Assembly: GCF_000422845.1 (NCBI RefSeq) | Contig: NZ_KE383934.1 | Coordinates: 1-64,000 of the forward strand | Length of the DNA stretch: 64,000 bases | Direction: 5' to 3' | Source: Oceanobacter kriegii DSM 6294 | GTDB lineage: Bacteria; Pseudomonadota; Gammaproteobacteria; Pseudomonadales; Oceanobacteraceae | Shown: piece after piece, positions 1-64,000 of the stretch | How positions within the stretch are numbered: the stretch's first letter is position 1 | Layout of the letters: each line of letters starts with the position of its first letter | Notes under the pieces: model-generated | The model's database searches: none | What the model was told of the DNA's origin: nothing | Seen by the model: only the letters and a program-made list of their open reading frames with translations | Position numbers and translations under genes: made by a program

Positions 1-44
1 ATGCGTTGGCTGCCTTTGAAAAATGGGCCGAAGGCGTGCTCTGA
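1..44 (+). CDS. alaS: C-terminal tail of alanyl-tRNA synthetase (partial)
   Basis: Frame 3 reads ALAAFEKWAEGVL and stops at 42-44. Only the last 13 codons are in the window. The short amphipathic ending resembles the end of AlaS proteins, and alaS lies directly upstream of lysC and csrA in Pseudomonas and relatives, which is the order seen here. The terminator that follows fits the end of a transcription unit. The call rests mainly on synteny because so little of the protein is visible. Confidence 0.5.
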   Translation, partial: ALAAFEKWAEGVL

Positions 45-67
45 TTCGCTTTTGTTCCCCGTATAAA

Positions 68-91
68 AGCAGGCTTCGGCCTGCTTTTTTT
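68..91 (+). terminator. Rho-independent terminator after alaS
   Basis: A 7-bp stem AGCAGGC/GCCTGCT closes a UUCG tetraloop (75-78) and is followed by a run of seven T. This is a textbook intrinsic terminator 24 bases after the alaS stop. Confidence 0.9.
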
Positions 92-94
92 GTT

Positions 95-250
95 TGGGAG
101 GCTGATAAATACAGACCGTTCTTAAAACTGAGCGGGCGATCAGTAATTCCCTCTGTTTGTTCGGGTTGGCTAAAAAACAGTCAAATATGAACCTGCGATA
201 TCTTTCTTGTTAATGACAATTGTTGTTTAATTAGCGCCTTTTTTAGCTAG
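95..250 (+). other. AT-rich leader left of the MITE, upstream of lysC
   Basis: No ORF and no clear sigma-70 promoter were found. The segment near 200-235 is AT-rich and may hold the original lysC promoter, which the inserted element at 251-604 would now separate from lysC by about 400 bases. The words TTTAATTAG occur on both sides of the element (about 225-234 and 614-622). I do not see the conserved helices of a lysine riboswitch. Confidence 0.4.
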
Positions 251-513
251 GGACCCTCTGAATAATTCTGCACAGCTCTGCGCGAGTCCTGCAGGTTGTC
301 AGAACAAGGCGGCGAATGCAGCGGAATGGCTGGCCCTTTCCAAATTCGCCAACACCGTTATGGCGGCCTGCAGGCCGCGCCCAACGGGGAAGACAGGGCA
401 TTGCTGACTCTGTGTCGCTGATTTTTGACTTGACCCGTCAGGCCTGCAAATCAGCTTCGTGATTCAGCGTCGCCCTGTCATCCAGAGCGGGCACCGGGTT
501 ATTCAGAGGGTCC
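251..513 (+). mobile_element. MITE-like element, copy 1 (263 bp)
   Basis: The element has inverted ends: GGACCCTCTGAATAA on the left and its complement on the right (499-513). It contains no ORF that could be a transposase. It carries a perfect 16-bp palindrome GCGGCCTGCAGGCCGC near 364-379. A near-identical 263-bp copy lies inverted at 6734-6996 and a longer one at 30064-30374. The left flank is CTAG, a YTAR word as used by IS5-family transposases. I infer a non-autonomous miniature element mobilised by a transposase encoded elsewhere. Confidence 0.85.
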
Positions 514-517
514 CTGA

Positions 518-604
518 GGCCCCTTTGAATAACTCTGCAAATCCGCTTCGTGATTCAGCGTCGCTCAGCCATCCAGAGCAGGCACCGGGTTTTTCAGAGG
601 GTCC
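518..604 (+). mobile_element. Internally deleted MITE copy in tandem with copy 1
   Basis: It begins with a decayed left end (GGCCCCTTTGAATAACTC) and jumps straight to the last ~65 bases of the family, ending in a proper right end at 590-604. The middle ~175 bases are missing. It sits four bases after copy 1, so the two form a composite from 251 to 604. The right flank is CTGG, one base from the CTAG found left of copy 1. It ends 39 bases before the lysC start codon. Confidence 0.8.
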
Positions 605-643
605 CTGGACACTTTTTAATTAGTCAACTTCGGCTGTTACATC

Positions 644-1885
644 ATGGCACTTTTTGTTCAGAAATACGGCGGTACATCGGTCGGTACGGTAGAGCGTATC
701 GAAGCGGTTGCCGACAAGGTGAAATCCTTCCAGGACGCAGGCCATCAGGTGGTCGTAACGGTCTCGGCGATGAGCGGCGAAACCAACCGCTTGATCGGTT
801 TGGCCAATGCAATTTCTGATAACCCGACGCCGCGTGAAATGGACGTGCTGGTGTCTACCGGCGAGCAGGTCACCATTGCCTTGTTGGCCATGGCCTTGCA
901 AAAGCGCGGCGTTAACGCCCGTTCCTACACCGGCTGGCAGGTAGGCATTAAAACCGACAGCTCCTTTATGAAAGCCCGCATCGAAGACATCGATACGGTT
1001 TCCATGCGCGAACAGCTGGACGCTGGCGGTGTGGTGATTGTGGCCGGTTTCCAGGGTATTGATGACGACAACAACATCACCACGCTGGGCCGTGGCGGTT
1101 CAGACACAACCGGTGTTGCGTTGGCCGCTGCTCTGGGTGCTGACGAGTGTCAGATTTATACCGATGTGGATGGTGTGTACACCACCGACCCGCGCGTTGT
1201 TCCGTCTGCCAAGCGGATGGAGAAGGTGACGTTCGAGGAAATGCTGGAAATGGCCAGCCTCGGCTCCAAGGTATTGCAGATCCGCTCGGTAGAATTTGCC
1301 GGTAAATACAAGGTTCCTCTGCGCGTGCTTTCCACATTCAAGGAAGGCAACGGCACACTGATCACAATGGAGGAGAACAGCTCCGTGGAAAATCCAGTTA
1401 TCTCAGGCATCGCCTTTAACCGTGACGAAGCCAAACTGACCATCAAGGGCGTGCCGGATGTACCGGGTGTGGCCTCAAAGATTCTTGGCCCTGTTAGCGA
1501 CGCCAATGTTGAAGTCGATATGATCGTTCAGAACGTATCGGAAGACGGCACCACCGACTTCACCTTTACCGTACATCGTAACGATTACGCCAAAGCCAAG
1601 ACCATTCTGGAAAACACCGGAGCAGAACTGAAAGCCCGTCACGTGATTGGCACCGACGATATCTGCAAGGTATCCATGGTGGGCGTGGGCATGCGTAGCC
1701 ATGCCGGTGTTGCCAGCAAAATGTTCAAGGTGCTGGCGGACGAGAACATCAACATTCTTGCGATCACCACGTCTGAGATCAAAATCTCTGTGGTAATCGC
1801 TGAGAAGTATCTGGAGTTGGCTGTACGTGCACTGCACTCAGCTTTTGGCCTGGACGCCGAAGAAGAGACACAGGTTCCTTCCTGA
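644..1885 (+). CDS. lysC: Aspartate kinase
   Basis: This 413-residue enzyme phosphorylates aspartate in the first step of lysine, threonine, methionine and diaminopimelate synthesis. The N-terminus has the amino-acid-kinase signature KYGGTSVG (residues 7-14). Two ACT domains fill roughly residues 265-400 and normally bind lysine or threonine for feedback inhibition. The length suits the monofunctional Pseudomonas-type enzyme. An in-frame ATG at 1367 (MEENSSVENP) matches the region where a separate small subunit starts in some relatives, but its ribosome site is weak. The start at 644 has little Shine-Dalgarno sequence. The MITE composite immediately upstream may have changed its promoter. csrA follows 186 bases downstream. 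Confidence 0.97.
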   Translation: MALFVQKYGGTSVGTVERIEAVADKVKSFQDAGHQVVVTVSAMSGETNRLIGLANAISDNPTPREMDVLVSTGEQVTIALLAMALQKRGVNARSYTGWQVGIKTDSSFMKARIEDIDTVSMREQLDAGGVVIVAGFQGIDDDNNITTLGRGGSDTTGVALAAALGADECQIYTDVDGVYTTDPRVVPSAKRMEKVTFEEMLEMASLGSKVLQIRSVEFAGKYKVPLRVLSTFKEGNGTLITMEENSSVENPVISGIAFNRDEAKLTIKGVPDVPGVASKILGPVSDANVEVDMIVQNVSEDGTTDFTFTVHRNDYAKAKTILENTGAELKARHVIGTDDICKVSMVGVGMRSHAGVASKMFKVLADENINILAITTSEIKISVVIAEKYLELAVRALHSAFGLDAEEETQVPS

Positions 1886-2050
1886 GCCTCTTCGATTTTT
1901 ACAAACGGGGGAAACTTCCTGTCAGGAAGGACCCCTAAGAACCAATAGTTCTCAATTTTCGGTGATTTTTCTGACCACGATAGGATCAATGGTCAATACT
2001 GAATAATGAAGAGAACGGGCTCAGCGCCATAGCACCCTAGAACTAATAAA

Positions 2051-2066
2051 CAGGATTTCAGGAGCA
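2051..2066 (+). promoter_or_regulatory. Two CAGGA motifs over the csrA ribosome-binding site
   Basis: CAGGA occurs at 2051-2055 and again at 2059-2063, where it forms the Shine-Dalgarno sequence of csrA (ATG 2072). CsrA binds GGA motifs and represses its own translation in E. coli. I infer possible autoregulation here. A further GGA-containing hairpin, stem CTTCCTG/CAGGAAG, lies at 1915-1929. Confidence 0.5.
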
Positions 2067-2071
2067 ACCCT

Positions 2072-2266
2072 ATGCTTATTCTTACCCGTCGCGTAGGCGA
2101 GACATTGATGGTCGGTGACGATGTGACAGTGACCGTACTGGGCGTCAAAGGCAATCAGGTACGTATTGGTGTTAACGCACCAAAAGAAGTAGCTGTGCAT
2201 CGCGAGGAAATTTACCAACGTATCCAACGAGAGAAAGACGGTGGTGATCCGAACGGTAACTACTAA
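2072..2266 (+). CDS. csrA: Carbon storage regulator CsrA/RsmA
   Basis: This 64-residue RNA-binding protein forms a dimer that binds GGA motifs in mRNA leaders, and so controls carbon flow, motility and biofilm genes. The sequence [18 protein letters not shown] and the [19 protein letters not shown] core are essentially family consensus. Leu4 and Arg44, both important for RNA binding in E. coli CsrA, are conserved. A strong CAGGAG precedes the start. It sits between lysC and tRNA-Ser as in Pseudomonas, where it is called rsmA. Confidence 0.98.
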
Positions 2267-2292
2267 ATTTTTGTTTTTCTTATAAATTTCTC

Positions 2293-2320
2293 TTGGCAAG
2301 ACGAAAAAACGTGGTAATAT
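2293..2320 (+). promoter_or_regulatory. Promoter of tRNA-Ser with a GC-rich discriminator
   Basis: TTGGCA (2293-2298) and TAATAT (2315-2320) are separated by 16 bases. They are followed by GCGCGCC, a GC-rich discriminator typical of stringently controlled stable-RNA promoters. Confidence 0.75.
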
Positions 2321-2334
2321 GCGCGCCGTGTTGA

Positions 2335-2425
2335 GGAGAGATGGCCGAGTGGCTGAAGGCGCACCCCTGCTAAGGGTGTATAGGTTTATACCCTATCGAG
2401 GGTTCGAATCCCTCTCTCTCCGCCA
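2335..2425 (+). tRNA. tRNA-Ser(GCT)
   Basis: The acceptor stem GGAGAGA/TCTCTCC, a long variable arm and the encoded CCA end give a 91-nt class II tRNA. The anticodon GCT lies in the loop within CCCCTGCTAAGGG. It reads AGC and AGU codons. It lies between csrA and the tRNA-Arg genes, as in Pseudomonas. Confidence 0.97.
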
Positions 2426-2462
2426 CGTTTTTTCTACCCCGGTAGATAGCGTAAAAAAAGTG

Positions 2463-2490
2463 TTGACTCTTTAAGAATTATCACTAAAAT
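2463..2490 (+). promoter_or_regulatory. Promoter of the tRNA-Arg pair
   Basis: TTGACT (2463-2468) and TAAAAT (2485-2490) have 16-base spacing and precede ACGCGCCCC, again a GC-rich discriminator. It lies 16 bases before the first tRNA-Arg gene and could drive both copies. Confidence 0.75.
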
Positions 2491-2506
2491 ACGCGCCCCA
2501 CGATAC

Positions 2507-2583
2507 GCGCTCGTAGCTCAGCTGGATAGAGTACCTGGCTACGAACCAGGCGGTCGGAGGTTCGAATCCTCCCGAGCGCGCCA
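2507..2583 (+). tRNA. tRNA-Arg(ACG), copy 1
   Basis: This is a 77-nt cloverleaf with acceptor stem GCGCTCG/CGAGCGC and encoded CCA. The anticodon ACG is at 2541-2543. Its first A is normally deaminated to inosine by TadA, which lets it read CGU, CGC and CGA. Confidence 0.97.
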
Positions 2584-2628
2584 TTCAATACCTCATTGAA
2601 TGCGAACATATCGTGAACAATTTGATGC

Positions 2629-2705
2629 GCGCTCGTAGCTCAGCTGGATAGAGTACCTGGCTACGAACCAGGCGGTCGGAGGTTCGAATCCTCCCGAGCG
2701 CGCCA
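2629..2705 (+). tRNA. tRNA-Arg(ACG), copy 2
   Basis: Identical in sequence to the copy at 2507-2583 and 45 bases downstream of it, probably in the same transcript. Its last 19 bases form the start of the 93-bp direct repeat described next. Confidence 0.97.
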
Positions 2706-2779
2706 CTCAAATTCCTCTTGTTATACCTCCGAAAGAAAATAATCCCAGTACGTATACAAAAATCTCCGACAAGCGACGG
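2687..2779 (+). repeat. 93-bp direct repeat, unit 1 (starts inside tRNA-Arg copy 2)
   Basis: The unit begins in the T arm of tRNA-Arg copy 2 (AATCCTCCCGAGCGCGCCA) and runs into the spacer. It recurs at 2858-2950 with only three C/T differences. The two units start 171 bases apart. The first unit therefore includes a functional tRNA end, and the second carries only a 19-base tRNA tail. Confidence 0.9.
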
Positions 2780-2857
2780 AGGTGAGAAGCTCCTTGGGTT
2801 CGCTTCGAGCGTAGCGAGAAAACGTCGGAGGAACGACGACGGCCCGCAGGGCGCAGT

Positions 2858-2950
2858 AATCCTCCCGAGCGCGCCACTCAAATTCCTCTTGTTATACCTC
2901 TGAAAGAAAATAATCCCAGTACGTATATAAAAATCTCCGACAAGTGACGG
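2858..2950 (+). repeat. 93-bp direct repeat, unit 2 (tRNA-Arg tail remnant)
   Basis: Copy of 2687-2779 with three transitions. The 78 bases between the units (2780-2857) contain short inverted words such as CGCTTCGAGCG and no ORF. The arrangement looks like a tRNA-gene duplication that was mostly deleted, or an att-like repeat left by an excised element. No integrase is nearby. The remaining gap to the DUF523 gene (2951-3097) shows nothing recognisable. Confidence 0.85.
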
Positions 2951-3097
2951 CTTTCTGATTTATCGCTGTTGTCACCTTACTTTCTTGTTTCCATCCCCTT
3001 TATTATTTTCCAACCCTGTCCTGTTTTCAGGCCACTGCCTTATAGCCAAAGTGCCGAGCTGCGGTTACACCCGGCTTTTCGAAAAACTAACGGCTGT

Positions 3098-3604
3098 TCA
3101 AGCGTCTGTCAGCTTTGCCTCGAACCATTGTTTCAGCTCGTCGAATCGTTCCGGTGGAAAGCAGGGAATGCCGTTGGCGGTTAGTAAAGCGGCTGTCGCT
3201 CCCTGATACGGCGTTAGCGTGCCGCTGAAGCTGCCGTCATAGGTGCTATCCGAGCCACAAGACGGAGAGCGGCTTGCCAGCAAGGCAGCAACCGCTCCGT
3301 GCTGACGGGCACTGTCCAGCGCTCGTTGTGCGCCTTCTACAAAGGCATCGGTGACGTCCTGCTGGTCGTTGGTGATGATGCGTGCGGCTCCAGCCAGTAC
3401 AGCAGCACCGTTGCCTCCGGTAATTTCGGCCGCTGGCCGTGGCGTTGGCAGGCCTCCCATCAGCTCCGGGCACACCGGGACAATTAATCCGCGTTGTTGC
3501 CACTGGTTAATGGTTTGCTGAACCGAGGCAACCTTGCTGTCGTTGGCTTTGCCGTCATACCGTACGGGTTCTCCCAGTAAACAGGCGGAAACCAGCAGTT
3601 TCAT
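3098..3604 (-). CDS. DUF523 family protein
   Basis: A 168-residue protein with the DUF523 signatures CLLGEPVRYDGK near the N-terminus, VCPE in the middle and SRSPSCGS later, where cysteines are conserved across the family. The molecular function of the family is not established. Its start ATG overlaps the stop of cmoM in an ATGA junction at 3601-3604, so it is the second gene of a two-gene operon and is probably translationally coupled. Confidence 0.88.
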   Translation of the reverse strand: MKLLVSACLLGEPVRYDGKANDSKVASVQQTINQWQQRGLIVPVCPELMGGLPTPRPAAEITGGNGAAVLAGAARIITNDQQDVTDAFVEGAQRALDSARQHGAVAALLASRSPSCGSDSTYDGSFSGTLTPYQGATAALLTANGIPCFPPERFDELKQWFEAKLTDA

Positions 3605-4431
3605 GGCTGACTCCTGTGGGTATCGGAGGAGTCCGCGGATGAAGGTTTGCGCGCCATCACATGAATATAGCGGCCTAACAGTCGATAGGGGTCTTTCAGA
3701 CCAAATTCCAGATCGGCATCCTGCACACTTTGTTGGCCAATACGCTCACGGATTTTCTGGTGCATATGGTCGTGGATGCAGCGGATGCCGCGCCAGCGCA
3801 CAATCTCAAAGCCTTGTTGTTCCAACGCCTGCATCACGGCCTGCGGGTCCAGCGGATGCTGTGGCGCATTGCCTTCCTTGCGTAAGCGGTCGGTTGCTCC
3901 TTGTGGGGCGTGGGTGCGGCCATTCATCAGCTGTCGCCATTCGTGGCCGTGAAGGTTGTAAAACATCAATGACAGCCAACCGCCGTCGCGGACATGCCGG
4001 GTAATGGTCGGCAGCTCTTGCAATGGGGCTTCCAGCCATTCCAGTACCGCGTGGTTCATCACCAGGTCAAATGGGCCTTGTAACTGTTGTCCGGCGTCTT
4101 GCAATGGGCAACACACCGCGTGCAGAGGCTGCTGGGCGTCATTAAAGGCACTACGGGCATGGCGAATCATTTCTTCAGACAGGTCACACAGCTGAATGTC
4201 AGCACCTTGTTTGGCCAGCTGAAGGGCAAATTGCCCCTGGCCACCGCCGAGGTCGAGTACCCGTTTGCCCTCTAGTGGAATCTTCAGATCCTGAAAATCC
4301 TGCTGCAAGGCAGCCAGACGCAGCTGACCTTTGGGGGTGTCATAAATGGTGCGCCGAAAACGTCCGGCAATGTCGTCGAAATTGCGGTCTGGCTGGCGTT
4401 CGCCGCTGTGCAGTTCTGGTCGGGTGGTCAT
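3601..4431 (-). CDS. cmoM: tRNA 5-carboxymethoxyuridine methyltransferase CmoM
   Basis: This SAM-dependent methyltransferase converts cmo5U34 of tRNA to its methyl ester, broadening wobble reading. Residues near the N-terminus match E. coli CmoM closely (RNFDDIAGRF..IYDTPKGQLR). The SAM-binding motif I is VLDLGGGQGQ, followed by LCDLS and by LGRYIHVMAR at the C-terminus. I place the start at 4431 because GGAG stands about 7 bases before it; the longer in-frame ATG at 4527 adds a non-conserved extension. The product is 276 residues, against 261 in E. coli. It overlaps the downstream DUF523 gene by four bases. Confidence 0.9.
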   Translation of the reverse strand: MTTRPELHSGERQPDRNFDDIAGRFRRTIYDTPKGQLRLAALQQDFQDLKIPLEGKRVLDLGGGQGQFALQLAKQGADIQLCDLSEEMIRHARSAFNDAQQPLHAVCCPLQDAGQQLQGPFDLVMNHAVLEWLEAPLQELPTITRHVRDGGWLSLMFYNLHGHEWRQLMNGRTHAPQGATDRLRKEGNAPQHPLDPQAVMQALEQQGFEIVRWRGIRCIHDHMHQKIRERIGQQSVQDADLEFGLKDPYRLLGRYIHVMARKPSSADSSDTHRSQP

Positions 4432-4579
4432 CGTATTCTCCGCTTGGCCCGGCAGTGTATCGACCTCTCCGGGAGGTGGGAATCTTCGTATTTTGTCGCT
4501 GGCGTCTGATATCACTGCCACAAGCAAAATGTGCCAGAAGTTCTACACTTTTTGGGTGGAACACAGGATTGCCATTGTT

Positions 4580-5410
4580 ATGACCCATGTTAGCGGGGAT
4601 TCATCCAGCGAAAATACCTCAACGACGCCTGATCGCACGATCGCCCGTGAATCCGATTGGCTGTGTGGCGATGAGGCACAGCTGTGCCGTTTTCAGCAGG
4701 AATTGATCACCCTTCGGCAGCAAGTGACCCGGGACCCTCTGACGCAGCTGAATAATGTGCGCTACCTGTTGGAGGCCATTGATCGCGAAACCGAGCGCAC
4801 CGAGCGTTCAGGTTTACCTACCTGCCTGATGATGGTCGATCTGGATCACTTCAAGCAGGTGAACGACACCTGGGGCCACGAGGCAGGTAACCGGGTACTG
4901 GTCGCCACGGCCCGGGTGATTCGGGAAAGTACTCGCAAGTTGGATATTCAATGCCGTTACGGCGGTGAAGAATTTGCGATTGTGCTTCCAACCACGTCGT
5001 TGATGGCAGCCCGGCCGGTTGCGGAACGAATTCGGGAAAACATTGCCGGTTTGTCGTTTGACGAACAGGAGCAAACCTTTACCGTGACGGCCAGCATTGG
5101 CATTGCCATGGTCGAACAGGGCGAGGGTTTGCAGGTCAGTGAGTTTATTGAGCGCGCGGACGCCGAGTTGTATCGGGCCAAGGAAAGTGGCCGTAATCGG
5201 GTCTGTGTTATGCGTGAATCATTGGCTGACAGCCATGTGAACGAAGATGAAAAAGACCTGATGTGGAGCCTGTTCGGCGGTGATCGTGATCAGGAAGGCG
5301 GTTACCAGGATGACTCTGACCCGGCAACAGGCAAATTCAGGTCAGACGCGTCCGATCCGTCGGCATCCGATTGGATGGCCGAGGACTGGGACGACGATTC
5401 GCCAAACTGA
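4580..5410 (+). CDS. Diguanylate cyclase (GGDEF domain)
   Basis: A 276-residue soluble protein predicted to make cyclic di-GMP from two GTP. The GGDEF domain spans about residues 50-210. The signature is DPLTQLNN at its start, the active site RYGGEEF with GGEEF at 128-132, and an inhibitory I-site RKLD five residues before it, so product feedback is likely. No sensory domain or membrane helix precedes it. The last ~65 residues are acidic, disordered-looking and rich in D, S and W. The start is uncertain: ATG 4580 follows the divergent cmoM region with a weak ribosome site, and in-frame ATGs exist at 4529 and 4346. Confidence 0.9.
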   Translation: MTHVSGDSSSENTSTTPDRTIARESDWLCGDEAQLCRFQQELITLRQQVTRDPLTQLNNVRYLLEAIDRETERTERSGLPTCLMMVDLDHFKQVNDTWGHEAGNRVLVATARVIRESTRKLDIQCRYGGEEFAIVLPTTSLMAARPVAERIRENIAGLSFDEQEQTFTVTASIGIAMVEQGEGLQVSEFIERADAELYRAKESGRNRVCVMRESLADSHVNEDEKDLMWSLFGGDRDQEGGYQDDSDPATGKFRSDASDPSASDWMAEDWDDDSPN

Positions 5411-5411
5411 T

Positions 5412-5897
5412 TCAACGTGGCTTGCGATTGCGCGTTAGCCAGCGATCGAATGAATTGGAAAACTGCTGCTTGTCGCGTTGATCAAATGCCGATGGCCCAC
5501 CGCTTTGCATGCCGCTTGAGCGCATGGTTTCGTAAAAGTCCCGCATATTCAGACGCTGTTTAATGGTTTCCCGGCTGTAGGGTTCGCCGCGGGGATTGAT
5601 GGCGTCCAGCCCCTTTTCCAATGCCTCTGCAGCCAGAGGAATGTCCTGCGTCACCAGCAGATCGCCCGCCTGGCAGCGTTCAATAATGGTGTGATCGGCA
5701 ACGTCAAAACCGGAGGCCACGGAGAGCTTTTTGATCCATGGCGAATTCGGCAAGGGCAGTGGGTGGTTCGACACAAACCAGGTGGTGGTTTCGGTGCGAT
5801 TGGCGGCCCGACAGATGACCTCGCGGACGACCGCTGGAATGGCATCGGCATCAATCCAGACTTCGGGCTGGCGTGTTTGCGGGGATTGTTCAGACAT
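5412..5897 (-). CDS. yaiI: UPF0178 (YaiI/DUF188) family protein
   Basis: A 161-residue protein matching the YaiI family: VWIDADAIPAVVREVICRAA at the start, a DLLVTQDIPLAAEALEKG segment, and NMRDFYETMRSSG. The conserved aspartates suggest a PIN-like nuclease fold, but no biochemical role is established. I chose the ATG at 5897, which gives the usual family length; 5942 is a longer alternative. It is convergent with the diguanylate cyclase gene, with one base between the stops. Confidence 0.88.
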   Translation of the reverse strand: MSEQSPQTRQPEVWIDADAIPAVVREVICRAANRTETTTWFVSNHPLPLPNSPWIKKLSVASGFDVADHTIIERCQAGDLLVTQDIPLAAEALEKGLDAINPRGEPYSRETIKQRLNMRDFYETMRSSGMQSGGPSAFDQRDKQQFSNSFDRWLTRNRKPR

Positions 5898-5963
5898 AGG
5901 GGTCTCTGACGGCGGCGATATTGCTGCGGCTATCATAGCCAAAAGCCGCCGCTTGTGCTGCCG

Positions 5964-6617
5964 TCAGTGTCGCCACCCCGTCAGCTGCTGTGATGTTTTT
6001 GAGTCGGGTATTTTTGTTGAGTAAATAGGCTTCAATTGTCGGGGTTTTGAATACGGGCGATTGGCATCGCTGACTGAATGGGCCAGTTCATCCACAGGCT
6101 GCTGTGTGATCAGGGCGTAACCGCAATGGCGCGGAAACAGCATGGGCATTCGCTCGTTGGTTTCACCTGTTGGGATGTGTGTTGCCACTTCGTCGGCGGG
6201 GTAAAATTCCTGCGCTGCTGCGAATACCGATGCTGCGCTGAAAAGCGGAGCGTCCAGCACATCGGTTTGCTGGCTGTGAATCAATCTTGCCACTGCGGAA
6301 GCCTGAACACCGCTGGACAAGAAACAAAAGGCCCAGCCGTGCCAGTGCTGGTTTTGATGTGCACCGTAGGCCAGTAAGGCCGCCGTTGAACGGCTGTCTG
6401 GAGCAATACCGTAATGGCACTGCAGGGATTCCAGCAGGTAATTGGATTGCCAGCGGGATTGGGCGAACAGCACATAGAGCGGTGCGTCGATGGCTTTCAG
6501 CTGTTCCAGCTGGGCGGCTAGCCCGGAGGGTGGCTGTGTGGCATTCGAAGGTGTGTCTAACGATCGTTCAACGGCCGTGTCGACGATCAAAATAATACCG
6601 ATGTTTGTTTTTTTCAT
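5964..6617 (-). CDS. Hypothetical protein, unrecognised
   Basis: A 217-residue ORF that I cannot assign. It starts MKKTNIGIILIVDTAVE, with a short hydrophobic stretch (residues 6-13) too short for a clear signal peptide. Hydrophobic and polar residues alternate as in a globular alpha/beta protein, with SGVQASAVARL and ITQQPVDELAHSV segments and a basic, polar C-terminal 40 residues. It lies 66 bases upstream of yaiI on the same strand. A MITE lies 116 bases upstream of its start. It is probably a real gene because the antisense ORFs over it are shorter and look random. Confidence 0.55.
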   Translation of the reverse strand: MKKTNIGIILIVDTAVERSLDTPSNATQPPSGLAAQLEQLKAIDAPLYVLFAQSRWQSNYLLESLQCHYGIAPDSRSTAALLAYGAHQNQHWHGWAFCFLSSGVQASAVARLIHSQQTDVLDAPLFSAASVFAAAQEFYPADEVATHIPTGETNERMPMLFPRHCGYALITQQPVDELAHSVSDANRPYSKPRQLKPIYSTKIPDSKTSQQLTGWRH

Positions 6618-6733
6618 GGGTATATCTCGATCTGATTACCCGAATAACGCTATCGGAAGGCTGGCAGTGGGGCAAAGCGATGAACGGAATGACAGGATCG
6701 GATTGCCGTCAGGTACGACATATCAACCGCTAA

Positions 6734-6996
6734 GGACCCTCTGAATAACTCGGTGCCTGCTCTGGATGACAGGGCGAAGCTGAATCACGAAGCTGATTTG
6801 CAGGCCTGACGGGTCAAGTCAAAAATCAGCGACACAGAGTCAGCAATGCCCTGTCTTCCCCGTTGGGCGCGGCCTGCAGGCCGCCATAACGGCATTGGCG
6901 AATTTGGAAAGGGCCAGCCATTCCGCTGCATTCGCCGCCTTGTTCTGACAACCTGCAGGACTCGCGCAGAGCTGTGCAGAGTTATTCAGAGGGTCC
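6734..6996 (-). mobile_element. MITE-like element, copy 2 (263 bp, inverted)
   Basis: Same length as the copy at 251-513 and nearly identical, but in the opposite orientation. Ends GGACCCTCTGAATAA and its complement are perfect. The flanks are CTAA (6730-6733) and TTAA (6997-7000), both YTAR words, consistent with a 4-bp target duplication that has changed by one base. It lies between the unrecognised gene and the 3' end of the malonate locus. No transposase is encoded. Confidence 0.88.
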
Positions 6997-7051
6997 TTAA
7001 GCTAATGCTGAGGTGTAAGTTGAGCTTGTAAGTAGAGTTATGAGTTGAGTT

Positions 7052-7100
7052 CGCCGCCAGTCAGTTCGCCAACCTGAGGGCTGGCGGCTGACTGACGGCG
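7052..7100 (-). terminator. Long hairpin after madM
   Basis: An outer stem CGCC..CAGTCAG/CTGACTG..GGCG and an inner stem CGCC..CC/GG..GGCG enclose the loop TGAG. There is no T-run, so it may stabilise the 3' end of the malonate transcript or aid termination rather than act as a classical terminator. It lies 16 bases after the madM stop. The rest of 7001-7115 shows nothing else. Confidence 0.45.
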
Positions 7101-7115
7101 ATGGAGCTGATGCGC

Positions 7116-7880
7116 TTAACCAGCGATGCCTCGAATAACAATGTACAGCAACGAGGGGCCCAGCAAGCAACCTAACGCGGTATAGAATGCTGCGGTCAGA
7201 CAGCCATACGGCACCAGTTTGGGGTCGGTGGCGGCCAGTCCGGCGGCTACTCCGCTGGAAGTCCCCATCAAGCCACCAAAGATCACCGCAGTGCGGGAGT
7301 TGTTCAGGCCAATGTAAGGTGCCACAAACGGCGTGGCGATCATCACCAGAATCGACTTCACCAGACCGGCTGCAATCGACAGCGCCATGACTTCGGACGA
7401 TGCACCAATGGCAGCCCCCGTCACCGGCCCCACAATGTAGGTGATGGCACCGGCACCAATGGTGGTCATGCTGACGGCGTCGGTATAACCAAACGCGGCG
7501 GCAATGCCGACCCCAGCCACAAATGAGGTGACAATCCCCATCACCAGCGCCATGACGCCGGCACTGCCGGCCCGTTTCAGCTCTTCGATATTGACCCCGA
7601 AACCGGTGGCGACAATGGCGAAATCCCGCAGCATGGTGCCGCCGAGAATGCCGATCCCCGACAGCAATGGCAGGTCGACAACGCCTTTCTGACCACCGCT
7701 GAACACACCACCCAGGTAGGCCATAAACAGACCCAGCATGATGGCAATGGCCGAGCCATGAACGCGGCCATTGGTAAATTTGCCAGAGGCCCAGTAGGAG
7801 AACCACATGGTGGCACCGATCACGGCAAATCCCGTCACCAGGCTGTATTTGGCGCTGACTTCAAGCATGGATTCGTACAT
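7116..7880 (-). CDS. madM: Malonate transporter subunit MadM
   Basis: A 254-residue inner-membrane protein with about seven to eight hydrophobic helices, matching the MadM family of sodium-dependent malonate carriers (MadL/MadM of Malonomonas rubra). Glycine-rich segments such as LLSGIGILGGTMLRDFAIVATGFG and the ending GCLLGPSLLYIVIRG fit the family. It is the last gene of the malonate locus and lies 8 bases after madL, so it is presumably co-translated with it. Both subunits are needed for transport in the characterised system. Confidence 0.9.
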   Translation of the reverse strand: MYESMLEVSAKYSLVTGFAVIGATMWFSYWASGKFTNGRVHGSAIAIMLGLFMAYLGGVFSGGQKGVVDLPLLSGIGILGGTMLRDFAIVATGFGVNIEELKRAGSAGVMALVMGIVTSFVAGVGIAAAFGYTDAVSMTTIGAGAITYIVGPVTGAAIGASSEVMALSIAAGLVKSILVMIATPFVAPYIGLNNSRTAVIFGGLMGTSSGVAAGLAATDPKLVPYGCLTAAFYTALGCLLGPSLLYIVIRGIAG

Positions 7881-7888
7881 AGCTCACC

Positions 7889-8329
7889 TCATTGACCTGT
7901 GCTGGTTTGGGCATGGTTGTTGTTATTGTTGGTGCTATGGCCTGTGGCAGGCGCATCGTCAGGGGCTTGTTGCTTGTCTGCGCCCATGCGGTCGAGTACC
8001 GGTACCAGTGCAAAGCTGAGTACCACGGCACTGACGCCAGCGGTAATGGCCATGGGCCCGCCGGTCAGTGCGCCGAGTACGTTTTGCTTGGCTGCCATGG
8101 CAACCACTACGGGAATGTAGATGGCGCTCCAGAATTCAATGCCCTGTTCGGTTTTGAGATTGAGGTAGCCGCGCTTTTGCAGGTAGCTGCCAGCGAGAAT
8201 CAGCAGGATCATGGCGATACCGACACCGCCGACATTGGCCGGAATGCCGATCAGTTTGCCAAGTACCTGGCCTATGGTGATGCCCGTCAGGGTGCAGACG
8301 GACAAGAGTGCAACACCGTAAATAATCAT
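7889..8329 (-). CDS. madL: Malonate transporter subunit MadL
   Basis: A 146-residue membrane protein with about four hydrophobic helices, starting MIIYGVALLSVCTLTGITIG, as in MadL. The last ~30 residues form an unusual hydrophilic tail with a five-asparagine run and HAQTSTGQ. The asparagine run is the kind of short repeat seen elsewhere in this operon. A 216-base gap, rich in CAA triplets on the coding strand, separates it from mdcH (8330-8545). A second promoter for the transporter genes could lie there, but none is clear. Confidence 0.9.
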   Translation of the reverse strand: MIIYGVALLSVCTLTGITIGQVLGKLIGIPANVGGVGIAMILLILAGSYLQKRGYLNLKTEQGIEFWSAIYIPVVVAMAAKQNVLGALTGGPMAITAGVSAVVLSFALVPVLDRMGADKQQAPDDAPATGHSTNNNNNHAQTSTGQ

Positions 8330-8545
8330 GGTTCGTCTCCAGATATTGTTAAATTTATTACTGGTTGTGACTGATTGGTTGTGTGTACTGCTGGTTGTTT
8401 TCTTACTGTTGTTATTTTTCCGTCGTTATTTTTTGTTTTTGGCTCGGACCCGTTGGGGCCGAATATGAATCAACTCCTCCCTGTATGAATGCAATGCTGT
8501 GGAAAGTCCATAGCGCTTGCTGCTGGTTTGTTATTCGTTTTTTGC

Positions 8546-9457
8546 TCAGGCCAATTGCTGCAGATGCTCCAGTGAATGGTCGTTAACGGCGAGGCAACGA
8601 GCTTGTGCCATTGCCCGTCGGCTCAATGGGGTCAAGGTGCCGCCGGGGGGCATTTCAAACACGCAGGTGACACCACGTTCTGCCAACAGGCTATTGCAGT
8701 CGTGCCAGTGCACCTGCGAGGCCATGTTCCAGGCCAGATCGTGGCGAATGGCATCTGCGGTTGGCAGAAGCCGGGCACGGGCAGCACTGAGGTAACGGAT
8801 CGATGGCCGGTTCATGGCGACGGTGGACAAGGCCTGTTGCAGTTGTTCGGCCTGCGGAGTCAACAAGTCGCAATGAGAGGGCACAGTGACGTCCAGTCGT
8901 CGACTGCTGCAATGGCCACCCTGTTTTAGCAAGCTCACGGTGCGCTCCATGGCGGTGTGAGCACCGGCAATCACAAACTGACTGTCGGAATTCAGGTTGG
9001 CCAGATACACGTCGTCGCCAGCTCGCCGTTGCTGCTGTAGTACGTGCTCCAGCGTTTGCTGGTGGGTATTCAGCAAGGCGGTCATGCCGTAGCCATCGGG
9101 GTAGGCCTGCTGCATCAGGTTGCCGCGCAGGGATACCAGTGTCAGGGCGTCGGTAAATTCCAGTACACCGGCAATCACCGCCGCGGGGTAGGCGCCGATC
9201 GACAGCCCTTGCACGTAATCTGGCTGAATACCCTGTTCAATCAGGGTTTCTGCCCAGATCACACCGCTGATGGTGAGGGCCAGCTGAACATTACGGGTGT
9301 GCTGAAAGGCGTCATGGTTATCCAGCGTGTGCAAGTGGCAGCCCAGAATCTGTTCGGCTTCGTCGATGCGGTGTTTTACCCGCTTGCTATCAGGCAGTGT
9401 TTGCAACATGCCAACTCGCTGGGCACCCTGGCCGGGGAAGCTGAATACGCGGCTCAT
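8546..9457 (-). CDS. mdcH: Malonate decarboxylase epsilon subunit (malonyl-CoA:ACP transacylase)
   Basis: A 303-residue FabD-like acyltransferase that loads malonyl from malonyl-CoA onto the MdcC carrier protein, starting the catalytic cycle. It opens with the family motif FSFPGQGAQRVGM, and the nucleophile elbow is GLSIG with Ser86. The ATG at 9457 is favoured by a GGGGAG seven bases upstream and by its ATGA overlap with the mdcG stop. Longer upstream readings are low-complexity and belong to mdcG in another frame. Confidence 0.92.
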   Translation of the reverse strand: MSRVFSFPGQGAQRVGMLQTLPDSKRVKHRIDEAEQILGCHLHTLDNHDAFQHTRNVQLALTISGVIWAETLIEQGIQPDYVQGLSIGAYPAAVIAGVLEFTDALTLVSLRGNLMQQAYPDGYGMTALLNTHQQTLEHVLQQQRRAGDDVYLANLNSDSQFVIAGAHTAMERTVSLLKQGGHCSSRRLDVTVPSHCDLLTPQAEQLQQALSTVAMNRPSIRYLSAARARLLPTADAIRHDLAWNMASQVHWHDCNSLLAERGVTCVFEMPPGGTLTPLSRRAMAQARCLAVNDHSLEHLQQLA

Positions 9458-10260
9458 GCGATGGCTCCCCTGGTTGTTGTGTTGGTTGTCGTGTTGGTTT
9501 TCGTGCCGGTTATTTGTGGCTGTACCTGTTTCTGGGCCTGTTTCTGGGGTTGGACTTGCTGCCATGGATTGGACGTCAGCACGGGCCCTGTGGCGGTTTT
9601 CAGCAGCAGCGTATGGCTGTCCGACAGCCACTCTTTCAGGGCGAATGCTCCAACCGGAGTTTCGATCTGGATATCCACCCGGCAAGCCTGTTGCCAACAC
9701 AGCGTGTGCAGCGACTGCAATTGGGCAGGCGACAAGGGCAGTGGTGCACGGATTAACAGGTCGAGATCGCTGCTGTCAGTCAGTTGCTCAATGCCGGTCG
9801 CTAGCTCGAACCCCAGACTGCCGGTGACGCCCCAACTAACGCTGTTGTTTTGATGGCTGTTGTTTTGGTGGCTGAGATTATTCAGGCTGGTGGCCAATCC
9901 CTGCAGGGCCTGCCAAACCGGGTGATCGCCGGTTGCCATGCGTTGTTGTGCGGGGATTGCCAGCTGCTCGGGGGAGCGGCTTTCCAGCACTGCACCGGCT
10001 TCCAGCCAGGCGGCATACCGTTGCTGTTTGTTGGCACCCCGTAACCCCACCGGAATCAACCTTGCGCCCGTGTGTTCACACTCACGATGCAGCGCCCGGC
10101 GCACCACCGTCCAACCCGTTTGCACAGCGGTTTTTTTGGCCGCTGAGCCCTGTTGGCATGGACGATCAAACGACAGCCAAACAGGCAGCGGTTGCTGCGC
10201 GCTGATTGCGCGCAGTCCGGAGACGTCGAATCGCAGCAGGTCGTGAGGGTGAACGTTCAT
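9454..10260 (-). CDS. mdcG: Phosphoribosyl-dephospho-CoA transferase
   Basis: MdcG transfers the 2'-(5''-triphosphoribosyl)-3'-dephospho-CoA group to the serine of MdcC. The 268-residue protein has the nucleotidyltransferase-like signature WGVTGSLGFELATG followed by SDLDLLIRAP, whose aspartates probably bind metal. The ATG at 10260 has GGAG 7 bases upstream. Two regions are low-complexity: a SHQNNSHQNNS tandem repeat near the middle and a Q/K/T/N-rich tail over the last ~35 residues. Neither is expected in the family core. It is coupled to mdcH by a 4-base overlap. Confidence 0.88.
   Translation of the reverse strand: MNVHPHDLLRFDVSGLRAISAQQPLPVWLSFDRPCQQGSAAKKTAVQTGWTVVRRALHRECEHTGARLIPVGLRGANKQQRYAAWLEAGAVLESRSPEQLAIPAQQRMATGDHPVWQALQGLATSLNNLSHQNNSHQNNSVSWGVTGSLGFELATGIEQLTDSSDLDLLIRAPLPLSPAQLQSLHTLCWQQACRVDIQIETPVGAFALKEWLSDSHTLLLKTATGPVLTSNPWQQVQPQKQAQKQVQPQITGTKTNTTTNTTTRGAIA
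9844..9873 (-). repeat. 15-bp tandem repeat inside mdcG
   Basis: GTTGTTTTGATGGCT (9844-9858) is followed by the same word with one change (9859-9873). It encodes the repeated SHQNN pentapeptide on the minus strand. In-frame gain or loss of a unit would not break mdcG. Confidence 0.85.
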
Positions 10261-10262
10261 GG

Positions 10263-11102
10263 TTATGCTCCGGCGTTCCATTGCTCGGCCAGCATCTGGC
10301 GCACCCGCAGCGAGGCCTGACGGTTTTGGCCGTGTAAACGACGGCTCAAACCGCGAGGCTGCTTGAGGATGTCAGCTTGTGTGGTGCGCAAGGCCTGCTC
10401 CACCAAACTGGTATCCAGTTCACCCGGTGCTTCGTTTACGTCCGAATCACTGCTCGCCGGGCTTAACTCCAGCATGGTGTCGACCAGCCCTAATGAGGCA
10501 TAGCTTTTCAGGTCGTAGGCCATTGGCGGCACAGATTGAGCCAGTACATCCAGCTCGTCTTCGGTCCGCATGGTGATACGGGCCGCAGCGGCTTTGCCCA
10601 TGGCGTGTACCATCACGGCGTCATTGGCGAGGGTAAGGATACGGTCGGCCTGATAGCCATGTGCCAGAAACGCGCCAGACATGGCTTTGCCTACCAGCAG
10701 GGCAATGACCGGATGACCGGCCTGGCGGGCGCGGGCATAAGCACTGACTGACGCTGCCAATGCCTGATGAATACCCATGGCTTCTTCGCGGCGACCATAG
10801 GCCTGGCTTGGGGTATCGACAATGGCGACCAGGGTGCGTTTGCTGTCGCTGTGGGCGTCTTGCTCAATTACATCGTTAATGGCTTCGGCCAGGGCGATGC
10901 CTTCTTGCAGGCCGACTTCTCCCCGGCGCGCCCGTGGAAAGTGCGCTTGTGGGTTGGCGGTCACCAGCAGAAAACGACAGCTGTGGGCGCCCAGTTCGCC
11001 GTCGGCGATACGGACAGAATCAATCGGTGTGCTGATGCTCTGGCATTGCTTGGTCAGTGCTGCAAACCATTGCAGGCCTTTTGGGCTGATGAGAGTACTC
11101 AT
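10263..11102 (-). CDS. mdcE: Malonate decarboxylase gamma subunit
   Basis: A 279-residue crotonase-fold carboxyltransferase subunit. Together with MdcD it decarboxylates malonyl-S-ACP to acetyl-S-ACP in the biotin-independent (soluble) enzyme. Recognisable segments are FPRARRGEVGLQEGIALAEAI, VAIVDTPSQAYGRREEAMGI and GKAMSGAFLAHGYQADRI, in the order of MdcE. It overlaps mdcD by 4 bases (ATGA) and stops two bases before the start of mdcG. Confidence 0.93.
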   Translation of the reverse strand: MSTLISPKGLQWFAALTKQCQSISTPIDSVRIADGELGAHSCRFLLVTANPQAHFPRARRGEVGLQEGIALAEAINDVIEQDAHSDSKRTLVAIVDTPSQAYGRREEAMGIHQALAASVSAYARARQAGHPVIALLVGKAMSGAFLAHGYQADRILTLANDAVMVHAMGKAAAARITMRTEDELDVLAQSVPPMAYDLKSYASLGLVDTMLELSPASSDSDVNEAPGELDTSLVEQALRTTQADILKQPRGLSRRLHGQNRQASLRVRQMLAEQWNAGA

Positions 11103-11959
11103 TGGTCATCTCCTTGTTGCAGAATCTGACGGGCGTAAGAGGGCGTCATGGGTTGATCCATATCGATGGCTTGCAGGGCGTCCTTGTGTTGCAGCCAGGC
11201 TTCGCTGGGATGCACCGCCGGCACGCCGGATGCCAGACACTGCACAACGGCGCTGCGAGTATCGCCGACGCTGCCCGATACCAGCTGATCAATCAGGCCA
11301 CACTGAAAACGCTGTTCGCCACCGGTCAGGCCCCAGATCAGGCCACGGTCGCGGGAGTCGTATTCGTTCACACCGGCTTCCTGTTCGATCACCTGTGGGC
11401 CATTCAAGCCCAGGCGGCCTTCGCGGGTCATGATCAGGTAGCTGCACAGACCGGCACTGATCGACATGCCACCAAAGCAGCCAACCGGGCCGGTAATTAC
11501 CGCCACCACGGGCTGCATTGCGCGCAGTTCAACAATGGCGGATTGAATATCGGCGATGGCGGCCAGCCCGAGGTTGGCTTCCTGCAGACGTACGCCGCCG
11601 GTTTCGAGTACCAGCACAGCGCTGGTGGGATTGCCGTTGCGGTTTTCCTCAATCGCCAATTCCAGCGCACCGGCGATTTTGGCACCGCCAACTTCGCCAA
11701 GGCTGCCACCCTGAAAGCTGCCTTCAATGGCGGCCACCAGGGTGTTTTGGCCGTTAATCTTGCCGCGGGCGATCACCACGCCGTCATCAAACTGGGGAAC
11801 AACGCCCTGTTTTTCCAGCCACGGGGAGGTCAGGCGGTCAAACGGTGTCAGCAGTTCGTGCATGGTGCCTGGGTCCAGCAGGCTGCGAACCCGGTCGCGG
11901 GCGCTGAGGTCGGTAAAGCCGGTGGCTGCAGTGGTTTGTGGTTGCATTTGAGTGCTCAT
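11099..11959 (-). CDS. mdcD: Malonate decarboxylase beta subunit
   Basis: A 286-residue acyl-CoA carboxyltransferase-fold subunit that pairs with MdcE. The core segments are ARDRVRSLLDPGTMHELL, VAAIEGSFQGGSLGEVGGAKI, and VLETGGVRLQEANLGLAAIAD. The GCFGGMSISAGLCSY stretch is likely to form the oxyanion region. Start ATG 11959 is preceded by AGGAG at 7-8 bases. The longer in-frame reading upstream only re-reads the mdcC tail repeats. Confidence 0.93.
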   Translation of the reverse strand: MSTQMQPQTTAATGFTDLSARDRVRSLLDPGTMHELLTPFDRLTSPWLEKQGVVPQFDDGVVIARGKINGQNTLVAAIEGSFQGGSLGEVGGAKIAGALELAIEENRNGNPTSAVLVLETGGVRLQEANLGLAAIADIQSAIVELRAMQPVVAVITGPVGCFGGMSISAGLCSYLIMTREGRLGLNGPQVIEQEAGVNEYDSRDRGLIWGLTGGEQRFQCGLIDQLVSGSVGDTRSAVVQCLASGVPAVHPSEAWLQHKDALQAIDMDQPMTPSYARQILQQGDDQ

Positions 11960-11960
11960 C

Positions 11961-12305
11961 TCACTGCTCCTGTTCTGAGTGGTGTTGCTGACCTGAGTGG
12001 TGTTGCTGGCCTGACGCCTGTTCGATGGCTTGCTCCAGTCGCAGGCGGACGACGCCCGGGGTGGCGGCAAAGTCGTGAATATCCATCCGCATGGCGGGCA
12101 GGCTGCGGGTGTTGGCAATCTGTTGTAGCAGCTGACGCCAGCGCACTTCGGCACCGCTGACAGAGGTCTGGATGTGGATGTCCAGCGTGTCCGAGCCTGG
12201 ATTGGGTTCGATCATCACTTCCAGATCGCCGGAACCCACCTGGCCAACCAGTGCGCGTTGCAGCGGTTGTGGTGTGGCAGGCAGTTGTATGTGCAGGGTT
12301 TCCAT
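11961..12305 (-). CDS. mdcC: Malonate decarboxylase acyl-carrier protein (delta subunit)
   Basis: This small carrier bears the 2'-(5''-phosphoribosyl)-3'-dephospho-CoA prosthetic group that holds acetyl or malonyl during catalysis. The attachment motif VGSGDLEV places the modified serine at Ser25, the position known in Klebsiella MdcC. The IHDFAATPGVVRLRLEQ ending is also conserved. At 114 residues it is slightly longer than the ~99 of Klebsiella. The excess is a C-terminal (SGQQHH)2SEQEQ tail encoded by an 18-bp tandem repeat. One base separates its stop from the mdcD start. Confidence 0.95.
   Translation of the reverse strand: METLHIQLPATPQPLQRALVGQVGSGDLEVMIEPNPGSDTLDIHIQTSVSGAEVRWRQLLQQIANTRSLPAMRMDIHDFAATPGVVRLRLEQAIEQASGQQHHSGQQHHSEQEQ
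11975..12010 (-). repeat. 18-bp tandem repeat at the end of mdcC
   Basis: CTGAGTGGTGTTGCTGAC (11975-11992) is repeated with one change at 11993-12010. It encodes the doubled SGQQHH tail of MdcC. It is one of several short low-complexity expansions in this operon. Confidence 0.88.
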
Positions 12306-12317
12306 GACGACTCCTTG

Positions 12318-13280
12318 TTATTGTTGGTCTGTCGTTGCCCAAACTGCGGGGGCATTGGATAAACGGGACGATGGGGTATCTGTATGCTGTGGATACAGAC
12401 GATCGAGCAGCAGCGTGGCGGCCAGTAAATCCGCAGCACCGCCAGCGGACGCCCGTAAAGCCAGCAATTGTTGTTCGTAACGGCCAAAGCGAGCCTTGCC
12501 TGCACGACTGCCAAACCCTCCGTATTGGAGAATGTCGCGGGCTCCTTGCTGCATTTCCAACAGGCCTTCCATGCCCGCGCGGGACAGCACGCAGGTGTCG
12601 GTCAGCGACGACATGATCGCCAACAGGGCATTCAGGCGCGCAACGTCTTCGGTTTCTCCGTTGGCGCGACTGTTGCGCAATTCAGGTAAGGCCAGCTGGT
12701 GGATGTGTGGAAAGCCTTGCTGGGCTTCTTCGCGGGCTCCGGTCACCTTGTATTGGCGGCAAGCGGTCAGGCCTTTGCTGGGGTTTGCGTCAGACTTCGG
12801 CAAAGCCGGGTCGGTGATGCGGGCCAGGGCTGCAGCGTGTTGCAAGGTGTTGGTGATCGAGGATGTGTTGTTTTTCGAGCCTGCTTGGGCATCTGTTTGA
12901 GCAGCAGCGCACACCAGTAACCCCAAAGCCCAGATGGCCCCGCGATGAGTGTTGATGCCGGCGGTGGTGCGCAGCATGTCGGCTTCCGCCTGACGACCCA
13001 AAGCACCAAGTTGCATTCGCAGAGCCAGCCCCTGATAGCGTTCAGGTAACTCCGCCATGGCGGCAAACCAGGGCTGTAAAGTGGTGGCCGATGCCTGCAT
13101 CAGCGACAACTGCATATCGCTGTGAGCGCCGTTTCCACGGCTGTCGACCAGCGCTGGTTTGGGTGCCAGCGCTGCTTCTTCGTGCAGTGCCCAGCAGGCC
13201 AACTGGCCCAGTTGATCGGGCGTGAGGCTGGATTTGGCCGTCGAAGTGCGGAGCGGATTGTTCCGTTGCAATGTGTTCAT
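12318..13280 (-). CDS. mdcB: Triphosphoribosyl-dephospho-CoA synthase
   Basis: MdcB makes the prosthetic-group precursor from ATP and 3'-dephospho-CoA and belongs to the CitG family. The 320-residue protein shows the family segments KPALVDSRGNGAHSDM and AGINTHRGAIWALGLL; the conserved His, Asp and Glu residues bind nucleotide and metal. A polar insertion around QAGSKNNTSSITNTLQ looks like a low-complexity expansion. It lies two bases after mdcA and 12 bases before mdcC. Confidence 0.93.
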   Translation of the reverse strand: MNTLQRNNPLRTSTAKSSLTPDQLGQLACWALHEEAALAPKPALVDSRGNGAHSDMQLSLMQASATTLQPWFAAMAELPERYQGLALRMQLGALGRQAEADMLRTTAGINTHRGAIWALGLLVCAAAQTDAQAGSKNNTSSITNTLQHAAALARITDPALPKSDANPSKGLTACRQYKVTGAREEAQQGFPHIHQLALPELRNSRANGETEDVARLNALLAIMSSLTDTCVLSRAGMEGLLEMQQGARDILQYGGFGSRAGKARFGRYEQQLLALRASAGGAADLLAATLLLDRLYPQHTDTPSSRLSNAPAVWATTDQQ

Positions 13281-13282
13281 GA

Positions 13283-14944
13283 TTACCAGCTCCGGAATTT
13301 GGCAGGTGGCTGGTACAGGCCGCCGGACATCTGTTCCAGCTCGCTGATGCTTTGCGCTGCCAGCAAGCTGCGTCTGGCGTCACTGCGGCGAATGCCAAGG
13401 TCTTCCGGATAGGCCACCAGACCGGCGGCACGCAGTCGTGCGGTTTCGGCGGGGTCCTGTTTCAGGCCCATTGGGGTAACACCAGCAATGGCGGCGATCA
13501 TGGCGCGGCGCTGCTCCAGAGACTCGGCTTTGTAGACGTAGGCAATGCCTTCTTCGGTCAACACATGGGTGACGTCGCTGGCGTAAATCATCACCGGTGC
13601 CAGTGACATCTGGTAATCGCGGGCCATGGCCAAAGCGTCGAGTTCTTCAACCAGGGTTGGCTTGCTGCTGTCTTGCCAGGTTTCGACCATTTGAACGACC
13701 AGCTTGCGGCCTTTGGTCAGCAAGGCATCGTCCGGGCGCATGTCCAGCCAGGCTGGAGACGAGTGGCGGCGGCCGCCGGGATCATGGCCCATGTTTGGCG
13801 CACCGCCGAAGCCCGCCAGTCGACCACGGGTAACGGTGGAAGAGTTGCCATCCTGATCCACTTGCAAGGTCGAGCCAATGAACATATCGACGGCGTACTG
13901 GCCCGCCAGCTGACAGAAGGCGCGGTTGGAGCGCAGCGAGCCGTCTTTACCGGTGAAGAAAATATCCGGCCGAGCGGCAATGTAGTTTTCCATACCGAGC
14001 TCGGTGCCAAAGCAATGCACACTTTCGACCCAGCCGCTTTCAATGGCTGGAATCAGAGTGGGGTGCGGGTTCAGCGTCCAATGGCGGCAAATCTTGCCTT
14101 TCAGGCCCAGCTGTTCTCCGTAGGTGGGTAACAGCAGTTCGATGGCGGCGGTATTGAAGCCGATTCCATGGTTAAGGGATTGCACCTTGTGGCGCTCGTA
14201 AATGCCACGAATCGCCATCATGCCCATCAGCACATGCAGGTCGGTAATCAGTCGTGGGTCGCGGGTAAACAGGGGCTCAATGAAAAATGGCTGGTCGGCC
14301 TGCACCACGTAATCGACCCAGGACGCCGGAATATCAACACGAGGCAGGTCGCTGACGTCGTCGACAATTTCGTTCACCTGAAATATCACAATGCCATCGC
14401 GGAAAGCGGCGGCCTCGGCCAGTGCCGGGGTGTCTTCGGTGCTGGGGCCGGTGTAGATATTGCCTTCGCGGTCGGCGGTAAAACCGGCCAGCAGCGCCAC
14501 TCTTGGGGTCAGGTCAACAAACAGACGGGCGTACAGCTCGATGTAGGTATGAATCGCGCCGACTTCCAGCAAGCCATCTTCCATCAGCTGGCCAATACGC
14601 AGGCTTTGCGGACCTGAGAATGAGAAGTCGAGTTTGCGGGCAATGCCATTTTCAAACAGGTCCAGGTGCTCCGGGCGGCCGACGCTTGGCATCAGCATGT
14701 GCAGGTTATTTACCTTGTCGGGGTTCAGGCTGCCGAGTGAACGCGACAGAAAATCCGCCTGTTTCTGGTTGTTGCCTTCCAGCACCACACGGTCGCCGGG
14801 TTTGATCAGGCGCTCCAGCGCCTTGCAGATATCCCCGGTGTCGATGATCACACCGTCGACCAGGTTGGCGATGCTGTCTTTGCGTTGTTGGGTGTCACTT
14901 CTTCGGGTCGACCACTGGGAGTGGCTGTCAGCACAGGCCTGCAT
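13283..14944 (-). CDS. mdcA: Malonate decarboxylase alpha subunit
   Basis: This 553-residue subunit is the acetyl-S-ACP:malonate ACP transferase: it swaps acetyl for malonate on MdcC and releases acetate. Characteristic segments include GDRVVLEGNNQKQADFL, LLAGFTADREGNIYTGPSTED, SLNHGIGFNTAAIELLLPTYGE and TRGRLAGFGGAPNMGHDPGGRRH. The length is that of the family. AGAGGA stands 7 bases before the ATG. It is the first gene of the operon, transcribed away from mdcR. Confidence 0.96.
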   Translation of the reverse strand: MQACADSHSQWSTRRSDTQQRKDSIANLVDGVIIDTGDICKALERLIKPGDRVVLEGNNQKQADFLSRSLGSLNPDKVNNLHMLMPSVGRPEHLDLFENGIARKLDFSFSGPQSLRIGQLMEDGLLEVGAIHTYIELYARLFVDLTPRVALLAGFTADREGNIYTGPSTEDTPALAEAAAFRDGIVIFQVNEIVDDVSDLPRVDIPASWVDYVVQADQPFFIEPLFTRDPRLITDLHVLMGMMAIRGIYERHKVQSLNHGIGFNTAAIELLLPTYGEQLGLKGKICRHWTLNPHPTLIPAIESGWVESVHCFGTELGMENYIAARPDIFFTGKDGSLRSNRAFCQLAGQYAVDMFIGSTLQVDQDGNSSTVTRGRLAGFGGAPNMGHDPGGRRHSSPAWLDMRPDDALLTKGRKLVVQMVETWQDSSKPTLVEELDALAMARDYQMSLAPVMIYASDVTHVLTEEGIAYVYKAESLEQRRAMIAAIAGVTPMGLKQDPAETARLRAAGLVAYPEDLGIRRSDARRSLLAAQSISELEQMSGGLYQPPAKFRSW

Positions 14945-15001
14945 GGGAACGTCCTCTGGTTGTTATTTTTCTTCGACGATAGGCCTGCGGTGATGGGGGC
15001 A

Positions 15002-15018
15002 TCAATCAAGCTGATTGA
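15002..15018. promoter_or_regulatory. Palindrome in the mdcA-mdcR intergenic region (site 1)
   Basis: TCAATCAAGCTGATTGA is a perfect 6-5-6 inverted repeat 58 bases upstream of mdcA. Its geometry equals that of the second palindrome at 15025-15041, although its central 13 bases read A-N11-T rather than T-N11-A. I infer an MdcR binding site. Confidence 0.6.
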
Positions 15019-15024
15019 CCAACC

Positions 15025-15041
15025 ATTACTGTCAGAGTAAT
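15025..15041. promoter_or_regulatory. Palindrome in the mdcA-mdcR intergenic region (site 2)
   Basis: ATTACTGTCAGAGTAAT is a perfect 6-5-6 inverted repeat containing the LysR-type T-N11-A core. Its centre is 23 bases from that of site 1, about two helical turns. It lies 40 bases upstream of mdcR, a position suited to autorepression and activation of mdcA. Confidence 0.65.
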
Positions 15042-15080
15042 AGTTGTGGATGGCAGTCACAGAACAATAAGGACAACGAC

Positions 15081-16010
15081 ATGCTCGACGACAACCTGAC
15101 GGTGAAGAAGCTGGAGATCTTTTTGGCGTTTATGAAAACCGGCACTCTGGCCGGTGCCGCAGACCAGCTGAAGCTAAGCAGCGTCAGTGTTCATCGGGCC
15201 ATTCACTCGCTGGAGGAATCGTTGAAATGTCCGTTGTTTCGACAGGAAGGACGCCTGTTAGTACCGCTTCCCAGTGCCCGGATTTTTGAAGAACGGGTAG
15301 AGCAATTGCTGCACGGACTGGACGATGCGGTGAAGGTGACCCGTGAAACCGCAGGCCTCTTTTCGAGCCAATTCAAACTGGGCGCGCTTTACTCTCTGAC
15401 CCTGAACACGGTTCCGCATCTTATCGCCGGGCTGAAATTACGCCGGGGTGATCTCAATATTGAGCTGACGTTGGACTCCAACGAGGTGTTATTTCGCAAA
15501 CTGCGAGAGCTGGAACTGGACGCCATTCTGGTATCGTTGACGCAGGCTCCGCAGGAACCGGAATACACTGCATTGCCGTTGTTTGAAGATCAGGTGATGC
15601 TGGCAGTGCCTGTCGACAGTCCGCTGGCGGATGCCAGCAGCATCAATTTATCGACCTTGCAGAATGATACCTTCGTCACCCTGACACCGGGTTTCGCCAC
15701 CTATCGGGACAGCTACATGGCGTTTGAACGGGCAGGCTTTACCCCCAATGTGGTCACCCAGGTCAGCGATATTTTTTCGTTGATCAGCATGGTCAGTGCC
15801 GGTGTGGGTTATGCCTTGCTGCCCAAACGGGTGGAGTCGGTGTTTGAAAACAAGATTCGCATGATCCCGATGGAAGGTCTGGAAGACATCAAGCAGCGTA
15901 TCTTTATGGTCTGTTTGGCCAACCGGGAACGTGACCCGAGGATTCTGAGTTGTATTGCGGAGTGCCGGATGTCGGCAATGGAAGAGCCGGGTTGGCAAGG
16001 TGCGCGGTAA
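15081..16010 (+). CDS. mdcR: LysR-type regulator of the malonate operon
   Basis: A 309-residue LysR family protein. The N-terminal winged helix-turn-helix spans about residues 8-66 (FLAFMKTGTLAGAADQLKLSS). An effector-binding domain follows, with substrate-like clefts around LDAILVSLTQ and SMVSAGVGYALLPKR. It is divergent from mdcA and homologous in position to MdcR/MauR of Klebsiella, Acinetobacter and Pseudomonas, which activate mdc genes with malonate. I chose the ATG at 15081, which has AAGGA nearby; 15015 would run through the operator region. Confidence 0.9.
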   Translation: MLDDNLTVKKLEIFLAFMKTGTLAGAADQLKLSSVSVHRAIHSLEESLKCPLFRQEGRLLVPLPSARIFEERVEQLLHGLDDAVKVTRETAGLFSSQFKLGALYSLTLNTVPHLIAGLKLRRGDLNIELTLDSNEVLFRKLRELELDAILVSLTQAPQEPEYTALPLFEDQVMLAVPVDSPLADASSINLSTLQNDTFVTLTPGFATYRDSYMAFERAGFTPNVVTQVSDIFSLISMVSAGVGYALLPKRVESVFENKIRMIPMEGLEDIKQRIFMVCLANRERDPRILSCIAECRMSAMEEPGWQGAR

Positions 16011-16059
16011 CGGTTTGTGGTGTCAAAACCGGTAAGGTGGTGTCAAAGCGGGGTAAAAA

Positions 16060-16136
16060 TGGTGGGCCTGCACGGACTTGAACCGTGGACCAATCGATTA
16101 TGAGTCGACTGCTCTAACCAACTGAGCTACAGGCCC
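16060..16136 (-). tRNA. tRNA-Ile2 (CAT anticodon)
   Basis: Read on the minus strand it has acceptor GGGCCTG/CAGGCCC, an encoded CCA, and a CAT anticodon in CTCATAA. The anticodon stem CGACTCATAATCG is that of tRNA-Ile2, whose C34 is converted to lysidine by TilS to read AUA, rather than of elongator or initiator Met. A tRNA in this position beside rpoD is also seen in Pseudomonas. A misannotation as tRNA-Met would be easy. Confidence 0.88.
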
Positions 16137-16385
16137 CTTGCTTGGTTCGCATTCTGTGGCGTTGCGCCGCAGTGCGAAGCTGACAAAAAGTGCGACAGCA
16201 TCCTTCCGTCTTTAAAGCGCCGCCGATTATACGTAGTTGGGGGTTTCAACGCTACTGCTCTGATAGATAACGGAAAAATTCGTGATCCATTTTTGTCAGC
16301 GGTTCTGTTAACCGTACTATCAGCAGCTCTCTCAGGCGTTGGATAACGGCGCTGTCTGGGCGCAACAGATACAAAACGGCAGACA

Positions 16386-16416
16386 CAAAAAAGCCGCGAA
16401 CGAGTCGCGGCTTTTT
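16386..16416 (-). terminator. Rho-independent terminator after rpoD
   Basis: On the minus strand AAGCCGCGA pairs with TCGCGGCTT and a run of T follows. It lies 20 bases after the rpoD stop and ends the macromolecular-synthesis operon. Nothing else is seen down to the tRNA gene; the antisense-looking ORF at 16252-16527 is not convincing. Confidence 0.88.
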
Positions 16417-16435
16417 CAGAGCGTTGCCTGTCGAC

Positions 16436-18283
16436 TTATTCGTCGATGAAGCTACGCAGGTGGTCCGAGCGGCTAGGGTGACGCAGTTTGCGCAGTGCCT
16501 TGGCTTCAATCTGACGAATACGTTCACGAGTAACGTCGAACTGCTTGCCCACTTCTTCCAGCGTGTGGTCAGTGTTCATGTCGATACCAAAACGCATGCG
16601 CAGTACTTTGGCTTCACGGGCCGTCAGGCCGCCCAGTACGGAGCGAGTGGCTTCGGTCAGACCGTCGTTGGTGGCGGTATCCATTGGCGACTCGGACTGG
16701 GTGTCTTCAATGAAGTCGCCCAGATGTGAATCTTCGTCGTCACCGATAGGGGTTTCCATGGAGATCGGTTCTTTGGCGATCTTCAGCACCTTACGGATCT
16801 TGTCTTCCGGCATTTCCATACGCTCTGCCAGCTCTTCAGGAGTCGGTTCGCGACCCATTTCCTGCAGCATCTGACGAGAGATACGGTTCAGCTTGTTGAT
16901 GGTCTCAATCATGTGAACCGGAATACGGATGGTGCGTGCCTGGTCAGCAATCGAACGGGTGATCGCCTGACGAATCCACCAGGTTGCGTAGGTGGAGAAC
17001 TTGTAACCACGACGGTATTCGAACTTGTCGACCGCTTTCATCAGACCGATGTTGCCTTCCTGAATCAGATCGAGGAATTGCAGACCACGGTTGGTGTACT
17101 TCTTGGCGATGGAGATAACCAGACGTAGGTTGGCCTCAACCATTTCCTTCTTGGCGCGACGAGCACGTGCTTCACCGATGGAAACGCGACGGTTTACTTC
17201 CTTGATCTCAGCGATGCTGAGGTTGGTGCGATCTTCTACAGCTTTGATCTTCTTCTGCGAGCGGAAGATTTCCAGCTTGTAGGTTTCCAGCTTTTTGGAG
17301 TACGGCTTGTTGGAAGCAATCAGACCTTCAATCCAGTCCTGGTTGCCTTCGTTGCCCTGGAAGTACTTGATGAACTCTTTACGGTCCATGCCGCATTTGC
17401 GGGTCATCAGGGTCATGATCTGACGTTCCTGTACGCGGATGGCGTCCAGGGATTCGCGAGCGCTGCTAACCAGTGCGTCGAAGTATTTCGGCGACAGTTT
17501 GATCGGGGCAAAGATTTCGGCCAGCCAGATCAGGCATTTTTCAGCTTCGAGGCTGCCACGACCGTGTTCTTCGATGGCTTCCTTGGCGGCGATGTTGGCA
17601 TCGATCATTTCCTGGAAGCGACGGGTCACTTCCACCAGATCCATACCGGAATCGGCTTCGTCGTCATCGTCATCGTCGTCGGAATCGTCGCCGTCAGAAT
17701 CGTCGCTGTCGGATTCTTCGGCCTTGGCGGCTTCGGCTTCAGGGCCGCTTTGCGGGCCTGGCTCCGGATCTTCGTCGGACGGGTCGATAAAGCCGTTGAA
17801 GATGTCGCCAATGCGGTTCGGATCCTGTTCGGCTTCGAGGAAGGCGGTCATGATGGTATCGACGGCACCCGGATAGTACGCCAGGGCGGACATCACTTCG
17901 CGGATACCTTCTTCGATACGCTTGGCGATCACGATTTCGCCTTCACGGGTCAGCAGTTCCACGGTACCCATTTCACGCATGTACATGCGGACCGGGTCAG
18001 TGGTGCGACCAACATCGTTTTCTACCGAGGCCAGCGCAGCAGCGGCTTCTTCAGCAGCGGCTTCGTCGGCGGCATCGTTCATGAACAGTGCTTCGCCATC
18101 GGGAGCAACTTCCGACACCGGAATACCGATGTCGTTAATCATACGAATGATGTCTTCAACCTGATCCGGGTTGGCAATGTCGTCTGGCAGGTGGTCATTC
18201 ACCTGAGCGTAGGTGAGATAGCCTTGCTCTTTACCTTTGGCAATGAGCTCTTTTAATCGGGACTGGTGGGTATTCGCTGACAT
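16436..18283 (-). CDS. rpoD: RNA polymerase primary sigma factor RpoD (sigma-70)
   Basis: A 615-residue housekeeping sigma factor. Region 1.1 lies at the N-terminus, region 1.2 is at [16 protein letters not shown], and regions 2-4 are near-invariant ([40 protein letters not shown], and the C-terminal helix-turn-helix [20 protein letters not shown]). The non-conserved region after residue ~165 has a strongly acidic stretch of Ser and Asp ending in seven consecutive Asp. I chose ATG 18283 ([10 protein letters not shown]), which has AGGG upstream; 18319 is a longer alternative. It is the last gene of rpsU-yqeY-dnaG-rpoD. Confidence 0.98.
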
Positions 18284-18333
18284 AGGGGCCCTGTGTTCCG
18301 TTGGTATCAGGCGTGGCAAGAAAAGCGCTGAAG

Positions 18334-18362
18334 TATATAATTTTGGCTACTTTTAGGCCAGT
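18334..18362 (-). promoter_or_regulatory. Possible internal promoter for rpoD
   Basis: The 272-base gap between dnaG and rpoD has no ORF. On the minus strand it contains TATACT about 50 bases before rpoD, with a poor -35 (TGGCCT) 17 bases upstream. Separate rpoD promoters are known in E. coli, but the evidence here is weak. Confidence 0.3.
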
Positions 18363-18555
18363 CCCAAGCAAAGCGGATGCGCCTGAATTGTGATCAATAA
18401 CGGTCACTTGGCGTCACTTTGGCATTTGAGACAGTCGGATTTCCGATTACTTGCTGGCGTCTTTTGGCACGTCTTTCTAATGTTGGGTCGGTCTGCTGTT
18501 TTTCAAGCCCAACCGGATAATTTTTGTTCAGATAGCGTTTGTGGCTGTAGTAGCG

Positions 18556-20445
18556 CTAACGCTGTCTGGGGTTATTCAGGTAAATATCGCCGCGGGCGGC
18601 GGTAAATTCCCGCCGTTGGCGTTGATATTCCTTGAGCTTGCGAATGTCGTCGTCGCTCATTTTCTTGCGTGTTTCCGAGTGTTCAAACATGGCTTTCAGT
18701 TGCTGGAATTCAGCCTCATAGCTGCGGTTTTGCAGTCGTTTCAGGGCCATGGATACTTCGGCTAACACAGGTTTTATGTTGCTGTGGTTGGCGTTTGCCA
18801 ACTGCGTCAATTCGCTGTGGTAGGGCGTGCCTATCCACTGAATCAGCAAGCCGACGCTGCTGGATTGCGGCGAGTGTTGCAGCTTGCGGATGATTTCCAG
18901 CAGCAAGCGCTCGCGGTCGGTTTGGGCTTCCAGCTCCGGCAGTGCGATCTCGCTGGCCAGTGACGGATGTTTGATCAGTGCCAGTATCGCCCGTTCCACA
19001 ATCGGCACCAGACGTTCGTCGGTGTCTTCGCTGCTGCTGGCTTCCTCGTCCTGGGCATACCACTGGGCGGCCGGTAGCTGCTCGGTGTGGTAGTCCGGCA
19101 TCACCGGGCTGTGGCCGTGTTCCGGTTCCGCAGGTGGCGGCTCCGGCTGTTCGGCCAGCTTGTCCATGGCCCGGCTATGAACGCCAATCTGGCGCTCCAG
19201 TTCCGCCACCATCAGGTCACGCAGGGTGCCCTTGGGAATCCGGCTGATCAGCGGCGCGGCCAGCTGATCGAGTCGGGCCTTGCCATCGAGGGTGTCGAAA
19301 TCGACCTGTTCTTTCAGGTGATCGAACAGAAACTCGGGCAAGTGACGGGACTGGTTCAGTCGTTGTTCAAAGGCATCGCGGCCCTCCTGGCGCACCAGGG
19401 TGTCCGGGTCTTCGCCGTCGGGCAGAAACAGGAATCGGGCTTGAAGTCCGTCTTCCAGTACCGGCAATACGGTTTCCATTGCCCGTGCCGCGGCGGTGCG
19501 GCCTGCCTGGTCGCCGTCGAAGCAGAAAATGATTTCCGGCACAGTGCGGAACAGCCGCCGCAAGTGGTGTTCACTGGTGGCGGTGCCCAGCGTGGCGACG
19601 GCATAGTGAATGCCGTATTCCGCCAGTGCCACCACGTCCATGTAGCCTTCCACAATCAGAATGCGGGTCAGCTTCTGGCGAATCTTGCGGGCTTCGTACA
19701 GGCCGTAGAGTTCGCGGTTTTTCTGGAAGATGGGGGTTTCCGGCGAGTTCAGGTACTTGGGTTTTTCGTCGCCCAGAACCCGGCCACCAAAGGCAATCAC
19801 CCGGCCGCGAACATCGCGGATGGGGAACATAATGCGATCACGGAAACGGTCGTAGGTGCGGCCATCTTCCTTTTCGATCAGCATGCCAGCCGTCACCAGT
19901 TGCTTGTTGCGCTCGTTGTCGCTGGCCAGTTCGCTTTGCAGGTTGTCCCAGCCCGGTGGCGCGTAGCCAATGCCAAAAAACTTGGCGGCCCGGCCAGATA
20001 GACCACGGCCCTTGAGGTAGTCCACGGCTTTCTGACGGGAGTCGCTGGTGCGCAGCTGGCGCATGAAGAAATCTGCCGATTCCTGCATGCGGGTATAAAG
20101 CGGCTCCTGTTCCTTTTGTTGCTCGATCTGCTGACGGCTTTGTTGCTCCCGCGGCACTTCAAGACCACTGGCGTCGGCCAGTTTCTCGACCGCATCGGGG
20201 AAGCTCAGGCCGTCAAACTCCATCACGAACTTGAGCGCACTGCCGGTCGCTCCGCAGCCGAAGCAGTAGTAAAACTGTTTGTCGCGGCTGACGGTGAAGG
20301 AGGGCGTATTCTCGTTGTGAAATGGGCAGCAGGCGGAGTAGTTTTTCCCGGCCTTTTTCAGCTTGACGCGACTGTCCACCACGTCGACAACGTCGACCCG
20401 GGAAAGCAGTTCATCAATAAAAGACTGTGGAATACGACCTGCCAT
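18556..20445 (-). CDS. dnaG: DNA primase
   Basis: DnaG makes the RNA primers for replication. The 629-residue protein has the N-terminal zinc finger CPFH..CFGC (about residues 40-64), the TOPRIM core with EGYMDVVALAEYG and FDGDQAGRTAA, and a C-terminal DnaB-binding helicase-interaction region. A Pro/Glu-rich hinge (EQPEPPPAEPE) separates core and C-domain. ATG 20445 (MAGRIPQSFID) matches family starts better than 20496, although its ribosome site is weak. That weakness and the upstream terminator both fit the low primase dosage known in E. coli. Confidence 0.97.
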   Translation of the reverse strand: MAGRIPQSFIDELLSRVDVVDVVDSRVKLKKAGKNYSACCPFHNENTPSFTVSRDKQFYYCFGCGATGSALKFVMEFDGLSFPDAVEKLADASGLEVPREQQSRQQIEQQKEQEPLYTRMQESADFFMRQLRTSDSRQKAVDYLKGRGLSGRAAKFFGIGYAPPGWDNLQSELASDNERNKQLVTAGMLIEKEDGRTYDRFRDRIMFPIRDVRGRVIAFGGRVLGDEKPKYLNSPETPIFQKNRELYGLYEARKIRQKLTRILIVEGYMDVVALAEYGIHYAVATLGTATSEHHLRRLFRTVPEIIFCFDGDQAGRTAAARAMETVLPVLEDGLQARFLFLPDGEDPDTLVRQEGRDAFEQRLNQSRHLPEFLFDHLKEQVDFDTLDGKARLDQLAAPLISRIPKGTLRDLMVAELERQIGVHSRAMDKLAEQPEPPPAEPEHGHSPVMPDYHTEQLPAAQWYAQDEEASSSEDTDERLVPIVERAILALIKHPSLASEIALPELEAQTDRERLLLEIIRKLQHSPQSSSVGLLIQWIGTPYHSELTQLANANHSNIKPVLAEVSMALKRLQNRSYEAEFQQLKAMFEHSETRKKMSDDDIRKLKEYQRQRREFTAARGDIYLNNPRQR

Positions 20446-20538
20446 GCAGAACGGAGCACCTGATCGGAAAACGGAGTATGTGTGTATCTTATGCAATCAC
20501 GACCAATTCGCCAGCCTGACGATTGGACCTGCTGCACA

Positions 20539-20572
20539 AACAAAAACGCCACTGACAAGCAGTGGCGTTTCT
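20539..20572 (-). terminator. Terminator between yqeY and dnaG
   Basis: On the minus strand AACGCCACTG pairs with CAGTGGCGTT around the loop CTTGT and is followed by TTTG. It sits 31 bases after the yqeY stop. In E. coli a terminator between rpsU and dnaG reduces primase expression; here it lies after yqeY and probably does the same by partial read-through. Confidence 0.85.
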
Positions 20573-20603
20573 GAAACCCTGGCGGTGCGGTACAGCCAGT
20601 TGC

Positions 20604-21050
20604 TTAACCGAGCTGATCTTTGACCATTCGGCTGACTTGCGCCATATCGGCGCGGCCTTGCACCTGTGGTTTGAGGATGCCCATAACGTTGCCCATGTCC
20701 TGCATTGAAGCAGCACCGGACTGTGCAATGGCATCAGCAACGAGCTGGTTCAGCTCATCTTCGCTCAGGGCCTGCGGCAGGAATTCGCTGATCACGTCGA
20801 TTTCGGCTTGCTCAGCGGCTGCCAGCTCGTCACGACCTGCTTCAGTATACTGAGCAATGGAGTCGCGACGTTGCTTGTTCATTTTGTCGAGAATCAGCAG
20901 CGCACGGGCATCGTCAACCTCAACACGTTCGTCAACCTCTACCTTTTTGAATTCGGCAGTGATCAAACGCAAAGTGCCAAGACGTTCTTTCTGTTTGTTG
21001 CGCATGGCATCTTTAACGGATGCTTTGATTTGCTCAACCAGAGTGCTCAT
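20604..21050 (-). CDS. yqeY: GatB/YqeY domain protein
   Basis: A 148-residue helical protein homologous to the C-terminal tRNA-recognising domain of GatB. The family pattern is clear: LGTLRLITAEFKKVEVD near the start, then LPQALSEDELNQLVADAI and MGNVMGILKPQVQGRADMAQVSRMV at the end. Its function as a free protein is not established; a link to tRNA metabolism is inferred. It sits 29 bases after rpsU and before the terminator, so it shares the rpsU transcript. Confidence 0.92.
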   Translation of the reverse strand: MSTLVEQIKASVKDAMRNKQKERLGTLRLITAEFKKVEVDERVEVDDARALLILDKMNKQRRDSIAQYTEAGRDELAAAEQAEIDVISEFLPQALSEDELNQLVADAIAQSGAASMQDMGNVMGILKPQVQGRADMAQVSRMVKDQLG

Positions 21051-21079
21051 GTGTGCTCCAGATTCTTACCAACAAATGA

Positions 21080-21295
21080 TTAGTACAGGCGAGTCATCTT
21101 GCGCTGTTCGCGCTGTACTTTCTTCAGGTGACGCTTAACGGCAGCAGCAGCTTGACGCTTACGTACCCAGGTTGGCTTCTCGTAGTGTTCACGACGACGT
21201 ACTTCAGACAGTACACCGGCTTTTTCACAAGCGCGCTTGAAACGACGCAGAGCTACGTCAAATGGTTCGTTTTCTTTAACTTTTACAGCTGGCAT
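21080..21295 (-). CDS. rpsU: 30S ribosomal protein S21
   Basis: A 71-residue, strongly basic protein of the small subunit platform, needed for initiation at many mRNAs. The sequence [27 protein letters not shown] is family consensus, and the basic C-terminus ([18 protein letters not shown]) is typical of gammaproteobacteria. It is the first gene of the macromolecular-synthesis operon and diverges from tsaD, the classical arrangement. Confidence 0.98.
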
Positions 21296-21381
21296 CCAAT
21301 CACCTACGTATTAGCTGAATTCTTTGTTTGGAACCGATCATTGTCACAATAAGACCGATGGGCTCCAGTTAGAGGGCGGGC

Positions 21382-21410
21382 ATTCTAAAGCCTTTGTTTG
21401 AATTTTGCAA
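21382..21410 (-). promoter_or_regulatory. Promoter of rpsU-yqeY-dnaG-rpoD
   Basis: On the minus strand TTGCAA (21405-21410) and TAGAAT (21382-21387) are 17 bases apart. GCCCGCCC follows as a GC-rich discriminator, suggesting stringent control. The rpsU start lies about 80 bases downstream. Confidence 0.72.
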
Positions 21411-21552
21411 AGCCCTGTTGGCTGCATTGGTTGGCATTCGACTTGGCCAGCCGTATCATGGGCGCCTTGGCGGGGTTGGGCTCTGTTTAATGGGCCGAAT
21501 TTGGCGGTTTTTGCCCCCTTGCTACCGTGTTTAAACGCTCAGCAGGTAATAA

Positions 21553-22605
21553 ATGAAGGTTCTTGGTCTGGAAACATCGTGCGACGAAACCGGTATCGCG
21601 CTGTACGACACCGAAAAAGGGTTGCTGTCGCATCGTCTGTATTCGCAAATTGCCGTGCATGCGGAATACGGTGGTGTGGTTCCTGAACTGGCCTCCCGCG
21701 ACCACGTTCGCAAGGCGCTGCCGCTGATTCGTGAGGCGCTGGCAGACGCTGGTCTGACCACTGCTGACCTCGACGGCATTGCCTATACCTCGGGCCCTGG
21801 TCTGGTCGGAGCCTTGCTGGTAGGCGCTTGCATGGGCCGTTCCCTGGCGTGGGCGCTGGACGTACCGGCCATTGGTGTGCACCACATGGAAGGCCATTTG
21901 CTGGCGCCAATGCTGGAAGACACGCCACCGGAATTTCCGTTTATTGCCCTGCTGGTGTCGGGTGGTCATACCCAGCTGGTACAGGTAGATGGTATTGGTG
22001 AATACACCTTGCTGGGCGAGTCGCTGGACGATGCCGCCGGTGAAGCCTTCGACAAGGCCGCCAAAATGATGGGGCTGCCGTATCCGGGCGGCCCGGCGCT
22101 GAGCAAGTTGGCCGAGCAGGGCGACGACAAGCGCTTTGCATTTCCGCGACCAATGACCGATCGGCCAGGACTGGATTTCAGCTTCAGTGGTTTGAAGACC
22201 TTTACCCGCACCAAGATTCTTGAACTGGCGGTGGATGGTGTATTGGCCGAGCAGGACAAGGCCGATATTGCAGCGGGTTTTCAGTCGGCGGTGGTCGATA
22301 CCCTGGCGCTCAAGTGCAAGCGAGCGATGAAGCAAACCGGTATAAACCGGATGATCATTGCCGGCGGCGTCGGTGCCAACCGCCGTTTGCGCGAGCAACT
22401 GCGTGAAACGGCTCACTCCCTGAAGGGTGAGGTGTACTACCCGCGACCGGAATTCTGTACCGACAACGGTGCCATGATTGCCTACGCTGGCGCTCGTCGT
22501 CTGGCGGCTGGCCAAACTTCGGAGCTGGCGGTGGCGGTGGTGCCCCGTTGGCCGTTGGTCGATCTGCCTGCACTGGCAACGTCGGCTGACTCTGGCAACG
22601 CATAA
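21553..22605 (+). CDS. tsaD: tRNA N6-adenosine threonylcarbamoyltransferase TsaD
   Basis: TsaD, with TsaB and TsaE, installs the threonylcarbamoyl group on A37 of tRNAs that read ANN codons. The 350-residue ASKHA-fold protein shows [17 protein letters not shown], the metal-binding HHMEGHL (histidines near residue 110), [11 protein letters not shown], and [20 protein letters not shown] precedes the ATG. It heads a rightward unit with folB and folK. Confidence 0.97.
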
Positions 22606-22617
22606 AGGGCGGTGGCA

Positions 22618-22971
22618 ATGGACAAGGTATTTATCGAAGGCCTGAAAGTCGACGCCGTGATCGGTGTTTTCGACTGGGAAAAGCAGGTTCGTCAGCCGTT
22701 GGTGTTCGACCTTGAAATGGCCTGGGACATTCGCCAGGCAGCGGCGACAGACGATCTGGCGTTCGCTCTTAACTACGCGGCAGTGACCGAGTACGTTGAG
22801 AACTTTGTGCGGGCGCAGCACTTCCAGTTACTGGAATCCCTGATTGAACGTCTGGCGGATGAGTTGATCAAGGAATTCGGTATGCCGTGGTTGTCGATTC
22901 GTGTTGAGAAGCCGGCTGTGGTGCCACAGGCCCGTGCGGTCGGCTTGAAAATTGAACGTGGGGAATACTGA
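22618..22971 (+). CDS. folB: Dihydroneopterin aldolase
   Basis: FolB splits 7,8-dihydroneopterin to 6-hydroxymethyl-7,8-dihydropterin in folate synthesis. The 117-residue protein starts MDKVFIEGLKVDAVIGVFDWE, where the conserved Glu binds the pterin. LNYAAVTEYVENFV, QLLESLIERLADEL and the IRVEKPAVVPQARAVGLKIER end are family features. I prefer ATG 22618 over the GTG at 22612. It follows tsaD by 12 bases, and its stop at 22971 precedes folK by one base. Confidence 0.95.
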   Translation: MDKVFIEGLKVDAVIGVFDWEKQVRQPLVFDLEMAWDIRQAAATDDLAFALNYAAVTEYVENFVRAQHFQLLESLIERLADELIKEFGMPWLSIRVEKPAVVPQARAVGLKIERGEY

Positions 22972-22972
22972 T

Positions 22973-23497
22973 TTGGCTGTTGTTTATCTGGGTATTGGCT
23001 CCAACATGGAGCCGGACCTGAATATCGCCAAAGGATTGCAGGTGCTGTCCGACGAGCTGACGATTGAGCAGGTATCGCCCTGGTATCAGTCGCCCGCGTT
23101 GGGGTTTGAAGGACCGGATTTTATCAATCTGGTGGTTCGGGCCAGTACCGATATGTCGTTGACCGAGCTGGTGTTGCTGCTGAAGCAGATTGAAATGCAG
23201 TTTGGCCGGGCGCCGAATGCCGCCAAGTATTCTTCCCGGGCGTTGGATATTGATGTGGTGATGTACGACGACTTGCTGGGCGACCACGCAGGTCAGACAT
23301 TGCCGCGTTCGGATATCTGGCGCTTTGCCTTTGTGCTGAAACCTTTGCTGGACATTGCCCCAGCGCTGGTTTGTCCAAAATCCGACGCCCCGGTGGCTGA
23401 CTACTGGCCTTTGGTGGCCCAGCAGCCCATCACTCAGGTCGAGCCTGCAGGCAGTCTGCAACGCTCGGCATCTTCGCTGGCAGCTGCCGGCTATTGA
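22973..23497 (+). CDS. folK: 6-hydroxymethyl-7,8-dihydropterin pyrophosphokinase
   Basis: HPPK carries out the step after FolB, transferring pyrophosphate from ATP. The 174-residue protein has VYLGIGSNM, the EMQFGRAPNAAKYSSRALDIDVVMY loop with the magnesium-binding DIDV pair, and the FVLKPLLDIAP end. The start appears to be TTG at 22973, placed one base after the folB stop with GGGGA eight bases upstream; no ATG fits. Consecutive pathway enzymes adjacent like this suggest co-translation. Confidence 0.92.
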   Translation: MAVVYLGIGSNMEPDLNIAKGLQVLSDELTIEQVSPWYQSPALGFEGPDFINLVVRASTDMSLTELVLLLKQIEMQFGRAPNAAKYSSRALDIDVVMYDDLLGDHAGQTLPRSDIWRFAFVLKPLLDIAPALVCPKSDAPVADYWPLVAQQPITQVEPAGSLQRSASSLAAAGY

Positions 23498-23513
23498 TTG
23501 TCAGCGCTGGCTA

Positions 23514-24743
23514 TTAGCTGGCCAGCGCCTTTTTCCAGTTGGCCAAATGACGGCTTCTGGCTTCAGCCAGAGCCGGGCGGATGGCAGCGCCTTCAATTCC
23601 CTGTTCGATCATTTGTCGGGCGTTAATGCTCAAGGCTTCCGAGAGCGCCTGACGTAGAAAATCCGCCTGTGGGTAGTCGACGGTTTCAAAGCCGGTGCGA
23701 CCACGGGAATCAGCGGTGGCGACCAGCAACAGCTGCTCAAACCGTTCCGGCCTGCGCCAGACGTCCATGCCGTCAAACAGCTTCAGAATGGTCTCGGGCC
23801 GCAATTCCAAGGCTCTGTGAACGTGGGTGTGCCATTCGCTGCTGAGGCGGGATAGCTCGGCGGCATCTTTTGGTGCCTTGAGCCGCTTGGCCAGAGCCTT
23901 GGCGGGTTTGACGCCTCGCTGTTCATGTTTGATGTGACGTGGCCATTCTTGTTCTGGCGTCAGTGCCTTGCCCAGGTCATGGGTGAGCGCCGCCCAGCGC
24001 ACTGCCACCTCGTCAGAGAGTGTGACCGCCGCTTGCAGGGACATCAGAGCATGAACACCGCAGTCGATTTCCGGGTGATGTTTTTCGGGCTGCGGCACGC
24101 CGAATAGCGCATCTATTTCTGACATCCAGACAGCCAGAGCGCCGCAATCACGCAGCACCTGAAAATACACCTGCGGCTGTTGTTCCAGCAGCGCCCGCTG
24201 GGTTTCCTGCCACACCCGTTCTGGTACCAGATGTTCCAGTTCGCCATTGGCCACCATGGTACGCATCAGCGTCAGGGTTTCATCGGCAACGGTAAATCCC
24301 AGCGCCGCGAAGCGAGCGGCAAAGCGGGCAACCCTCAGTACTCGCAGAGGGTCTTCGCTGAAGGCTGGCGACACATGGCGCAACAGGCGGTCTTGCAGGT
24401 CTTGCTGGCCGTTGTAGGGGTCGACAAGCTGGCCGTCGCTACCTTGGGCCATGGCGTTGATGGTGAGGTCGCGGCGCAACAGGTCATCTTCCAACGTGAC
24501 ATCCGGGCTGAAGCGACATTCAAACCCCTGATAGCCGTGACCGGATTTTCGTTCGGTGCGGGCCAGGGCGTATTCTTCCTTCCTGTTGGGGTGCAAGAAC
24601 ACCGGAAAATCGGCTCCTACTTGCTGATAGCCTTGTTGCAGCAATTCGTCGGGCGTTGCACCAACCACAACCCAGTCGCGGTCCTTGATGGCAATGCCCA
24701 GGAGTTGGTCACGGACGGCGCCGCCTACCAGAAACGTCTTCAT
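23514..24743 (-). CDS. cca: CCA tRNA nucleotidyltransferase (multifunctional)
   Basis: The enzyme adds or repairs the 3' CCA of tRNAs. The 409-residue protein starts [16 protein letters not shown], with the nucleotidyltransferase motif KDRDWVVVG (two carboxylates) and the [10 protein letters not shown] motif. A C-terminal HD domain ([12 protein letters not shown], residues ~235-330) marks the multifunctional gammaproteobacterial type with phosphodiesterase and phosphatase activities. ATG 24743 gives the usual length; 24827 would run through the terminator. It is convergent with folK. Confidence 0.96.
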
Positions 24744-24782
24744 ATCAATTCTGTCGTTGGTATTTCGTTTAGCCAGAATAAA

Positions 24783-24816
24783 AAACGCCGCAGGTGATGT
24801 CACCCGCGGCGTTTGG
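24783..24816 (-). terminator. Terminator after the TraF-like gene
   Basis: AAACGCCGC.GGTGA pairs with TCACC.GCGGCGTTT around a two-base loop. The T-run on the minus strand marks it as the end of the leftward TraF-like transcript. The right side (GTTTGGTTT) is weaker. Confidence 0.85.
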
Positions 24817-24865
24817 TTTGGCCGCATATGGGAATCGGCCTCGCTGTTGGAGCTGATCAGGGTCC

Positions 24866-26479
24866 TTAGAAATAGAAACCGGTTTCCAGCGCAACACCGG
24901 CTTCTTTTTCCGGATCGTTCGGGTTGGCCATCGCCGCAACGTCGATGTGCACGCCAAACGGTGAGAAACCCAGACCAATGGAGGCGACTTCTGCTTCCGA
25001 CACGCTCATGTTGGTGCGGTAACCCAAACGCAGTTGCAGGGTGTTGTAGATGTCGAACTCAGCACCAATGGCGGCGTACTGGGTCGGGTTTTCCCAGGCA
25101 ATCGGGTCGTTTTCAACCAGATCAACGTCCAGCGCCAGTGTGGTCCAGTCGCCGTTGAAGGCAACACCTGCGCGGAATTGTGGATCAAGTGTGACTTCGC
25201 CACCTTCCAGTGTGCGAGGTAGGGTAGAGCCTTTGACCTCAGCGTCTTTTACTTCAAAGCTCTTGCTGATCAGGTTCTTACCAACCACGCCAAACATCCA
25301 TTTGTTGGACGCGCCAAAGCGGAACGAAGCACCGACGTCGAGGTTGACGTGGTTGTAGGTTTCGGAGGCGTCTTCGAGGTCTTCCTGCTCGATATCACCG
25401 TCGTAATCGGCTTCTGCAGCGTAGTGCATGGTCACGACACGTTGCAGTTTGGGTGTGATACCAATGGCGACTTTTTTATCCCAGAAGCTGAATTCACGGG
25501 AGAATGAGATACCCAGGTCGGCAACGGCCAGGGCGATGACTTCAACATTGGAGGTCATGTCCGGGTCTTCGGCGTCTGCCGACAGGTCGCCGTTTTCGAT
25601 CAGGTTGTAGCTGGAACCGTCTTCACGGGTGATGGTGTCGGAGGTGAAGTTACTGGTGTCTTCGGCCTGGGCGGCAATGGTGTCGGCATCGTCCTGATCA
25701 ACGTTACCGGCTTCGGCATCGGCAAGAAAGGCGTCGATGTCGCTGGTCAGTTGGTCGGCTTCGTCGGCGTAGGCTACAGCAGCGTCGGAATAGCCATTCA
25801 ACAAGGCGCTGTCATCGGCGCTAAAGAAAGCGCGACCGGAAAAGGTAACGTTGCCAGAGAAGCTCAGTGCGGCGGCGAATTCCTTGCCCGGGAATGCCAG
25901 CGCGGAAGAAACACCCAAGCGACCGCTCAGAGGATTGCCGGATACCGAATTCAATTCACTGGTCAGCTGTTCGCTGAGGTTATCAACGGTGGTCAGATCG
26001 CTGCGAACGTCGGCCAAGGCACTGCGGACATTGTTGTTAAGGCCGCGAATTTCACTGATTTTGGCATTGGCGTTGTTAACGTCGGCGGCAGTCAGTCCTT
26101 CAAGCGCTGCTTGCAGGTCTTCGGTTGCCTGACCGAGGTTATCAACCTTGTCTTCAAAGTTGTTGGCGGTGGCGTCGTCAAACAGGTCTTCAAACTCAGG
26201 CACCAGGTCGTCGTTGATGTCGATGAAGGTGTCATACATTTCTTCTTCATCGGCCACGCTGAGGCCGACTTGCGGGAACAGGATGGCGAAGTCGTCATCG
26301 TGTTCACCCTGAGACAGCAGGGACGGGTTATAGGCCGGTGCGTGGGCTCGTTTGGCACTGGCAACACCGGTGCTACCCATAGCCAGGCCGCGAGCATCCA
26401 TTGGTAGGAAAGGCGAAGCCTGGGCGGAGGCAATGGTGGCGGAGGCGATGGCCGTGGCGAGCAGGGAACGTCTAATCAT
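24866..26479 (-). CDS. TraF-like outer-membrane beta-barrel protein
   Basis: A 537-residue exported protein. A signal peptide (residues 1-22, ending AQA) is followed by [35 protein letters not shown], the pattern at the N-terminus of FadL-like barrels and of the chromosomal 'conjugal transfer TraF' family. The middle (residues ~75-200) is acidic and partly coiled coil. The C-terminal half has alternating strands and ends in YF, the outer-membrane assembly signal. No conjugation genes are present, so the TraF name describes only the family. Its ligand is unknown. It stands alone between two terminators. Confidence 0.65.
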
Positions 26480-26820
26480 GATGGGGTCCTTGTTCCGTTG
26501 TAATTCCAGTTCGTGCCAGCGATGTGAGGGGGCGGCGTCGAACCGTGTCTTCAGCAGTGTAGTTCAGCTACTGCTGTCCGTTTGTCAGAAGACTTCTTTT
26601 CATGGCTTGGTCCAGATAGTAGCGGCAAGGCTGAGCTAAAACACCCGGCATTCCGAACCAAATTGTTGTTTTTTTATACGGTCAGCGTGACAGCACTTTA
26701 TGACAGACGTCACATTTTGTCAGGTTTTGTCTCAGTATGCGCCCGGTTTCACGGTTGGATTCGTGCCTTACCAGCTGGACCGACGCTGAGCGGTCATTTC
26801 GTTATTGATTGTAAAAAGCC
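26480..26820. other. Divergent intergenic region between the TraF-like gene and flgP
   Basis: 341 bases with no ORF that looks real. The part next to flgP is covered by the sigma-28 promoter entry. I see no second clear promoter for the leftward TraF-like gene and no terminator. Confidence 0.5.
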
Positions 26821-26848
26821 TCAAGCGAGCGCGGTGAGCGGCCGATAA
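26821..26848 (+). promoter_or_regulatory. Sigma-28 (FliA) promoter of flgP-flgT
   Basis: TCAAG (26821-26825), 15 bases, then GCCGATAA (26841-26848), a perfect match to the FliA -10 element. Transcription would begin about 28 bases before flgP, leaving a short leader that contains its GGAG site at 26871-26874. The position directly before two flagellar genes makes chance unlikely. Confidence 0.82.
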
Positions 26849-26883
26849 CCCCGACAGAGACGTTCTGATCGGAGACCGAATTT

Positions 26884-27486
26884 ATGAAAGCCATGTGGAA
26901 AATGGCAACCGCAATGCTGGCGGCAACGGCACTGGGCGGATGCAGCGAAGCCATGATGAGAAGCGCCGGTATGGGCAGCAGTACCGACGACTATTTTGCT
27001 CCGGTCAAACAGCAAGTCGACCCGATAGCTCCGATGGTACTGCGGGTTGTGGGTTATGGCGCCATGGATCAAAGCAAGACCCGTTCTGAAGCCCAGCGAC
27101 GTTTGATGGCCATTCGTGCCGCTCGAATGGATGCCTACCGGGTGATGGCGGAGCGGGTTTACGGTACCGCTATTCAGGGCAGCACCACGGTGCGAGACAT
27201 GGTGGTTGAGAACGACCGCTTGCGCACGTACGTCGAAACCTATTTGCACGGTGCCCGTGTGATCAGTACCGATGTGATGCCGGACGGCACGGTAGAAACC
27301 TTGCTGGAAATGACCATCGACCAGGGCTTCCGCAACTGTTTGCAAACGGTTGATAACCAGCGCCAGAACATCGATTGCCGGGTACCACTGGGCGGCGCAC
27401 AACTTAGCCAGTTTGTGGAGCGTCAGAACACCCGGGTTCGCAGCGAATCAGCGGTACCGGATTCCGGTTTCTATTTTATCGAATGA
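26884..27486 (+). CDS. flgP: Flagellar outer-membrane lipoprotein FlgP
   Basis: A 200-residue lipoprotein of the LPP20/FlgP family, which builds a basal disk or ring around the flagellar motor under the outer membrane in Vibrio and Campylobacter. The lipobox is ALGGC with lipidated Cys20. The SEAQRRLMAIRAARMDAYRVMAERVYG and VETLLEMTID stretches are the family core. GGAG stands 9 bases before the ATG. flgT follows 65 bases downstream; flgO, which accompanies flgP in Vibrio, is not present here. Confidence 0.85.
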   Translation: MKAMWKMATAMLAATALGGCSEAMMRSAGMGSSTDDYFAPVKQQVDPIAPMVLRVVGYGAMDQSKTRSEAQRRLMAIRAARMDAYRVMAERVYGTAIQGSTTVRDMVVENDRLRTYVETYLHGARVISTDVMPDGTVETLLEMTIDQGFRNCLQTVDNQRQNIDCRVPLGGAQLSQFVERQNTRVRSESAVPDSGFYFIE

Positions 27487-27551
27487 TGACGTTGGTTGAA
27501 TGACGACAGGGGCGTGGCCGCTGTTGCAGCCAGACACGTCGGGAGCAGGAT

Positions 27552-28748
27552 ATGAAATGGTTTAATTGGATGTTGTTGATGACGGTGCTGGTGGCTCCCC
27601 ATGGGGTCGCCCGTACGGTTGAAGTGAGTGGTCAGGCAGTGATTGGCAGCTCGATCAATCAGGCCCGTGAGGACGCCCTCAAAGACGCCCTGCGTCAGGC
27701 CAGCTTGCAGGCGGGTGCCAGTATCCGTTCAACCCAGCTGATGACCAGCGGTCAGATGGACCGTGACGAAGTCGACCTGCGTAGCCAGGCGCGTATTCGC
27801 GATGTGGAAGTGCTGCACGAAGGCGAAGCCAACGGCATGTATGAAGTGGTTTTAAAAGTCGATGTTGAACCGGAAACCCTCTGTGCTGCCAGCAATCAAA
27901 ATTACCGCAAGGCCATTGCAGTGGCTGGTTTTGGGTTGGCCCGACCAGCTCAGGCGACGCTGGGGCGGTTACAGAACATCGAACAGGATCTGCCCCGTGC
28001 GCTGATCAACCAGTTGAATCGCGGCCGCAATGTGCAGGCACTGGATGCCACTCGCATCAGCTTGTTCCGTGATCCGCGCCGGGCGCCCTCATTTGAAACC
28101 AGCCAGCAACGGCTCACCACCTCGGTGGCGCTGGCAACCCAGCTGGGCGCTCAGTACGTGGTGTCTGGCGTCGTGCGGGAACTGGGTGAGGCTGGTCGCA
28201 CCCGGGTGTCGTCTGATCCCAATGGCAGCTGGGCCGCGTTACTGGGGTTGGAGAAAACCGCAACCCAGCGCCAGTTTGTCGCGGATGTGTTCGTTCACGA
28301 CGGTTTGAGCGGTGCCATGTTGTTTCAACGAACCTACGAAACCAGCGGTGCCTGGACACCGAAGCGCAATGCCAGTGTGGGCTTTGCAACGCCGAAATTC
28401 TGGCAAACCCCGTACGGCAAAAGCGTTGATAACCTGATGACGGCCATGGTGGAGGACGTTGGTGAAGTGATTCGTTGCCAGCCGTTTATGGCCCGTGTGG
28501 TGGCGTCCCGTGGTAACCGTTTGCACATTGAAGCCAGTGCGGCAACGGGCATTCGCCCGGGGGACAAGCTGCAGGTGTATCGCACCGGTACTTTCTACAA
28601 CCTTGATCTTGAACCACGCACCGAGCTGACGGATATGGCGACTGAAGTGGTGGTGAAACATGTGCAGCCGCAGTTCGTTGTGGCAGAGATGACATCCGAT
28701 GCCGGTGGGCTGGCGATTCAGCGTGATGATCTGGTGATTGCCTGGTAG
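27552..28748 (+). CDS. flgT: Flagellar H-ring protein FlgT
   Basis: A 398-residue periplasmic protein. FlgT forms the H-ring that surrounds the L and P rings of polar sodium-driven motors in Vibrio. A signal peptide (about residues 1-20, ending GVA) precedes an N-domain with AREDALKDALRQASLQAGASI. The middle domain carries AVAGFGLARPAQATLGRLQNIEQDLP. The C-terminal domain has GIRPGDKLQVYRTG. The order fits FlgT. It is probably co-transcribed with flgP from the sigma-28 promoter. Confidence 0.85.
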   Translation: MKWFNWMLLMTVLVAPHGVARTVEVSGQAVIGSSINQAREDALKDALRQASLQAGASIRSTQLMTSGQMDRDEVDLRSQARIRDVEVLHEGEANGMYEVVLKVDVEPETLCAASNQNYRKAIAVAGFGLARPAQATLGRLQNIEQDLPRALINQLNRGRNVQALDATRISLFRDPRRAPSFETSQQRLTTSVALATQLGAQYVVSGVVRELGEAGRTRVSSDPNGSWAALLGLEKTATQRQFVADVFVHDGLSGAMLFQRTYETSGAWTPKRNASVGFATPKFWQTPYGKSVDNLMTAMVEDVGEVIRCQPFMARVVASRGNRLHIEASAATGIRPGDKLQVYRTGTFYNLDLEPRTELTDMATEVVVKHVQPQFVVAEMTSDAGGLAIQRDDLVIAW

Positions 28749-28871
28749 TTACACATCCCCCTTGAGCCAGCGGCCTAGCCAGTACCCACAAACAGCAAAC
28801 ACACCGGCAACCGCTAAAAACGAAACAACAAAGGAAAGCCATTCGCTGGCGTTGTGTGGTACATCAATCAT
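28749..28871 (-). CDS. Small single-span membrane protein (40 aa), candidate
   Basis: On the minus strand an ATG at 28871 opens a 40-codon ORF whose stop abuts the flgT stop. The product has a polar start (MIDVPHNASEW), one strongly hydrophobic helix (about residues 11-32: LSFVVSFLAVAGVFAVCGYW) and a basic end RWLKGD. A membrane helix flanked by W and K is unlikely to arise by chance, but the ribosome site is weak. I do not recognise the family. Confidence 0.5.
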   Translation of the reverse strand: MIDVPHNASEWLSFVVSFLAVAGVFAVCGYWLGRWLKGDV

Positions 28872-28972
28872 TGGACAACTTACTCAATAAAAGGATTGTT
28901 AAAGAGTATTTTATCAATAAAGGAATTGCTGAACAGCGGTTTAAGGAAATTGGTTTAAGAAAGACAGTAAGG

Positions 28973-28996
28973 TAAAACACCGAGTCCTTTCGGTGT
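28973..28996 (-). terminator. Terminator of the PilJ-like gene
   Basis: On the minus strand ACACCGA pairs with TCGGTGT around AAGGAC and is followed by TTT. It lies 56 bases after the stop of the secreted PilJ-like gene. Confidence 0.72.
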
Positions 28997-29051
28997 GAGC
29001 GAACGAATGAATCTAATTATAATCGATATGAGAATTGTTATCGAACAACTG

Positions 29052-29831
29052 TTAATTTGTGCTCATTAACAGTTCATATTTGTAAGCGATATTTTCCATC
29101 TTTTTATAAATAGAATCGGTCGTTACTGAAATGACGTTCGGAACGTATTGTCCGTTCTTATCCAGCTTGAATCCGGCATTGGAAAACTTCCACTGGGATT
29201 CAACACGAGCCAGCAGGTTAGTCAGTTCCGGGGTGTTGTGATTGGTTCCCAACAGCACGGTCAGGTTCTGGTCGAATTGCTGGATGGACTGTTGGAAATC
29301 AGCTCGTACTGTATCGGTCTCAACGTTCCAGTACATGGCGTAGTAGTCGCGGGCAATCTTTTGGGCCAGGGTGGTTTCTTCTTCAGAAATACGCACCAGC
29401 TCGGCATACGGAGAGTCACTCTCGGCGGCGATGGCAGCAACGCTGTTGTTGCAGGCTTTCAGCAAGGCTTCGCTGTGCTTCAGCAGTGTAGCGGCATGCA
29501 GTTTATCCGGCTTGGCCAGCACGTCCATACGGTATTCCTGCCACAGTTTTGCCAAAGGCTCGACGCTGTGGTTAATGCCGTGTTCATGAGCAAAATCCAT
29601 TACCAGATTAATGCGCTCTTCAAACAGCGATACGCTTTCATCCAGGTCCTGCATGGCCACTTCCGGGCGGATATCCGCACCAATAGCAAAGTAATCCTTA
29701 GCCATACGCTGTGACAGCATGCACAAGCTGCCAGCATAAAATTCCGCTTTGGCAGCAGAAATGCTTTCGGCATAAGACATGGAAGAGAAAGAAAGGGCGG
29801 TAATTGCGGTAATGGTTAAAACTCGATTCAT
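29052..29831 (-). CDS. Secreted protein with two PilJ-like segments
   Basis: A 259-residue exported protein with a signal peptide (residues 1-21, ending SYA). Two similar helical segments follow: AGSLCMLSQRMAKDYFAIGADI (33-54) and EETTLAQKIARDYYAMYWNV (151-170). They resemble the LSQRMAK motif of the PilJ/NarX-type sensor N-domain. No membrane anchor, HAMP or signalling domain follows, so it looks like a free periplasmic sensor or binding module. A ligand cannot be named. It has its own promoter and terminator and stands alone. Confidence 0.65.
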   Translation of the reverse strand: MNRVLTITAITALSFSSMSYAESISAAKAEFYAGSLCMLSQRMAKDYFAIGADIRPEVAMQDLDESVSLFEERINLVMDFAHEHGINHSVEPLAKLWQEYRMDVLAKPDKLHAATLLKHSEALLKACNNSVAAIAAESDSPYAELVRISEEETTLAQKIARDYYAMYWNVETDTVRADFQQSIQQFDQNLTVLLGTNHNTPELTNLLARVESQWKFSNAGFKLDKNGQYVPNVISVTTDSIYKKMENIAYKYELLMSTN

Positions 29832-29868
29832 TCAGTCGTTGCTCTGGGGTGCTCAAAATTTGGGCGGC

Positions 29869-29897
29869 AGTATAGTTGGCTACATTTTGTAAATCTA
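29869..29897 (-). promoter_or_regulatory. Promoter of the PilJ-like gene
   Basis: On the minus strand TAGATT (29892-29897) and TATACT (29869-29874) are 17 bases apart and lie 38 bases before the start codon. The -10 is good and the -35 poor, so another factor may help. The AT-rich stretch 29898-30063 holds no further feature. Confidence 0.5.
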
Positions 29898-30063
29898 CTG
29901 GATTAGGCAAATAATCTATTAAATATGGCTGACTTAAACGCAAAAATATAATTTTTTGTTGGTGGTGGCGTATAACGTCTGATATATAGTCGAAATATAG
30001 AGCAATATAATTGCTGATATGTCGCAATGTCTGATTGTTGGTTTGTAAGACAGTGTTGACTAG

Positions 30064-30374
30064 GGACCCTCTGAATAACTCTGCACAGCTCTCGGCTCTG
30101 GCTTCCTGCTTCGCCCTACCTCCTGCATCCATGCAGTCGTGCGCGTGTCCTGCAGGTTGTCAGAACAAGGCGGCGAATGAAGCGTAATGGCTGGCCCTTT
30201 CCAAATTCGCCAACACCGTTCTGGCGGCCTGCAGGCCGCGCCCTACGGGGATGACAGGGCATTGCTGACTCTGTGTCGCTGATTTTTGACTTGACCCGTC
30301 AGGCCGACAAATCAGCTTCGTGACTCAGCTTCGCCCTGTCATCCAGAGCGGGCACCGAGTTGTTCAGAGTGTCC
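30064..30374 (+). mobile_element. MITE-like element, copy 3 (311 bp)
   Basis: Same family as 251-513 and 6734-6996, same orientation as copy 1. It carries a 48-base insertion after CACAGCTC that makes it 311 bp. The left end is perfect; the right end has a G-to-T change (CAGAGTGTCC). Flanks are CTAG on the left and CTGG on the right. It lies in a 731-base gap downstream of ycgB. It encodes no transposase. Confidence 0.87.
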
Positions 30375-30495
30375 CTGGCACAAGCGTTCTGTGAACCCTG
30401 CTGAGAAAGCGAAAACAAGGGGAAGCCAGGAAGGTTAGGCGAAAGTTAGGAGAAAGATACGAGCACCTGAGAGAAGCTCGTCGTTTTCAGGTGAT

Positions 30496-30524
30496 CCTGC
30501 AAACCCCAAGACGGGGAATGCAGG
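30496..30524 (-). terminator. Hairpin after the ycgB (spoVR) stop
   Basis: CCTGCA..CCCC pairs with GGGG..TGCAGG, a strong stem of ten pairs with a five-base loop, 39 bases after the stop. There is no T-run, so termination is not certain. A second weaker inverted repeat, CACCTGA/TCAGGTG, lies at about 30463-30493. The rest of 30375-30562 shows no gene. Confidence 0.45.
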
Positions 30525-30562
30525 TGTATTGAGCGAATTGCAGCGTTACCCAGTAGGTCTTT

Positions 30563-32104
30563 TTAATCGGCAACCTTCATTTCAGGCACGCTGCGGCGGC
30601 CAATTACTTCTCCGTCCTTGACGGTGTCCAGATGAATATCAAAACCCCACAGCAAGTGCAGGTGCTTCATCACTTCAAACACATCCTGAGACAGCGGTGT
30701 GCCATCGTGCATGGTATGACGCAGGGTCAGTGAACGATCGCCTTCCAGATCGACAGACCATACCTGAATGTTAGGCTCGCGCATCGACAGGTCGTACTGG
30801 CGGGCCAGCATTTCCCTTACCTTGCGGTAGCCGTTGTCATTGTGGATGGCCTCGACTTCATAGTGAGAACGTTCATCGTCGTCGTAAATGCTGAACAGGT
30901 GGAATTCGCGCATCATGCGTGGCGACAGGAATTGCTGCACAAAGCTTTCGTCCTTGAAGTTCTCCATGGCGAAATGCAGGGTATCCAGCCAGTCCTTGCC
31001 GGCGAAGTCCGGGAACCACTCGCGGTCTTCATCGGTCGGGTTCTCGCAAATACGCTTGATGTCCTGGAACATGTTGAAGCCCAGCGCATAGGGGTTGATG
31101 CCACTGTAGTAGGGCGAGTCAAAACCGGGCTGGTACACCACGCTGGTGTGCGAGGTAAGAATCTCCATCATAAAGCCGTCGGTCACCTTGCCGTTGTCGT
31201 ACAGCTCGTTCAGCAAGGTGTAGTGCCAGAAGGTGGCCCAGCCTTCGTTCATCACCTGAGTCTGGCGTTGCGGATAGAAGTACTGGGAAATCTTGCGCAC
31301 GATACGAATTATTTCGCGCTGCCACGGCTTCAGCAGCGGGGCATTTTTCTCAATGAAGTAGAGGATGTTCTCTTGTGGCTCAGCCGGGAACACCCGCCGC
31401 TTCTGCTGGGTGGTTTCTTCCTGACGGGACGGCAGGGTACGCCACAGGTCATTCACCTGACGCTGTAATACGTCTTCCCGCTCTTGCTGGCGCAGGCGCT
31501 CTTCGGCCGCAGATATAGGGCGAGGACGACGATAGCGGTCGACGCCGTAGTTCTGCAGCGCATGACATGCATCCAGCATCTGCTCGACTTCTTCCTGACC
31601 GTAGCGTTCTTCGCACTTGCGCACGTAGTTCTTGGCGAACAGCAGGTAGTCGATGATGGAGCTGGCATCGGTCCAGGTCTTGAACAGGTAGTTGCCCTTG
31701 AAGAAGGAGTTATGGCCGTAGCAGGCATGGGCGATCACCAGTGCCTGCATTGGCATGGTGTTCTCTTCCATCAGGTAGGCAATACACGGGTCGGAGTTGA
31801 TCACGATCTCGTAGGCCAGGCCCATCTGGCCACGCTGGTAGTTTTTCTGGGTCGACAGGAACTGTTTGCCGTAGGACCAGTGATTGTAGCCAATCGGCAT
31901 TCCCACCGACGAATAAGCGTCCATCATCTGCTCAGCGCTGATGATTTCAATCTGATTCGGGTAGGTATCCAGACGGTACTTGGCGGCGATTTTGGCAATC
32001 TCGCTGTCGTACTTTTCCAGCAGCTCAAAATTCCAGTCGGAGTCGGTCGACAGGTAGGTTTTGGCGCGCGGATCGTCTTTGTAGATATCGCTATTGAGAC
32101 TCAT
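30563..32104 (-). CDS. ycgB: SpoVR family protein (YcgB)
   Basis: A 513-residue protein of the SpoVR family, conserved in gammaproteobacteria with yeaG and yeaH and induced in stationary phase or nitrogen starvation in enterobacteria. Family segments are [49 protein letters not shown] and [16 protein letters not shown]. The biochemical role is unknown. ATG 32104 is certain: a strong AAGGAGG lies four bases upstream and it overlaps the yeaH stop (ATGA). Confidence 0.93.
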
Positions 32105-33384
32105 ACAGCCTCCTTGTATCGCTCTTTGGCGAACAGTTCGCGGAATACCGGATAAATGTCGCCGGCTCCCCGGATTTGGGCGGTAGCAAACTTGCTGGCG
32201 TTGGCCTGGGCCACACCCTGATAGGCGTACCACAGGGCCTGATGCTCATGCGGCGTGATTTCCACATAGGCAAAATGCTGAATCGCTGGCAGCAGGTTCT
32301 CTGACAGAATCTGGGCGCACAGCGGGGAATCGTCGTCCCAGTTATCGCCGTCGGAAGCCTGTGCGGCGTAGATGTTCCAGTCACCTTCCAGATAGCGTTC
32401 CTGCACCACCTGGTCCATCAGCTTCAGAGCGCTGGAGACAATGGTGCCGCCGGTTTCACGGGAGTAGAAGAACTCTTGCTCATCCACTTCCTTGGCGCTG
32501 GTGTGGTGGCGAATAAAGACGATCTCGATGTGTTCGTAGTTCTTCTCAAGGAACAGGTACAGCAGCAGGTAGAAGCGTTTGGCCAAATCCTTGACGTCCT
32601 GGGTCATGGAGCCGGAAACGTCCATCAAGCAGAACATTACTGCTTTGCTGGACGGCATCGGGACTTTGACCTGATTGCGATAACGGAGGTCGAGCTCGTC
32701 GATGAAGGGCAGCATCTTGAGTTTCTTCTCAAGCTCGGCGATGTCGGCCTTGAGGCCTGCAATGACGCTGTCGTCATCGGGTTTACCAGCGGCAATCAGT
32801 TCTTCAATCTGGGCCTGTAATTCCTTGATCTTGCGGCGCTTGCCAGCGCCCATGCCGATGCGGCGGGCGTGGGCATTGCGCAAGGATTTCACCACCGACA
32901 GGTTGTTGGGCGTACCTTCTGATACGAAACCTGCCCGGCGGGTCTTGAATTCTTTCGATTGTGACAGCGACTTCTTGATCATGTTGGGCAGTTCCAGATC
33001 ATCAAACAGATAATTCAGGAACTCGTCCTTGGTAATAAAAAAGCTGAAGTCGTCTTCGCCTTCGCCCTGATTGCTGGCCTGGCCAGAACCTGAGCCACCA
33101 CCGCCACCTTTCGGTTTTTCCAGCTGGTCGCCGGTGTTGAATTCCTTGTTGCCTGGAAATACGCGATGGGATTTGCCGCCCTGACCGTGGGTGATCATAG
33201 GCTCGTGGGTGTTGCGGGTAGGGATGCTGATTTGCTCACCGCGCTCCATGTCGGTGATGGAACGACGGTTGACGGCGTCCGATACCGCTTCCTTGATGTG
33301 GCCACGATAGCGTTTCAGAAAGCGCTGGCGGTTGACCATGCTTTTGTTTTTGCCGTTTAAACGTCGATCAATGATATAGGACAT
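32101..33384 (-). CDS. yeaH: DUF444 family VWA-domain protein YeaH
   Basis: A 427-residue protein. The N-terminal third is basic and Gly/Ser-rich (a GGGGGSGSG linker near residue 95). A von Willebrand A domain follows, with a complete MIDAS motif DVSGSM near residue 255 and [12 protein letters not shown] later, suggesting metal-dependent partner binding. It lies between the kinase YeaG and YcgB and is thought to act with them, but its partner is not established. It overlaps ycgB by four bases. Confidence 0.94.
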
Positions 33385-33643
33385 ATATTCATTCTCCTGA
33401 CTGCTCAGGCTGCCGGGAAAACCGCTGCCTCAAGGGGAACCTTGTCCCCCTGCCGGCGGGCTCCCCCGCTTTCGCGCTGACTGCTGCTGTTTCCTTGATA
33501 CCGCATTCGCACAACGACCCCGCATGGATTCGACGTCCTGTCTCAACCATGCTTGCCCGGGCGTCCTGCCCGGGAAGGTCTGTGCTAAATGCGGCCTCTT
33601 CGGCGCAGCAGAGGCGCAGGTTGTGTTCCGCTCTGAAGTCCGA

Positions 33644-35566
33644 TTACTGCGACTTACGCACACGCAGGTACCATTCGGCCAGCAGGCGAACCTGTTTCTC
33701 GGTGTAGCCACGTTCGGTCATCCGAGCCACGAAGTCGTCGTGTTTCTTCTGATCGTCGTTGGAAGACTTGGCCGAGAAGGAGATCACTGGCAGCAGGTCT
33801 TCTGTGTTGGAGAACATTTTCTTCTCGATCACAGAGCGCATTTTTTCGTAAGACTGCCAGCTCGGGTTGTTGCCGTTGTTGTTGGCGCGGGCACGCAGCA
33901 CGAAGTTGACGATCTCGTTGCGGAAGTCCTTCGGATTGGAGATACCGGCGGATTTCTCGATCTTCTCCAGTTCTTCGTTGATCGACGCACGATCCAGCAT
34001 TTCGCCGGTTTCAGGGTCGCGGTATTCCTGATCCTGAATCCAGAAGTCGGCGTAGGTCACGTAACGGTCGAAGATGTTCTGGCCGTACTCGGAGTAGGAT
34101 TCCAGGTAAGCGGTCTGGATTTCCTTGCCGATAAAGTCGACGTATTCGTGAGCCATGTACTCTTTCAGGTAGTTCAGGTAGCGGTTGTGGGTATCTTCCG
34201 GGTACTGCTCCTGTTCGATCGCCTGTTCGAGTACGTACATCAGGTGTACGGGGTTGGCTGCCACTTCAGTGCTGTCGAAGTTGAATACCTTGGACAGAAT
34301 CTTGAAGGCAAAACGGGTCGAGATACCGGCCATGCCTTCGTCCACGCCCGCCGCGTCGCGGTATTCCTGGATCGATTTGGCTTTTGGATCGGTGTCCTTG
34401 AGGTTTTCACCGTTGTAGATGCGCATCTTCGAGTACACGCTAGAGTTTTCCGGCTCTTTCAGGCGCGACAGCACGGTGAACTTGGCCAGCATTTTCAGTG
34501 TGTCTGGCGCGCATGGAGCATCAGACAGCGAGCTGTGTTCCAGCAGTTTTTCGTAGATTTTGACTTCCTCGTTCACGCGCAGGCAGTAAGGCACCTTGAC
34601 GATGTATACCCGGTCGAGGAAGGCCTCGTTGTTCTTGTTGTTCTTGAAGGCTTGCCACTCTGATTCGTTGGAGTGAGCCAGAATCACACCTTCAAAAGGA
34701 ATCGCACCCATACCCTCGGTACCGTTGTAGTTACCTTCCTGGGTGGCGGTCAGCAGTGGGTGCAGCACCTTGATCGGCGCCTTGAACATTTCGACGAACT
34801 CCATCAGGCCCTGGTTGGCGCGGCACAGCGCACCGGAGTAGGCGTAGGCGTCCGGATCGTCCTGGGAGAAGTCTTCCAGTTTGCGGATATCGACCTTGCC
34901 GACCAGCGAGGAAATGTCCTGGTTGTTCTCATCGCCCGGTTCGGTTTTGGCGACACCGGTCTGATCAAGGATGGATGGATACAGTTTTACTACTTCGAAT
35001 TTGGAAATATCACCGCCAAATTCGTGCAGGCGTTTGACTGCCCAGGGTGACATCACACGGCCCAGATAGCGCTGCGGAATGCCGAAGTCTTCTTCCAGAA
35101 TCTGACCGTCTTCCACCGGATCAAACAGGCCTAACGGGCTTTCGAATACGGGAGAGCCCTTGATGGCATAGAAAGGCACCGCCTGCATCAGTTGTTTCAG
35201 GCGTTCGGCCAGTGAGGATTTACCACCACCCACCGGGCCCAGCAGATACAGCACCTGCTTGCGTTCTTCGAGGCCCTGGGCGGCGTGGCGGAAATAGGAA
35301 ACGATGCTCTCGACGGCTTCTTCCATGCCGTAGAACTCGTTGAACGCCGGATAGCGTTTAATGACTTTGTTGGAAAAAATGCGGGACAGACGCAGGTCTT
35401 TCGACGTGTCTACCAATTCCGGTTCACCAATTGCCATGAGCATTCGCTCGGCGGCAGTGGCATAGACGCTCGGGTCTTTCTTACAGAGCTCGAGGTAGTC
35501 TTGCAGGCTCATGACTTCTTGCTGAGTGGCCTGGTAACGATCTTGAAAACGGCTGAATACACTCAT
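33644..35566 (-). CDS. yeaG: PrkA serine protein kinase YeaG
   Basis: A 640-residue AAA+/PrkA protein. The Walker A motif is LLGPVGGGKSSLAERL near residue 110, in a AAA module, and the C-terminal PrkA domain resembles eukaryotic-type kinase folds (NPSWQSYEKMRSVIEKKMF). In E. coli YeaG works in sustained nitrogen starvation and stress survival. A 259-base gap separates it from yeaH (33385-33643). The gap contains a strong hairpin CCCGGGC/GCCCGGG at 33556-33574 but no gene. Confidence 0.95.
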   Translation of the reverse strand: MSVFSRFQDRYQATQQEVMSLQDYLELCKKDPSVYATAAERMLMAIGEPELVDTSKDLRLSRIFSNKVIKRYPAFNEFYGMEEAVESIVSYFRHAAQGLEERKQVLYLLGPVGGGKSSLAERLKQLMQAVPFYAIKGSPVFESPLGLFDPVEDGQILEEDFGIPQRYLGRVMSPWAVKRLHEFGGDISKFEVVKLYPSILDQTGVAKTEPGDENNQDISSLVGKVDIRKLEDFSQDDPDAYAYSGALCRANQGLMEFVEMFKAPIKVLHPLLTATQEGNYNGTEGMGAIPFEGVILAHSNESEWQAFKNNKNNEAFLDRVYIVKVPYCLRVNEEVKIYEKLLEHSSLSDAPCAPDTLKMLAKFTVLSRLKEPENSSVYSKMRIYNGENLKDTDPKAKSIQEYRDAAGVDEGMAGISTRFAFKILSKVFNFDSTEVAANPVHLMYVLEQAIEQEQYPEDTHNRYLNYLKEYMAHEYVDFIGKEIQTAYLESYSEYGQNIFDRYVTYADFWIQDQEYRDPETGEMLDRASINEELEKIEKSAGISNPKDFRNEIVNFVLRARANNNGNNPSWQSYEKMRSVIEKKMFSNTEDLLPVISFSAKSSNDDQKKHDDFVARMTERGYTEKQVRLLAEWYLRVRKSQ

Positions 35567-36062
35567 TGGTTCACCTCTTCGGCTTGGTAGATAGCAATGT
35601 TCGGATGACGTCGGTACTGCGGCGTTCCTCTCGTTCGGGTTGTGGTCAAATCTGTGTCTGTTGATGTCGCTGATGCCTTGGTCTCAGGCAACGCACCGCG
35701 TCATTTCTTGTTTGGCTGTGACCGCACTACAAGGTTCAGTCTAGCCTGTGTATCAGTAATAACATTTTTCTGACACCTGTTTGTAATATGCATTGGCCGT
35801 GCCGTTTTGCCTTTTTCTGGTTAAAAAATAAACGGGCATAACGGGTGTTTGATGAGCTGGCATCGGTTGGCCAGATACCAAGTGTTTGAAATCAAAGAAG
35901 AAAAATGCGGGCTTTGGGATGTGTAAAATTTTCAGCGTGGGAGGGAAGGGCCAAAGTTGACCATTTGAATAGTCGACCAAAGTTGGGTGAGGCGGGTTTT
36001 TATGACCAAATAGCGCGTTTTTATGGCGCTGAATTATTGTCAGTATTGGCCGACAGTTGCTG
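35567..36062. other. Non-coding region upstream of yeaG
   Basis: About 500 bases with no credible gene, low GC from 35750 on, and the direct repeat CCAAAGTTG near 35952 and 35978. On the minus strand CTAGACT (35738-35744) resembles the extended -10 used by sigma-S, which drives yeaG in E. coli, but there is no good -35 and the leader would be about 170 bases. Confidence 0.4.
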
Positions 36063-36096
36063 ACCCCTCTCTGTCAGCGTGGGGTCAGAGAGGGGT
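36063..36096 (-). terminator. Hairpin after glpE
   Basis: ACCCCTCTCTG (36063-36073) and CAGAGAGGGGT (36086-36096) form an 11-bp perfect stem with a 12-base loop, 31 bases after the glpE stop on the minus strand. No T-run follows. It may end or protect the long lptD-glpE transcript. Confidence 0.5.
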
Positions 36097-36126
36097 TGGA
36101 GTGAGGTCAGGTTGTGCTTTGCCGGA

Positions 36127-36456
36127 TCAATCCTGACCTTGTGCACACAGCTCCGGGAACGACACTTTCCACATTTCGTAGCCGCCATCGAGGCTGTAGG
36201 CCTGTGTGTAGCCTTGTTCGGCAAAGAACTGCGCTGCTTGCTGGCTGGAGTTGCCGTGGTAGCAGCAAACGATCAATGGCTGGTCTTTGCTGGTGGCGGC
36301 CAGAAATTCCGGCAGGTTGCTGTTGTCGACGTTGCGGGAGGCGGTCATATGGCCGGACTGGTAGCTCATGGCATCGCGGATGTCGGCAATGTTGACGTCA
36401 CCGGCATCGATCATGGCTTTGGCGTCAGCGGGAGAGATTCGGGTAAAGCTGCTCAT
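36127..36456 (-). CDS. glpE: Thiosulfate sulfurtransferase GlpE (rhodanese)
   Basis: A 109-residue single-domain rhodanese that moves a sulfane sulfur from thiosulfate to cyanide or thiols through a cysteine persulfide. The active-site loop is VCCYHGNSSQ, with the catalytic Cys at position 65. NIADIRDAMSYQSGHM at the N-terminus and YSLDGGYEMW at the C-terminus match GlpE. It follows apaH by 24 bases and closes the operon. Confidence 0.93.
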   Translation of the reverse strand: MSSFTRISPADAKAMIDAGDVNIADIRDAMSYQSGHMTASRNVDNSNLPEFLAATSKDQPLIVCCYHGNSSQQAAQFFAEQGYTQAYSLDGGYEMWKVSFPELCAQGQD

Positions 36457-36480
36457 GGAAAACTCCGGGTAAAGGTAATA

Positions 36481-37302
36481 TCAGGTCGGCGACGCGGCCA
36501 CCGAAAAGCGTTGTTGGTCTTCCAGCCGCAGGGCGGTCAGTCGGCCACCCCAGACACAGCCGGTGTCTAGGGCATGAATCTGAGGCGCACCTGTGTGTCC
36601 TTCCAGCGCTGCCCAGTGACCAAAGAGAATGCGGGTGTGCGACGGTGTGGCCGGGTTCATCGGACGAGTGAACCAGGGGGCAAAGCCGGCCGGTGCACTT
36701 TCCAGACCTTCTTTGGCTTTGAAGTCGAGACGACACTGGTCATCAACAAAGCGCATTCGGGTCAAATAATTGACGATCAAGCGCCAGCGGTCGATGCCAA
36801 CCAAATCATCTTCCCAAACGTCCGGCTTGTTGCCGTACATCTGTTCCATCAGGTCGGCGCACTGGTCGCCTTGCAACACCTGTTCAACTTCCGCCGACAG
36901 CTGTTTGGCTTGTTGCGGCGTCCATACCGGCGGCAGTCCGGCGTGGCTCATAAACCATTGTTGGTCGTCAGCCATATGAACCAGCGGGCAATGCCGCAGC
37001 CAGTCCATTAATTCATCGCGGTCGGGGGCGTTCAGCACATCGTCGATGGTGTCGCTCTTGCTCTTCTTGGGGTTGCCATAATGGCGCGCCAACAAGTGCA
37101 GATCGTGATTGCCCAGCACCGCGACGACCCGGTCGCCCTGGGCTTTGGCCCAACGTAGCACCTGCACATTGGCGGGGCCGCGATTGACCAAATCACCGGC
37201 AAGCCAGATGCGGTCAACGTCGGGGTTGTATTCAATCTGTTCCAGCAGCCGCTGCAGCGGCTCGAAACAGCCTTGAAGGTCGCCAATTGCGTAGGTCGCC
37301 AT
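36481..37302 (-). CDS. apaH: Diadenosine tetraphosphatase (symmetrical)
   Basis: ApaH hydrolyses Ap4A to two ADP and also removes Np4 caps from RNA. The 273-residue metallophosphatase has the metal-ligand motifs GDLQGC, GDLVNRGP and LGNHDLH in order, then a FMSHAGLPP motif. It lies 19 bases downstream of apaG, the usual order. Confidence 0.96.
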   Translation of the reverse strand: MATYAIGDLQGCFEPLQRLLEQIEYNPDVDRIWLAGDLVNRGPANVQVLRWAKAQGDRVVAVLGNHDLHLLARHYGNPKKSKSDTIDDVLNAPDRDELMDWLRHCPLVHMADDQQWFMSHAGLPPVWTPQQAKQLSAEVEQVLQGDQCADLMEQMYGNKPDVWEDDLVGIDRWRLIVNYLTRMRFVDDQCRLDFKAKEGLESAPAGFAPWFTRPMNPATPSHTRILFGHWAALEGHTGAPQIHALDTGCVWGGRLTALRLEDQQRFSVAASPT

Positions 37303-37321
37303 CGAGTCTTGCTGCTCCCAA

Positions 37322-37699
37322 TCAGTTCAGGGCGTTGGTGGAGGCCAACGTGAATACCGGAATCGAGGCGTGGAACAGGGTGCCGTCATCGGCTTCCATG
37401 ACGTAGTAACCACGCATGCTGCCAACCGGGGTGCTGAGCACCGCGCCGGAGGTGTATTCAAATTCATCATCCGGCTGAATGCAGGGCTGTTCGCCAATCA
37501 CGCCTTCGCCTTTGACTTCCTGCACGTTGCCGTTGCCATTGGTGATGAACCAGTGGCGGGTCCGTAAGGTCACCGCCTGATCGCTTTGGTTGCAGATCCG
37601 GATCAGATAGGAGAACACAAACCGTTCATCCTCCGGGTCTGACTGATCGTCCAGATAGTGCGGCATGGCCGTGATCAGGACGTTGTCGCCGAGTTCCAT
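37322..37699 (-). CDS. apaG: ApaG domain protein (CorD)
   Basis: A 125-residue immunoglobulin-like fold protein. ApaG mutations affect cobalt resistance and magnesium efflux in enterobacteria, but its biochemistry is unsettled. VFSYLIRICNQSDQAVTLRTRHWFITNGNG and VLSTPVGSMRGYYVM are strongly conserved family segments. It lies 12 bases after rsmA. Confidence 0.94.
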   Translation of the reverse strand: MELGDNVLITAMPHYLDDQSDPEDERFVFSYLIRICNQSDQAVTLRTRHWFITNGNGNVQEVKGEGVIGEQPCIQPDDEFEYTSGAVLSTPVGSMRGYYVMEADDGTLFHASIPVFTLASTNALN

Positions 37700-37711
37700 T
37701 TCGGGCTCCTG

Positions 37712-38539
37712 CTAGTCTTGCTGTTCTTGGGGTTCCTGCTGTTGCAGTTCGTACACTGCGTCGGCAATGGTGACGTATTGTTGCAAGGTCAGAACCTCCG
37801 GACGCAGACTGGTATCAATACCCAGGTCGGCCAGCTGATCGGCGGAAATCAGGTTCTTGAGGGTGTTACGGATGGTTTTGCGACGCATGTTAAAGGCTTC
37901 GCGCACCACGCGTTCCAGCACCTTCACGTTTTTGGCCTGAATCGGCAGGGTTTCGTACGGAATCATGCGCACAATGGCCGAATCCACCTTCGGTGGTGGA
38001 TTGAACGAGCCAGGGCCAACAATAAACAGCGGCTCTACCTTGCAGTAGTACTGCGCCATGATGCTGAGGCGGCCGTAGTCGCCATTGCCCGGTACCGCAC
38101 CCAAACGCTCAACCACTTCTTTTTGCAGCATAAAGTGCATGTCCTGCACCTGCGCATGGTGGCTGAGGAAGTGGAAAATCAGCGGCGTTGAGATGTTGTA
38201 TGGCAGGTTGCCGACAATACGCAGACGCTGGCCTGGTTCCAGCAGCTGGCTGAAATCAAACTTCAGCGCGTCGCCTTCGTAGATTTTGAATTCCGGGTAG
38301 TTGAAAAACTTGGTCCGCAGAATCGGGATCAGGTCGCGGTCCAGTTCAACCACGTTGAGCTTGCCGGAGGCTTCTAGCAGCGGTTCGGTCAGGGCTCCCA
38401 TGCCGGGGCCCACTTCCACCAGGCAGTCGGTAGGCTGTGGGTGAATGGCACCAACGATCTTGCTGATGATGTACGGATCGTGCAGGAAGTTCTGACCGAA
38501 ACGTTTACGGGCTTTGTGCCCATGCATATTGGCTTTCAT
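37712..38539 (-). CDS. rsmA: 16S rRNA dimethyladenosine transferase RsmA (KsgA)
   Basis: RsmA dimethylates the adjacent A1518 and A1519 in helix 45 of 16S rRNA, a late checkpoint of 30S assembly. The 275-residue protein has the SAM motif [15 protein letters not shown] and the adenine-pocket motif NLPYNIS, and [11 protein letters not shown] at the N-terminus. An 86-base gap follows pdxA, without visible terminator. Confidence 0.97.
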
Positions 38540-38625
38540 AGCTTGGCTCTTGCTGGCCCGCCAGTGAGGGCTGACGGGCTTGGAATTCTTGGGTTCAGGC
38601 GCAGGTTCTGCTGTTTGTGTCTGTC

Positions 38626-39612
38626 TCAGGCAGAACGGCTGCTGGCCATTTGTACGGCGACGTTGATGGCGGTTTGCAGGCTGCCCATATCGGCTTTGCC
38701 TGTTCCGGCCAGATCCAGGGCGGTGCCGTGATCCACTGAGGTTCTGATAAAGGGTAGACCCAATGTGATGTTGGCGGCACGGCCAAAGCCGTGGAATTTC
38801 AGCACGGGCAGGCCCTGATCGTGGTACATCGCCAGCGTGGCATCGGCGTGTTGCAAATGCTTTGGCGTATACAGGGTGTCTGCGGGCAGTGGACCAATCA
38901 GGTTCATGCCTTCGCCACGCAACTGCTCCAGCGTTGGAATGATCACATCCAGTTCTTCACGACCCAGGTGACCATCTTCACCGGCGTGGGGGTTGAGCCC
39001 GGCCACCAGAATACGAGGCTGCTGGCAGCCAAAGAAGGTTTTCAGGTCGTTGTTCAGGATGCGAGTCACACGCTGGATGCGGTCCGGGGTAATGGCTGCT
39101 GGCACGTCTTTCAACGGCAAGTGGGTGGTTACCAGTGCCACGCGCAGGTCTTCGGTGGCCAGCATCATCACCACTTCTTCGATCTCGGCAAAGTCGCGGA
39201 AATATTCCGTGTGGCCGCTGAAAGCAACGCCGGCGTCGTTGATCACGCCCTTGTGCACGGGGGCGGTGACGATGGTATCCCAATCGCCATCCTGACAGCC
39301 TTGGGCCGCGCGGGTCAGGGTATCCAGTACGTACTGGCCGTTGGCCGCATTCAAAACACCGGCCTCGGCGCTGGCGGCCAGCCGGACGTCAGCATAGAAC
39401 AGCTGTCCTGGCGCGGTTGCCTGTGGCGCTTGCAGCGGGTCGAATTCAACCAGCTGCAACGGCAAGCCCAAAAGGCTGGCCCGTTGTTGCAGCAGGGTTG
39501 GGTCTGCAATCACGATCAGCTGGTGGTCGCTGCCCTGCTGTGCCAGTTGAATGCACAGATCAGGACCGATGCCCGCGGGTTCGCCCGCCGTGATGGCCAG
39601 CCGATGGATCAT
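38626..39612 (-). CDS. pdxA: 4-hydroxythreonine-4-phosphate dehydrogenase
   Basis: PdxA oxidises 4-phosphohydroxy-L-threonine in pyridoxal phosphate synthesis. The 328-residue protein starts [15 protein letters not shown] and carries [22 protein letters not shown], the metal-binding [13 protein letters not shown] and [12 protein letters not shown]. It overlaps surA by four bases (ATGA). Confidence 0.96.
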
Positions 39613-40889
39613 GAACGCTCCTTGATATCTACGTACGCCTCGGAACGGATTTTACGCAACCAGATCGGTAATTCTTCTTCAAAACGACGGCTGTACAGCA
39701 GTTGGCGCACCTGGTTTCGTTGTACCTGCTCACCGATGTCGGTTTCGCGGGTGTTTTCCACTTGCAGGATGTGCCAGCCAAACTGGGTTTCAAACGGTGC
39801 TGTGATGTGGCCGATTTCGGATTGCTGCATGGTGCGGTCAAACTCCGGCACCATGTCGCCCGGGCTGGCCCAGCCGAGATCGCCGCCATTGGCACCGCTG
39901 CCCGGGTCGTCGCTGTATTCTTTCGCCAGTGCAGCGAAGTCTTCGCCGTTTTGCAGGCGCTCATAAATAGAGGTAATCAGTTCTTCGGCTTGCTGCTTGT
40001 TACGCAGTTCGTTCGGGCCAACCAGAATGTGGCGCACCTTGTACTGGGTAATCAGCTGGCTGTTGCCACCACGCTTGTCGGTTACCGCCACCAGGTGGTA
40101 ACCACTGGAGCTGCGGATCGGGTCGGAGACTTCGCCAACTTTCAGCTTTGGCACAACCGTCGCGAAAATACCCGGCAGTTGGCCTTCTTTACGCCAGCCC
40201 AGGTCACCGCCTTTGAGGGCGTTACGACCGTCGGAGGAGGAGATGGCAACGTCTGAAAACTGGGCGCCTTCACGAATGCGCTGAGCCAGCGCACGGGCTT
40301 TCAACTCGGCTTTCTGCAATTGGCTGGCGTTGGCGTCGGCTGGTACCGATACCAGAATGTGGCCCAGACGGTATTCGGCAGCTGATGCCAGTTTGCCGGC
40401 TTCGGATTGCAGGAAGTAATCCACGTCCTTGTCGGTGATCTGAATGGTTTCGCCAACCCGGATGCGCTGCAAGCGGCTGGTGATCATTTCGTTCTTGATC
40501 TGCTCGCGGGCAGAGGCAAACGGCACGCCTTCGGCCTCCATGGCATTGCGGAACTGCTCCAGCGACATCTTGTTCTGGGCGGCAATGCGTTGCAGTGCTT
40601 CGTTCAGCTGGGCGTCGCTGATGCGAATACCAATGCGCTGGGCCATTTGCAGCTGGATGCTTTCTTCCACCAGTCGATCACGTACCTGCTGGCGCAGCAC
40701 GTTGTCCGGCGGCAGGTTGGCGTTGCGGTTTTGCAGCTTGACGGTTTCAACCCGCTGATCCAGTTGGCTTTCCATTATCACATCGTCTTCGACGATGACG
40801 GCCACCTGGTCGATCAGAACCGGCTTGGCATGGCTGAGGGCGCTGGCCAGTACGGCGGCGCAAGTAAGCAAAATCTTGTTAATAGTCAT
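39609..40889 (-). CDS. surA: Periplasmic chaperone and peptidyl-prolyl isomerase SurA
   Basis: SurA escorts outer-membrane proteins, including LptD, across the periplasm. The 426-residue protein has a signal peptide (1-21, ending SHA), a helical N-terminal chaperone domain and two parvulin domains (around [14 protein letters not shown] and [13 protein letters not shown], residues ~170-275 and ~280-380). Its start overlaps the end of lptD by 11 bases, tying client and chaperone together. Confidence 0.96.
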
Positions 40890-43506
40890 GATACTGTCGT
40901 CTGGTGTAACCCTGAATCGCGTTCTTCAGCATGGCGTCGGTGCCGCCACCCAATGTGCTGAGTCCCTTGAGCTGAATGCTGAACATGATGCTTTCGCTCT
41001 TGTCGGTGCTGTAGAGGACGTCGTCATCCGCGGTCGGGGACGTTTCCTTGTACAGCAGCTGGAAGCGCCAGCAGCAGTTCTGATATTCGAAACCGGCCAG
41101 TGACTCCAGAATACTGCTTTCCGGGCGTCGCTCGTCGGTACCATAGTGTTTCATGTCGCGCAGAACGCGGCCGGTCAATGCCCAGCTGTCGTTCAACGCC
41201 CAGAAGCCATTGATATCGGCCTGATAAATGTCGGTATCAATGCTGCCGCTGTCGGCGTCTTCACTCTGAACCTTGTTGACGGACAAGTTCAACATGCGGT
41301 TGGTTTCCGGCCGATAACGAATGCCCAATCGACTTTGACGGGCAAAGTTGGCGTAGGAATCCCACTCCAGCGTGTTGTAGATACCCCAATGGTTATTGGG
41401 GCGCCACTCCAGTTCGGCAATGGTCGAGGAGGTGGCGTGGCTGTCGTTGACTTCGTCGGCTTCCAGCTGAACCTTGCGGTCACCGGAGAAGTTGACCCGG
41501 CCAATGCTGAAACGCAGCCACTCATCGCCTTCTTCGTCGATGATGCGGCTGGTGAAACCAAGGCTGACCTGATCGAGGTCGGCCAGACGGTCGTAACCGG
41601 TGAAGCGGTCGCCGGTAAACAGGCTGTCGTAGCTGGTGCTGGTGACCTTGGTATCAAACGCCGGGATTTCGTCCTGACCCAGAATGTAAGGGCTTTTAAC
41701 CCAGTACAGGCGTGGCTCCAGTGTTTGGGTCTGGTGAGTACCGAACCAGCTCATTGGCCGTTCCAGAAACAGTCCGCTGTTGAGGCTGTAGCGGGCCTGA
41801 CCGTGCTGCACGGTGGCGTCGACGTTGTAACTGTCGTCATCGCTGGTCAGCTGGTAGGCGCGGTAGCGGTAGGTCACCGCAGGCTCAATGTAGCTGTAGC
41901 TGGTTTGAAGGCGGTAGCCCACGCTGGCATCGGCGACCAGACGCTTGCCGTTGACGGCATCAAGACCACTGAGGGTATGGGATTCGCCATTGATGCTGGC
42001 TTGCTGGTCGCGGCTGAAGTTGCTGGCTTGCAGCAGAGCATCCAGCTGCCACGGACTGCTGCTGGTGAATTCGTTACTGTAACTCAGGCTCGCCTGTGGC
42101 AAACGCTTGTAGGGGCGCTCGGCCAGCGAAATGGAATCCGAGATGGTCTGGTAGGCTTCCGCCATCAGGGTGAAGTCGACGCCCTGATTCCAGTAATTGA
42201 TCTCGCCACGACGCGGCATATGGGTAGAGCGGTCGATCCCGGCGGCGGAGTTGAAATCCGACAGGTAGTCGTTGTCGCTGATGTGGTTGTACACCCAGCG
42301 ATGGCTCCAGTGTTCGGAAATATCCCCGGACTGCTGATAGTTAATCAGCCAGCGCTCTTCTTCGGTGCTGGCGTCCTGATTGAGGAAGGCGTAGTTCAGC
42401 TCGCCGTCGCCCAGCAAACGGGTTTTGTGACGCAGCTGCGACTCCCACAGCCAGCCGTGCTGGTTAACGTAGTGTGGGGTCAGCGTGGCGTCGAGGTTCT
42501 CGGCAAGGTTGAGGTAGAACGGCGTTTTCAGCTCTTGCAAACCGGCGTCACCGCCAATCGAGAACGACGGATCAAGGAAGCCGGTGGCACGGCGGTCATC
42601 AATCGGGAAACGGTAATACGGCAGGTAGAACACCGGAATGTCCATCACTTCGAGGCGCGTATTCCAGGCGCTGCCGACGCCGCGCTGCTGATCCAGATTG
42701 ATTTCGCTGGCAGCGATTTTCCAGTCGTTGTGGCCAGGTTCACACCAGGTCACGGTGGCGTTTTCGAGCTTGATGACGCCGTCTGAACGGGTTTGCATCG
42801 AGCCTGCGGTGCCGCGCATGTGACTGTCGGGCAGAGAATATTCGGCATCTTGCAGGGCCAGTTCGCTGACTGCGTTGCCCTGGCTGTCGTGGTCGCTTTC
42901 GTGCTGATAACTGGCCGAGCCGCCATGAATGCTGACGGCGTCGTTTTCGACCTGCACATCGCCCTCGAAGCGGGCGGTTTGCATCCGGGCATCCCAATGG
43001 GCGCTATCCGCAGCCAGACGGTTGTTGCTGTAGCGCATTTCAACCCGGCCGGACAGGTCGGTGTTGCCCTGGCTATCCAGTTCGGCCTGGTCGGCTTCGG
43101 CAATCAGTTTGCCGTCTGGCAAGGTGCTGAGGGCAGATGATTTGTACATGCCGCTGCAAAAATCTGGCAGCGAAGCGGCTTCTTCGGCGCTCAACACGGA
43201 ACGTGGGTACCAGTTCAGGTACGGCCGCGGTTCAGTATTGAGGATCATGTCGTCGGTCGACGGCGTGGATTCGGCTGCGTCCGCTGCGGTCTGATCATTG
43301 GCGGAATCGGCATAAGCCGTTTGACTGAACAGCCCGGCCAGGGCGGTCGACAGAATCGCGGCCGCCAGTCGGTTAACCGGACGGGCAGTCAGTGCCGTTG
43401 GGCTGGCATCGGTCGTGTTGGCCACGGACTGTGCGCCAGCGCCGTGCCAATCTCGAGAGGCCGACGTTGAAGAGGAAAAAAATGTACTGGTCGGCCTGCT
43501 GTGCAT
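40879..43506 (-). CDS. lptD: LPS-assembly protein LptD
   Basis: LptD, with LptE, inserts lipopolysaccharide in the outer leaflet. The 875-residue protein has an N-terminal beta-jellyroll (about 120-310) and a large C-terminal barrel. Cysteines that form the essential disulfides are visible: Cys117 (PDFCSGMYK), one in VTWCEPGH, and the adjacent pair in YQNCCWRF. The hydrophobic core of the signal peptide (residues 45-66) is preceded by about 44 polar residues, which is long. A start at the GTG of codon 28 is possible, but AGGG lies before ATG 43506. Confidence 0.95.
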   Translation of the reverse strand: MHSRPTSTFFSSSTSASRDWHGAGAQSVANTTDASPTALTARPVNRLAAAILSTALAGLFSQTAYADSANDQTAADAAESTPSTDDMILNTEPRPYLNWYPRSVLSAEEAASLPDFCSGMYKSSALSTLPDGKLIAEADQAELDSQGNTDLSGRVEMRYSNNRLAADSAHWDARMQTARFEGDVQVENDAVSIHGGSASYQHESDHDSQGNAVSELALQDAEYSLPDSHMRGTAGSMQTRSDGVIKLENATVTWCEPGHNDWKIAASEINLDQQRGVGSAWNTRLEVMDIPVFYLPYYRFPIDDRRATGFLDPSFSIGGDAGLQELKTPFYLNLAENLDATLTPHYVNQHGWLWESQLRHKTRLLGDGELNYAFLNQDASTEEERWLINYQQSGDISEHWSHRWVYNHISDNDYLSDFNSAAGIDRSTHMPRRGEINYWNQGVDFTLMAEAYQTISDSISLAERPYKRLPQASLSYSNEFTSSSPWQLDALLQASNFSRDQQASINGESHTLSGLDAVNGKRLVADASVGYRLQTSYSYIEPAVTYRYRAYQLTSDDDSYNVDATVQHGQARYSLNSGLFLERPMSWFGTHQTQTLEPRLYWVKSPYILGQDEIPAFDTKVTSTSYDSLFTGDRFTGYDRLADLDQVSLGFTSRIIDEEGDEWLRFSIGRVNFSGDRKVQLEADEVNDSHATSSTIAELEWRPNNHWGIYNTLEWDSYANFARQSRLGIRYRPETNRMLNLSVNKVQSEDADSGSIDTDIYQADINGFWALNDSWALTGRVLRDMKHYGTDERRPESSILESLAGFEYQNCCWRFQLLYKETSPTADDDVLYSTDKSESIMFSIQLKGLSTLGGGTDAMLKNAIQGYTRRQYHDY

Positions 43507-43684
43507 GAATGCCCTGATGCGTGTTCGGGTGATGGAGCGATCCGGTTGCGGAACCTTCCAATGCGGGTAAGATCACTGATTCGTCCCCGTTTGGTTTATA
43601 CCTAAAGTTCCCAGCGCGCAGATGATACGGGGGACGCACAATGCGCGCAATTTTAGTTCGCAAAGAAAAGCATCTGAGGCCAGC

Positions 43685-44704
43685 ATGGACCTGCGATTGG
43701 ATCGATTGGTTGAGTGGGCGACGCACATTATTCGTCGCGAAGCAGATCTGGCGCTTGATGCCAGTGTTGAGATGGTGTCAGGCGACGCCAGTTTTCGCCG
43801 TTATTTCCGCTTGAGAGGCATGGGCCGCAGCTGGATTCTGGTGGACGCGCCACCGGAAAAAGAAGACAACCCCCGGTTTATCGCCATTGCCAACGAATGG
43901 CGCTCGCACGATGTCACCGTGCCGAGAGTCATCGGCTCCGACATTGAGCAAGGTTTTATGCTGTTGGAAGACTTCGGCGACACCTTGCTGTGGGCCGCGT
44001 TGCACGAAGACAGCGCCAATGAGGCGACAATTCTGGCGCTGTATCGAGGCGCGATTGAGCAGCTGGTGCACTTGCAAGGCGTTCCCTGTGCCGAGCTGCC
44101 AAAGTACGACGCCGAGCTGTTGCAAACCGAAATGGCGTTGTTCCGCGACTGGCTCTGCCAGCAGCAGCTGGAACTGGCGCTGAGCGATTCCGAACAGCAA
44201 ATGCTGACCGACACTTTTGCGTTGTTGCAACGGGAAGCGTTGGCGCAGCCGGTGGTGACGGTGCATCGCGATTACCATTCCCGCAACCTGATGGTGCTGG
44301 AAGAGGGCAAACTTGGGGTCATCGACTTTCAGGACGCAGTGGCTGGCCCGGCGACGTACGATCTGGTCTCACTGCTGCGCGACTGTTATGTACGCTGGCC
44401 CCAGGCCATGGTTGAAGAGCTGATGGCTCATTACTGGGAGCTGGCTCGCCCGGCGGGTCGTTATCGTGGCGACTGGGCGCAGTTTGTTCGTGATGTCGAC
44501 CTGATGGGCATGCAGCGTCATATCAAGGCCGCCGGTATTTTTGCCCGCCTGAACCTGCGCGATGGTAAACCGACCTATCTGGCCGATGTGCCGAACACCT
44601 GTCAGTACCTGGTGGAAGTGTCTGCTCGTTACCCGGAGCTGCAACCTTTCCACGACTGGCTGGCACAGCGACTGATTCCGGCATTGGACAAGCTAACCCA
44701 ATGA
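43685..44704 (+). CDS. amgK: N-acetylmuramate/N-acetylglucosamine kinase AmgK
   Basis: AmgK phosphorylates the anomeric carbon of MurNAc or GlcNAc, in the peptidoglycan recycling route of Pseudomonas that bypasses de novo UDP-MurNAc synthesis. The 339-residue aminoglycoside-phosphotransferase-fold protein shows SGDASFRRYFRLR, the catalytic VHRDYHSRNLMV and the metal-binding GVIDFQDAV. GAGG precedes ATG 43685. It is divergent from lptD and overlaps murU by four bases. Confidence 0.93.
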   Translation: MDLRLDRLVEWATHIIRREADLALDASVEMVSGDASFRRYFRLRGMGRSWILVDAPPEKEDNPRFIAIANEWRSHDVTVPRVIGSDIEQGFMLLEDFGDTLLWAALHEDSANEATILALYRGAIEQLVHLQGVPCAELPKYDAELLQTEMALFRDWLCQQQLELALSDSEQQMLTDTFALLQREALAQPVVTVHRDYHSRNLMVLEEGKLGVIDFQDAVAGPATYDLVSLLRDCYVRWPQAMVEELMAHYWELARPAGRYRGDWAQFVRDVDLMGMQRHIKAAGIFARLNLRDGKPTYLADVPNTCQYLVEVSARYPELQPFHDWLAQRLIPALDKLTQ

Positions 44705-45495
44705 CTGCAACCGCCTTGCCATACAAAGCCATGATACTGGCCGCCGGTCGCGGTCAGCGCATGGCGCCGTTAACGGACCATTGCCCCAAGCCGCTGCTGC
44801 CGCTGGCGGGTAAACCGCTGATTCAGCATCACATTGAAAAGCTGGTGGCTGCCGGATTTGAAAATCTGGTGATCAACCACGCCTGGCTGGGGCAAATGAT
44901 TGAAGAGGCACTGGGCGATGGCGAATCGCTCGGCTGCCGGATTCAGTATTCGGCCGAAACCGAGGCGCTGGAAACCGCCGGTGGCATTTTGAATGCCTTG
45001 CCTCTGTTATGTCGGTCGCAGCAGTCCCGGTCACAGCCGTTCGGGAGGACAGAGCCAGAACCATTTTTGCTGATCAATGGTGATGTGTGGACCAACTGGA
45101 ACTACCAACAGGCCGCAGACTTGCTGCAAGCCAATGTGCTGGGTAGCGACTGTGATGCGCTACTGTGGCTGGTCGATAACCCGGACCATAATCCGAACGG
45201 CGATTTCCTTTTAAAAGGCACGCAGGTAATCGACCCCGGCAGCCCGGCGCAGTCATTTGACCTAGCTTCGCAATCTGAGGAGCTGGAAGAACGTCTCACG
45301 TTTGCGGGAGTTTCACTGATTCACCCGCGGTTACTGGCAGGCTACGAGCCCGGTAAACGCGCCCTTGCGCCGGTGTTGCGCGAGGCCATGGCCAAGGGCC
45401 GTCTAGCAGGACGCAAACTGGACGGTCAGTGGGTCGACGTCGGCACACCACAGCGGTTGCAACAGCTTGAACAACAATTAATGGAGAACGCCTGA
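44701..45495 (+). CDS. murU: N-acetylmuramate-1-phosphate uridylyltransferase MurU
   Basis: MurU uses UTP to convert MurNAc-1-phosphate, the AmgK product, into UDP-MurNAc. The 264-residue nucleotidyltransferase starts with AMILAAGRGQRMAPLTDHCPKPLLPLAGKPLI, the classical pyrophosphorylase signature, and has LLINGDVW with the metal-binding Asp. This pathway gives fosfomycin tolerance in Pseudomonas. It overlaps amgK by ATGA and djlA by one base (TGATG). Confidence 0.94.
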   Translation: MTATALPYKAMILAAGRGQRMAPLTDHCPKPLLPLAGKPLIQHHIEKLVAAGFENLVINHAWLGQMIEEALGDGESLGCRIQYSAETEALETAGGILNALPLLCRSQQSRSQPFGRTEPEPFLLINGDVWTNWNYQQAADLLQANVLGSDCDALLWLVDNPDHNPNGDFLLKGTQVIDPGSPAQSFDLASQSEELEERLTFAGVSLIHPRLLAGYEPGKRALAPVLREAMAKGRLAGRKLDGQWVDVGTPQRLQQLEQQLMENA

Positions 45496-46286
45496 TGCTA
45501 TGGATGGGTAAGGCCATGGGCAGCATGCTCGGCCTGATGACCGGTGGACCTTTTGGCGCCATTGTGGGTGCCTTTGTGGGTCACTTGTTCGACCAGAACG
45601 TTGAACGCTTTATGGGCGGTAATTTCACCCTGCCTGCGGGAGCGTCAATCAGCCAGACCCGCACGCTGTTTGTTTCGACCCTGTACCGTTGCATGGGTCG
45701 CATCGCCAAAACGGACGGCCGTGTCAGCGAAGAAGAAATCGCTGCCGCGACCTTTGTGATGGATCGTATGGCACTCAAGGGCGAAGCCCGCCAGCAAGCC
45801 ATCGACTGGTTCCGGGAAGGCAAACAACCGACCGAAGAAATGGACGCCGACCTTGCCAAACTGCGGCCGCTGATGAGTGGTCCGATGTCGCAGATGTTTC
45901 TCGAAGTGGTGATGACCATTGGCTATGCCGATGGCGAATTGTCGGCGCAGGAATGGGCCTTGATTGAACATCTGTCGAACCGGCTGGGGATCAGTCAGGC
46001 ACAGATGCAAGGGGTGAAGGAACGGATTGAATCGGCCGTGCATCAGTCGCGCAACGGCGGCATGAGCCGCAGTCAGCAACTGGATCAGGCCTACAAAACC
46101 CTGGGCGTTTCCGCCGATGTTGACGACGACACCCTGAAGAAAACCTACCGTAAACTGATGTCACAGAATCACCCGGACAAGCTGGGAGCCAAAGGCGTGC
46201 CGGACGAAATGATTCGGCTTGCAAAGGAAAAGACCCAGCAAATCCAGCAGGCCTATGCCTTGATCAAAAAGCAGCGCGGCCAGTGA
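45495..46286 (+). CDS. djlA: Co-chaperone DjlA
   Basis: A 263-residue membrane-anchored DnaJ-like protein that stimulates DnaK. The N-terminal glycine-rich transmembrane segment (MLWMGKAMGSMLGLMTGGPFG, residues ~1-32) is the known dimerising anchor. A TerB-like helical domain follows (about 55-175), and the C-terminal J domain carries HPD in LMSQNHPDKLG. It is convergent with arfB, with 11 bases between the stops. Confidence 0.94.
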   Translation: MLWMGKAMGSMLGLMTGGPFGAIVGAFVGHLFDQNVERFMGGNFTLPAGASISQTRTLFVSTLYRCMGRIAKTDGRVSEEEIAAATFVMDRMALKGEARQQAIDWFREGKQPTEEMDADLAKLRPLMSGPMSQMFLEVVMTIGYADGELSAQEWALIEHLSNRLGISQAQMQGVKERIESAVHQSRNGGMSRSQQLDQAYKTLGVSADVDDDTLKKTYRKLMSQNHPDKLGAKGVPDEMIRLAKEKTQQIQQAYALIKKQRGQ

Positions 46287-46297
46287 AGATGAGCGCC

Positions 46298-46726
46298 CTA
46301 ATAATCGACCTTGCCGCGCATGGACTTGACCTGACCCCGGCGGGTCTTGCTGTCCATGCGTTTGCGTTGGGATGAGCGTGTCGGTCGGGTGGCTACCCGA
46401 GCCGCCTGGACAATGGTCGCTTCGCGCACCACTTCCGCCAGACGCTCCAGCGCATCCTCGCGGTTCTTTTCCTGAGTGCGGAATTGCTGCGCCTTGATGA
46501 TCAGAATGCCGTCCTTGGTCAGGCGGCTGTCTTTCTTTTGCAGCAAGCGTTCCTTGACGGCGATTGGCAAGCTGGAGGCGTTGATATCGAAGCGCAAATG
46601 AATGGCGCTGGATACCTTGTTGACGTTCTGGCCACCGGCGCCTTGGGCTCGAATCGCTTGCAGGTCGATTTCGGAAAGCGGGATGGACAGGCGATGGTTA
46701 ATGCTGAGGGATTCGGTTTCGTTCAT
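46298..46726 (-). CDS. arfB: Peptidyl-tRNA hydrolase ArfB (YaeJ)
   Basis: ArfB releases peptides from ribosomes stalled on mRNAs without a stop codon. The 142-residue protein has the release-factor motif GAGGQNVNK (GGQ near residue 31) and the basic C-terminal tail (RKRMDSKTRRGQVKSMRGK) that sits in the empty mRNA channel. Length and tail are those of the family. It lies 72 bases after the hemolysin III gene on the same strand. Confidence 0.95.
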   Translation of the reverse strand: MNETESLSINHRLSIPLSEIDLQAIRAQGAGGQNVNKVSSAIHLRFDINASSLPIAVKERLLQKKDSRLTKDGILIIKAQQFRTQEKNREDALERLAEVVREATIVQAARVATRPTRSSQRKRMDSKTRRGQVKSMRGKVDY

Positions 46727-46798
46727 GGCGCTACAGTAACAGAATATGGTTTGGTCTGTGGCTTAAATGGTTTTTGCCCTGCTGTCTTAATCCTGCTG

Positions 46799-47476
46799 TC
46801 ATGGCAGGGCGCTGACATCAAAGTCGGCCAGCCCAAAGGCAATCGCCCAGAAATGGCAAAATACACCGGCCATCACAAACACATGCCAGATTTCATGGAA
46901 GCCAAACACGGTTGGCCACGGGTCGGGCCACTTCAATGCATAAATGATGGCACCTACGGTGTAAAACAGACCGCCCGCTACAATCCACCACAGCACGTGG
47001 GTCGGAATACGTTCGGCGGCTGGTTCAATGGCAAAAATCACCAGCCAGCCCATGCCCAGATAAATCACCGTTGAGAGCCAGCGCGGGGCATCAATCCAGA
47101 ACAATTTCAGGGCAATGCCCGCGACGGCAAAGGCCCATACTCCGGCAAACAGGCTCCAGCCCAGTGTGCCGTTCAATGGCACCAGACAAATGGGCGTATA
47201 GGTACCGGCGATCATCAGGAAAATCGCCATATGATCGATGCGCTTCAGCCAGGTGATCAGCTCGTCGGACCCGTGGGCAAGGTGGTACAGTGCGCTGGTC
47301 GAAAACATCAGCAGCATGGTGGCGCCAAACACCGGAAAGCTGACCCATTGCCAAATGTCGCCGTGCACTGCCGCCTGGGCGCTCAGTATGCACAGCGCCA
47401 CAATGGCAAACAGCGCACCGGCCATGTGGGTGAAGCCGGAAACCGGCTCGCGAAAAAATCGGGTACTGGTAATCAT
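46799..47476 (-). CDS. Hemolysin III (PAQR/TrhA) family membrane protein
   Basis: A 225-residue protein with seven predicted membrane helices and the family motifs: EPVSGFTHMAGALFA near the start, FSTSALYHLAHG, RIDHMAIFLMIAGTYTP and HEIWHVFVMAG at the end, whose histidines may bind zinc. TrhA of E. coli has been linked to membrane-energetics control. ATG 47476 starts the first conserved block; the longer frame to 47815 is random-looking. Confidence 0.9.
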   Translation of the reverse strand: MITSTRFFREPVSGFTHMAGALFAIVALCILSAQAAVHGDIWQWVSFPVFGATMLLMFSTSALYHLAHGSDELITWLKRIDHMAIFLMIAGTYTPICLVPLNGTLGWSLFAGVWAFAVAGIALKLFWIDAPRWLSTVIYLGMGWLVIFAIEPAAERIPTHVLWWIVAGGLFYTVGAIIYALKWPDPWPTVFGFHEIWHVFVMAGVFCHFWAIAFGLADFDVSALP

Positions 47477-47574
47477 CAAAACAACCTGGTGAACATCACT
47501 GCTATTTTTACTGCAAGCCGATGACAGCAAATGCTGGTAAATGTTCGCCAGCCTAACAGAGATGGCGTCGCAGC

Positions 47575-47991
47575 GTGGAAATATGCGAATCAGCACAGGT
47601 GAAATCAAACTTGTCCAAATGTGCCAATAAAGAATCCGAGGCGTGGAGTGTCTACCTGATCCGTAACTGTCTCGATCAGTTGTATTGCGGCGCCACCTCG
47701 AACGTTGAGCGGCGTTTTGCCGAGCATCAGGCCGGTGGTGTGCGGGCCGCTCGGGCGCTGCGAGGCAAAGCACCTTTGCAATTGGTCTGGCACCATCAAC
47801 TGGCTGATAAATCAACGGCTTTGCGTTGGGAATATCGGGTCAAGCAGCTCAGTCGTCGGCAAAAAGACGCCCTGATATCCGGCAGTAACCGCTTGATGCA
47901 GCAATTGGCGGATACCGTCGCCAATAAGTCGGCTGCGGATACGGTGACAACGGCTGCAAGCGTCAAATCTGACCAAACAAAGACGAAATGA
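47575..47991 (+). CDS. GIY-YIG nuclease superfamily protein
   Basis: A protein of up to 138 residues with a small GIY-YIG fold like the UPF0213/YhbQ group. The motif reads WSVYLIRNCLDQLYCGATSNVERRFAEHQAG, with VYL and YCG as the GIY/YIG equivalents and the catalytic-type Arg in ERRF. It lacks other domains, and YhbQ-like proteins have an unclear cellular role. No ATG fits; candidates are GTG 47575, GTG 47599 and TTG 47611, so the first 10-15 residues are uncertain. The tail is rich in T, A and K. Confidence 0.82.
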   Translation: MEICESAQVKSNLSKCANKESEAWSVYLIRNCLDQLYCGATSNVERRFAEHQAGGVRAARALRGKAPLQLVWHHQLADKSTALRWEYRVKQLSRRQKDALISGSNRLMQQLADTVANKSAADTVTTAASVKSDQTKTK

Positions 47992-48075
47992 TATGAGAAT
48001 TGTTACACGGATGTCATAACCGGGCTTTAGACTGCCAGCCCCTGTCAGTACAATGACAGCCGTTTTTTGAACGAT

Positions 48076-48852
48076 ATGGATTTTGCACACATGCTCTCTG
48101 CCGTTTGGGCAGCCCGTTGGTATCTGCTACTAGGGTTGCTGTCTTTGCTGGTTTTTCTCGCGGTGACTGTTCCCCTGAATCTGGTTTGGCAAACTCTGGA
48201 GCCGAATCTGGGGCGTTTACCGGTGCAGGTCAATTCCGTATCGGGCACTGTCTGGGACGGCCGTTTCCAGATTCGTGAGCGCCAACTGGGCGTATTGAAT
48301 GGTGAATGGCAATTGCAGCCACTGTCTCTGCTGAGCGGCAGTGCTGTGGCCGATGTGACAGTCAACAGCGATTCGCTGCGCGTGACCGCCAACCTGCAAG
48401 CCTCTGCCAATGGTGAAGTGCAAATCAGTGAGTTGGATGGCTACTTCGACCCACTGCTGCTGGCGCCAATGCTGCGTCGTCAACGGGTGTCGTTTGATGG
48501 CGATATTGAAGCCAGCAAGGTCGCTGCCACACTGAACGCCAATACCCTGCAAGTAGCCGAGGTGTCGGGTCGGATTATTTATCAGGGCGGCTCAGCGGAG
48601 TTCCCGGTGCAGGGCAAGCCGGTGAGTGCAGAGATTCCAATGATCATCGGCAACTTGTCGATGGAAGGCGACAAAGCAGTCGTCAATATTGAAAACACCG
48701 ATTCAGAAGCGCTGGCGCAGGGCTTTCTGCAACCGGACGGCTGGGCCGGGGTAGCGGTACGTCGTCGCTTTATCGATACACTGGGTCAGCAGTGGCCGCA
48801 GAAAGCCGACGCGGACACGGTGATTTTTGAAGTGTCCCACAAGATTCTATAA
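48076..48852 (+). CDS. gspN: Type II secretion system protein N
   Basis: A 258-residue inner-membrane protein with one N-terminal helix (WYLLLGLLSLLVFLAVTVPLNLVW) and a periplasmic beta-rich domain. GTVWDGRFQIRERQLGVLNGEWQLQPLSLLSG is the GspN hallmark. GspN is an accessory component found in a subset of type II systems. The start is unclear (TTG 48067, ATG 48076 or ATG 48091), with no good ribosome site. It precedes gspC by 29 bases. Confidence 0.85.
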   Translation: MDFAHMLSAVWAARWYLLLGLLSLLVFLAVTVPLNLVWQTLEPNLGRLPVQVNSVSGTVWDGRFQIRERQLGVLNGEWQLQPLSLLSGSAVADVTVNSDSLRVTANLQASANGEVQISELDGYFDPLLLAPMLRRQRVSFDGDIEASKVAATLNANTLQVAEVSGRIIYQGGSAEFPVQGKPVSAEIPMIIGNLSMEGDKAVVNIENTDSEALAQGFLQPDGWAGVAVRRRFIDTLGQQWPQKADADTVIFEVSHKIL

Positions 48853-48881
48853 CCTTTGCCGCCGACACGGAGCGACGTACA

Positions 48882-49760
48882 TTGGAAATGAAAGCGGTAG
48901 AACTGCCACGCTGGCAAAAATTGACTCTGATAAGTGGCAAGCTGTTGCTGACGCTGTTGATCAGTTGGCAGCTGTCGCAGCTGATCTGGGCCATTGTTGC
49001 ACCGCAGCCCCTGATCCTGATGGCACCCACCAAGGGTGACGGCAGCACCGTGGCCCGTGCCGAAGGCACTGCGCAGTACCACCTGTTTGGCGAAGCCTCC
49101 GAGCTGCCAGCGCCGGTGATCGCCCAGCCTGTGGATGCACCGGAAACCCGTCTCAAGCTCACCTTGCTGGGTGTCAACGCTGCCAACCCGGAAGAAAACT
49201 CCAGTGCCATCATTGCGGTATCCGGCCGCGCCGGTGACTTTTTCCGCCTTGGCGACACCGTACAAGGCCGCACCCGGCTGGTGGGGGTGTATCCGCACAA
49301 GGTCATGCTGGATACCTCCGGCAAACTCGAAACCCTCAAATTTGACGACGAACCTAACCGCGGCTCTGACGTTCGCAGTGTGCCTGCCCCAAGTCGGGCC
49401 GAAGACTTGCCAGAACGCCTGACCCAAGGCTCGTTGACCCAACGGTTCCGCAAGGTTCGTAACGCCACCGAATTTGTAGGCGTAGCCACCAGTGAAATTG
49501 CCGATGACCCGCTGGCGGCGCTGAATAAAATGGGGCTCGAGCCTCAGGGCGCCGGTTCCGGCTACCGGGTTAAACCGGGTTCGCCACTGATGCAATTCAA
49601 ACTCCGTCCGGGAGATATCGTGCTGTCGATCAACAGCCAGTCTCTTGGCGATCCTGCCAGCGATCAGAGCTTGCTGGCCGACCTCCCGAATGCTGACGAA
49701 GTACGCATTGAAGTACAGCGCGGCAATAGTCGTTTCAACGTCAACCACAGACTGGATTAA
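48882..49760 (+). CDS. gspC: Type II secretion system protein C
   Basis: A 292-residue bitopic protein that links the inner-membrane platform to the secretin. A cytoplasmic N-terminus and one helix (about residues 18-40) are followed by an HR domain (LKLTLLGVNAANPEENSSAIIAV..GDTVQGRTRLVGVYPHKVML) and a C-terminal PDZ-like domain (FKLRPGDIVLSINSQSL). TTG 48882 lies nine bases after GGAG; ATG 48888 is six bases further. Its stop overlaps the gspD start by one base. Confidence 0.92.
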   Translation: MEMKAVELPRWQKLTLISGKLLLTLLISWQLSQLIWAIVAPQPLILMAPTKGDGSTVARAEGTAQYHLFGEASELPAPVIAQPVDAPETRLKLTLLGVNAANPEENSSAIIAVSGRAGDFFRLGDTVQGRTRLVGVYPHKVMLDTSGKLETLKFDDEPNRGSDVRSVPAPSRAEDLPERLTQGSLTQRFRKVRNATEFVGVATSEIADDPLAALNKMGLEPQGAGSGYRVKPGSPLMQFKLRPGDIVLSINSQSLGDPASDQSLLADLPNADEVRIEVQRGNSRFNVNHRLD

Positions 49761-51664
49761 TGTTAATGGGTGCTATCAAACACTGGGCAATGATTGCCAT
49801 GTTGTTCCTGAGCCTGAGTGCTACCGCACAGGACAACTGGCAGATCAATCTGAAGGAAGCCGACATTGGTGCCTTTATCAGTCAGGTGGCTGACATCACC
49901 GGCAAGAGCTTTGTGATTGACCCTCGGGTCAAGGGCAAGGTGAACGTGCTGTCGAGCGATCCGATGGATGCGGAAGGCGTTTACGAACTGTTCCTGTCGG
50001 TGCTGCAACTGCACGGCTATGCCGCAGTGCCAGCGGGCGACGTGGTGTTGATCGTGCAGCAGAACGAAGTGAAGCAGGTTGGCCGTGATCTGAATACCAC
50101 CGCGGGAGACGGTAGCCAGGAACTGCTGACCAAAGTCATCATGATCAAAAACACCCCAGCGCTGGATCTGGTGCCGATTCTGCGTCCGCTGGTCGCCAAG
50201 TACGGTCACTTGGCCGGGGTGAAATCCGCCAACGCGCTGATCATTTCCGACCACGCTGCCAACATCGACCGGATTGAGCAGATCATTGATCGCCTCGACC
50301 GCTCCGGCTCGGAAGAACTGGAAGTGGTGCAATTGAAAGAAGCCTGGGTTGGTAACGTAGTGACCATGCTGCAAAGCCTCGACCCGTCCAAGGTCAGTCA
50401 GGGCAATGGCGAAGCCAATAACACCGCGGGCAGCATCCGTGTGGTTGCCGATGAGCGCAGCAACCGGCTGATCATCAAGGGTGAAAAGACCGCCCGTGAG
50501 CGCATTCGCAAACTGATTGAACAGCTGGACCAGCCGTCCTACTTCTCTGGCAGCGCCCGTGTGATTCGTCTGCAATACGCCGATGCCACCAAGCTGGCGG
50601 ACTTGCTGAAAAACCTGATGGGCGAAGTCACCAGTGACGACAAGGGTGCGGCCAAAGCCAAGGGTGACGTGGGCATTCATGCCGATGAAGAGCTGAACGC
50701 GCTGGTGGTGCGTGCAGAGCCATCCCTGATGAAAGAAATCCAGGAGCTGGTCAGCGAGCTGGATGTCCGTCGTGCCCAGGTATTGATCGAATCGGCCATT
50801 GTGGAAGTGACCGGCAGTGTTGACGACGCACTGGGCGTGCAGTGGGCAACCGGCGATCTGGATAACCCGGTGGGCGTCACCAACTTCAGCGATGCCGGTC
50901 CATCGATCAGCTCCATTGCCACCAGTGTGGCATCCGGCGACTACGCCAGCGCTGTGGGCAGTGGCCTGACGCTGGGTGGCTACAGCGAGCTGAACGGCAA
51001 CTTCAGCTTTGGTGTGATCATGCAGGCGTTGCAGAGCAACAGCCACACCAACCTGCTGTCGACCCCAAGCATTCTGACCATGGATAACCAGGAAGCCGAG
51101 ATCATTGTTGGTCAGAATGTGCCGTTCCGCACCGGCTCAACGGCGTCCTCCAGTAACTCCAACCCGTTCACCACCATTACCCGTGAAGACGTTGGTGTGA
51201 CCCTGAAAGTGATTCCTCATATTCACGATGGTTCGGACATTCGTTTGGAAGTGGAAGCGGCGGCCGAGTCGGTATCGTCCACCACCGTCGACGGCAGTGC
51301 TGACCTGATCACCAACAAGCGCTCGATCAAAACCATGATCCTGACTGCCAACGAAGAAACCGTGGTGCTGGGTGGTCTGATCCGTGACGATGTGATCGAA
51401 AGCGAAAGCAAGGTGCCGCTGCTGGGTGATATCCCGCTGATTGGCTGGCTGTTCCGCTCAACCAGCAGTCAGCACACCAAGAGCAACCTGATGGTGTTCT
51501 TGCGTCCAACCATCGTTAATACCGGTGACGTGGCCAAGCAAGTGACCGACAAGAAGTTCAAGGGTATTTGGGAGTTCAGCCTGTCGAAGGAAATTGGTGT
51601 AGACAGCCTGGATACCGAAATGGAGAAAATGTTCCAGGGTCTGCCGGGGCGTGATGGCGAATAA
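49760..51664 (+). CDS. gspD: Type II secretion system secretin
   Basis: GspD forms the outer-membrane gate. The 634-residue protein has a signal peptide (about 1-23), domain N0 (INLKEADIGAFISQVADITGKSFVIDPRVKGKV), repeated N1-N3 domains (to ~residue 330) and the secretin core, with NLLSTPSILTMDNQEAEIIVGQNVPF and the signature VPLLGDIPLIGWLFRS. The C-terminal S-domain region is short. gspE to gspM are not adjacent and must lie elsewhere if the system is complete. Confidence 0.95.
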   Translation: MLMGAIKHWAMIAMLFLSLSATAQDNWQINLKEADIGAFISQVADITGKSFVIDPRVKGKVNVLSSDPMDAEGVYELFLSVLQLHGYAAVPAGDVVLIVQQNEVKQVGRDLNTTAGDGSQELLTKVIMIKNTPALDLVPILRPLVAKYGHLAGVKSANALIISDHAANIDRIEQIIDRLDRSGSEELEVVQLKEAWVGNVVTMLQSLDPSKVSQGNGEANNTAGSIRVVADERSNRLIIKGEKTARERIRKLIEQLDQPSYFSGSARVIRLQYADATKLADLLKNLMGEVTSDDKGAAKAKGDVGIHADEELNALVVRAEPSLMKEIQELVSELDVRRAQVLIESAIVEVTGSVDDALGVQWATGDLDNPVGVTNFSDAGPSISSIATSVASGDYASAVGSGLTLGGYSELNGNFSFGVIMQALQSNSHTNLLSTPSILTMDNQEAEIIVGQNVPFRTGSTASSSNSNPFTTITREDVGVTLKVIPHIHDGSDIRLEVEAAAESVSSTTVDGSADLITNKRSIKTMILTANEETVVLGGLIRDDVIESESKVPLLGDIPLIGWLFRSTSSQHTKSNLMVFLRPTIVNTGDVAKQVTDKKFKGIWEFSLSKEIGVDSLDTEMEKMFQGLPGRDGE

Positions 51665-51703
51665 GTCGCTGCGATTCTTCAGCTGCCTTCAGTTAAGGCA
51701 GCA

Positions 51704-51733
51704 ACAAAAAACGGCCTGCGGGCCGTTTTTTGT
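51704..51733. terminator. Bidirectional terminator between gspD and maf
   Basis: AAAAAACGGCC and GGCCGTTTTTT close the loop TGCG; A- and T-runs on both sides let it serve both converging genes. A second stem CTGCCTT/AAGGCAG precedes it at about 51683-51702. Confidence 0.92.
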
Positions 51734-51786
51734 TGGGTGTTTGTTGTAGTTGTTGGTAGGGCTGTTATGTCGCCAGCAAGCAGACA

Positions 51787-52383
51787 CTAGGTTGCTGGCT
51801 TGTTCGCCACCAGTGACAAGGGCTGCAGCCCAGCGTCGCGCATCAGGTTCAGCAAGCTGATCAACGGCAAGCCAATCAGGCTGTTGATGTCATTGCCATG
51901 CAGGCCCTCAAACAAATGAATCCCCAGCCCCTCAACCTTGAAGCTGCCAGCGCAATCGTATGGCTGTTCCAGTTCCAGATAGCGACGGATTTCGTCATCA
52001 TCGAGCTGGCGAAACGCGACGTCGAAGTGTTCACAACGGGACCACACCTGACCCTGATACCACAGCGCAATGCCGGTGGAAAAGCGCACGGATTTACCAA
52101 CGCAGGCTTTCAGCTGGGTAAAGGCCTTGTCGAAGCCATGGGGCTTGCCAACGATCTCGCCATTCACACTGCACGACTGGTCGCTGCCGATGATCCAGTG
52201 GTCCGGATGACTGTCGCTCAGGGCGCGGGCTTTTTCTATCGCCAGCCGTTCAACATAGGCGTCTATGGATTCCCCGGCTTGAGGGGTTTCATCAATATCC
52301 GGGCTGGCGCTTTCAAACGGAATGCCCAGCTGTGCCAGCTGCTGGCGACGGTAGCGGGAAGAAGAGGCGAGTAGCAGTTTCAT
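51787..52383 (-). CDS. yceF: Maf-family nucleotide pyrophosphatase (YceF type)
   Basis: A 198-residue house-cleaning enzyme that hydrolyses modified nucleoside triphosphates; the YceF group prefers m7GTP. LLLASSSRYRRQQLAQLGIPFE at the start, DETPQAGE, and GSDQSCSVNGEIVGKPH mark the group. The GSDQ form, rather than the ADT form of the dTTP/UTP enzymes, supports YceF. It lies 78 bases downstream of ssb, beyond the ssb terminator. Confidence 0.93.
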   Translation of the reverse strand: MKLLLASSSRYRRQQLAQLGIPFESASPDIDETPQAGESIDAYVERLAIEKARALSDSHPDHWIIGSDQSCSVNGEIVGKPHGFDKAFTQLKACVGKSVRFSTGIALWYQGQVWSRCEHFDVAFRQLDDDEIRRYLELEQPYDCAGSFKVEGLGIHLFEGLHGNDINSLIGLPLISLLNLMRDAGLQPLSLVANKPAT

Positions 52384-52404
52384 TCAGAAAAACTCCGGCT
52401 GGAT

Positions 52405-52431
52405 ACAAAACGGGCCGGTAAAACCGGCCCG
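52405..52431 (-). terminator. Rho-independent terminator after ssb
   Basis: On the minus strand CGGGCCGGT pairs with ACCGGCCCG around a three-base loop, followed by TTTTG. It lies 31 bases after the ssb stop. Confidence 0.88.
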
Positions 52432-52461
52432 CTGGGGATGTTGACGTTACGGCAGCCGTAA

Positions 52462-53193
52462 TCAGAACGGGATGTCGTCGTCGAAATCGTCGAAGTTGTT
52501 GCTTGGCTGTGGTGCAGCGGCAGGTGCCTGTTGTGGCGCTTGCTGATAACCACCCTGTGGTTGGGCTGGTTGCTGTGGACGCTGCTGTGGAGCCGCTTGT
52601 GGAGCCTGTTGGTAAGGCTGTTGAGCTGGCTGCTGCGGAGCCTGTTGTGGGGCTTGCTGCGGTGCTTGCTGATAGCCACCCTGGTTGCCCATTGGCTGTT
52701 GTGGCTGGCTTTGCGGTGCTGGCTGACCGTAGCCCTGACCACCCATGCCCGGGTTCATACCGCCTTGAGGCTGGTTCATCATACCCGCTGCACCACCGGC
52801 AGGCTGCTGGTAGCCGCCCATGCCGGAACCCATACCGCCACCCATGGAATCACCGCTGTTGCGGCCGTCCAGCATCATCATGTCGTTACAGACGATTTCA
52901 GTGGTGTAGCGCTTGATGCCGTCTTTTTCCCATTCGCGGGTTTTCAGTTTGCCTTCGAAGTAGGCTTTGGAGCCTTTCTTCAGGTATTGCTGAACGATTT
53001 CGGCAAGCTTTCCGTAAACAACCAGACGGTGCCATTCGGTTTGTTCAACTTTCTGGCCAGTCTGTTTGTCGTTGTAGCTTTCATCGGTCGCCATGGTCAG
53101 GTTGGCAACGGCATTGCCGTTGGGCATGTAGCGGACTTCCGGGTCACGGCCCAGAGTACCAATCAGTGTCACTTTGTTAACGCTGCGACCCAT
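52462..53193 (-). CDS. ssb: Single-stranded DNA-binding protein
   Basis: SSB coats single-stranded DNA and recruits repair and replication proteins by its C-terminal tip. The OB fold (residues 1-112) starts [22 protein letters not shown]. The tip is the canonical DDDIPF. The linker between them is about 125 residues long, rich in Gly/Met and then in repeated QQAP units, which makes the protein 243 residues against ~178 in E. coli. AGGAG precedes ATG 53193. The MFS gene upstream ends inside the first codons of ssb, so the two are probably co-transcribed. Confidence 0.97.
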
Positions 53194-54550
53194 GAGTGTC
53201 TCCTGTAGATTCGATAATTTGGTTGGCCTGCGACTTGTCGAAGTCACGGGCAGTTACTTTCAGATAAATAGCGTTTTCTTCCGGCATTTCTGCCAGCTCT
53301 GCAACCCCGGACAAGGCCAGCAAGGCTTGTTGCTGCTGGCTGTTCAGAGGTTGGGAAATGTCCAGTCGCACACTGGTTAAATGGCGCGGTGCGGCGGAGA
53401 AAAACATCAGGATTCCCCATAACAACACAGCCAGCGCGAAGATGGCAAATACCGAGTTCACACCAAAGGTTGCCATCAACCAGCCGCCCATACTGCCGCC
53501 CACAAAGGCCCCCAGGAACTGCATGCTGGAGTAGATGCCCATGGCGCTGCCCTTGGAACCAGCCGGTGCCACTTTGCTGAGCCAGGACGGCAGGCTGGCT
53601 TCCATCAGGTTAAAACCTACGAAGTACAGCAGCAGCAATGCGCCCCAGTGCCAAACGGCGTGAGCCTGGGTCATCAGCAACAGAGCCAGCAGGATAAAAC
53701 CGCCGGCCAGCAGCACGATATTTTTCATTTGCTGGCGCTTTTCGGCAATGATGATGAAGGGCACCATTAGTACAAAGGCAGCAATCAAAATCGGCAAATA
53801 CAGATGGCTGTGGTTTTCAGCGGCAAAGCCCAACTGGGTTAATTGCAGCGGAATGGCGACGAACACCGCGACCATCAAGGCGTGTAATACAAAAACGCCA
53901 ATGTTCAGGGGCCACAGCACCTTGTTGCCCAGTTGGCGTTTGACTTCGCTGAGCACCGCTACCGAGTCCCGGTGACGCACCTTGGGCGGCGACGGAATCA
54001 GCAGCAGGGTTACCAATACACCACCCAGCGCCAGAACACCGGTGGCGGTGAAAATCAGATGCAGACCGCCCAGCGCCGATAGCCATGGCCCCAGCACCAG
54101 TGCCACCGAAAACGACAAGCCAATGCTGGCGCCGATAAAGGCCATCGCCTTCATGCGGTTATTTTCGTTGGTCAGGTCGGTCACCAGCGCCATGATCGCG
54201 CTGGCAATGGCACCGCCGCCTTGCATGGCACGGCCAATAATCAGGCCGTAGACGCTGTCTGCTTGAGCCGCAATCAGACTGCCGAGGGCAAAAATCAGCA
54301 GACCACCAATAATGACGGGCTTGCGGCCAATTTTGTCGGACAGGGCGCCAGCAGGAATTTGCAGCACTGCCTGGGTCAGGCCGTAAACGCCCATCGCAAG
54401 GCCGAGCAATTCCGGTGTGGCATCTTCCAGTGTCAGGCCGTCGATCATCAGGACCGGCAGCACCATAAACAGGCCCAGCATGCGCAGGGCGTATAAAGCA
54501 GCGAGCGAGGCAACGGCGCGCTGTTGAACCGAGTTGGGTATGGCGATCAT
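53177..54550 (-). CDS. yajR: MFS transporter, YajR-like
   Basis: A 457-residue major-facilitator protein with 12 helices and a C-terminal soluble domain of about 70 residues that resembles the ferredoxin-like YAM domain of E. coli Yaj[41 protein letters not shown] (motif A) and [25 protein letters not shown] track YajR closely. The substrate is unknown. ATG 54550 or 54574 could start it. It overlaps ssb by 17 bases, and uvrA lies on the other side, an arrangement seen in Pseudomonas. Confidence 0.88.
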
Positions 54551-54906
54551 GTAAATTCCAGATAGGGGAGCCATCCCGGGCTTCCGCTGAACGTGACTGG
54601 TGAAACGGGTACCGCGAAAAAGCGCGCTAGTTTAACAGGACTCGACCTGAAATTTCAGCCACTCTGGAGGTTTTTGACAATCTGTTCAGTCCTGGCAACC
54701 CCGCTCTGGCAACTACCGGCCGGGTGCCAAAACCGCTATAAATAGTTGCTCTGAATAATGCGAACCATCAAACGAGCGACAGCAACAGCAGGACGCCGGT
54801 TGCTGCACTCAATGGTCTGGGCCCCTGGCTTCAGACCTAATAATCAGAAATCACAAAGCCCGCGGCCGCGGGTAGATGCCCGACCAATAACAACAAGGAT
54901 GTTTTT
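54551..54906. other. Divergent intergenic region before the LuxR-type regulator
   Basis: 356 bases with no gene. It has TTGACA at 54674-54679 without a partner -10, the repeated word CTGGCAAC (about 54692 and 54705), and TATAAA near 54736. I see no LexA box for uvrA or ssb here. A regulator or its own product could bind the repeat. Confidence 0.4.
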
Positions 54907-55602
54907 ATGGCGACAGGCAACCACAGCTCAGGCTCTCTGCTGCTCTTTTCCAGTGCCAGCGTGCAACAGCCGCTGTTACAGCAATACCTGCAAACCCAAA
55001 CCGGTCGGGCATGCCAGCATCTGGACGATTTTGACGCCCTGATGCAGCTGGATTACCACTCGGTAGCGTTGGTTCTGTGTCAGTTGCCTTACGGTCGTGA
55101 GGAGCAATACGAGCAGTGGCTCGATCATCTGATGCAGCAGGAATTTCGCGGCGCGGTGGGCTTTTTTGATGTTGCTGCGCCGGCGGATCTCAATCAGCTG
55201 GTGTTGTGGCAGCCGGTGTTCGGCTGCTTTGAGTCCGATTGCACGCCGGCGCAGTTACTGGACGGGGTTAACCGACTGCTGCAAAGGCAGTGCTGTTTAC
55301 CTGACTGTCTGCTGTATCGGGTGTTGCAACAGCTGCGTTCTCGTCCGGCGCGGTTGGGTAACCGCAAACTGACCCGTCGTGAGCAAGAGGTGTTCCGGCT
55401 GGTGCAGGCTGGCAACAGCAACCTGCGCATTGCCGATGACCTGCAACTGAGCGAACACACGGTGAAAACTCATGTTTCCAGTTTGTACCGCAAGCTGGGC
55501 GTTCGGAATCGCATCGAATTGATGAACCTGCTGGCGGAATCGTCAATTCTCGTCTTTTATCGTCCGGTTAGAAGACTAGCTCTGCATCCGCTGGCTGCAT
55601 GA
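54907..55602 (+). CDS. LuxR/CsgD-type transcription regulator
   Basis: A 231-residue protein. The C-terminal LuxR helix-turn-helix (about 150-208) reads LTRREQEVFRLVQAGNSNLRIADDLQLSEHTVKTHVSSLYRKLGV, including the conserved Glu and LTxRE start. The N-terminal 140 residues have the size of a receiver-like domain but lack an obvious DD-D-K phosphorylation set, as in CsgD and other atypical regulators. It lies 48 bases upstream of uvrA on the same strand. Target genes cannot be inferred. A biofilm role is possible only by analogy. Confidence 0.85.
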   Translation: MATGNHSSGSLLLFSSASVQQPLLQQYLQTQTGRACQHLDDFDALMQLDYHSVALVLCQLPYGREEQYEQWLDHLMQQEFRGAVGFFDVAAPADLNQLVLWQPVFGCFESDCTPAQLLDGVNRLLQRQCCLPDCLLYRVLQQLRSRPARLGNRKLTRREQEVFRLVQAGNSNLRIADDLQLSEHTVKTHVSSLYRKLGVRNRIELMNLLAESSILVFYRPVRRLALHPLAA

Positions 55603-55650
55603 TTTACAATGTCGCTTTTGATTTTCAATTCAGGTGTAGAGCTGAGCCGC

Positions 55651-58497
55651 ATGGACAAGATTCTGGTCAGAGGTGCCCGTACTCACAACCTCAAAAACGT
55701 CGATTTGGACATTCCTCGTGACAAGCTGGTGGTGATCACTGGCTTGAGTGGATCGGGCAAATCGTCATTGGCGTTCGATACGCTCTACGCCGAGGGACAG
55801 CGTCGCTATGTGGAATCGCTGTCGACTTACGCCCGCCAGTTTTTGAGCGTGATGGAAAAGCCCGATGTCGACCTGATTGAAGGTCTGTCTCCGGCCATTT
55901 CCATCGAGCAGAAGTCCACCTCTCACAACCCGCGTTCCACCGTGGGCACCGTCACTGAAATTTACGACTACCTGCGTTTGCTGTTTGCACGAGTTGGCAC
56001 GCCACGTTGCCCGGATCACGATGTCGCGCTGGAAGCCCAGACCGTCAGCCAGATGGTCGACAGCATCATGGAGCTGCCGGAAGGCGCCAAATACATGATT
56101 CTGGCCCCGGTGATTCGTGACCGTAAGGGCGAGCACGCGGGTGTGTTCGACAGTCTGCGCGCTCAGGGTTATGTGCGGGTGCGCGTTGATGGCCGTATTT
56201 ATGATCTGGATGACCTGCCGGATCTCGACAAGCGTCGCAAGCACTCGATTGAAGTGGTGGTCGATCGCTTCAAGGTAAAAGAAGGCATTGAACAGCGTTT
56301 GTCAGAGTCGCTGGAAACCTGTCTTGAACTGAGCGGCGGTCTGGCGCTGGCCACTTGGATGGACGATGACGACGCCGAGCCGATGCTGTTCTCGTCGCAG
56401 TTCTCCTGCCCGCATTGTGGCTACAGCCTGTCCGAACTGGAACCGCGTTTGTTCTCGTTCAACAACCCGGCCGGTGCCTGCACCAGCTGTGACGGTTTGG
56501 GCGTGAAGCAGTACTTCGACCCGGATCGGGTGGTGGTGGATGCCAGTCTGTCGATCAGTGAAGGGGCGATTCGTGGCTGGGATCGTCGCAGCGTCTATTA
56601 CTTCCAGATGCTGTGTGCCGTTGCCGAGCACTACAAATTTCCGCTCGACGTGCCATTTGAAGAGATGTCTGAATTTGCCGTCAGCAAGTTGCTGTACGGT
56701 TCCGAAGGCGAAGAAATCGAGTTCAGCTACGTCAATTCCCGTGGTGACAAGATTTCCAAGAACCACGCGTTTGAAGGTGTGCTGCCGAACCTGGATCGTC
56801 GATACCACGAAACCGAGTCCCAGACGGTACGCGACGAGCTGTCCAAGTACCTGAGCGTGCAGCCATGCCCGGCTTGTGAAGGCTCACGTTTGCGCAAGGA
56901 AGCCCGCAACGTCTTTATTGAAGACAAGACCATTCATGCCTGTACCGGTATGGCGGTGGAAGACGCTCACAACTACTTTACTGACCTCAAACTGAGCGGT
57001 CACAAGGGCGAAATTGCCGAGAAAATCCTCAAGGAAATTCGTGAGCGCCTGAGCTTTTTGGTCAACGTGGGGCTGGAATACCTGACCCTGAATCGCAGTT
57101 CCGACACATTGTCTGGTGGTGAAGCCCAGCGTATTCGTCTGGCGTCACAAATCGGTGCCGGTCTGGTCGGGGTAATGTATATCCTCGATGAGCCGTCGAT
57201 TGGTCTGCACCAGCGTGACAACGATCGCCTGTTGAAAACCCTGTTCCACCTGCGTGATCTCGGCAATACCGTCCTGGTGGTGGAGCACGACGAAGACGCC
57301 ATCCGCAGCGCCGATTATCTGATCGATATCGGCCCGGGTGCCGGTGTGCATGGCGGTCAGGTGATTGCCAAGGGTACGCCGGAAGAAGTCGCCAACGATC
57401 CGAACTCCGAAACCGGTAAATACCTGTCCGGTGCTCGCGCCATCGAGCTGCCAGACAAGCGCACGCCGTACCCGAAAGGCAAGGAGTTGAAGCTGAAGGG
57501 TGCCAAAGGCAACAACCTCAACGACGTTGATCTGACCATTCCACTGGGCCTGATGACCTGTATCACCGGGGTTTCTGGTTCCGGTAAATCGACCCTGATC
57601 AACCGTACCTTATACCCGTTAGCCGCGACGGCGTTGAACGGCGCTACCACGCTGAAAGCGTCCGAGCACAAGAGCATCAGCGGGTTGGGTCAGCTGGATA
57701 AAGTGGTCGATATCGACCAGAGCCCGATTGGCCGCACGCCGCGTTCCAACCCGGCCACTTACACCGGCATTTTCACCCCAGTGCGGGAAATTTTTGCTGG
57801 CACCCAGGAAGCCCGTTCCCGTGGCTACAAGGCTGGTCGTTTCTCGTTCAACGTCAAAGGCGGTCGTTGTGAAGCCTGTCAGGGCGATGGCGTGATCAAG
57901 GTTGAAATGCACTTCCTCGCCGACATCTATGTGCCGTGCGATGTGTGTCAGGGCAAGCGTTACAATCGCGAAACCCTGGATGTGCGCTACAAGGGCAAGA
58001 ACATCCACGAAGTGCTGGAAATGACGGTAGAAGACGCTCGTGAGTTCTTCGACGCCATTCCAGCGGTGGCTCGCAAGCTGCAAACCCTGATGGACGTAGG
58101 CCTGAGCTACATCCGACTGGGACAGGCGGCAACCACCTTGTCGGGCGGTGAAGCCCAACGGGTGAAACTGGCCAAAGAGCTGTCGAAACGTGATACCGGC
58201 AATACCCTGTACATTCTGGATGAGCCGACCACCGGTCTGCACTTCCATGACATCGAACAGCTGTTGGAAGTACTGCATCGGCTGCGTGACCACGGCAACA
58301 CCGTGGTGGTGATTGAACACAATCTGGATGTGATCAAAACTGCCGACTGGATTGTCGACCTCGGCCCGGAGGGCGGTTCCAAAGGTGGTTACATCATTGC
58401 CGAAGGTACGCCGGAAGACATCGCCGCTGCCGAGGTTTCCCATACCGGTCGTTTCCTCAAGCCATTGCTGGAAGTGGGTCAGGCTCGCAAGGGCTGA
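55651..58497 (+). CDS. uvrA: Excinuclease ABC subunit A
   Basis: UvrA finds DNA damage and loads UvrB. The 948-residue protein has two ABC modules with Walker [11 protein letters not shown] and [10 protein letters not shown], signature [12 protein letters not shown] and [12 protein letters not shown], and zinc-finger cysteines (CPHCGYS..CTSCDG and [16 protein letters not shown]). ATG 55651 ([17 protein letters not shown]) is the family start; 55609 is an extension. A LexA box, common before uvrA, was not found. Confidence 0.97.
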
Positions 58498-58512
58498 CTC
58501 GGTCGTAACACG

Positions 58513-59109
58513 ATGAGTAAACGCAAGATCTGTGACCGATGTGAGCGCCCACAAACCGTGTGTTTGTGCAGCGCTCTGGTGACCCTTGAAGCGGATATTC
58601 AGCTGACCATCTGGCAAGACCCAGACGAATCAAAGCATCGCTTGTCGACCGCGCCCTTGTTGCAGAAAAGCATCAAGGGCAGCCGTTTGCTGGTGGGAGA
58701 TCAGTTTGAACCGCAAGCCTTTTTGGGAGAACACTGGCGAACCGATACGCTGCTGTTGTTTCCGCTGGAGAACAAACCCGCGCTGGAACCCGCTCAGCTG
58801 GTGAATCCGGACGGTTCGGTGGGCTTCAGCAATTTACTGGTATTGGATGGCACCTGGCGCAAGGTCAAACGCTTATTGCTGCTGAATCCGTGGCTGACCG
58901 AGTTGCAGCACATTCAACTGAACCCGGCGCAGCAAAGCCGTTATGCGCCCGTGCGTAAATCTCCCCGGGAAGACGGGGTGTCTACGTTGGAAGCCTGCGT
59001 TGCAGCGCTCAATATGTTGCACCCAACACGGGATTTTTCAGCCGTTACCGGCGTGCTGGATCGCATGGTCGAGTTACAAATCCAGCAGCGTCAGCAGGCG
59101 CAGCAGTAA
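58513..59109 (+). CDS. tapT: tRNA-uridine aminocarboxypropyltransferase (DTW domain, TapT)
   Basis: A 198-residue DTW-domain protein of the YfiP group, which transfers the 3-amino-3-carboxypropyl group of SAM to U47 of some tRNAs. Four N-terminal cysteines in CDRCERPQTVCLC suggest zinc binding. The core is LVLDGTWRKVKRLLLLNPWL, with SPREDGVSTLEACVAAL after it. It follows uvrA by 15 bases and may share its transcript. Confidence 0.9.
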   Translation: MSKRKICDRCERPQTVCLCSALVTLEADIQLTIWQDPDESKHRLSTAPLLQKSIKGSRLLVGDQFEPQAFLGEHWRTDTLLLFPLENKPALEPAQLVNPDGSVGFSNLLVLDGTWRKVKRLLLLNPWLTELQHIQLNPAQQSRYAPVRKSPREDGVSTLEACVAALNMLHPTRDFSAVTGVLDRMVELQIQQRQQAQQ

Positions 59110-59136
59110 GTTCTATTACTTACCGATTGAGGTTAC

Positions 59137-60492
59137 TCAGGCGTTCTCTGTCATCGACGTGATATGACGAATCTGTCGCTCGATCAGGGTGCGGCTGGTT
59201 TCCGGCAGGTCCTTGAGCCAGAAGTTGGATTGCTGGCTGCCTTGCAGGTTTTTTACCAGCGGGCCTTCGTCCCATTCCACACCGTATTCCGGTGGCAGTT
59301 CGGAAATCAGTACCTGACTGGCCAGCAAACGATTGTCTTCGCTGCGGCGGGCGAGGTGAGACGCCCAGTAGAGGGTGTCACCAATCAGGCTGTAATGAAC
59401 CGAATCGGTGGCGTTGTCTTCGTCGTGCTGCTGCATCGGTGCCAGCAGTACCGGGCCCCAGTGGGCGGCAATGCGGAAGCTCACTGATGCCATCAGCGGG
59501 TTGCGGCTTTGGGCATTCTGTAACAGTCCCAGACACAGTTGGGCGGCGTAAATACAGTGAATGGTGTCGCGTTCGCTGGATTCGTTCAGACCAAAAATCA
59601 TCACCAGGCCATCGCCCTGATAACGGTCGAGCTTGCCGTTATAGAGCTTCACTGCCTGGTTCATCAGGCGATAGTACTCGCTCAGGACATTGCCCAATTC
59701 TTCAGCGCTGAGGCGCGATTGCAGCACATCCAGATCGGAAATCTCGATGTAAACCAGAGCGCAGCGGTGGTAGGTCGCAGCCGTGACGGGTGGTTTGCTG
59801 CCTGAGTACAGGTATTTGCCCAGCGCCTTTTCAACCGCCTGACGTTGGCGTTGCTGCTGCTGGATACCGGCACACTGTTGATTCAGCTGCTGTAACTCTG
59901 CAATCGGCAGGGTCTGCTCTGGCAGGTCGAGTGGCTTGTCGTCCTGCCAGCGTTGCAAGGCCGCAGTCAATTTACGAATGTAACCGGCCATGCGCTCGGC
60001 CAGAAAATAGCTGATCAGTCCGGCCAGCATGGCAAACAGGCCGGTGGCGATCAGCGCCAGTGACAGGTAGCGGCCGCTCTGGCGGCTCACCGGAGCAGGG
60101 CTGATTTCCGCTTGCACCACACCTAGGGTGGCATCGTCGAGGGTGATGGCGCGGCTGATGATATGGGCGTCGTTCACCAGCGGGCCGGTTTCGGCCAGCG
60201 GTTTGCCTTCCGGGGTCAGTACCCGCAGGGCGCGAATGTCTTCGCCTCGCTGCCATTCTTTTACCGCCAGATTAAGGCTGATGCGGTCTTGCTGGATCAG
60301 GCTGGCGGAGAGGGTCTGGGACAGCCGTTCAATTTGCTGATAAGCGTCAGAACGTTGTTCGGACTGCAATTGGGTGTGCAGGTGGCTGTAGGTTAATAAC
60401 GAGATCAACAACCCCAGTACCAGAACCTGGGCAGCGCCGATAAATCCGCAAAGTTGACTGAATCCGAAGGTTCGCTTGGAAGCTGCTGACAT
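59137..60492 (-). CDS. Membrane sensor protein with a degenerate class III cyclase domain
   Basis: A 451-residue protein. Two membrane helices (about 16-36 and 143-165) flank a ~105-residue periplasmic domain that resembles Smp/YtjB/AhpA, a protein encoded next to serB in E. coli. A coiled linker (~200-225) leads to a class III nucleotide-cyclase fold (~240-420). The second metal Asp is present (QGDG, Asp294). The first is Glu250 (YIEISD), and the transition-state Asn and Arg are replaced by Tyr375 and His379 in GDTLYWASHL. It is therefore probably not an ordinary cyclase. I chose ATG 60492. The gene diverges from the serB group. Confidence 0.8.
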   Translation of the reverse strand: MSAASKRTFGFSQLCGFIGAAQVLVLGLLISLLTYSHLHTQLQSEQRSDAYQQIERLSQTLSASLIQQDRISLNLAVKEWQRGEDIRALRVLTPEGKPLAETGPLVNDAHIISRAITLDDATLGVVQAEISPAPVSRQSGRYLSLALIATGLFAMLAGLISYFLAERMAGYIRKLTAALQRWQDDKPLDLPEQTLPIAELQQLNQQCAGIQQQQRQRQAVEKALGKYLYSGSKPPVTAATYHRCALVYIEISDLDVLQSRLSAEELGNVLSEYYRLMNQAVKLYNGKLDRYQGDGLVMIFGLNESSERDTIHCIYAAQLCLGLLQNAQSRNPLMASVSFRIAAHWGPVLLAPMQQHDEDNATDSVHYSLIGDTLYWASHLARRSEDNRLLASQVLISELPPEYGVEWDEGPLVKNLQGSQQSNFWLKDLPETSRTLIERQIRHITSMTENA

Positions 60493-60738
60493 GTGTACGC
60501 CGTTGGTTGTTATAGGTTGCTGGTGAAAGGGGCCGCAGTGGTTTGCCTCAGATTTATTGTAGCTGCTAAACCGGGTGATACAGAGGCAATCCTCCACTGA
60601 CTGCCATAAGTGATGATAGTCAGGGGTGTTTGAGGTGCTATTATAGGCGCCGCCCAAGGGATGGCCACCGACGCTATCACAGGTTGCCTACCGCGCGGCA
60701 TTGGACGATACCCCCAAAAGAAATGAGAGGATCCAATA

Positions 60739-60909
60739 ATGAGCGACGCCAAGCAGTCTTTGCAGGAAAAACTGGAACAGCTTGAAAAAGGCCTGTTTCT
60801 GATGAGCGTAGACCGTGTTCGTGCTTTGTCCGTCCACGAAACCGTCGATTTGATCGAAGAGTTGCGCACCGTTGTAGCCGCGGCCAAAACCGACGTTGAA
60901 AAACTGTAA
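60739..60909 (+). CDS. Small helical protein (56 aa), unrecognised
   Basis: ATG 60739 has AGAGGA upstream at good spacing, and the 56-codon frame ends 44 bases before serB. The product (starting MSDAKQSLQEKLEQLEKGLF) is charged, with heptad-like leucines and no membrane helix or signal peptide. I do not recognise a family. Codon use matches the neighbours. Its place in the transcript suggests expression together with serB. Confidence 0.72.
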   Translation: MSDAKQSLQEKLEQLEKGLFLMSVDRVRALSVHETVDLIEELRTVVAAAKTDVEKL

Positions 60910-60953
60910 CAAGCAAACGCTGTAAACACATTAAAGGGTAACAGGAACGTATT

Positions 60954-62186
60954 GTGACCGAACTGGTTCTTATCCGGGTATCCGGTGCCGACAAACCCGG
61001 CCTGACGGCCAGCATGACCGCTATTCTGGCTCAGTATGGCGTAACCATTCTGGATATTGGCCAGGCTGAGATTCACGACACCTTGTCTCTGGGCATTCTT
61101 GCCGCCGTTCCTGACAGCGCAGAATCTGCTCCGGTATTAAAAGATGTGCTATTCAAGGCACACGAACTGGGGCTCTCTATCCGATTTACACCGGTAACCG
61201 CCGAAAGCTACGAGCAGTGGGTTTCCGGTCAGGGCAAAAACCGCCACATCATTACCTTGCTGGCGCGTACCATTGAGGCCGAAGCCATTGCCCGGGTGAC
61301 TGCTATCGTGGCAGAAGCAGGCCTCAATATTGACCAGATCAGCCGTTTGTCTGGTCGGGTGCCGTTGGATCAAACTGACGAAGACACCCATACCCGCGCC
61401 TGTGTTGAGTTTTCCGTGCGTGGCGATGCCAACCAGAGCGAATTGCGTGCTCGCTTCCTGGAAGTGACCAACGAGCTGGGCGTCGACGTTGCCGTGCAGG
61501 CAGACGACGTTTACCGCCGCACCCGCCGTCTGGTGGCGTTCGATATGGACTCCACTCTTATTGAAGCTGAAGTGATCGACAAGTTGGCCGAGGCGGCCGG
61601 TGTCGGTGACAAGGTGGCAGAAATTACCGAACGGGCGATGCAGGGCGAGCTGGATTTCAAACAGAGCTTTGCCGAGCGCATGGCGCTGCTGAAAGGTATG
61701 GACGCCAGTGTACTGGAGCAAATTGCCGAGCAGTTGCCGATCACCGAAGGTGCCGAACGCCTGATCTATAACCTGCGCGCGTTGGGTTACAAGACGGCGA
61801 TTCTGTCCGGCGGTTTCACCTACTTTGGCCATTACCTGCAGAAGCGTTTGGGCATTGATTATGTGTTCGCCAACGAGCTGGAAATGGAAGATGGCCGAGT
61901 CACCGGTAATGTGATTGAGCCGGTGGTGGATGGTCAGCGCAAGGCGTTCCTGCTGCGTGAACTGGCTGAACAGGAAGGTATCAAGCTGGAGCAAACCATT
62001 GCCGTTGGCGATGGCGCCAACGACCTGCCAATGCTGGGCATTGCCGGTTTGGGGATTGCTTTCCGTGCCAAGCCGCTGGTGCGTGAGAACGCCCGCAACT
62101 CCATTTCGACCCTGGGTCTGGATGGTGTGCTGTACCTGCTGGGTTACCGCGACCGCGATATTCTGGAGCCGCCTGCGCAGGATTGA
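60954..62186 (+). CDS. serB: Phosphoserine phosphatase
   Basis: SerB carries out the last step of serine synthesis. The 410-residue protein has two N-terminal ACT domains (about 1-80 and 95-180), as in pseudomonad SerB, and a C-terminal HAD phosphatase domain. The HAD motifs are FDMDSTLIEAE (nucleophile Asp), LSGGFTYF and GDGANDLPML. The start is GTG 60954 with AGGAAC upstream. It is followed by a strong terminator. Confidence 0.96.
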   Translation: MTELVLIRVSGADKPGLTASMTAILAQYGVTILDIGQAEIHDTLSLGILAAVPDSAESAPVLKDVLFKAHELGLSIRFTPVTAESYEQWVSGQGKNRHIITLLARTIEAEAIARVTAIVAEAGLNIDQISRLSGRVPLDQTDEDTHTRACVEFSVRGDANQSELRARFLEVTNELGVDVAVQADDVYRRTRRLVAFDMDSTLIEAEVIDKLAEAAGVGDKVAEITERAMQGELDFKQSFAERMALLKGMDASVLEQIAEQLPITEGAERLIYNLRALGYKTAILSGGFTYFGHYLQKRLGIDYVFANELEMEDGRVTGNVIEPVVDGQRKAFLLRELAEQEGIKLEQTIAVGDGANDLPMLGIAGLGIAFRAKPLVRENARNSISTLGLDGVLYLLGYRDRDILEPPAQD

Positions 62187-62205
62187 TCAGCCGCTTGCAG
62201 AAACC

Positions 62206-62233
62206 AAAAAGCCGACAACAATGTCGGCTTTTT
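62206..62233 (+). terminator. Rho-independent terminator after serB
   Basis: AGCCGACA and TGTCGGCT close the loop ACAA; five T follow. The left side has a run of A, so it could also serve the converging FimX-like gene. Confidence 0.9.
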
Positions 62234-62284
62234 GCGTTAAGGGCTGCGTTCTCTGACGGGCTATCAGCCCCAGGAGGTATCCGA

Positions 62285-64000
62285 TCAGAAGCTGCCTTCT
62301 TCCTCGAAGTTATAGCTCATGCCATCCTGGGCGGCCTGAACGTAGTCGCCCTGAACAAAGTCGGCACCCATTTGCCACAAGGTTGCGAGGGTGTTGGCGC
62401 TGTCGACCATCGGCACGATGATCTGCTTTTCCATTTCCTGCAACTTGCCTAGCATTTGCTGCAACTGCTGTTGGTTTTCGACCATGTTACTGGTGTAGGA
62501 AACATCGACCTTGATGAAATCAGCGGACAGGTGTTGCAGGTTTTTCACCGGATCAATGGCGCAGCCAAAGCGGCTGATACTGCATGGAATGCCCAGCGCC
62601 TTAAGGCTGGCGATGAATTTTTGCGCCTGCATCAGCATGCGGGAAGCATCGTCTTCGGTCAGCTGTACGACCAACACACCTTTGGGCAGTCGAGCAGCTC
62701 GGGTGGCAACGCTGATCCAGTTTGGCAGGCCTTCGTCGAGAATGGATGGGCCAGACAGGTTCAGGAATACCTTGGTGCTGTGGCCTTTCTGGTGATGTTC
62801 ACCCAAACGCTTGGCGGTGTTCAGGATCACCCAACGGTCGATCTTGCGCTTCAGAACGTCACTGAGGTCGTCGGCGTTCAAAACGTCACCGGCACTCATC
62901 AGGTGGCCGTTTTTGCTCAATTTGAAACGCGACTCGTAATGTTCGGTTTCTGAGCCCCGGAGGCTGATCAGCGGCTGGAAGGACAACATAAAGCTGTTGT
63001 CTTTCAGGGCTTCGGTCACCATCTCTTCGATGCTGACGGCACTGTCGCTGTCGTTGTTGCGCTGCTCTTCTATGTACATGCCAACGCTGTTGCCATGTTC
63101 CTGACCTTCAATATCGTGAGCGCGGAAGCAGGCGGTGTGAGCGTTTTGCAATACGGCGGTCGGGCTGGCGCTGGTCTCATTGATCAGGGCAATACCAACA
63201 CTCACGGTAATGGTGATGGTGCGATCGCCAAGGTCAAACAGCATGCCTTCGACGTGAGTACGCAGTTGCTCGGCTTTTTCCTGGGCATCAGCGGCGCTGG
63301 TGCTGGTCAGGATCAGGGCAAAGATGTCTTCACTAACGCGCGACAGATTGCATTTGTTGCCAACCAGTTTCCTGAGCGTATTGGCCAGCTCGGTCAGTAC
63401 GCTTTCAGAGCGGGCAATGCCATTGTTGGCGCGCAGTCGGCCAAAGCTATCGACGTTGATGTACAGCACTGCGCCGCGACCGCCGCTTAGCACGGATTGG
63501 TCGACGGCGACTTCCAGCTGGCTCATGAAATACGGCTTGTTGTAGAGGCCGGTGAGCACATCCAGATTGCTGATTTCCCGAAGCTTGGCTTCCAGTTGGG
63601 TGTTCTTTTCGTTCGATTGAATGCTCACCTGAGTGCAGCGTTCGTCGGCAAAACTGGCGGGTGAAAAGGTCATTCGCATCGGGAACAGGTCACCGGAACC
63701 GGACACACCAATGGTGTTGATTTCTTCGGTTTGGAAGCTGCTTTGGGAATACTGCTTGAGGAATTTTTTGAAGTCGGCCTGACCGGAGCCATCGACCATG
63801 TCGATCAGTGGCATGCCTTCGAGGTCATCGTTGGTTTCATAACCAAACATTTGCAGGTAGGCCGGGTTGCCAAAAATATGCATGCCGTCCTGAACATAGG
63901 CGACGGCATCGCGGGAGCTTTCCAGCAGCGCCTGGGCGCGCTTTTCGGCTTCGCGCAGGCGGGCTTCCAGAGCACGCTTGGCGCGGCGATTGCGCAGGTG
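62285..64000 (-). CDS. fimX: FimX-like degenerate GGDEF/EAL protein (5' end outside the window)
   Basis: The frame stays open from the ATG at 63883 to the window edge, reading a coiled segment (EARLREAEKRAQALLESSRDAVAY) that leads into a PAS domain (MHIFGNPAYLQMFGYE). A GGDEF-like domain then has SEDIF in place of GGDEF, and an EAL-like domain has YESRF in place of the catalytic YEALL. It should therefore bind but not make or degrade c-di-GMP. This matches FimX of Pseudomonas aeruginosa, a c-di-GMP receptor for type IV pili and twitching, also next to serB. The N-terminal receiver-like part is not in view. Confidence 0.85.
   Translation of the reverse strand, partial: HLRNRRAKRALEARLREAEKRAQALLESSRDAVAYVQDGMHIFGNPAYLQMFGYETNDDLEGMPLIDMVDGSGQADFKKFLKQYSQSSFQTEEINTIGVSGSGDLFPMRMTFSPASFADERCTQVSIQSNEKNTQLEAKLREISNLDVLTGLYNKPYFMSQLEVAVDQSVLSGGRGAVLYINVDSFGRLRANNGIARSESVLTELANTLRKLVGNKCNLSRVSEDIFALILTSTSAADAQEKAEQLRTHVEGMLFDLGDRTITITVSVGIALINETSASPTAVLQNAHTACFRAHDIEGQEHGNSVGMYIEEQRNNDSDSAVSIEEMVTEALKDNSFMLSFQPLISLRGSETEHYESRFKLSKNGHLMSAGDVLNADDLSDVLKRKIDRWVILNTAKRLGEHHQKGHSTKVFLNLSGPSILDEGLPNWISVATRAARLPKGVLVVQLTEDDASRMLMQAQKFIASLKALGIPCSISRFGCAIDPVKNLQHLSADFIKVDVSYTSNMVENQQQLQQMLGKLQEMEKQIIVPMVDSANTLATLWQMGADFVQGDYVQAAQDGMSYNFEEEGSF

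Follow-up and report, generated by a model that had tools for sequence, protein, structure and literature searches.

The window analyzed here, a stretch of 64,000 nucleotides from Oceanobacter kriegii, carries at positions 59137–60492 of the minus strand an open reading frame (ORF) of 451 codons, which encodes a predicted inner-membrane protein composed of an Smp-like sensor and a putative pseudo-cyclase. The gene described in the initial annotation was borne out by the structural model and by serB-adjacent orthologs across the whole family, including those of Oceanobacter mangrovi (L077), the closest named neighbour, and of a genome of the same genus as the window genome (L002/G005), both with 68% identity. 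The serB gene (60954–62186, plus strand), identified as encoding phosphoserine phosphatase from its ORF, a domain search and its neighbourhood, is located upstream of the 451-codon gene in the opposite orientation. A gene encoding a FimX-like PAS-GGDEF-EAL protein (62285–64000, minus strand), which extends past the end of the window, is convergent with serB, and the other flank of the 451-codon gene is occupied by a DTW-domain gene and uvrA. In the FimX-like protein, SEDIF replaces GGDEF and ESRFKL replaces the EAL motif, so that both signalling genes flanking serB in the window appear, from their motifs, to encode degenerate enzymes. FimX, a degenerate GGDEF-EAL receptor, is likewise a signalling protein without enzyme motifs, but it has an unrelated fold and no membrane sensor. 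At the other end of the window, a cluster of tRNA-Ser and tRNA-Arg genes was found at 2335–2705; a further tRNA-Arg was called there on the opposite strand, but it overlaps the others and is probably spurious.

The structure of the 451-residue protein was predicted with AlphaFold2 from a 26-row alignment that contained two stray sensor proteins (L147 and L149), giving a mean pLDDT of 86.6. The model shows helices at residues 11–66 and 70–81, four strands within residues 86–130, helices at 133–183 and 198–225, a cyclase fold at 237–430, and a last helix at 431–450. This arrangement fits a protein with a first membrane helix (around residues 13–38, 60379–60456, minus strand, as for all features of this gene), a periplasmic domain roughly 100 residues long (around residues 39–140, 60073–60378), a second membrane helix (around residues 141–163, 60004–60072), and a signalling helix and linker (residues 164–236, 59785–60003) leading to a cytoplasmic output. 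The limits of both membrane helices were placed approximately, from hydrophobicity and the model. The periplasmic domain was delimited by its conservation, the model and its homology to Smp; four of its residues, D69, R70, G103 and G124, are invariant in the window family, and its probable Cache or PAS fold is proposed from the family relation and the secondary structure of the model. The signalling helix and linker were placed using the model and a comparison with catalytically intact orthologs, which have a recognisable HAMP domain at this position. The protein ends with the class III cyclase fold (residues 237–430, 59203–59784), whose catalytic set is degraded, and a C-terminal helix (residues 431–451, 59140–59202), placed from the model and its conservation, that includes Q440.

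The cyclase fold proposed in the initial annotation was recovered by several methods. The protein matched the Pfam family Guanylate_cyc (PF00211) with 25.3 bits, above the cut-off of 21.9, and the family profile matched CyaB of P. aeruginosa with an E-value of 1.6e-15. The top Foldseek matches to the model were class III cyclases only, with E-values down to 6.6e-14, and in the best rows of a VIA-align comparison with solved cyclases, which include P. aeruginosa CyaB and Cya2, 180–192 residues were superposed at 2.3–2.9 Å with Z-scores of 21.9–22.6. CyaB (PDB 3r5g), a class III adenylyl cyclase, thus shares the cytoplasmic fold with the window protein, but has all of its catalytic residues and a membrane part of the MASE2 type.

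The catalytic residues were assigned by alignment on CyaB and on intact relatives. In agreement with the initial annotation, the first metal-binding Asp is replaced by Glu (E250, 59743–59745), the catalytic Asn by Tyr (Y375, 59368–59370, followed by the family-invariant W376), and the catalytic Arg by His (H379, 59356–59358). One further replacement was found, of the base-selecting Lys by Arg (R290, 59623–59625), and the second base-selecting site is S368. The second metal-binding Asp is kept in the window protein (D294, 59611–59613), but is missing in the close relatives L002, L011, L012, L027 and L028, where it is replaced by Asn, Ser or Gly (Ser or Gly in L012, L027 and L028). E250 and R290 are each found in 16 of 17 members of the family alignment, and D294 in 15; the position of Y375 is occupied by Tyr, His or Phe, and that of H379 by His, Gln, Thr or Arg. 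The conserved residues of the window family lie elsewhere (W376, H344, D289, N285 and Q440), and the catalytic positions vary, so that the cyclase domain appears to be conserved, yet not as an enzyme. The stretches GDT-x-x-WA, AAHWGP and LYNGxLD are also conserved in the window family, and because the first two surround the former active site, a small-molecule role or a new catalytic role may exist.

The resemblance of the sensor half to Smp/YtjB, also put forward in the initial annotation, could not be seen in the window protein alone but emerged through its relatives. No SMP_2 match was found in the window protein at E < 10, nor did it match the NCBIfam YtjB model, YtjB being a protein of 214 residues without an output domain. 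However, orthologs of the window protein matched SMP_2 above the cut-off, the family HMM matched YtjB with 61.6 bits (E-value of 1.1e-17), and an hhalign comparison between the window family and two Smp proteins gave an E-value of 3.6e-7 and a probability of 93%. Among NCBIfam models, the ortholog L138 matched YtjB best, at 39 bits, a score under the curated cut-off. In E. coli, as the initial annotation pointed out, ytjB (smp) neighbours serB; the two genes diverge, as do the window gene and serB. These comparisons argue for a distant homology between the sensor half and E. coli Smp/YtjB (Pfam SMP_2, Cache clan), a membrane sensor whose periplasmic domain is related but which lacks the cyclase half; an Smp of this short kind was also found in G193. 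A survey of Cache domains published in 2016 noted that SMP_2 alone among the Cache families lacks an output domain and placed it closest to the sensor domain of BarA/GacS (PMC4822843); a BarA/GacS-like ancestry would be another origin for SMP_2. The genome of the window contains in addition an 804-residue ORF (L031, G000:C14:91708-92115) that matches SMP_2 with 39.7 bits and also resembles the GGDEF-EAL neighbour, and SMP-type sensors thus appear to be fused to a c-di-GMP module too.

The order was sampled evenly and 81 serB loci were inspected, in a survey that had been proposed at the outset and that greatly widens the case. The link with serB across species was upheld, a homolog of the 451-codon gene being divergent from serB in 50 of the 81 loci; at serB loci without the gene, the upstream ORFs were mostly unrelated. 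The full D, K, D, N and R set was present in five of these 50 homologs, which belong to two families (f17 and f22). Among all loci collected, D, D, N and R were kept in 5 of 124 serB-adjacent proteins, again in two families, the 119 others including two Smp-length proteins without a cyclase half. The counts do not include five proteins (L033, L106, L137, L183 and L145) whose label as non-serB-adjacent proved from the gene tree to be an artefact of distance or ORF extension, nor four doubtful ones (L054, L056, L163 and L215). A HAMP domain is combined with a wholly intact cyclase in the serB-linked proteins L045 (protein positions 267–448), L047 (275–464) and L222 (293–476), among others. Free-standing SMP_2-HAMP-cyclases of Gammaproteobacteria (L034, L158–L162 and others) share the sensor and cyclase architecture but are not located beside serB, and D, D, N and R were intact in all 18 of them. 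The C-terminal Gln corresponding to Q440 was kept in 115 of 124 serB-adjacent orthologs versus 10 of 18 free-standing cyclases. In eight free-standing SMP-type cyclases from two genera of the same family (L037, L038, L039, L041, L043, L052, L053 and L075), the base-selecting Lys is replaced by Asn while the other catalytic residues are intact; judging from this replacement, their substrate specificity may differ.

No partner gene was conserved at every locus. Many loci, though not every one, have FimX nearby, and it was rejected as an obligate partner, as it adjoins serB without this gene in Marinobacter and others, and as genes of the 451-codon type also occur without FimX. Gene position hints at a possible role shared with SerB, and at a possible one for the products of serB. 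Separately, several metagenome-assembled genomes labelled Chlorobi or Chlorobium (L133, L142, L144, L154 and L156) encode a SerB that is 60–64% identical to gammaproteobacterial SerB, which may reflect gene transfer or mis-binning.

The loss of catalytic residues has not followed a single pattern. The first metal-binding Asp is replaced by Glu, Gln, Arg, Lys, His, Ala, Tyr or Ser, depending on the clade, the assignment in the most eroded orthologs relying on an uncertain alignment. One genus of the window's own family (g3) is intermediate, with D, K, D, T, H and R in L030 and D, K, D, D, H and Q in L036. In a tree of SerB, whose deep forks are not resolved, intact lineages branch among partly intact and degenerate ones, and the degenerate state must have changed at least four times, some of these changes being to loci without the gene. 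As the replacements of the first Asp differ between clades, repeated independent loss of catalysis is probably the simplest reading of these alignments; the direction from active to dead is taken from the function of the fold rather than from a rooting of the tree.

Orthologs adjacent to serB were also found in dozens of Pseudomonas species. The one Pseudomonas ortholog scanned (L123) matched SMP_2 above the cut-off but had no Pfam cyclase match. An earlier profile comparison was circular, as it contained shared rows, and was replaced by comparisons with a Pseudomonas-only profile, whose entire length could be aligned in hhalign with the serB-adjacent cyclases that are intact (probability of 99.7, E-value of 4.3e-27) and also with the window family (E-value of 3.8e-16). 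The predicted C-terminal half of the Pseudomonas ortholog, modelled by AlphaFold2 from an alignment that included four window-family rows, matched CyaB in Foldseek with an E-value of 1.2e-8. Profiles and model together indicate that the Pseudomonas orthologs carry a cryptic cyclase fold, presumably dead, that is not seen by Pfam. They differ from the window protein in a more eroded pocket and a long acidic linker. In P. aeruginosa, where we take PA4960 to be serB, PA4961 is the ortholog by gene position. A PAS domain is assigned to residues 53–166 of PA4961, which lies beside FimX (PA4959), in PMC8694187. A literature search on bacterial pseudo-cyclases and on the functions of YtjB and PA4961 returned nothing useful in the papers searched.

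We then considered whether the cyclase half is maintained. In close pairs, its dN/dS (Nei–Gojobori, several dS values being saturated) was mostly 0.01–0.05, with 0.15 for L001/L002. In almost every pair that could be measured, the value was lower than, or close to, that for the sensor half. Mean column entropy in the window family was 1.30 for the C-terminal half versus 1.73 for the N-terminal half. The pseudo-cyclase half is therefore under strong purifying selection, and for the clades compared the low dN/dS and the lower entropy exclude a relic that drifts freely.

Taken together, these results are best explained, with somewhat better than even confidence, by a serB-linked Cache-type receptor whose pseudo-cyclase acts through its conformation or through protein contact and not through cAMP synthesis. 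The only further class III cyclase encoded in the genome is CyaB-like and intact, so the 451-residue protein is not needed for cAMP synthesis. The Cache-like, Smp-type domain between the two membrane helices would sense a periplasmic or membrane cue and transmit the signal via the second membrane helix and the long cytoplasmic helix to the class III cyclase fold, which would no longer produce a cyclic nucleotide. Most likely, the pseudo-cyclase would alter its conformation or dimer state and bind a protein partner, perhaps through the C-terminal helix with the conserved Q440.

The initial annotation had considered that the domain may bind a nucleotide as a receptor. The degenerate pocket could hold ATP, GTP or a cyclic mononucleotide or dinucleotide and report through the dimer, and the conserved fold and pocket stretches of the window family, as well as the retention of D294 and R290 in most members, are in keeping with this; the FimX-like neighbour, a degenerate protein of the c-di-GMP type, is presumably a receptor like FimX of P. 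aeruginosa, and dead-enzyme receptors would thus occur in the neighbourhood. However, close relatives have lost the second metal-binding Asp, which speaks against metal-nucleotide binding as something these proteins share, and in Pseudomonas, as in many further orthologs, erosion extends to the entire pocket. Nucleotide binding can therefore not be what the group as a whole does, and we regard this explanation as unlikely. Slow cyclase activity, or a different phosphoryl transfer, in which Glu and Asp would bind the metals and Tyr and His would stand in for Asn and Arg, is improbable. Glu can bind metal, and Glu in place of Asp at the metal site can leave weak activity, while the near-constant E250 and R290 and the strong constraint on this half would fit an active domain; but both transition-state residues are replaced, and differently in sister species, and with the second Asp also variable the pattern is unlike a conserved active site.

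Class III cyclases are dimers, and the presence of a single, intact CyaB-like enzyme in the cell raises the idea that the window protein pairs with it, regulating or completing its site as in mammalian C1/C2. As both the metal-binding and the transition-state residues are degraded, the protein would supply neither half of such a site, making this pairing quite improbable. A C1-like half-cyclase, which keeps the metal half and has lost Asn and Arg, was likewise judged unlikely, given the variable second Asp and the Glu at the position of the first. Lastly, the cytoplasmic half could be a decaying, functionless relic, with the sensor half alone being of importance, as in E. coli Smp. The progress of erosion across the order and the 214-residue Smp proteins of E. 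coli and G193 speak for this, but the low dN/dS, a cyclase half more conserved than the sensor half, a reading frame that is intact in all orthologs, and the widely kept C-terminal Gln all speak against it, leaving it very little probability.

If the protein is indeed a receptor with a non-catalytic cyclase output, its history may be reconstructed further, although only tentatively and with less than even confidence. The serB-linked lineage would have originated from an active SMP-HAMP-cyclase, would have lost catalysis several times independently, and would have persisted across Pseudomonadales, Pseudomonas included, as a signalling protein with a pseudo-cyclase, with E. coli Smp as the end state from which the dead cyclase was cut off. 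The serB-linked relatives carry the "rest" beyond the SMP_2 sensor, which is likely the half missing from E. coli Smp, and this history, if true, would explain the origin of the "cut off" SMP_2 sensor. It would also be a bacterial example of a second-messenger enzyme that was turned, more than once, into an output without catalysis. A non-catalytic class III cyclase is probably hidden in a conserved gene beside serB in most sampled Pseudomonadales, many Pseudomonas included, a gene that has so far been filed as encoding a hypothetical or PAS protein (PA4961). A single gene position offers a natural series, from the active enzyme through single-residue losses (L030 and L036) to a fully eroded pocket, in which the conversion of a cyclase into a regulator can be tested.
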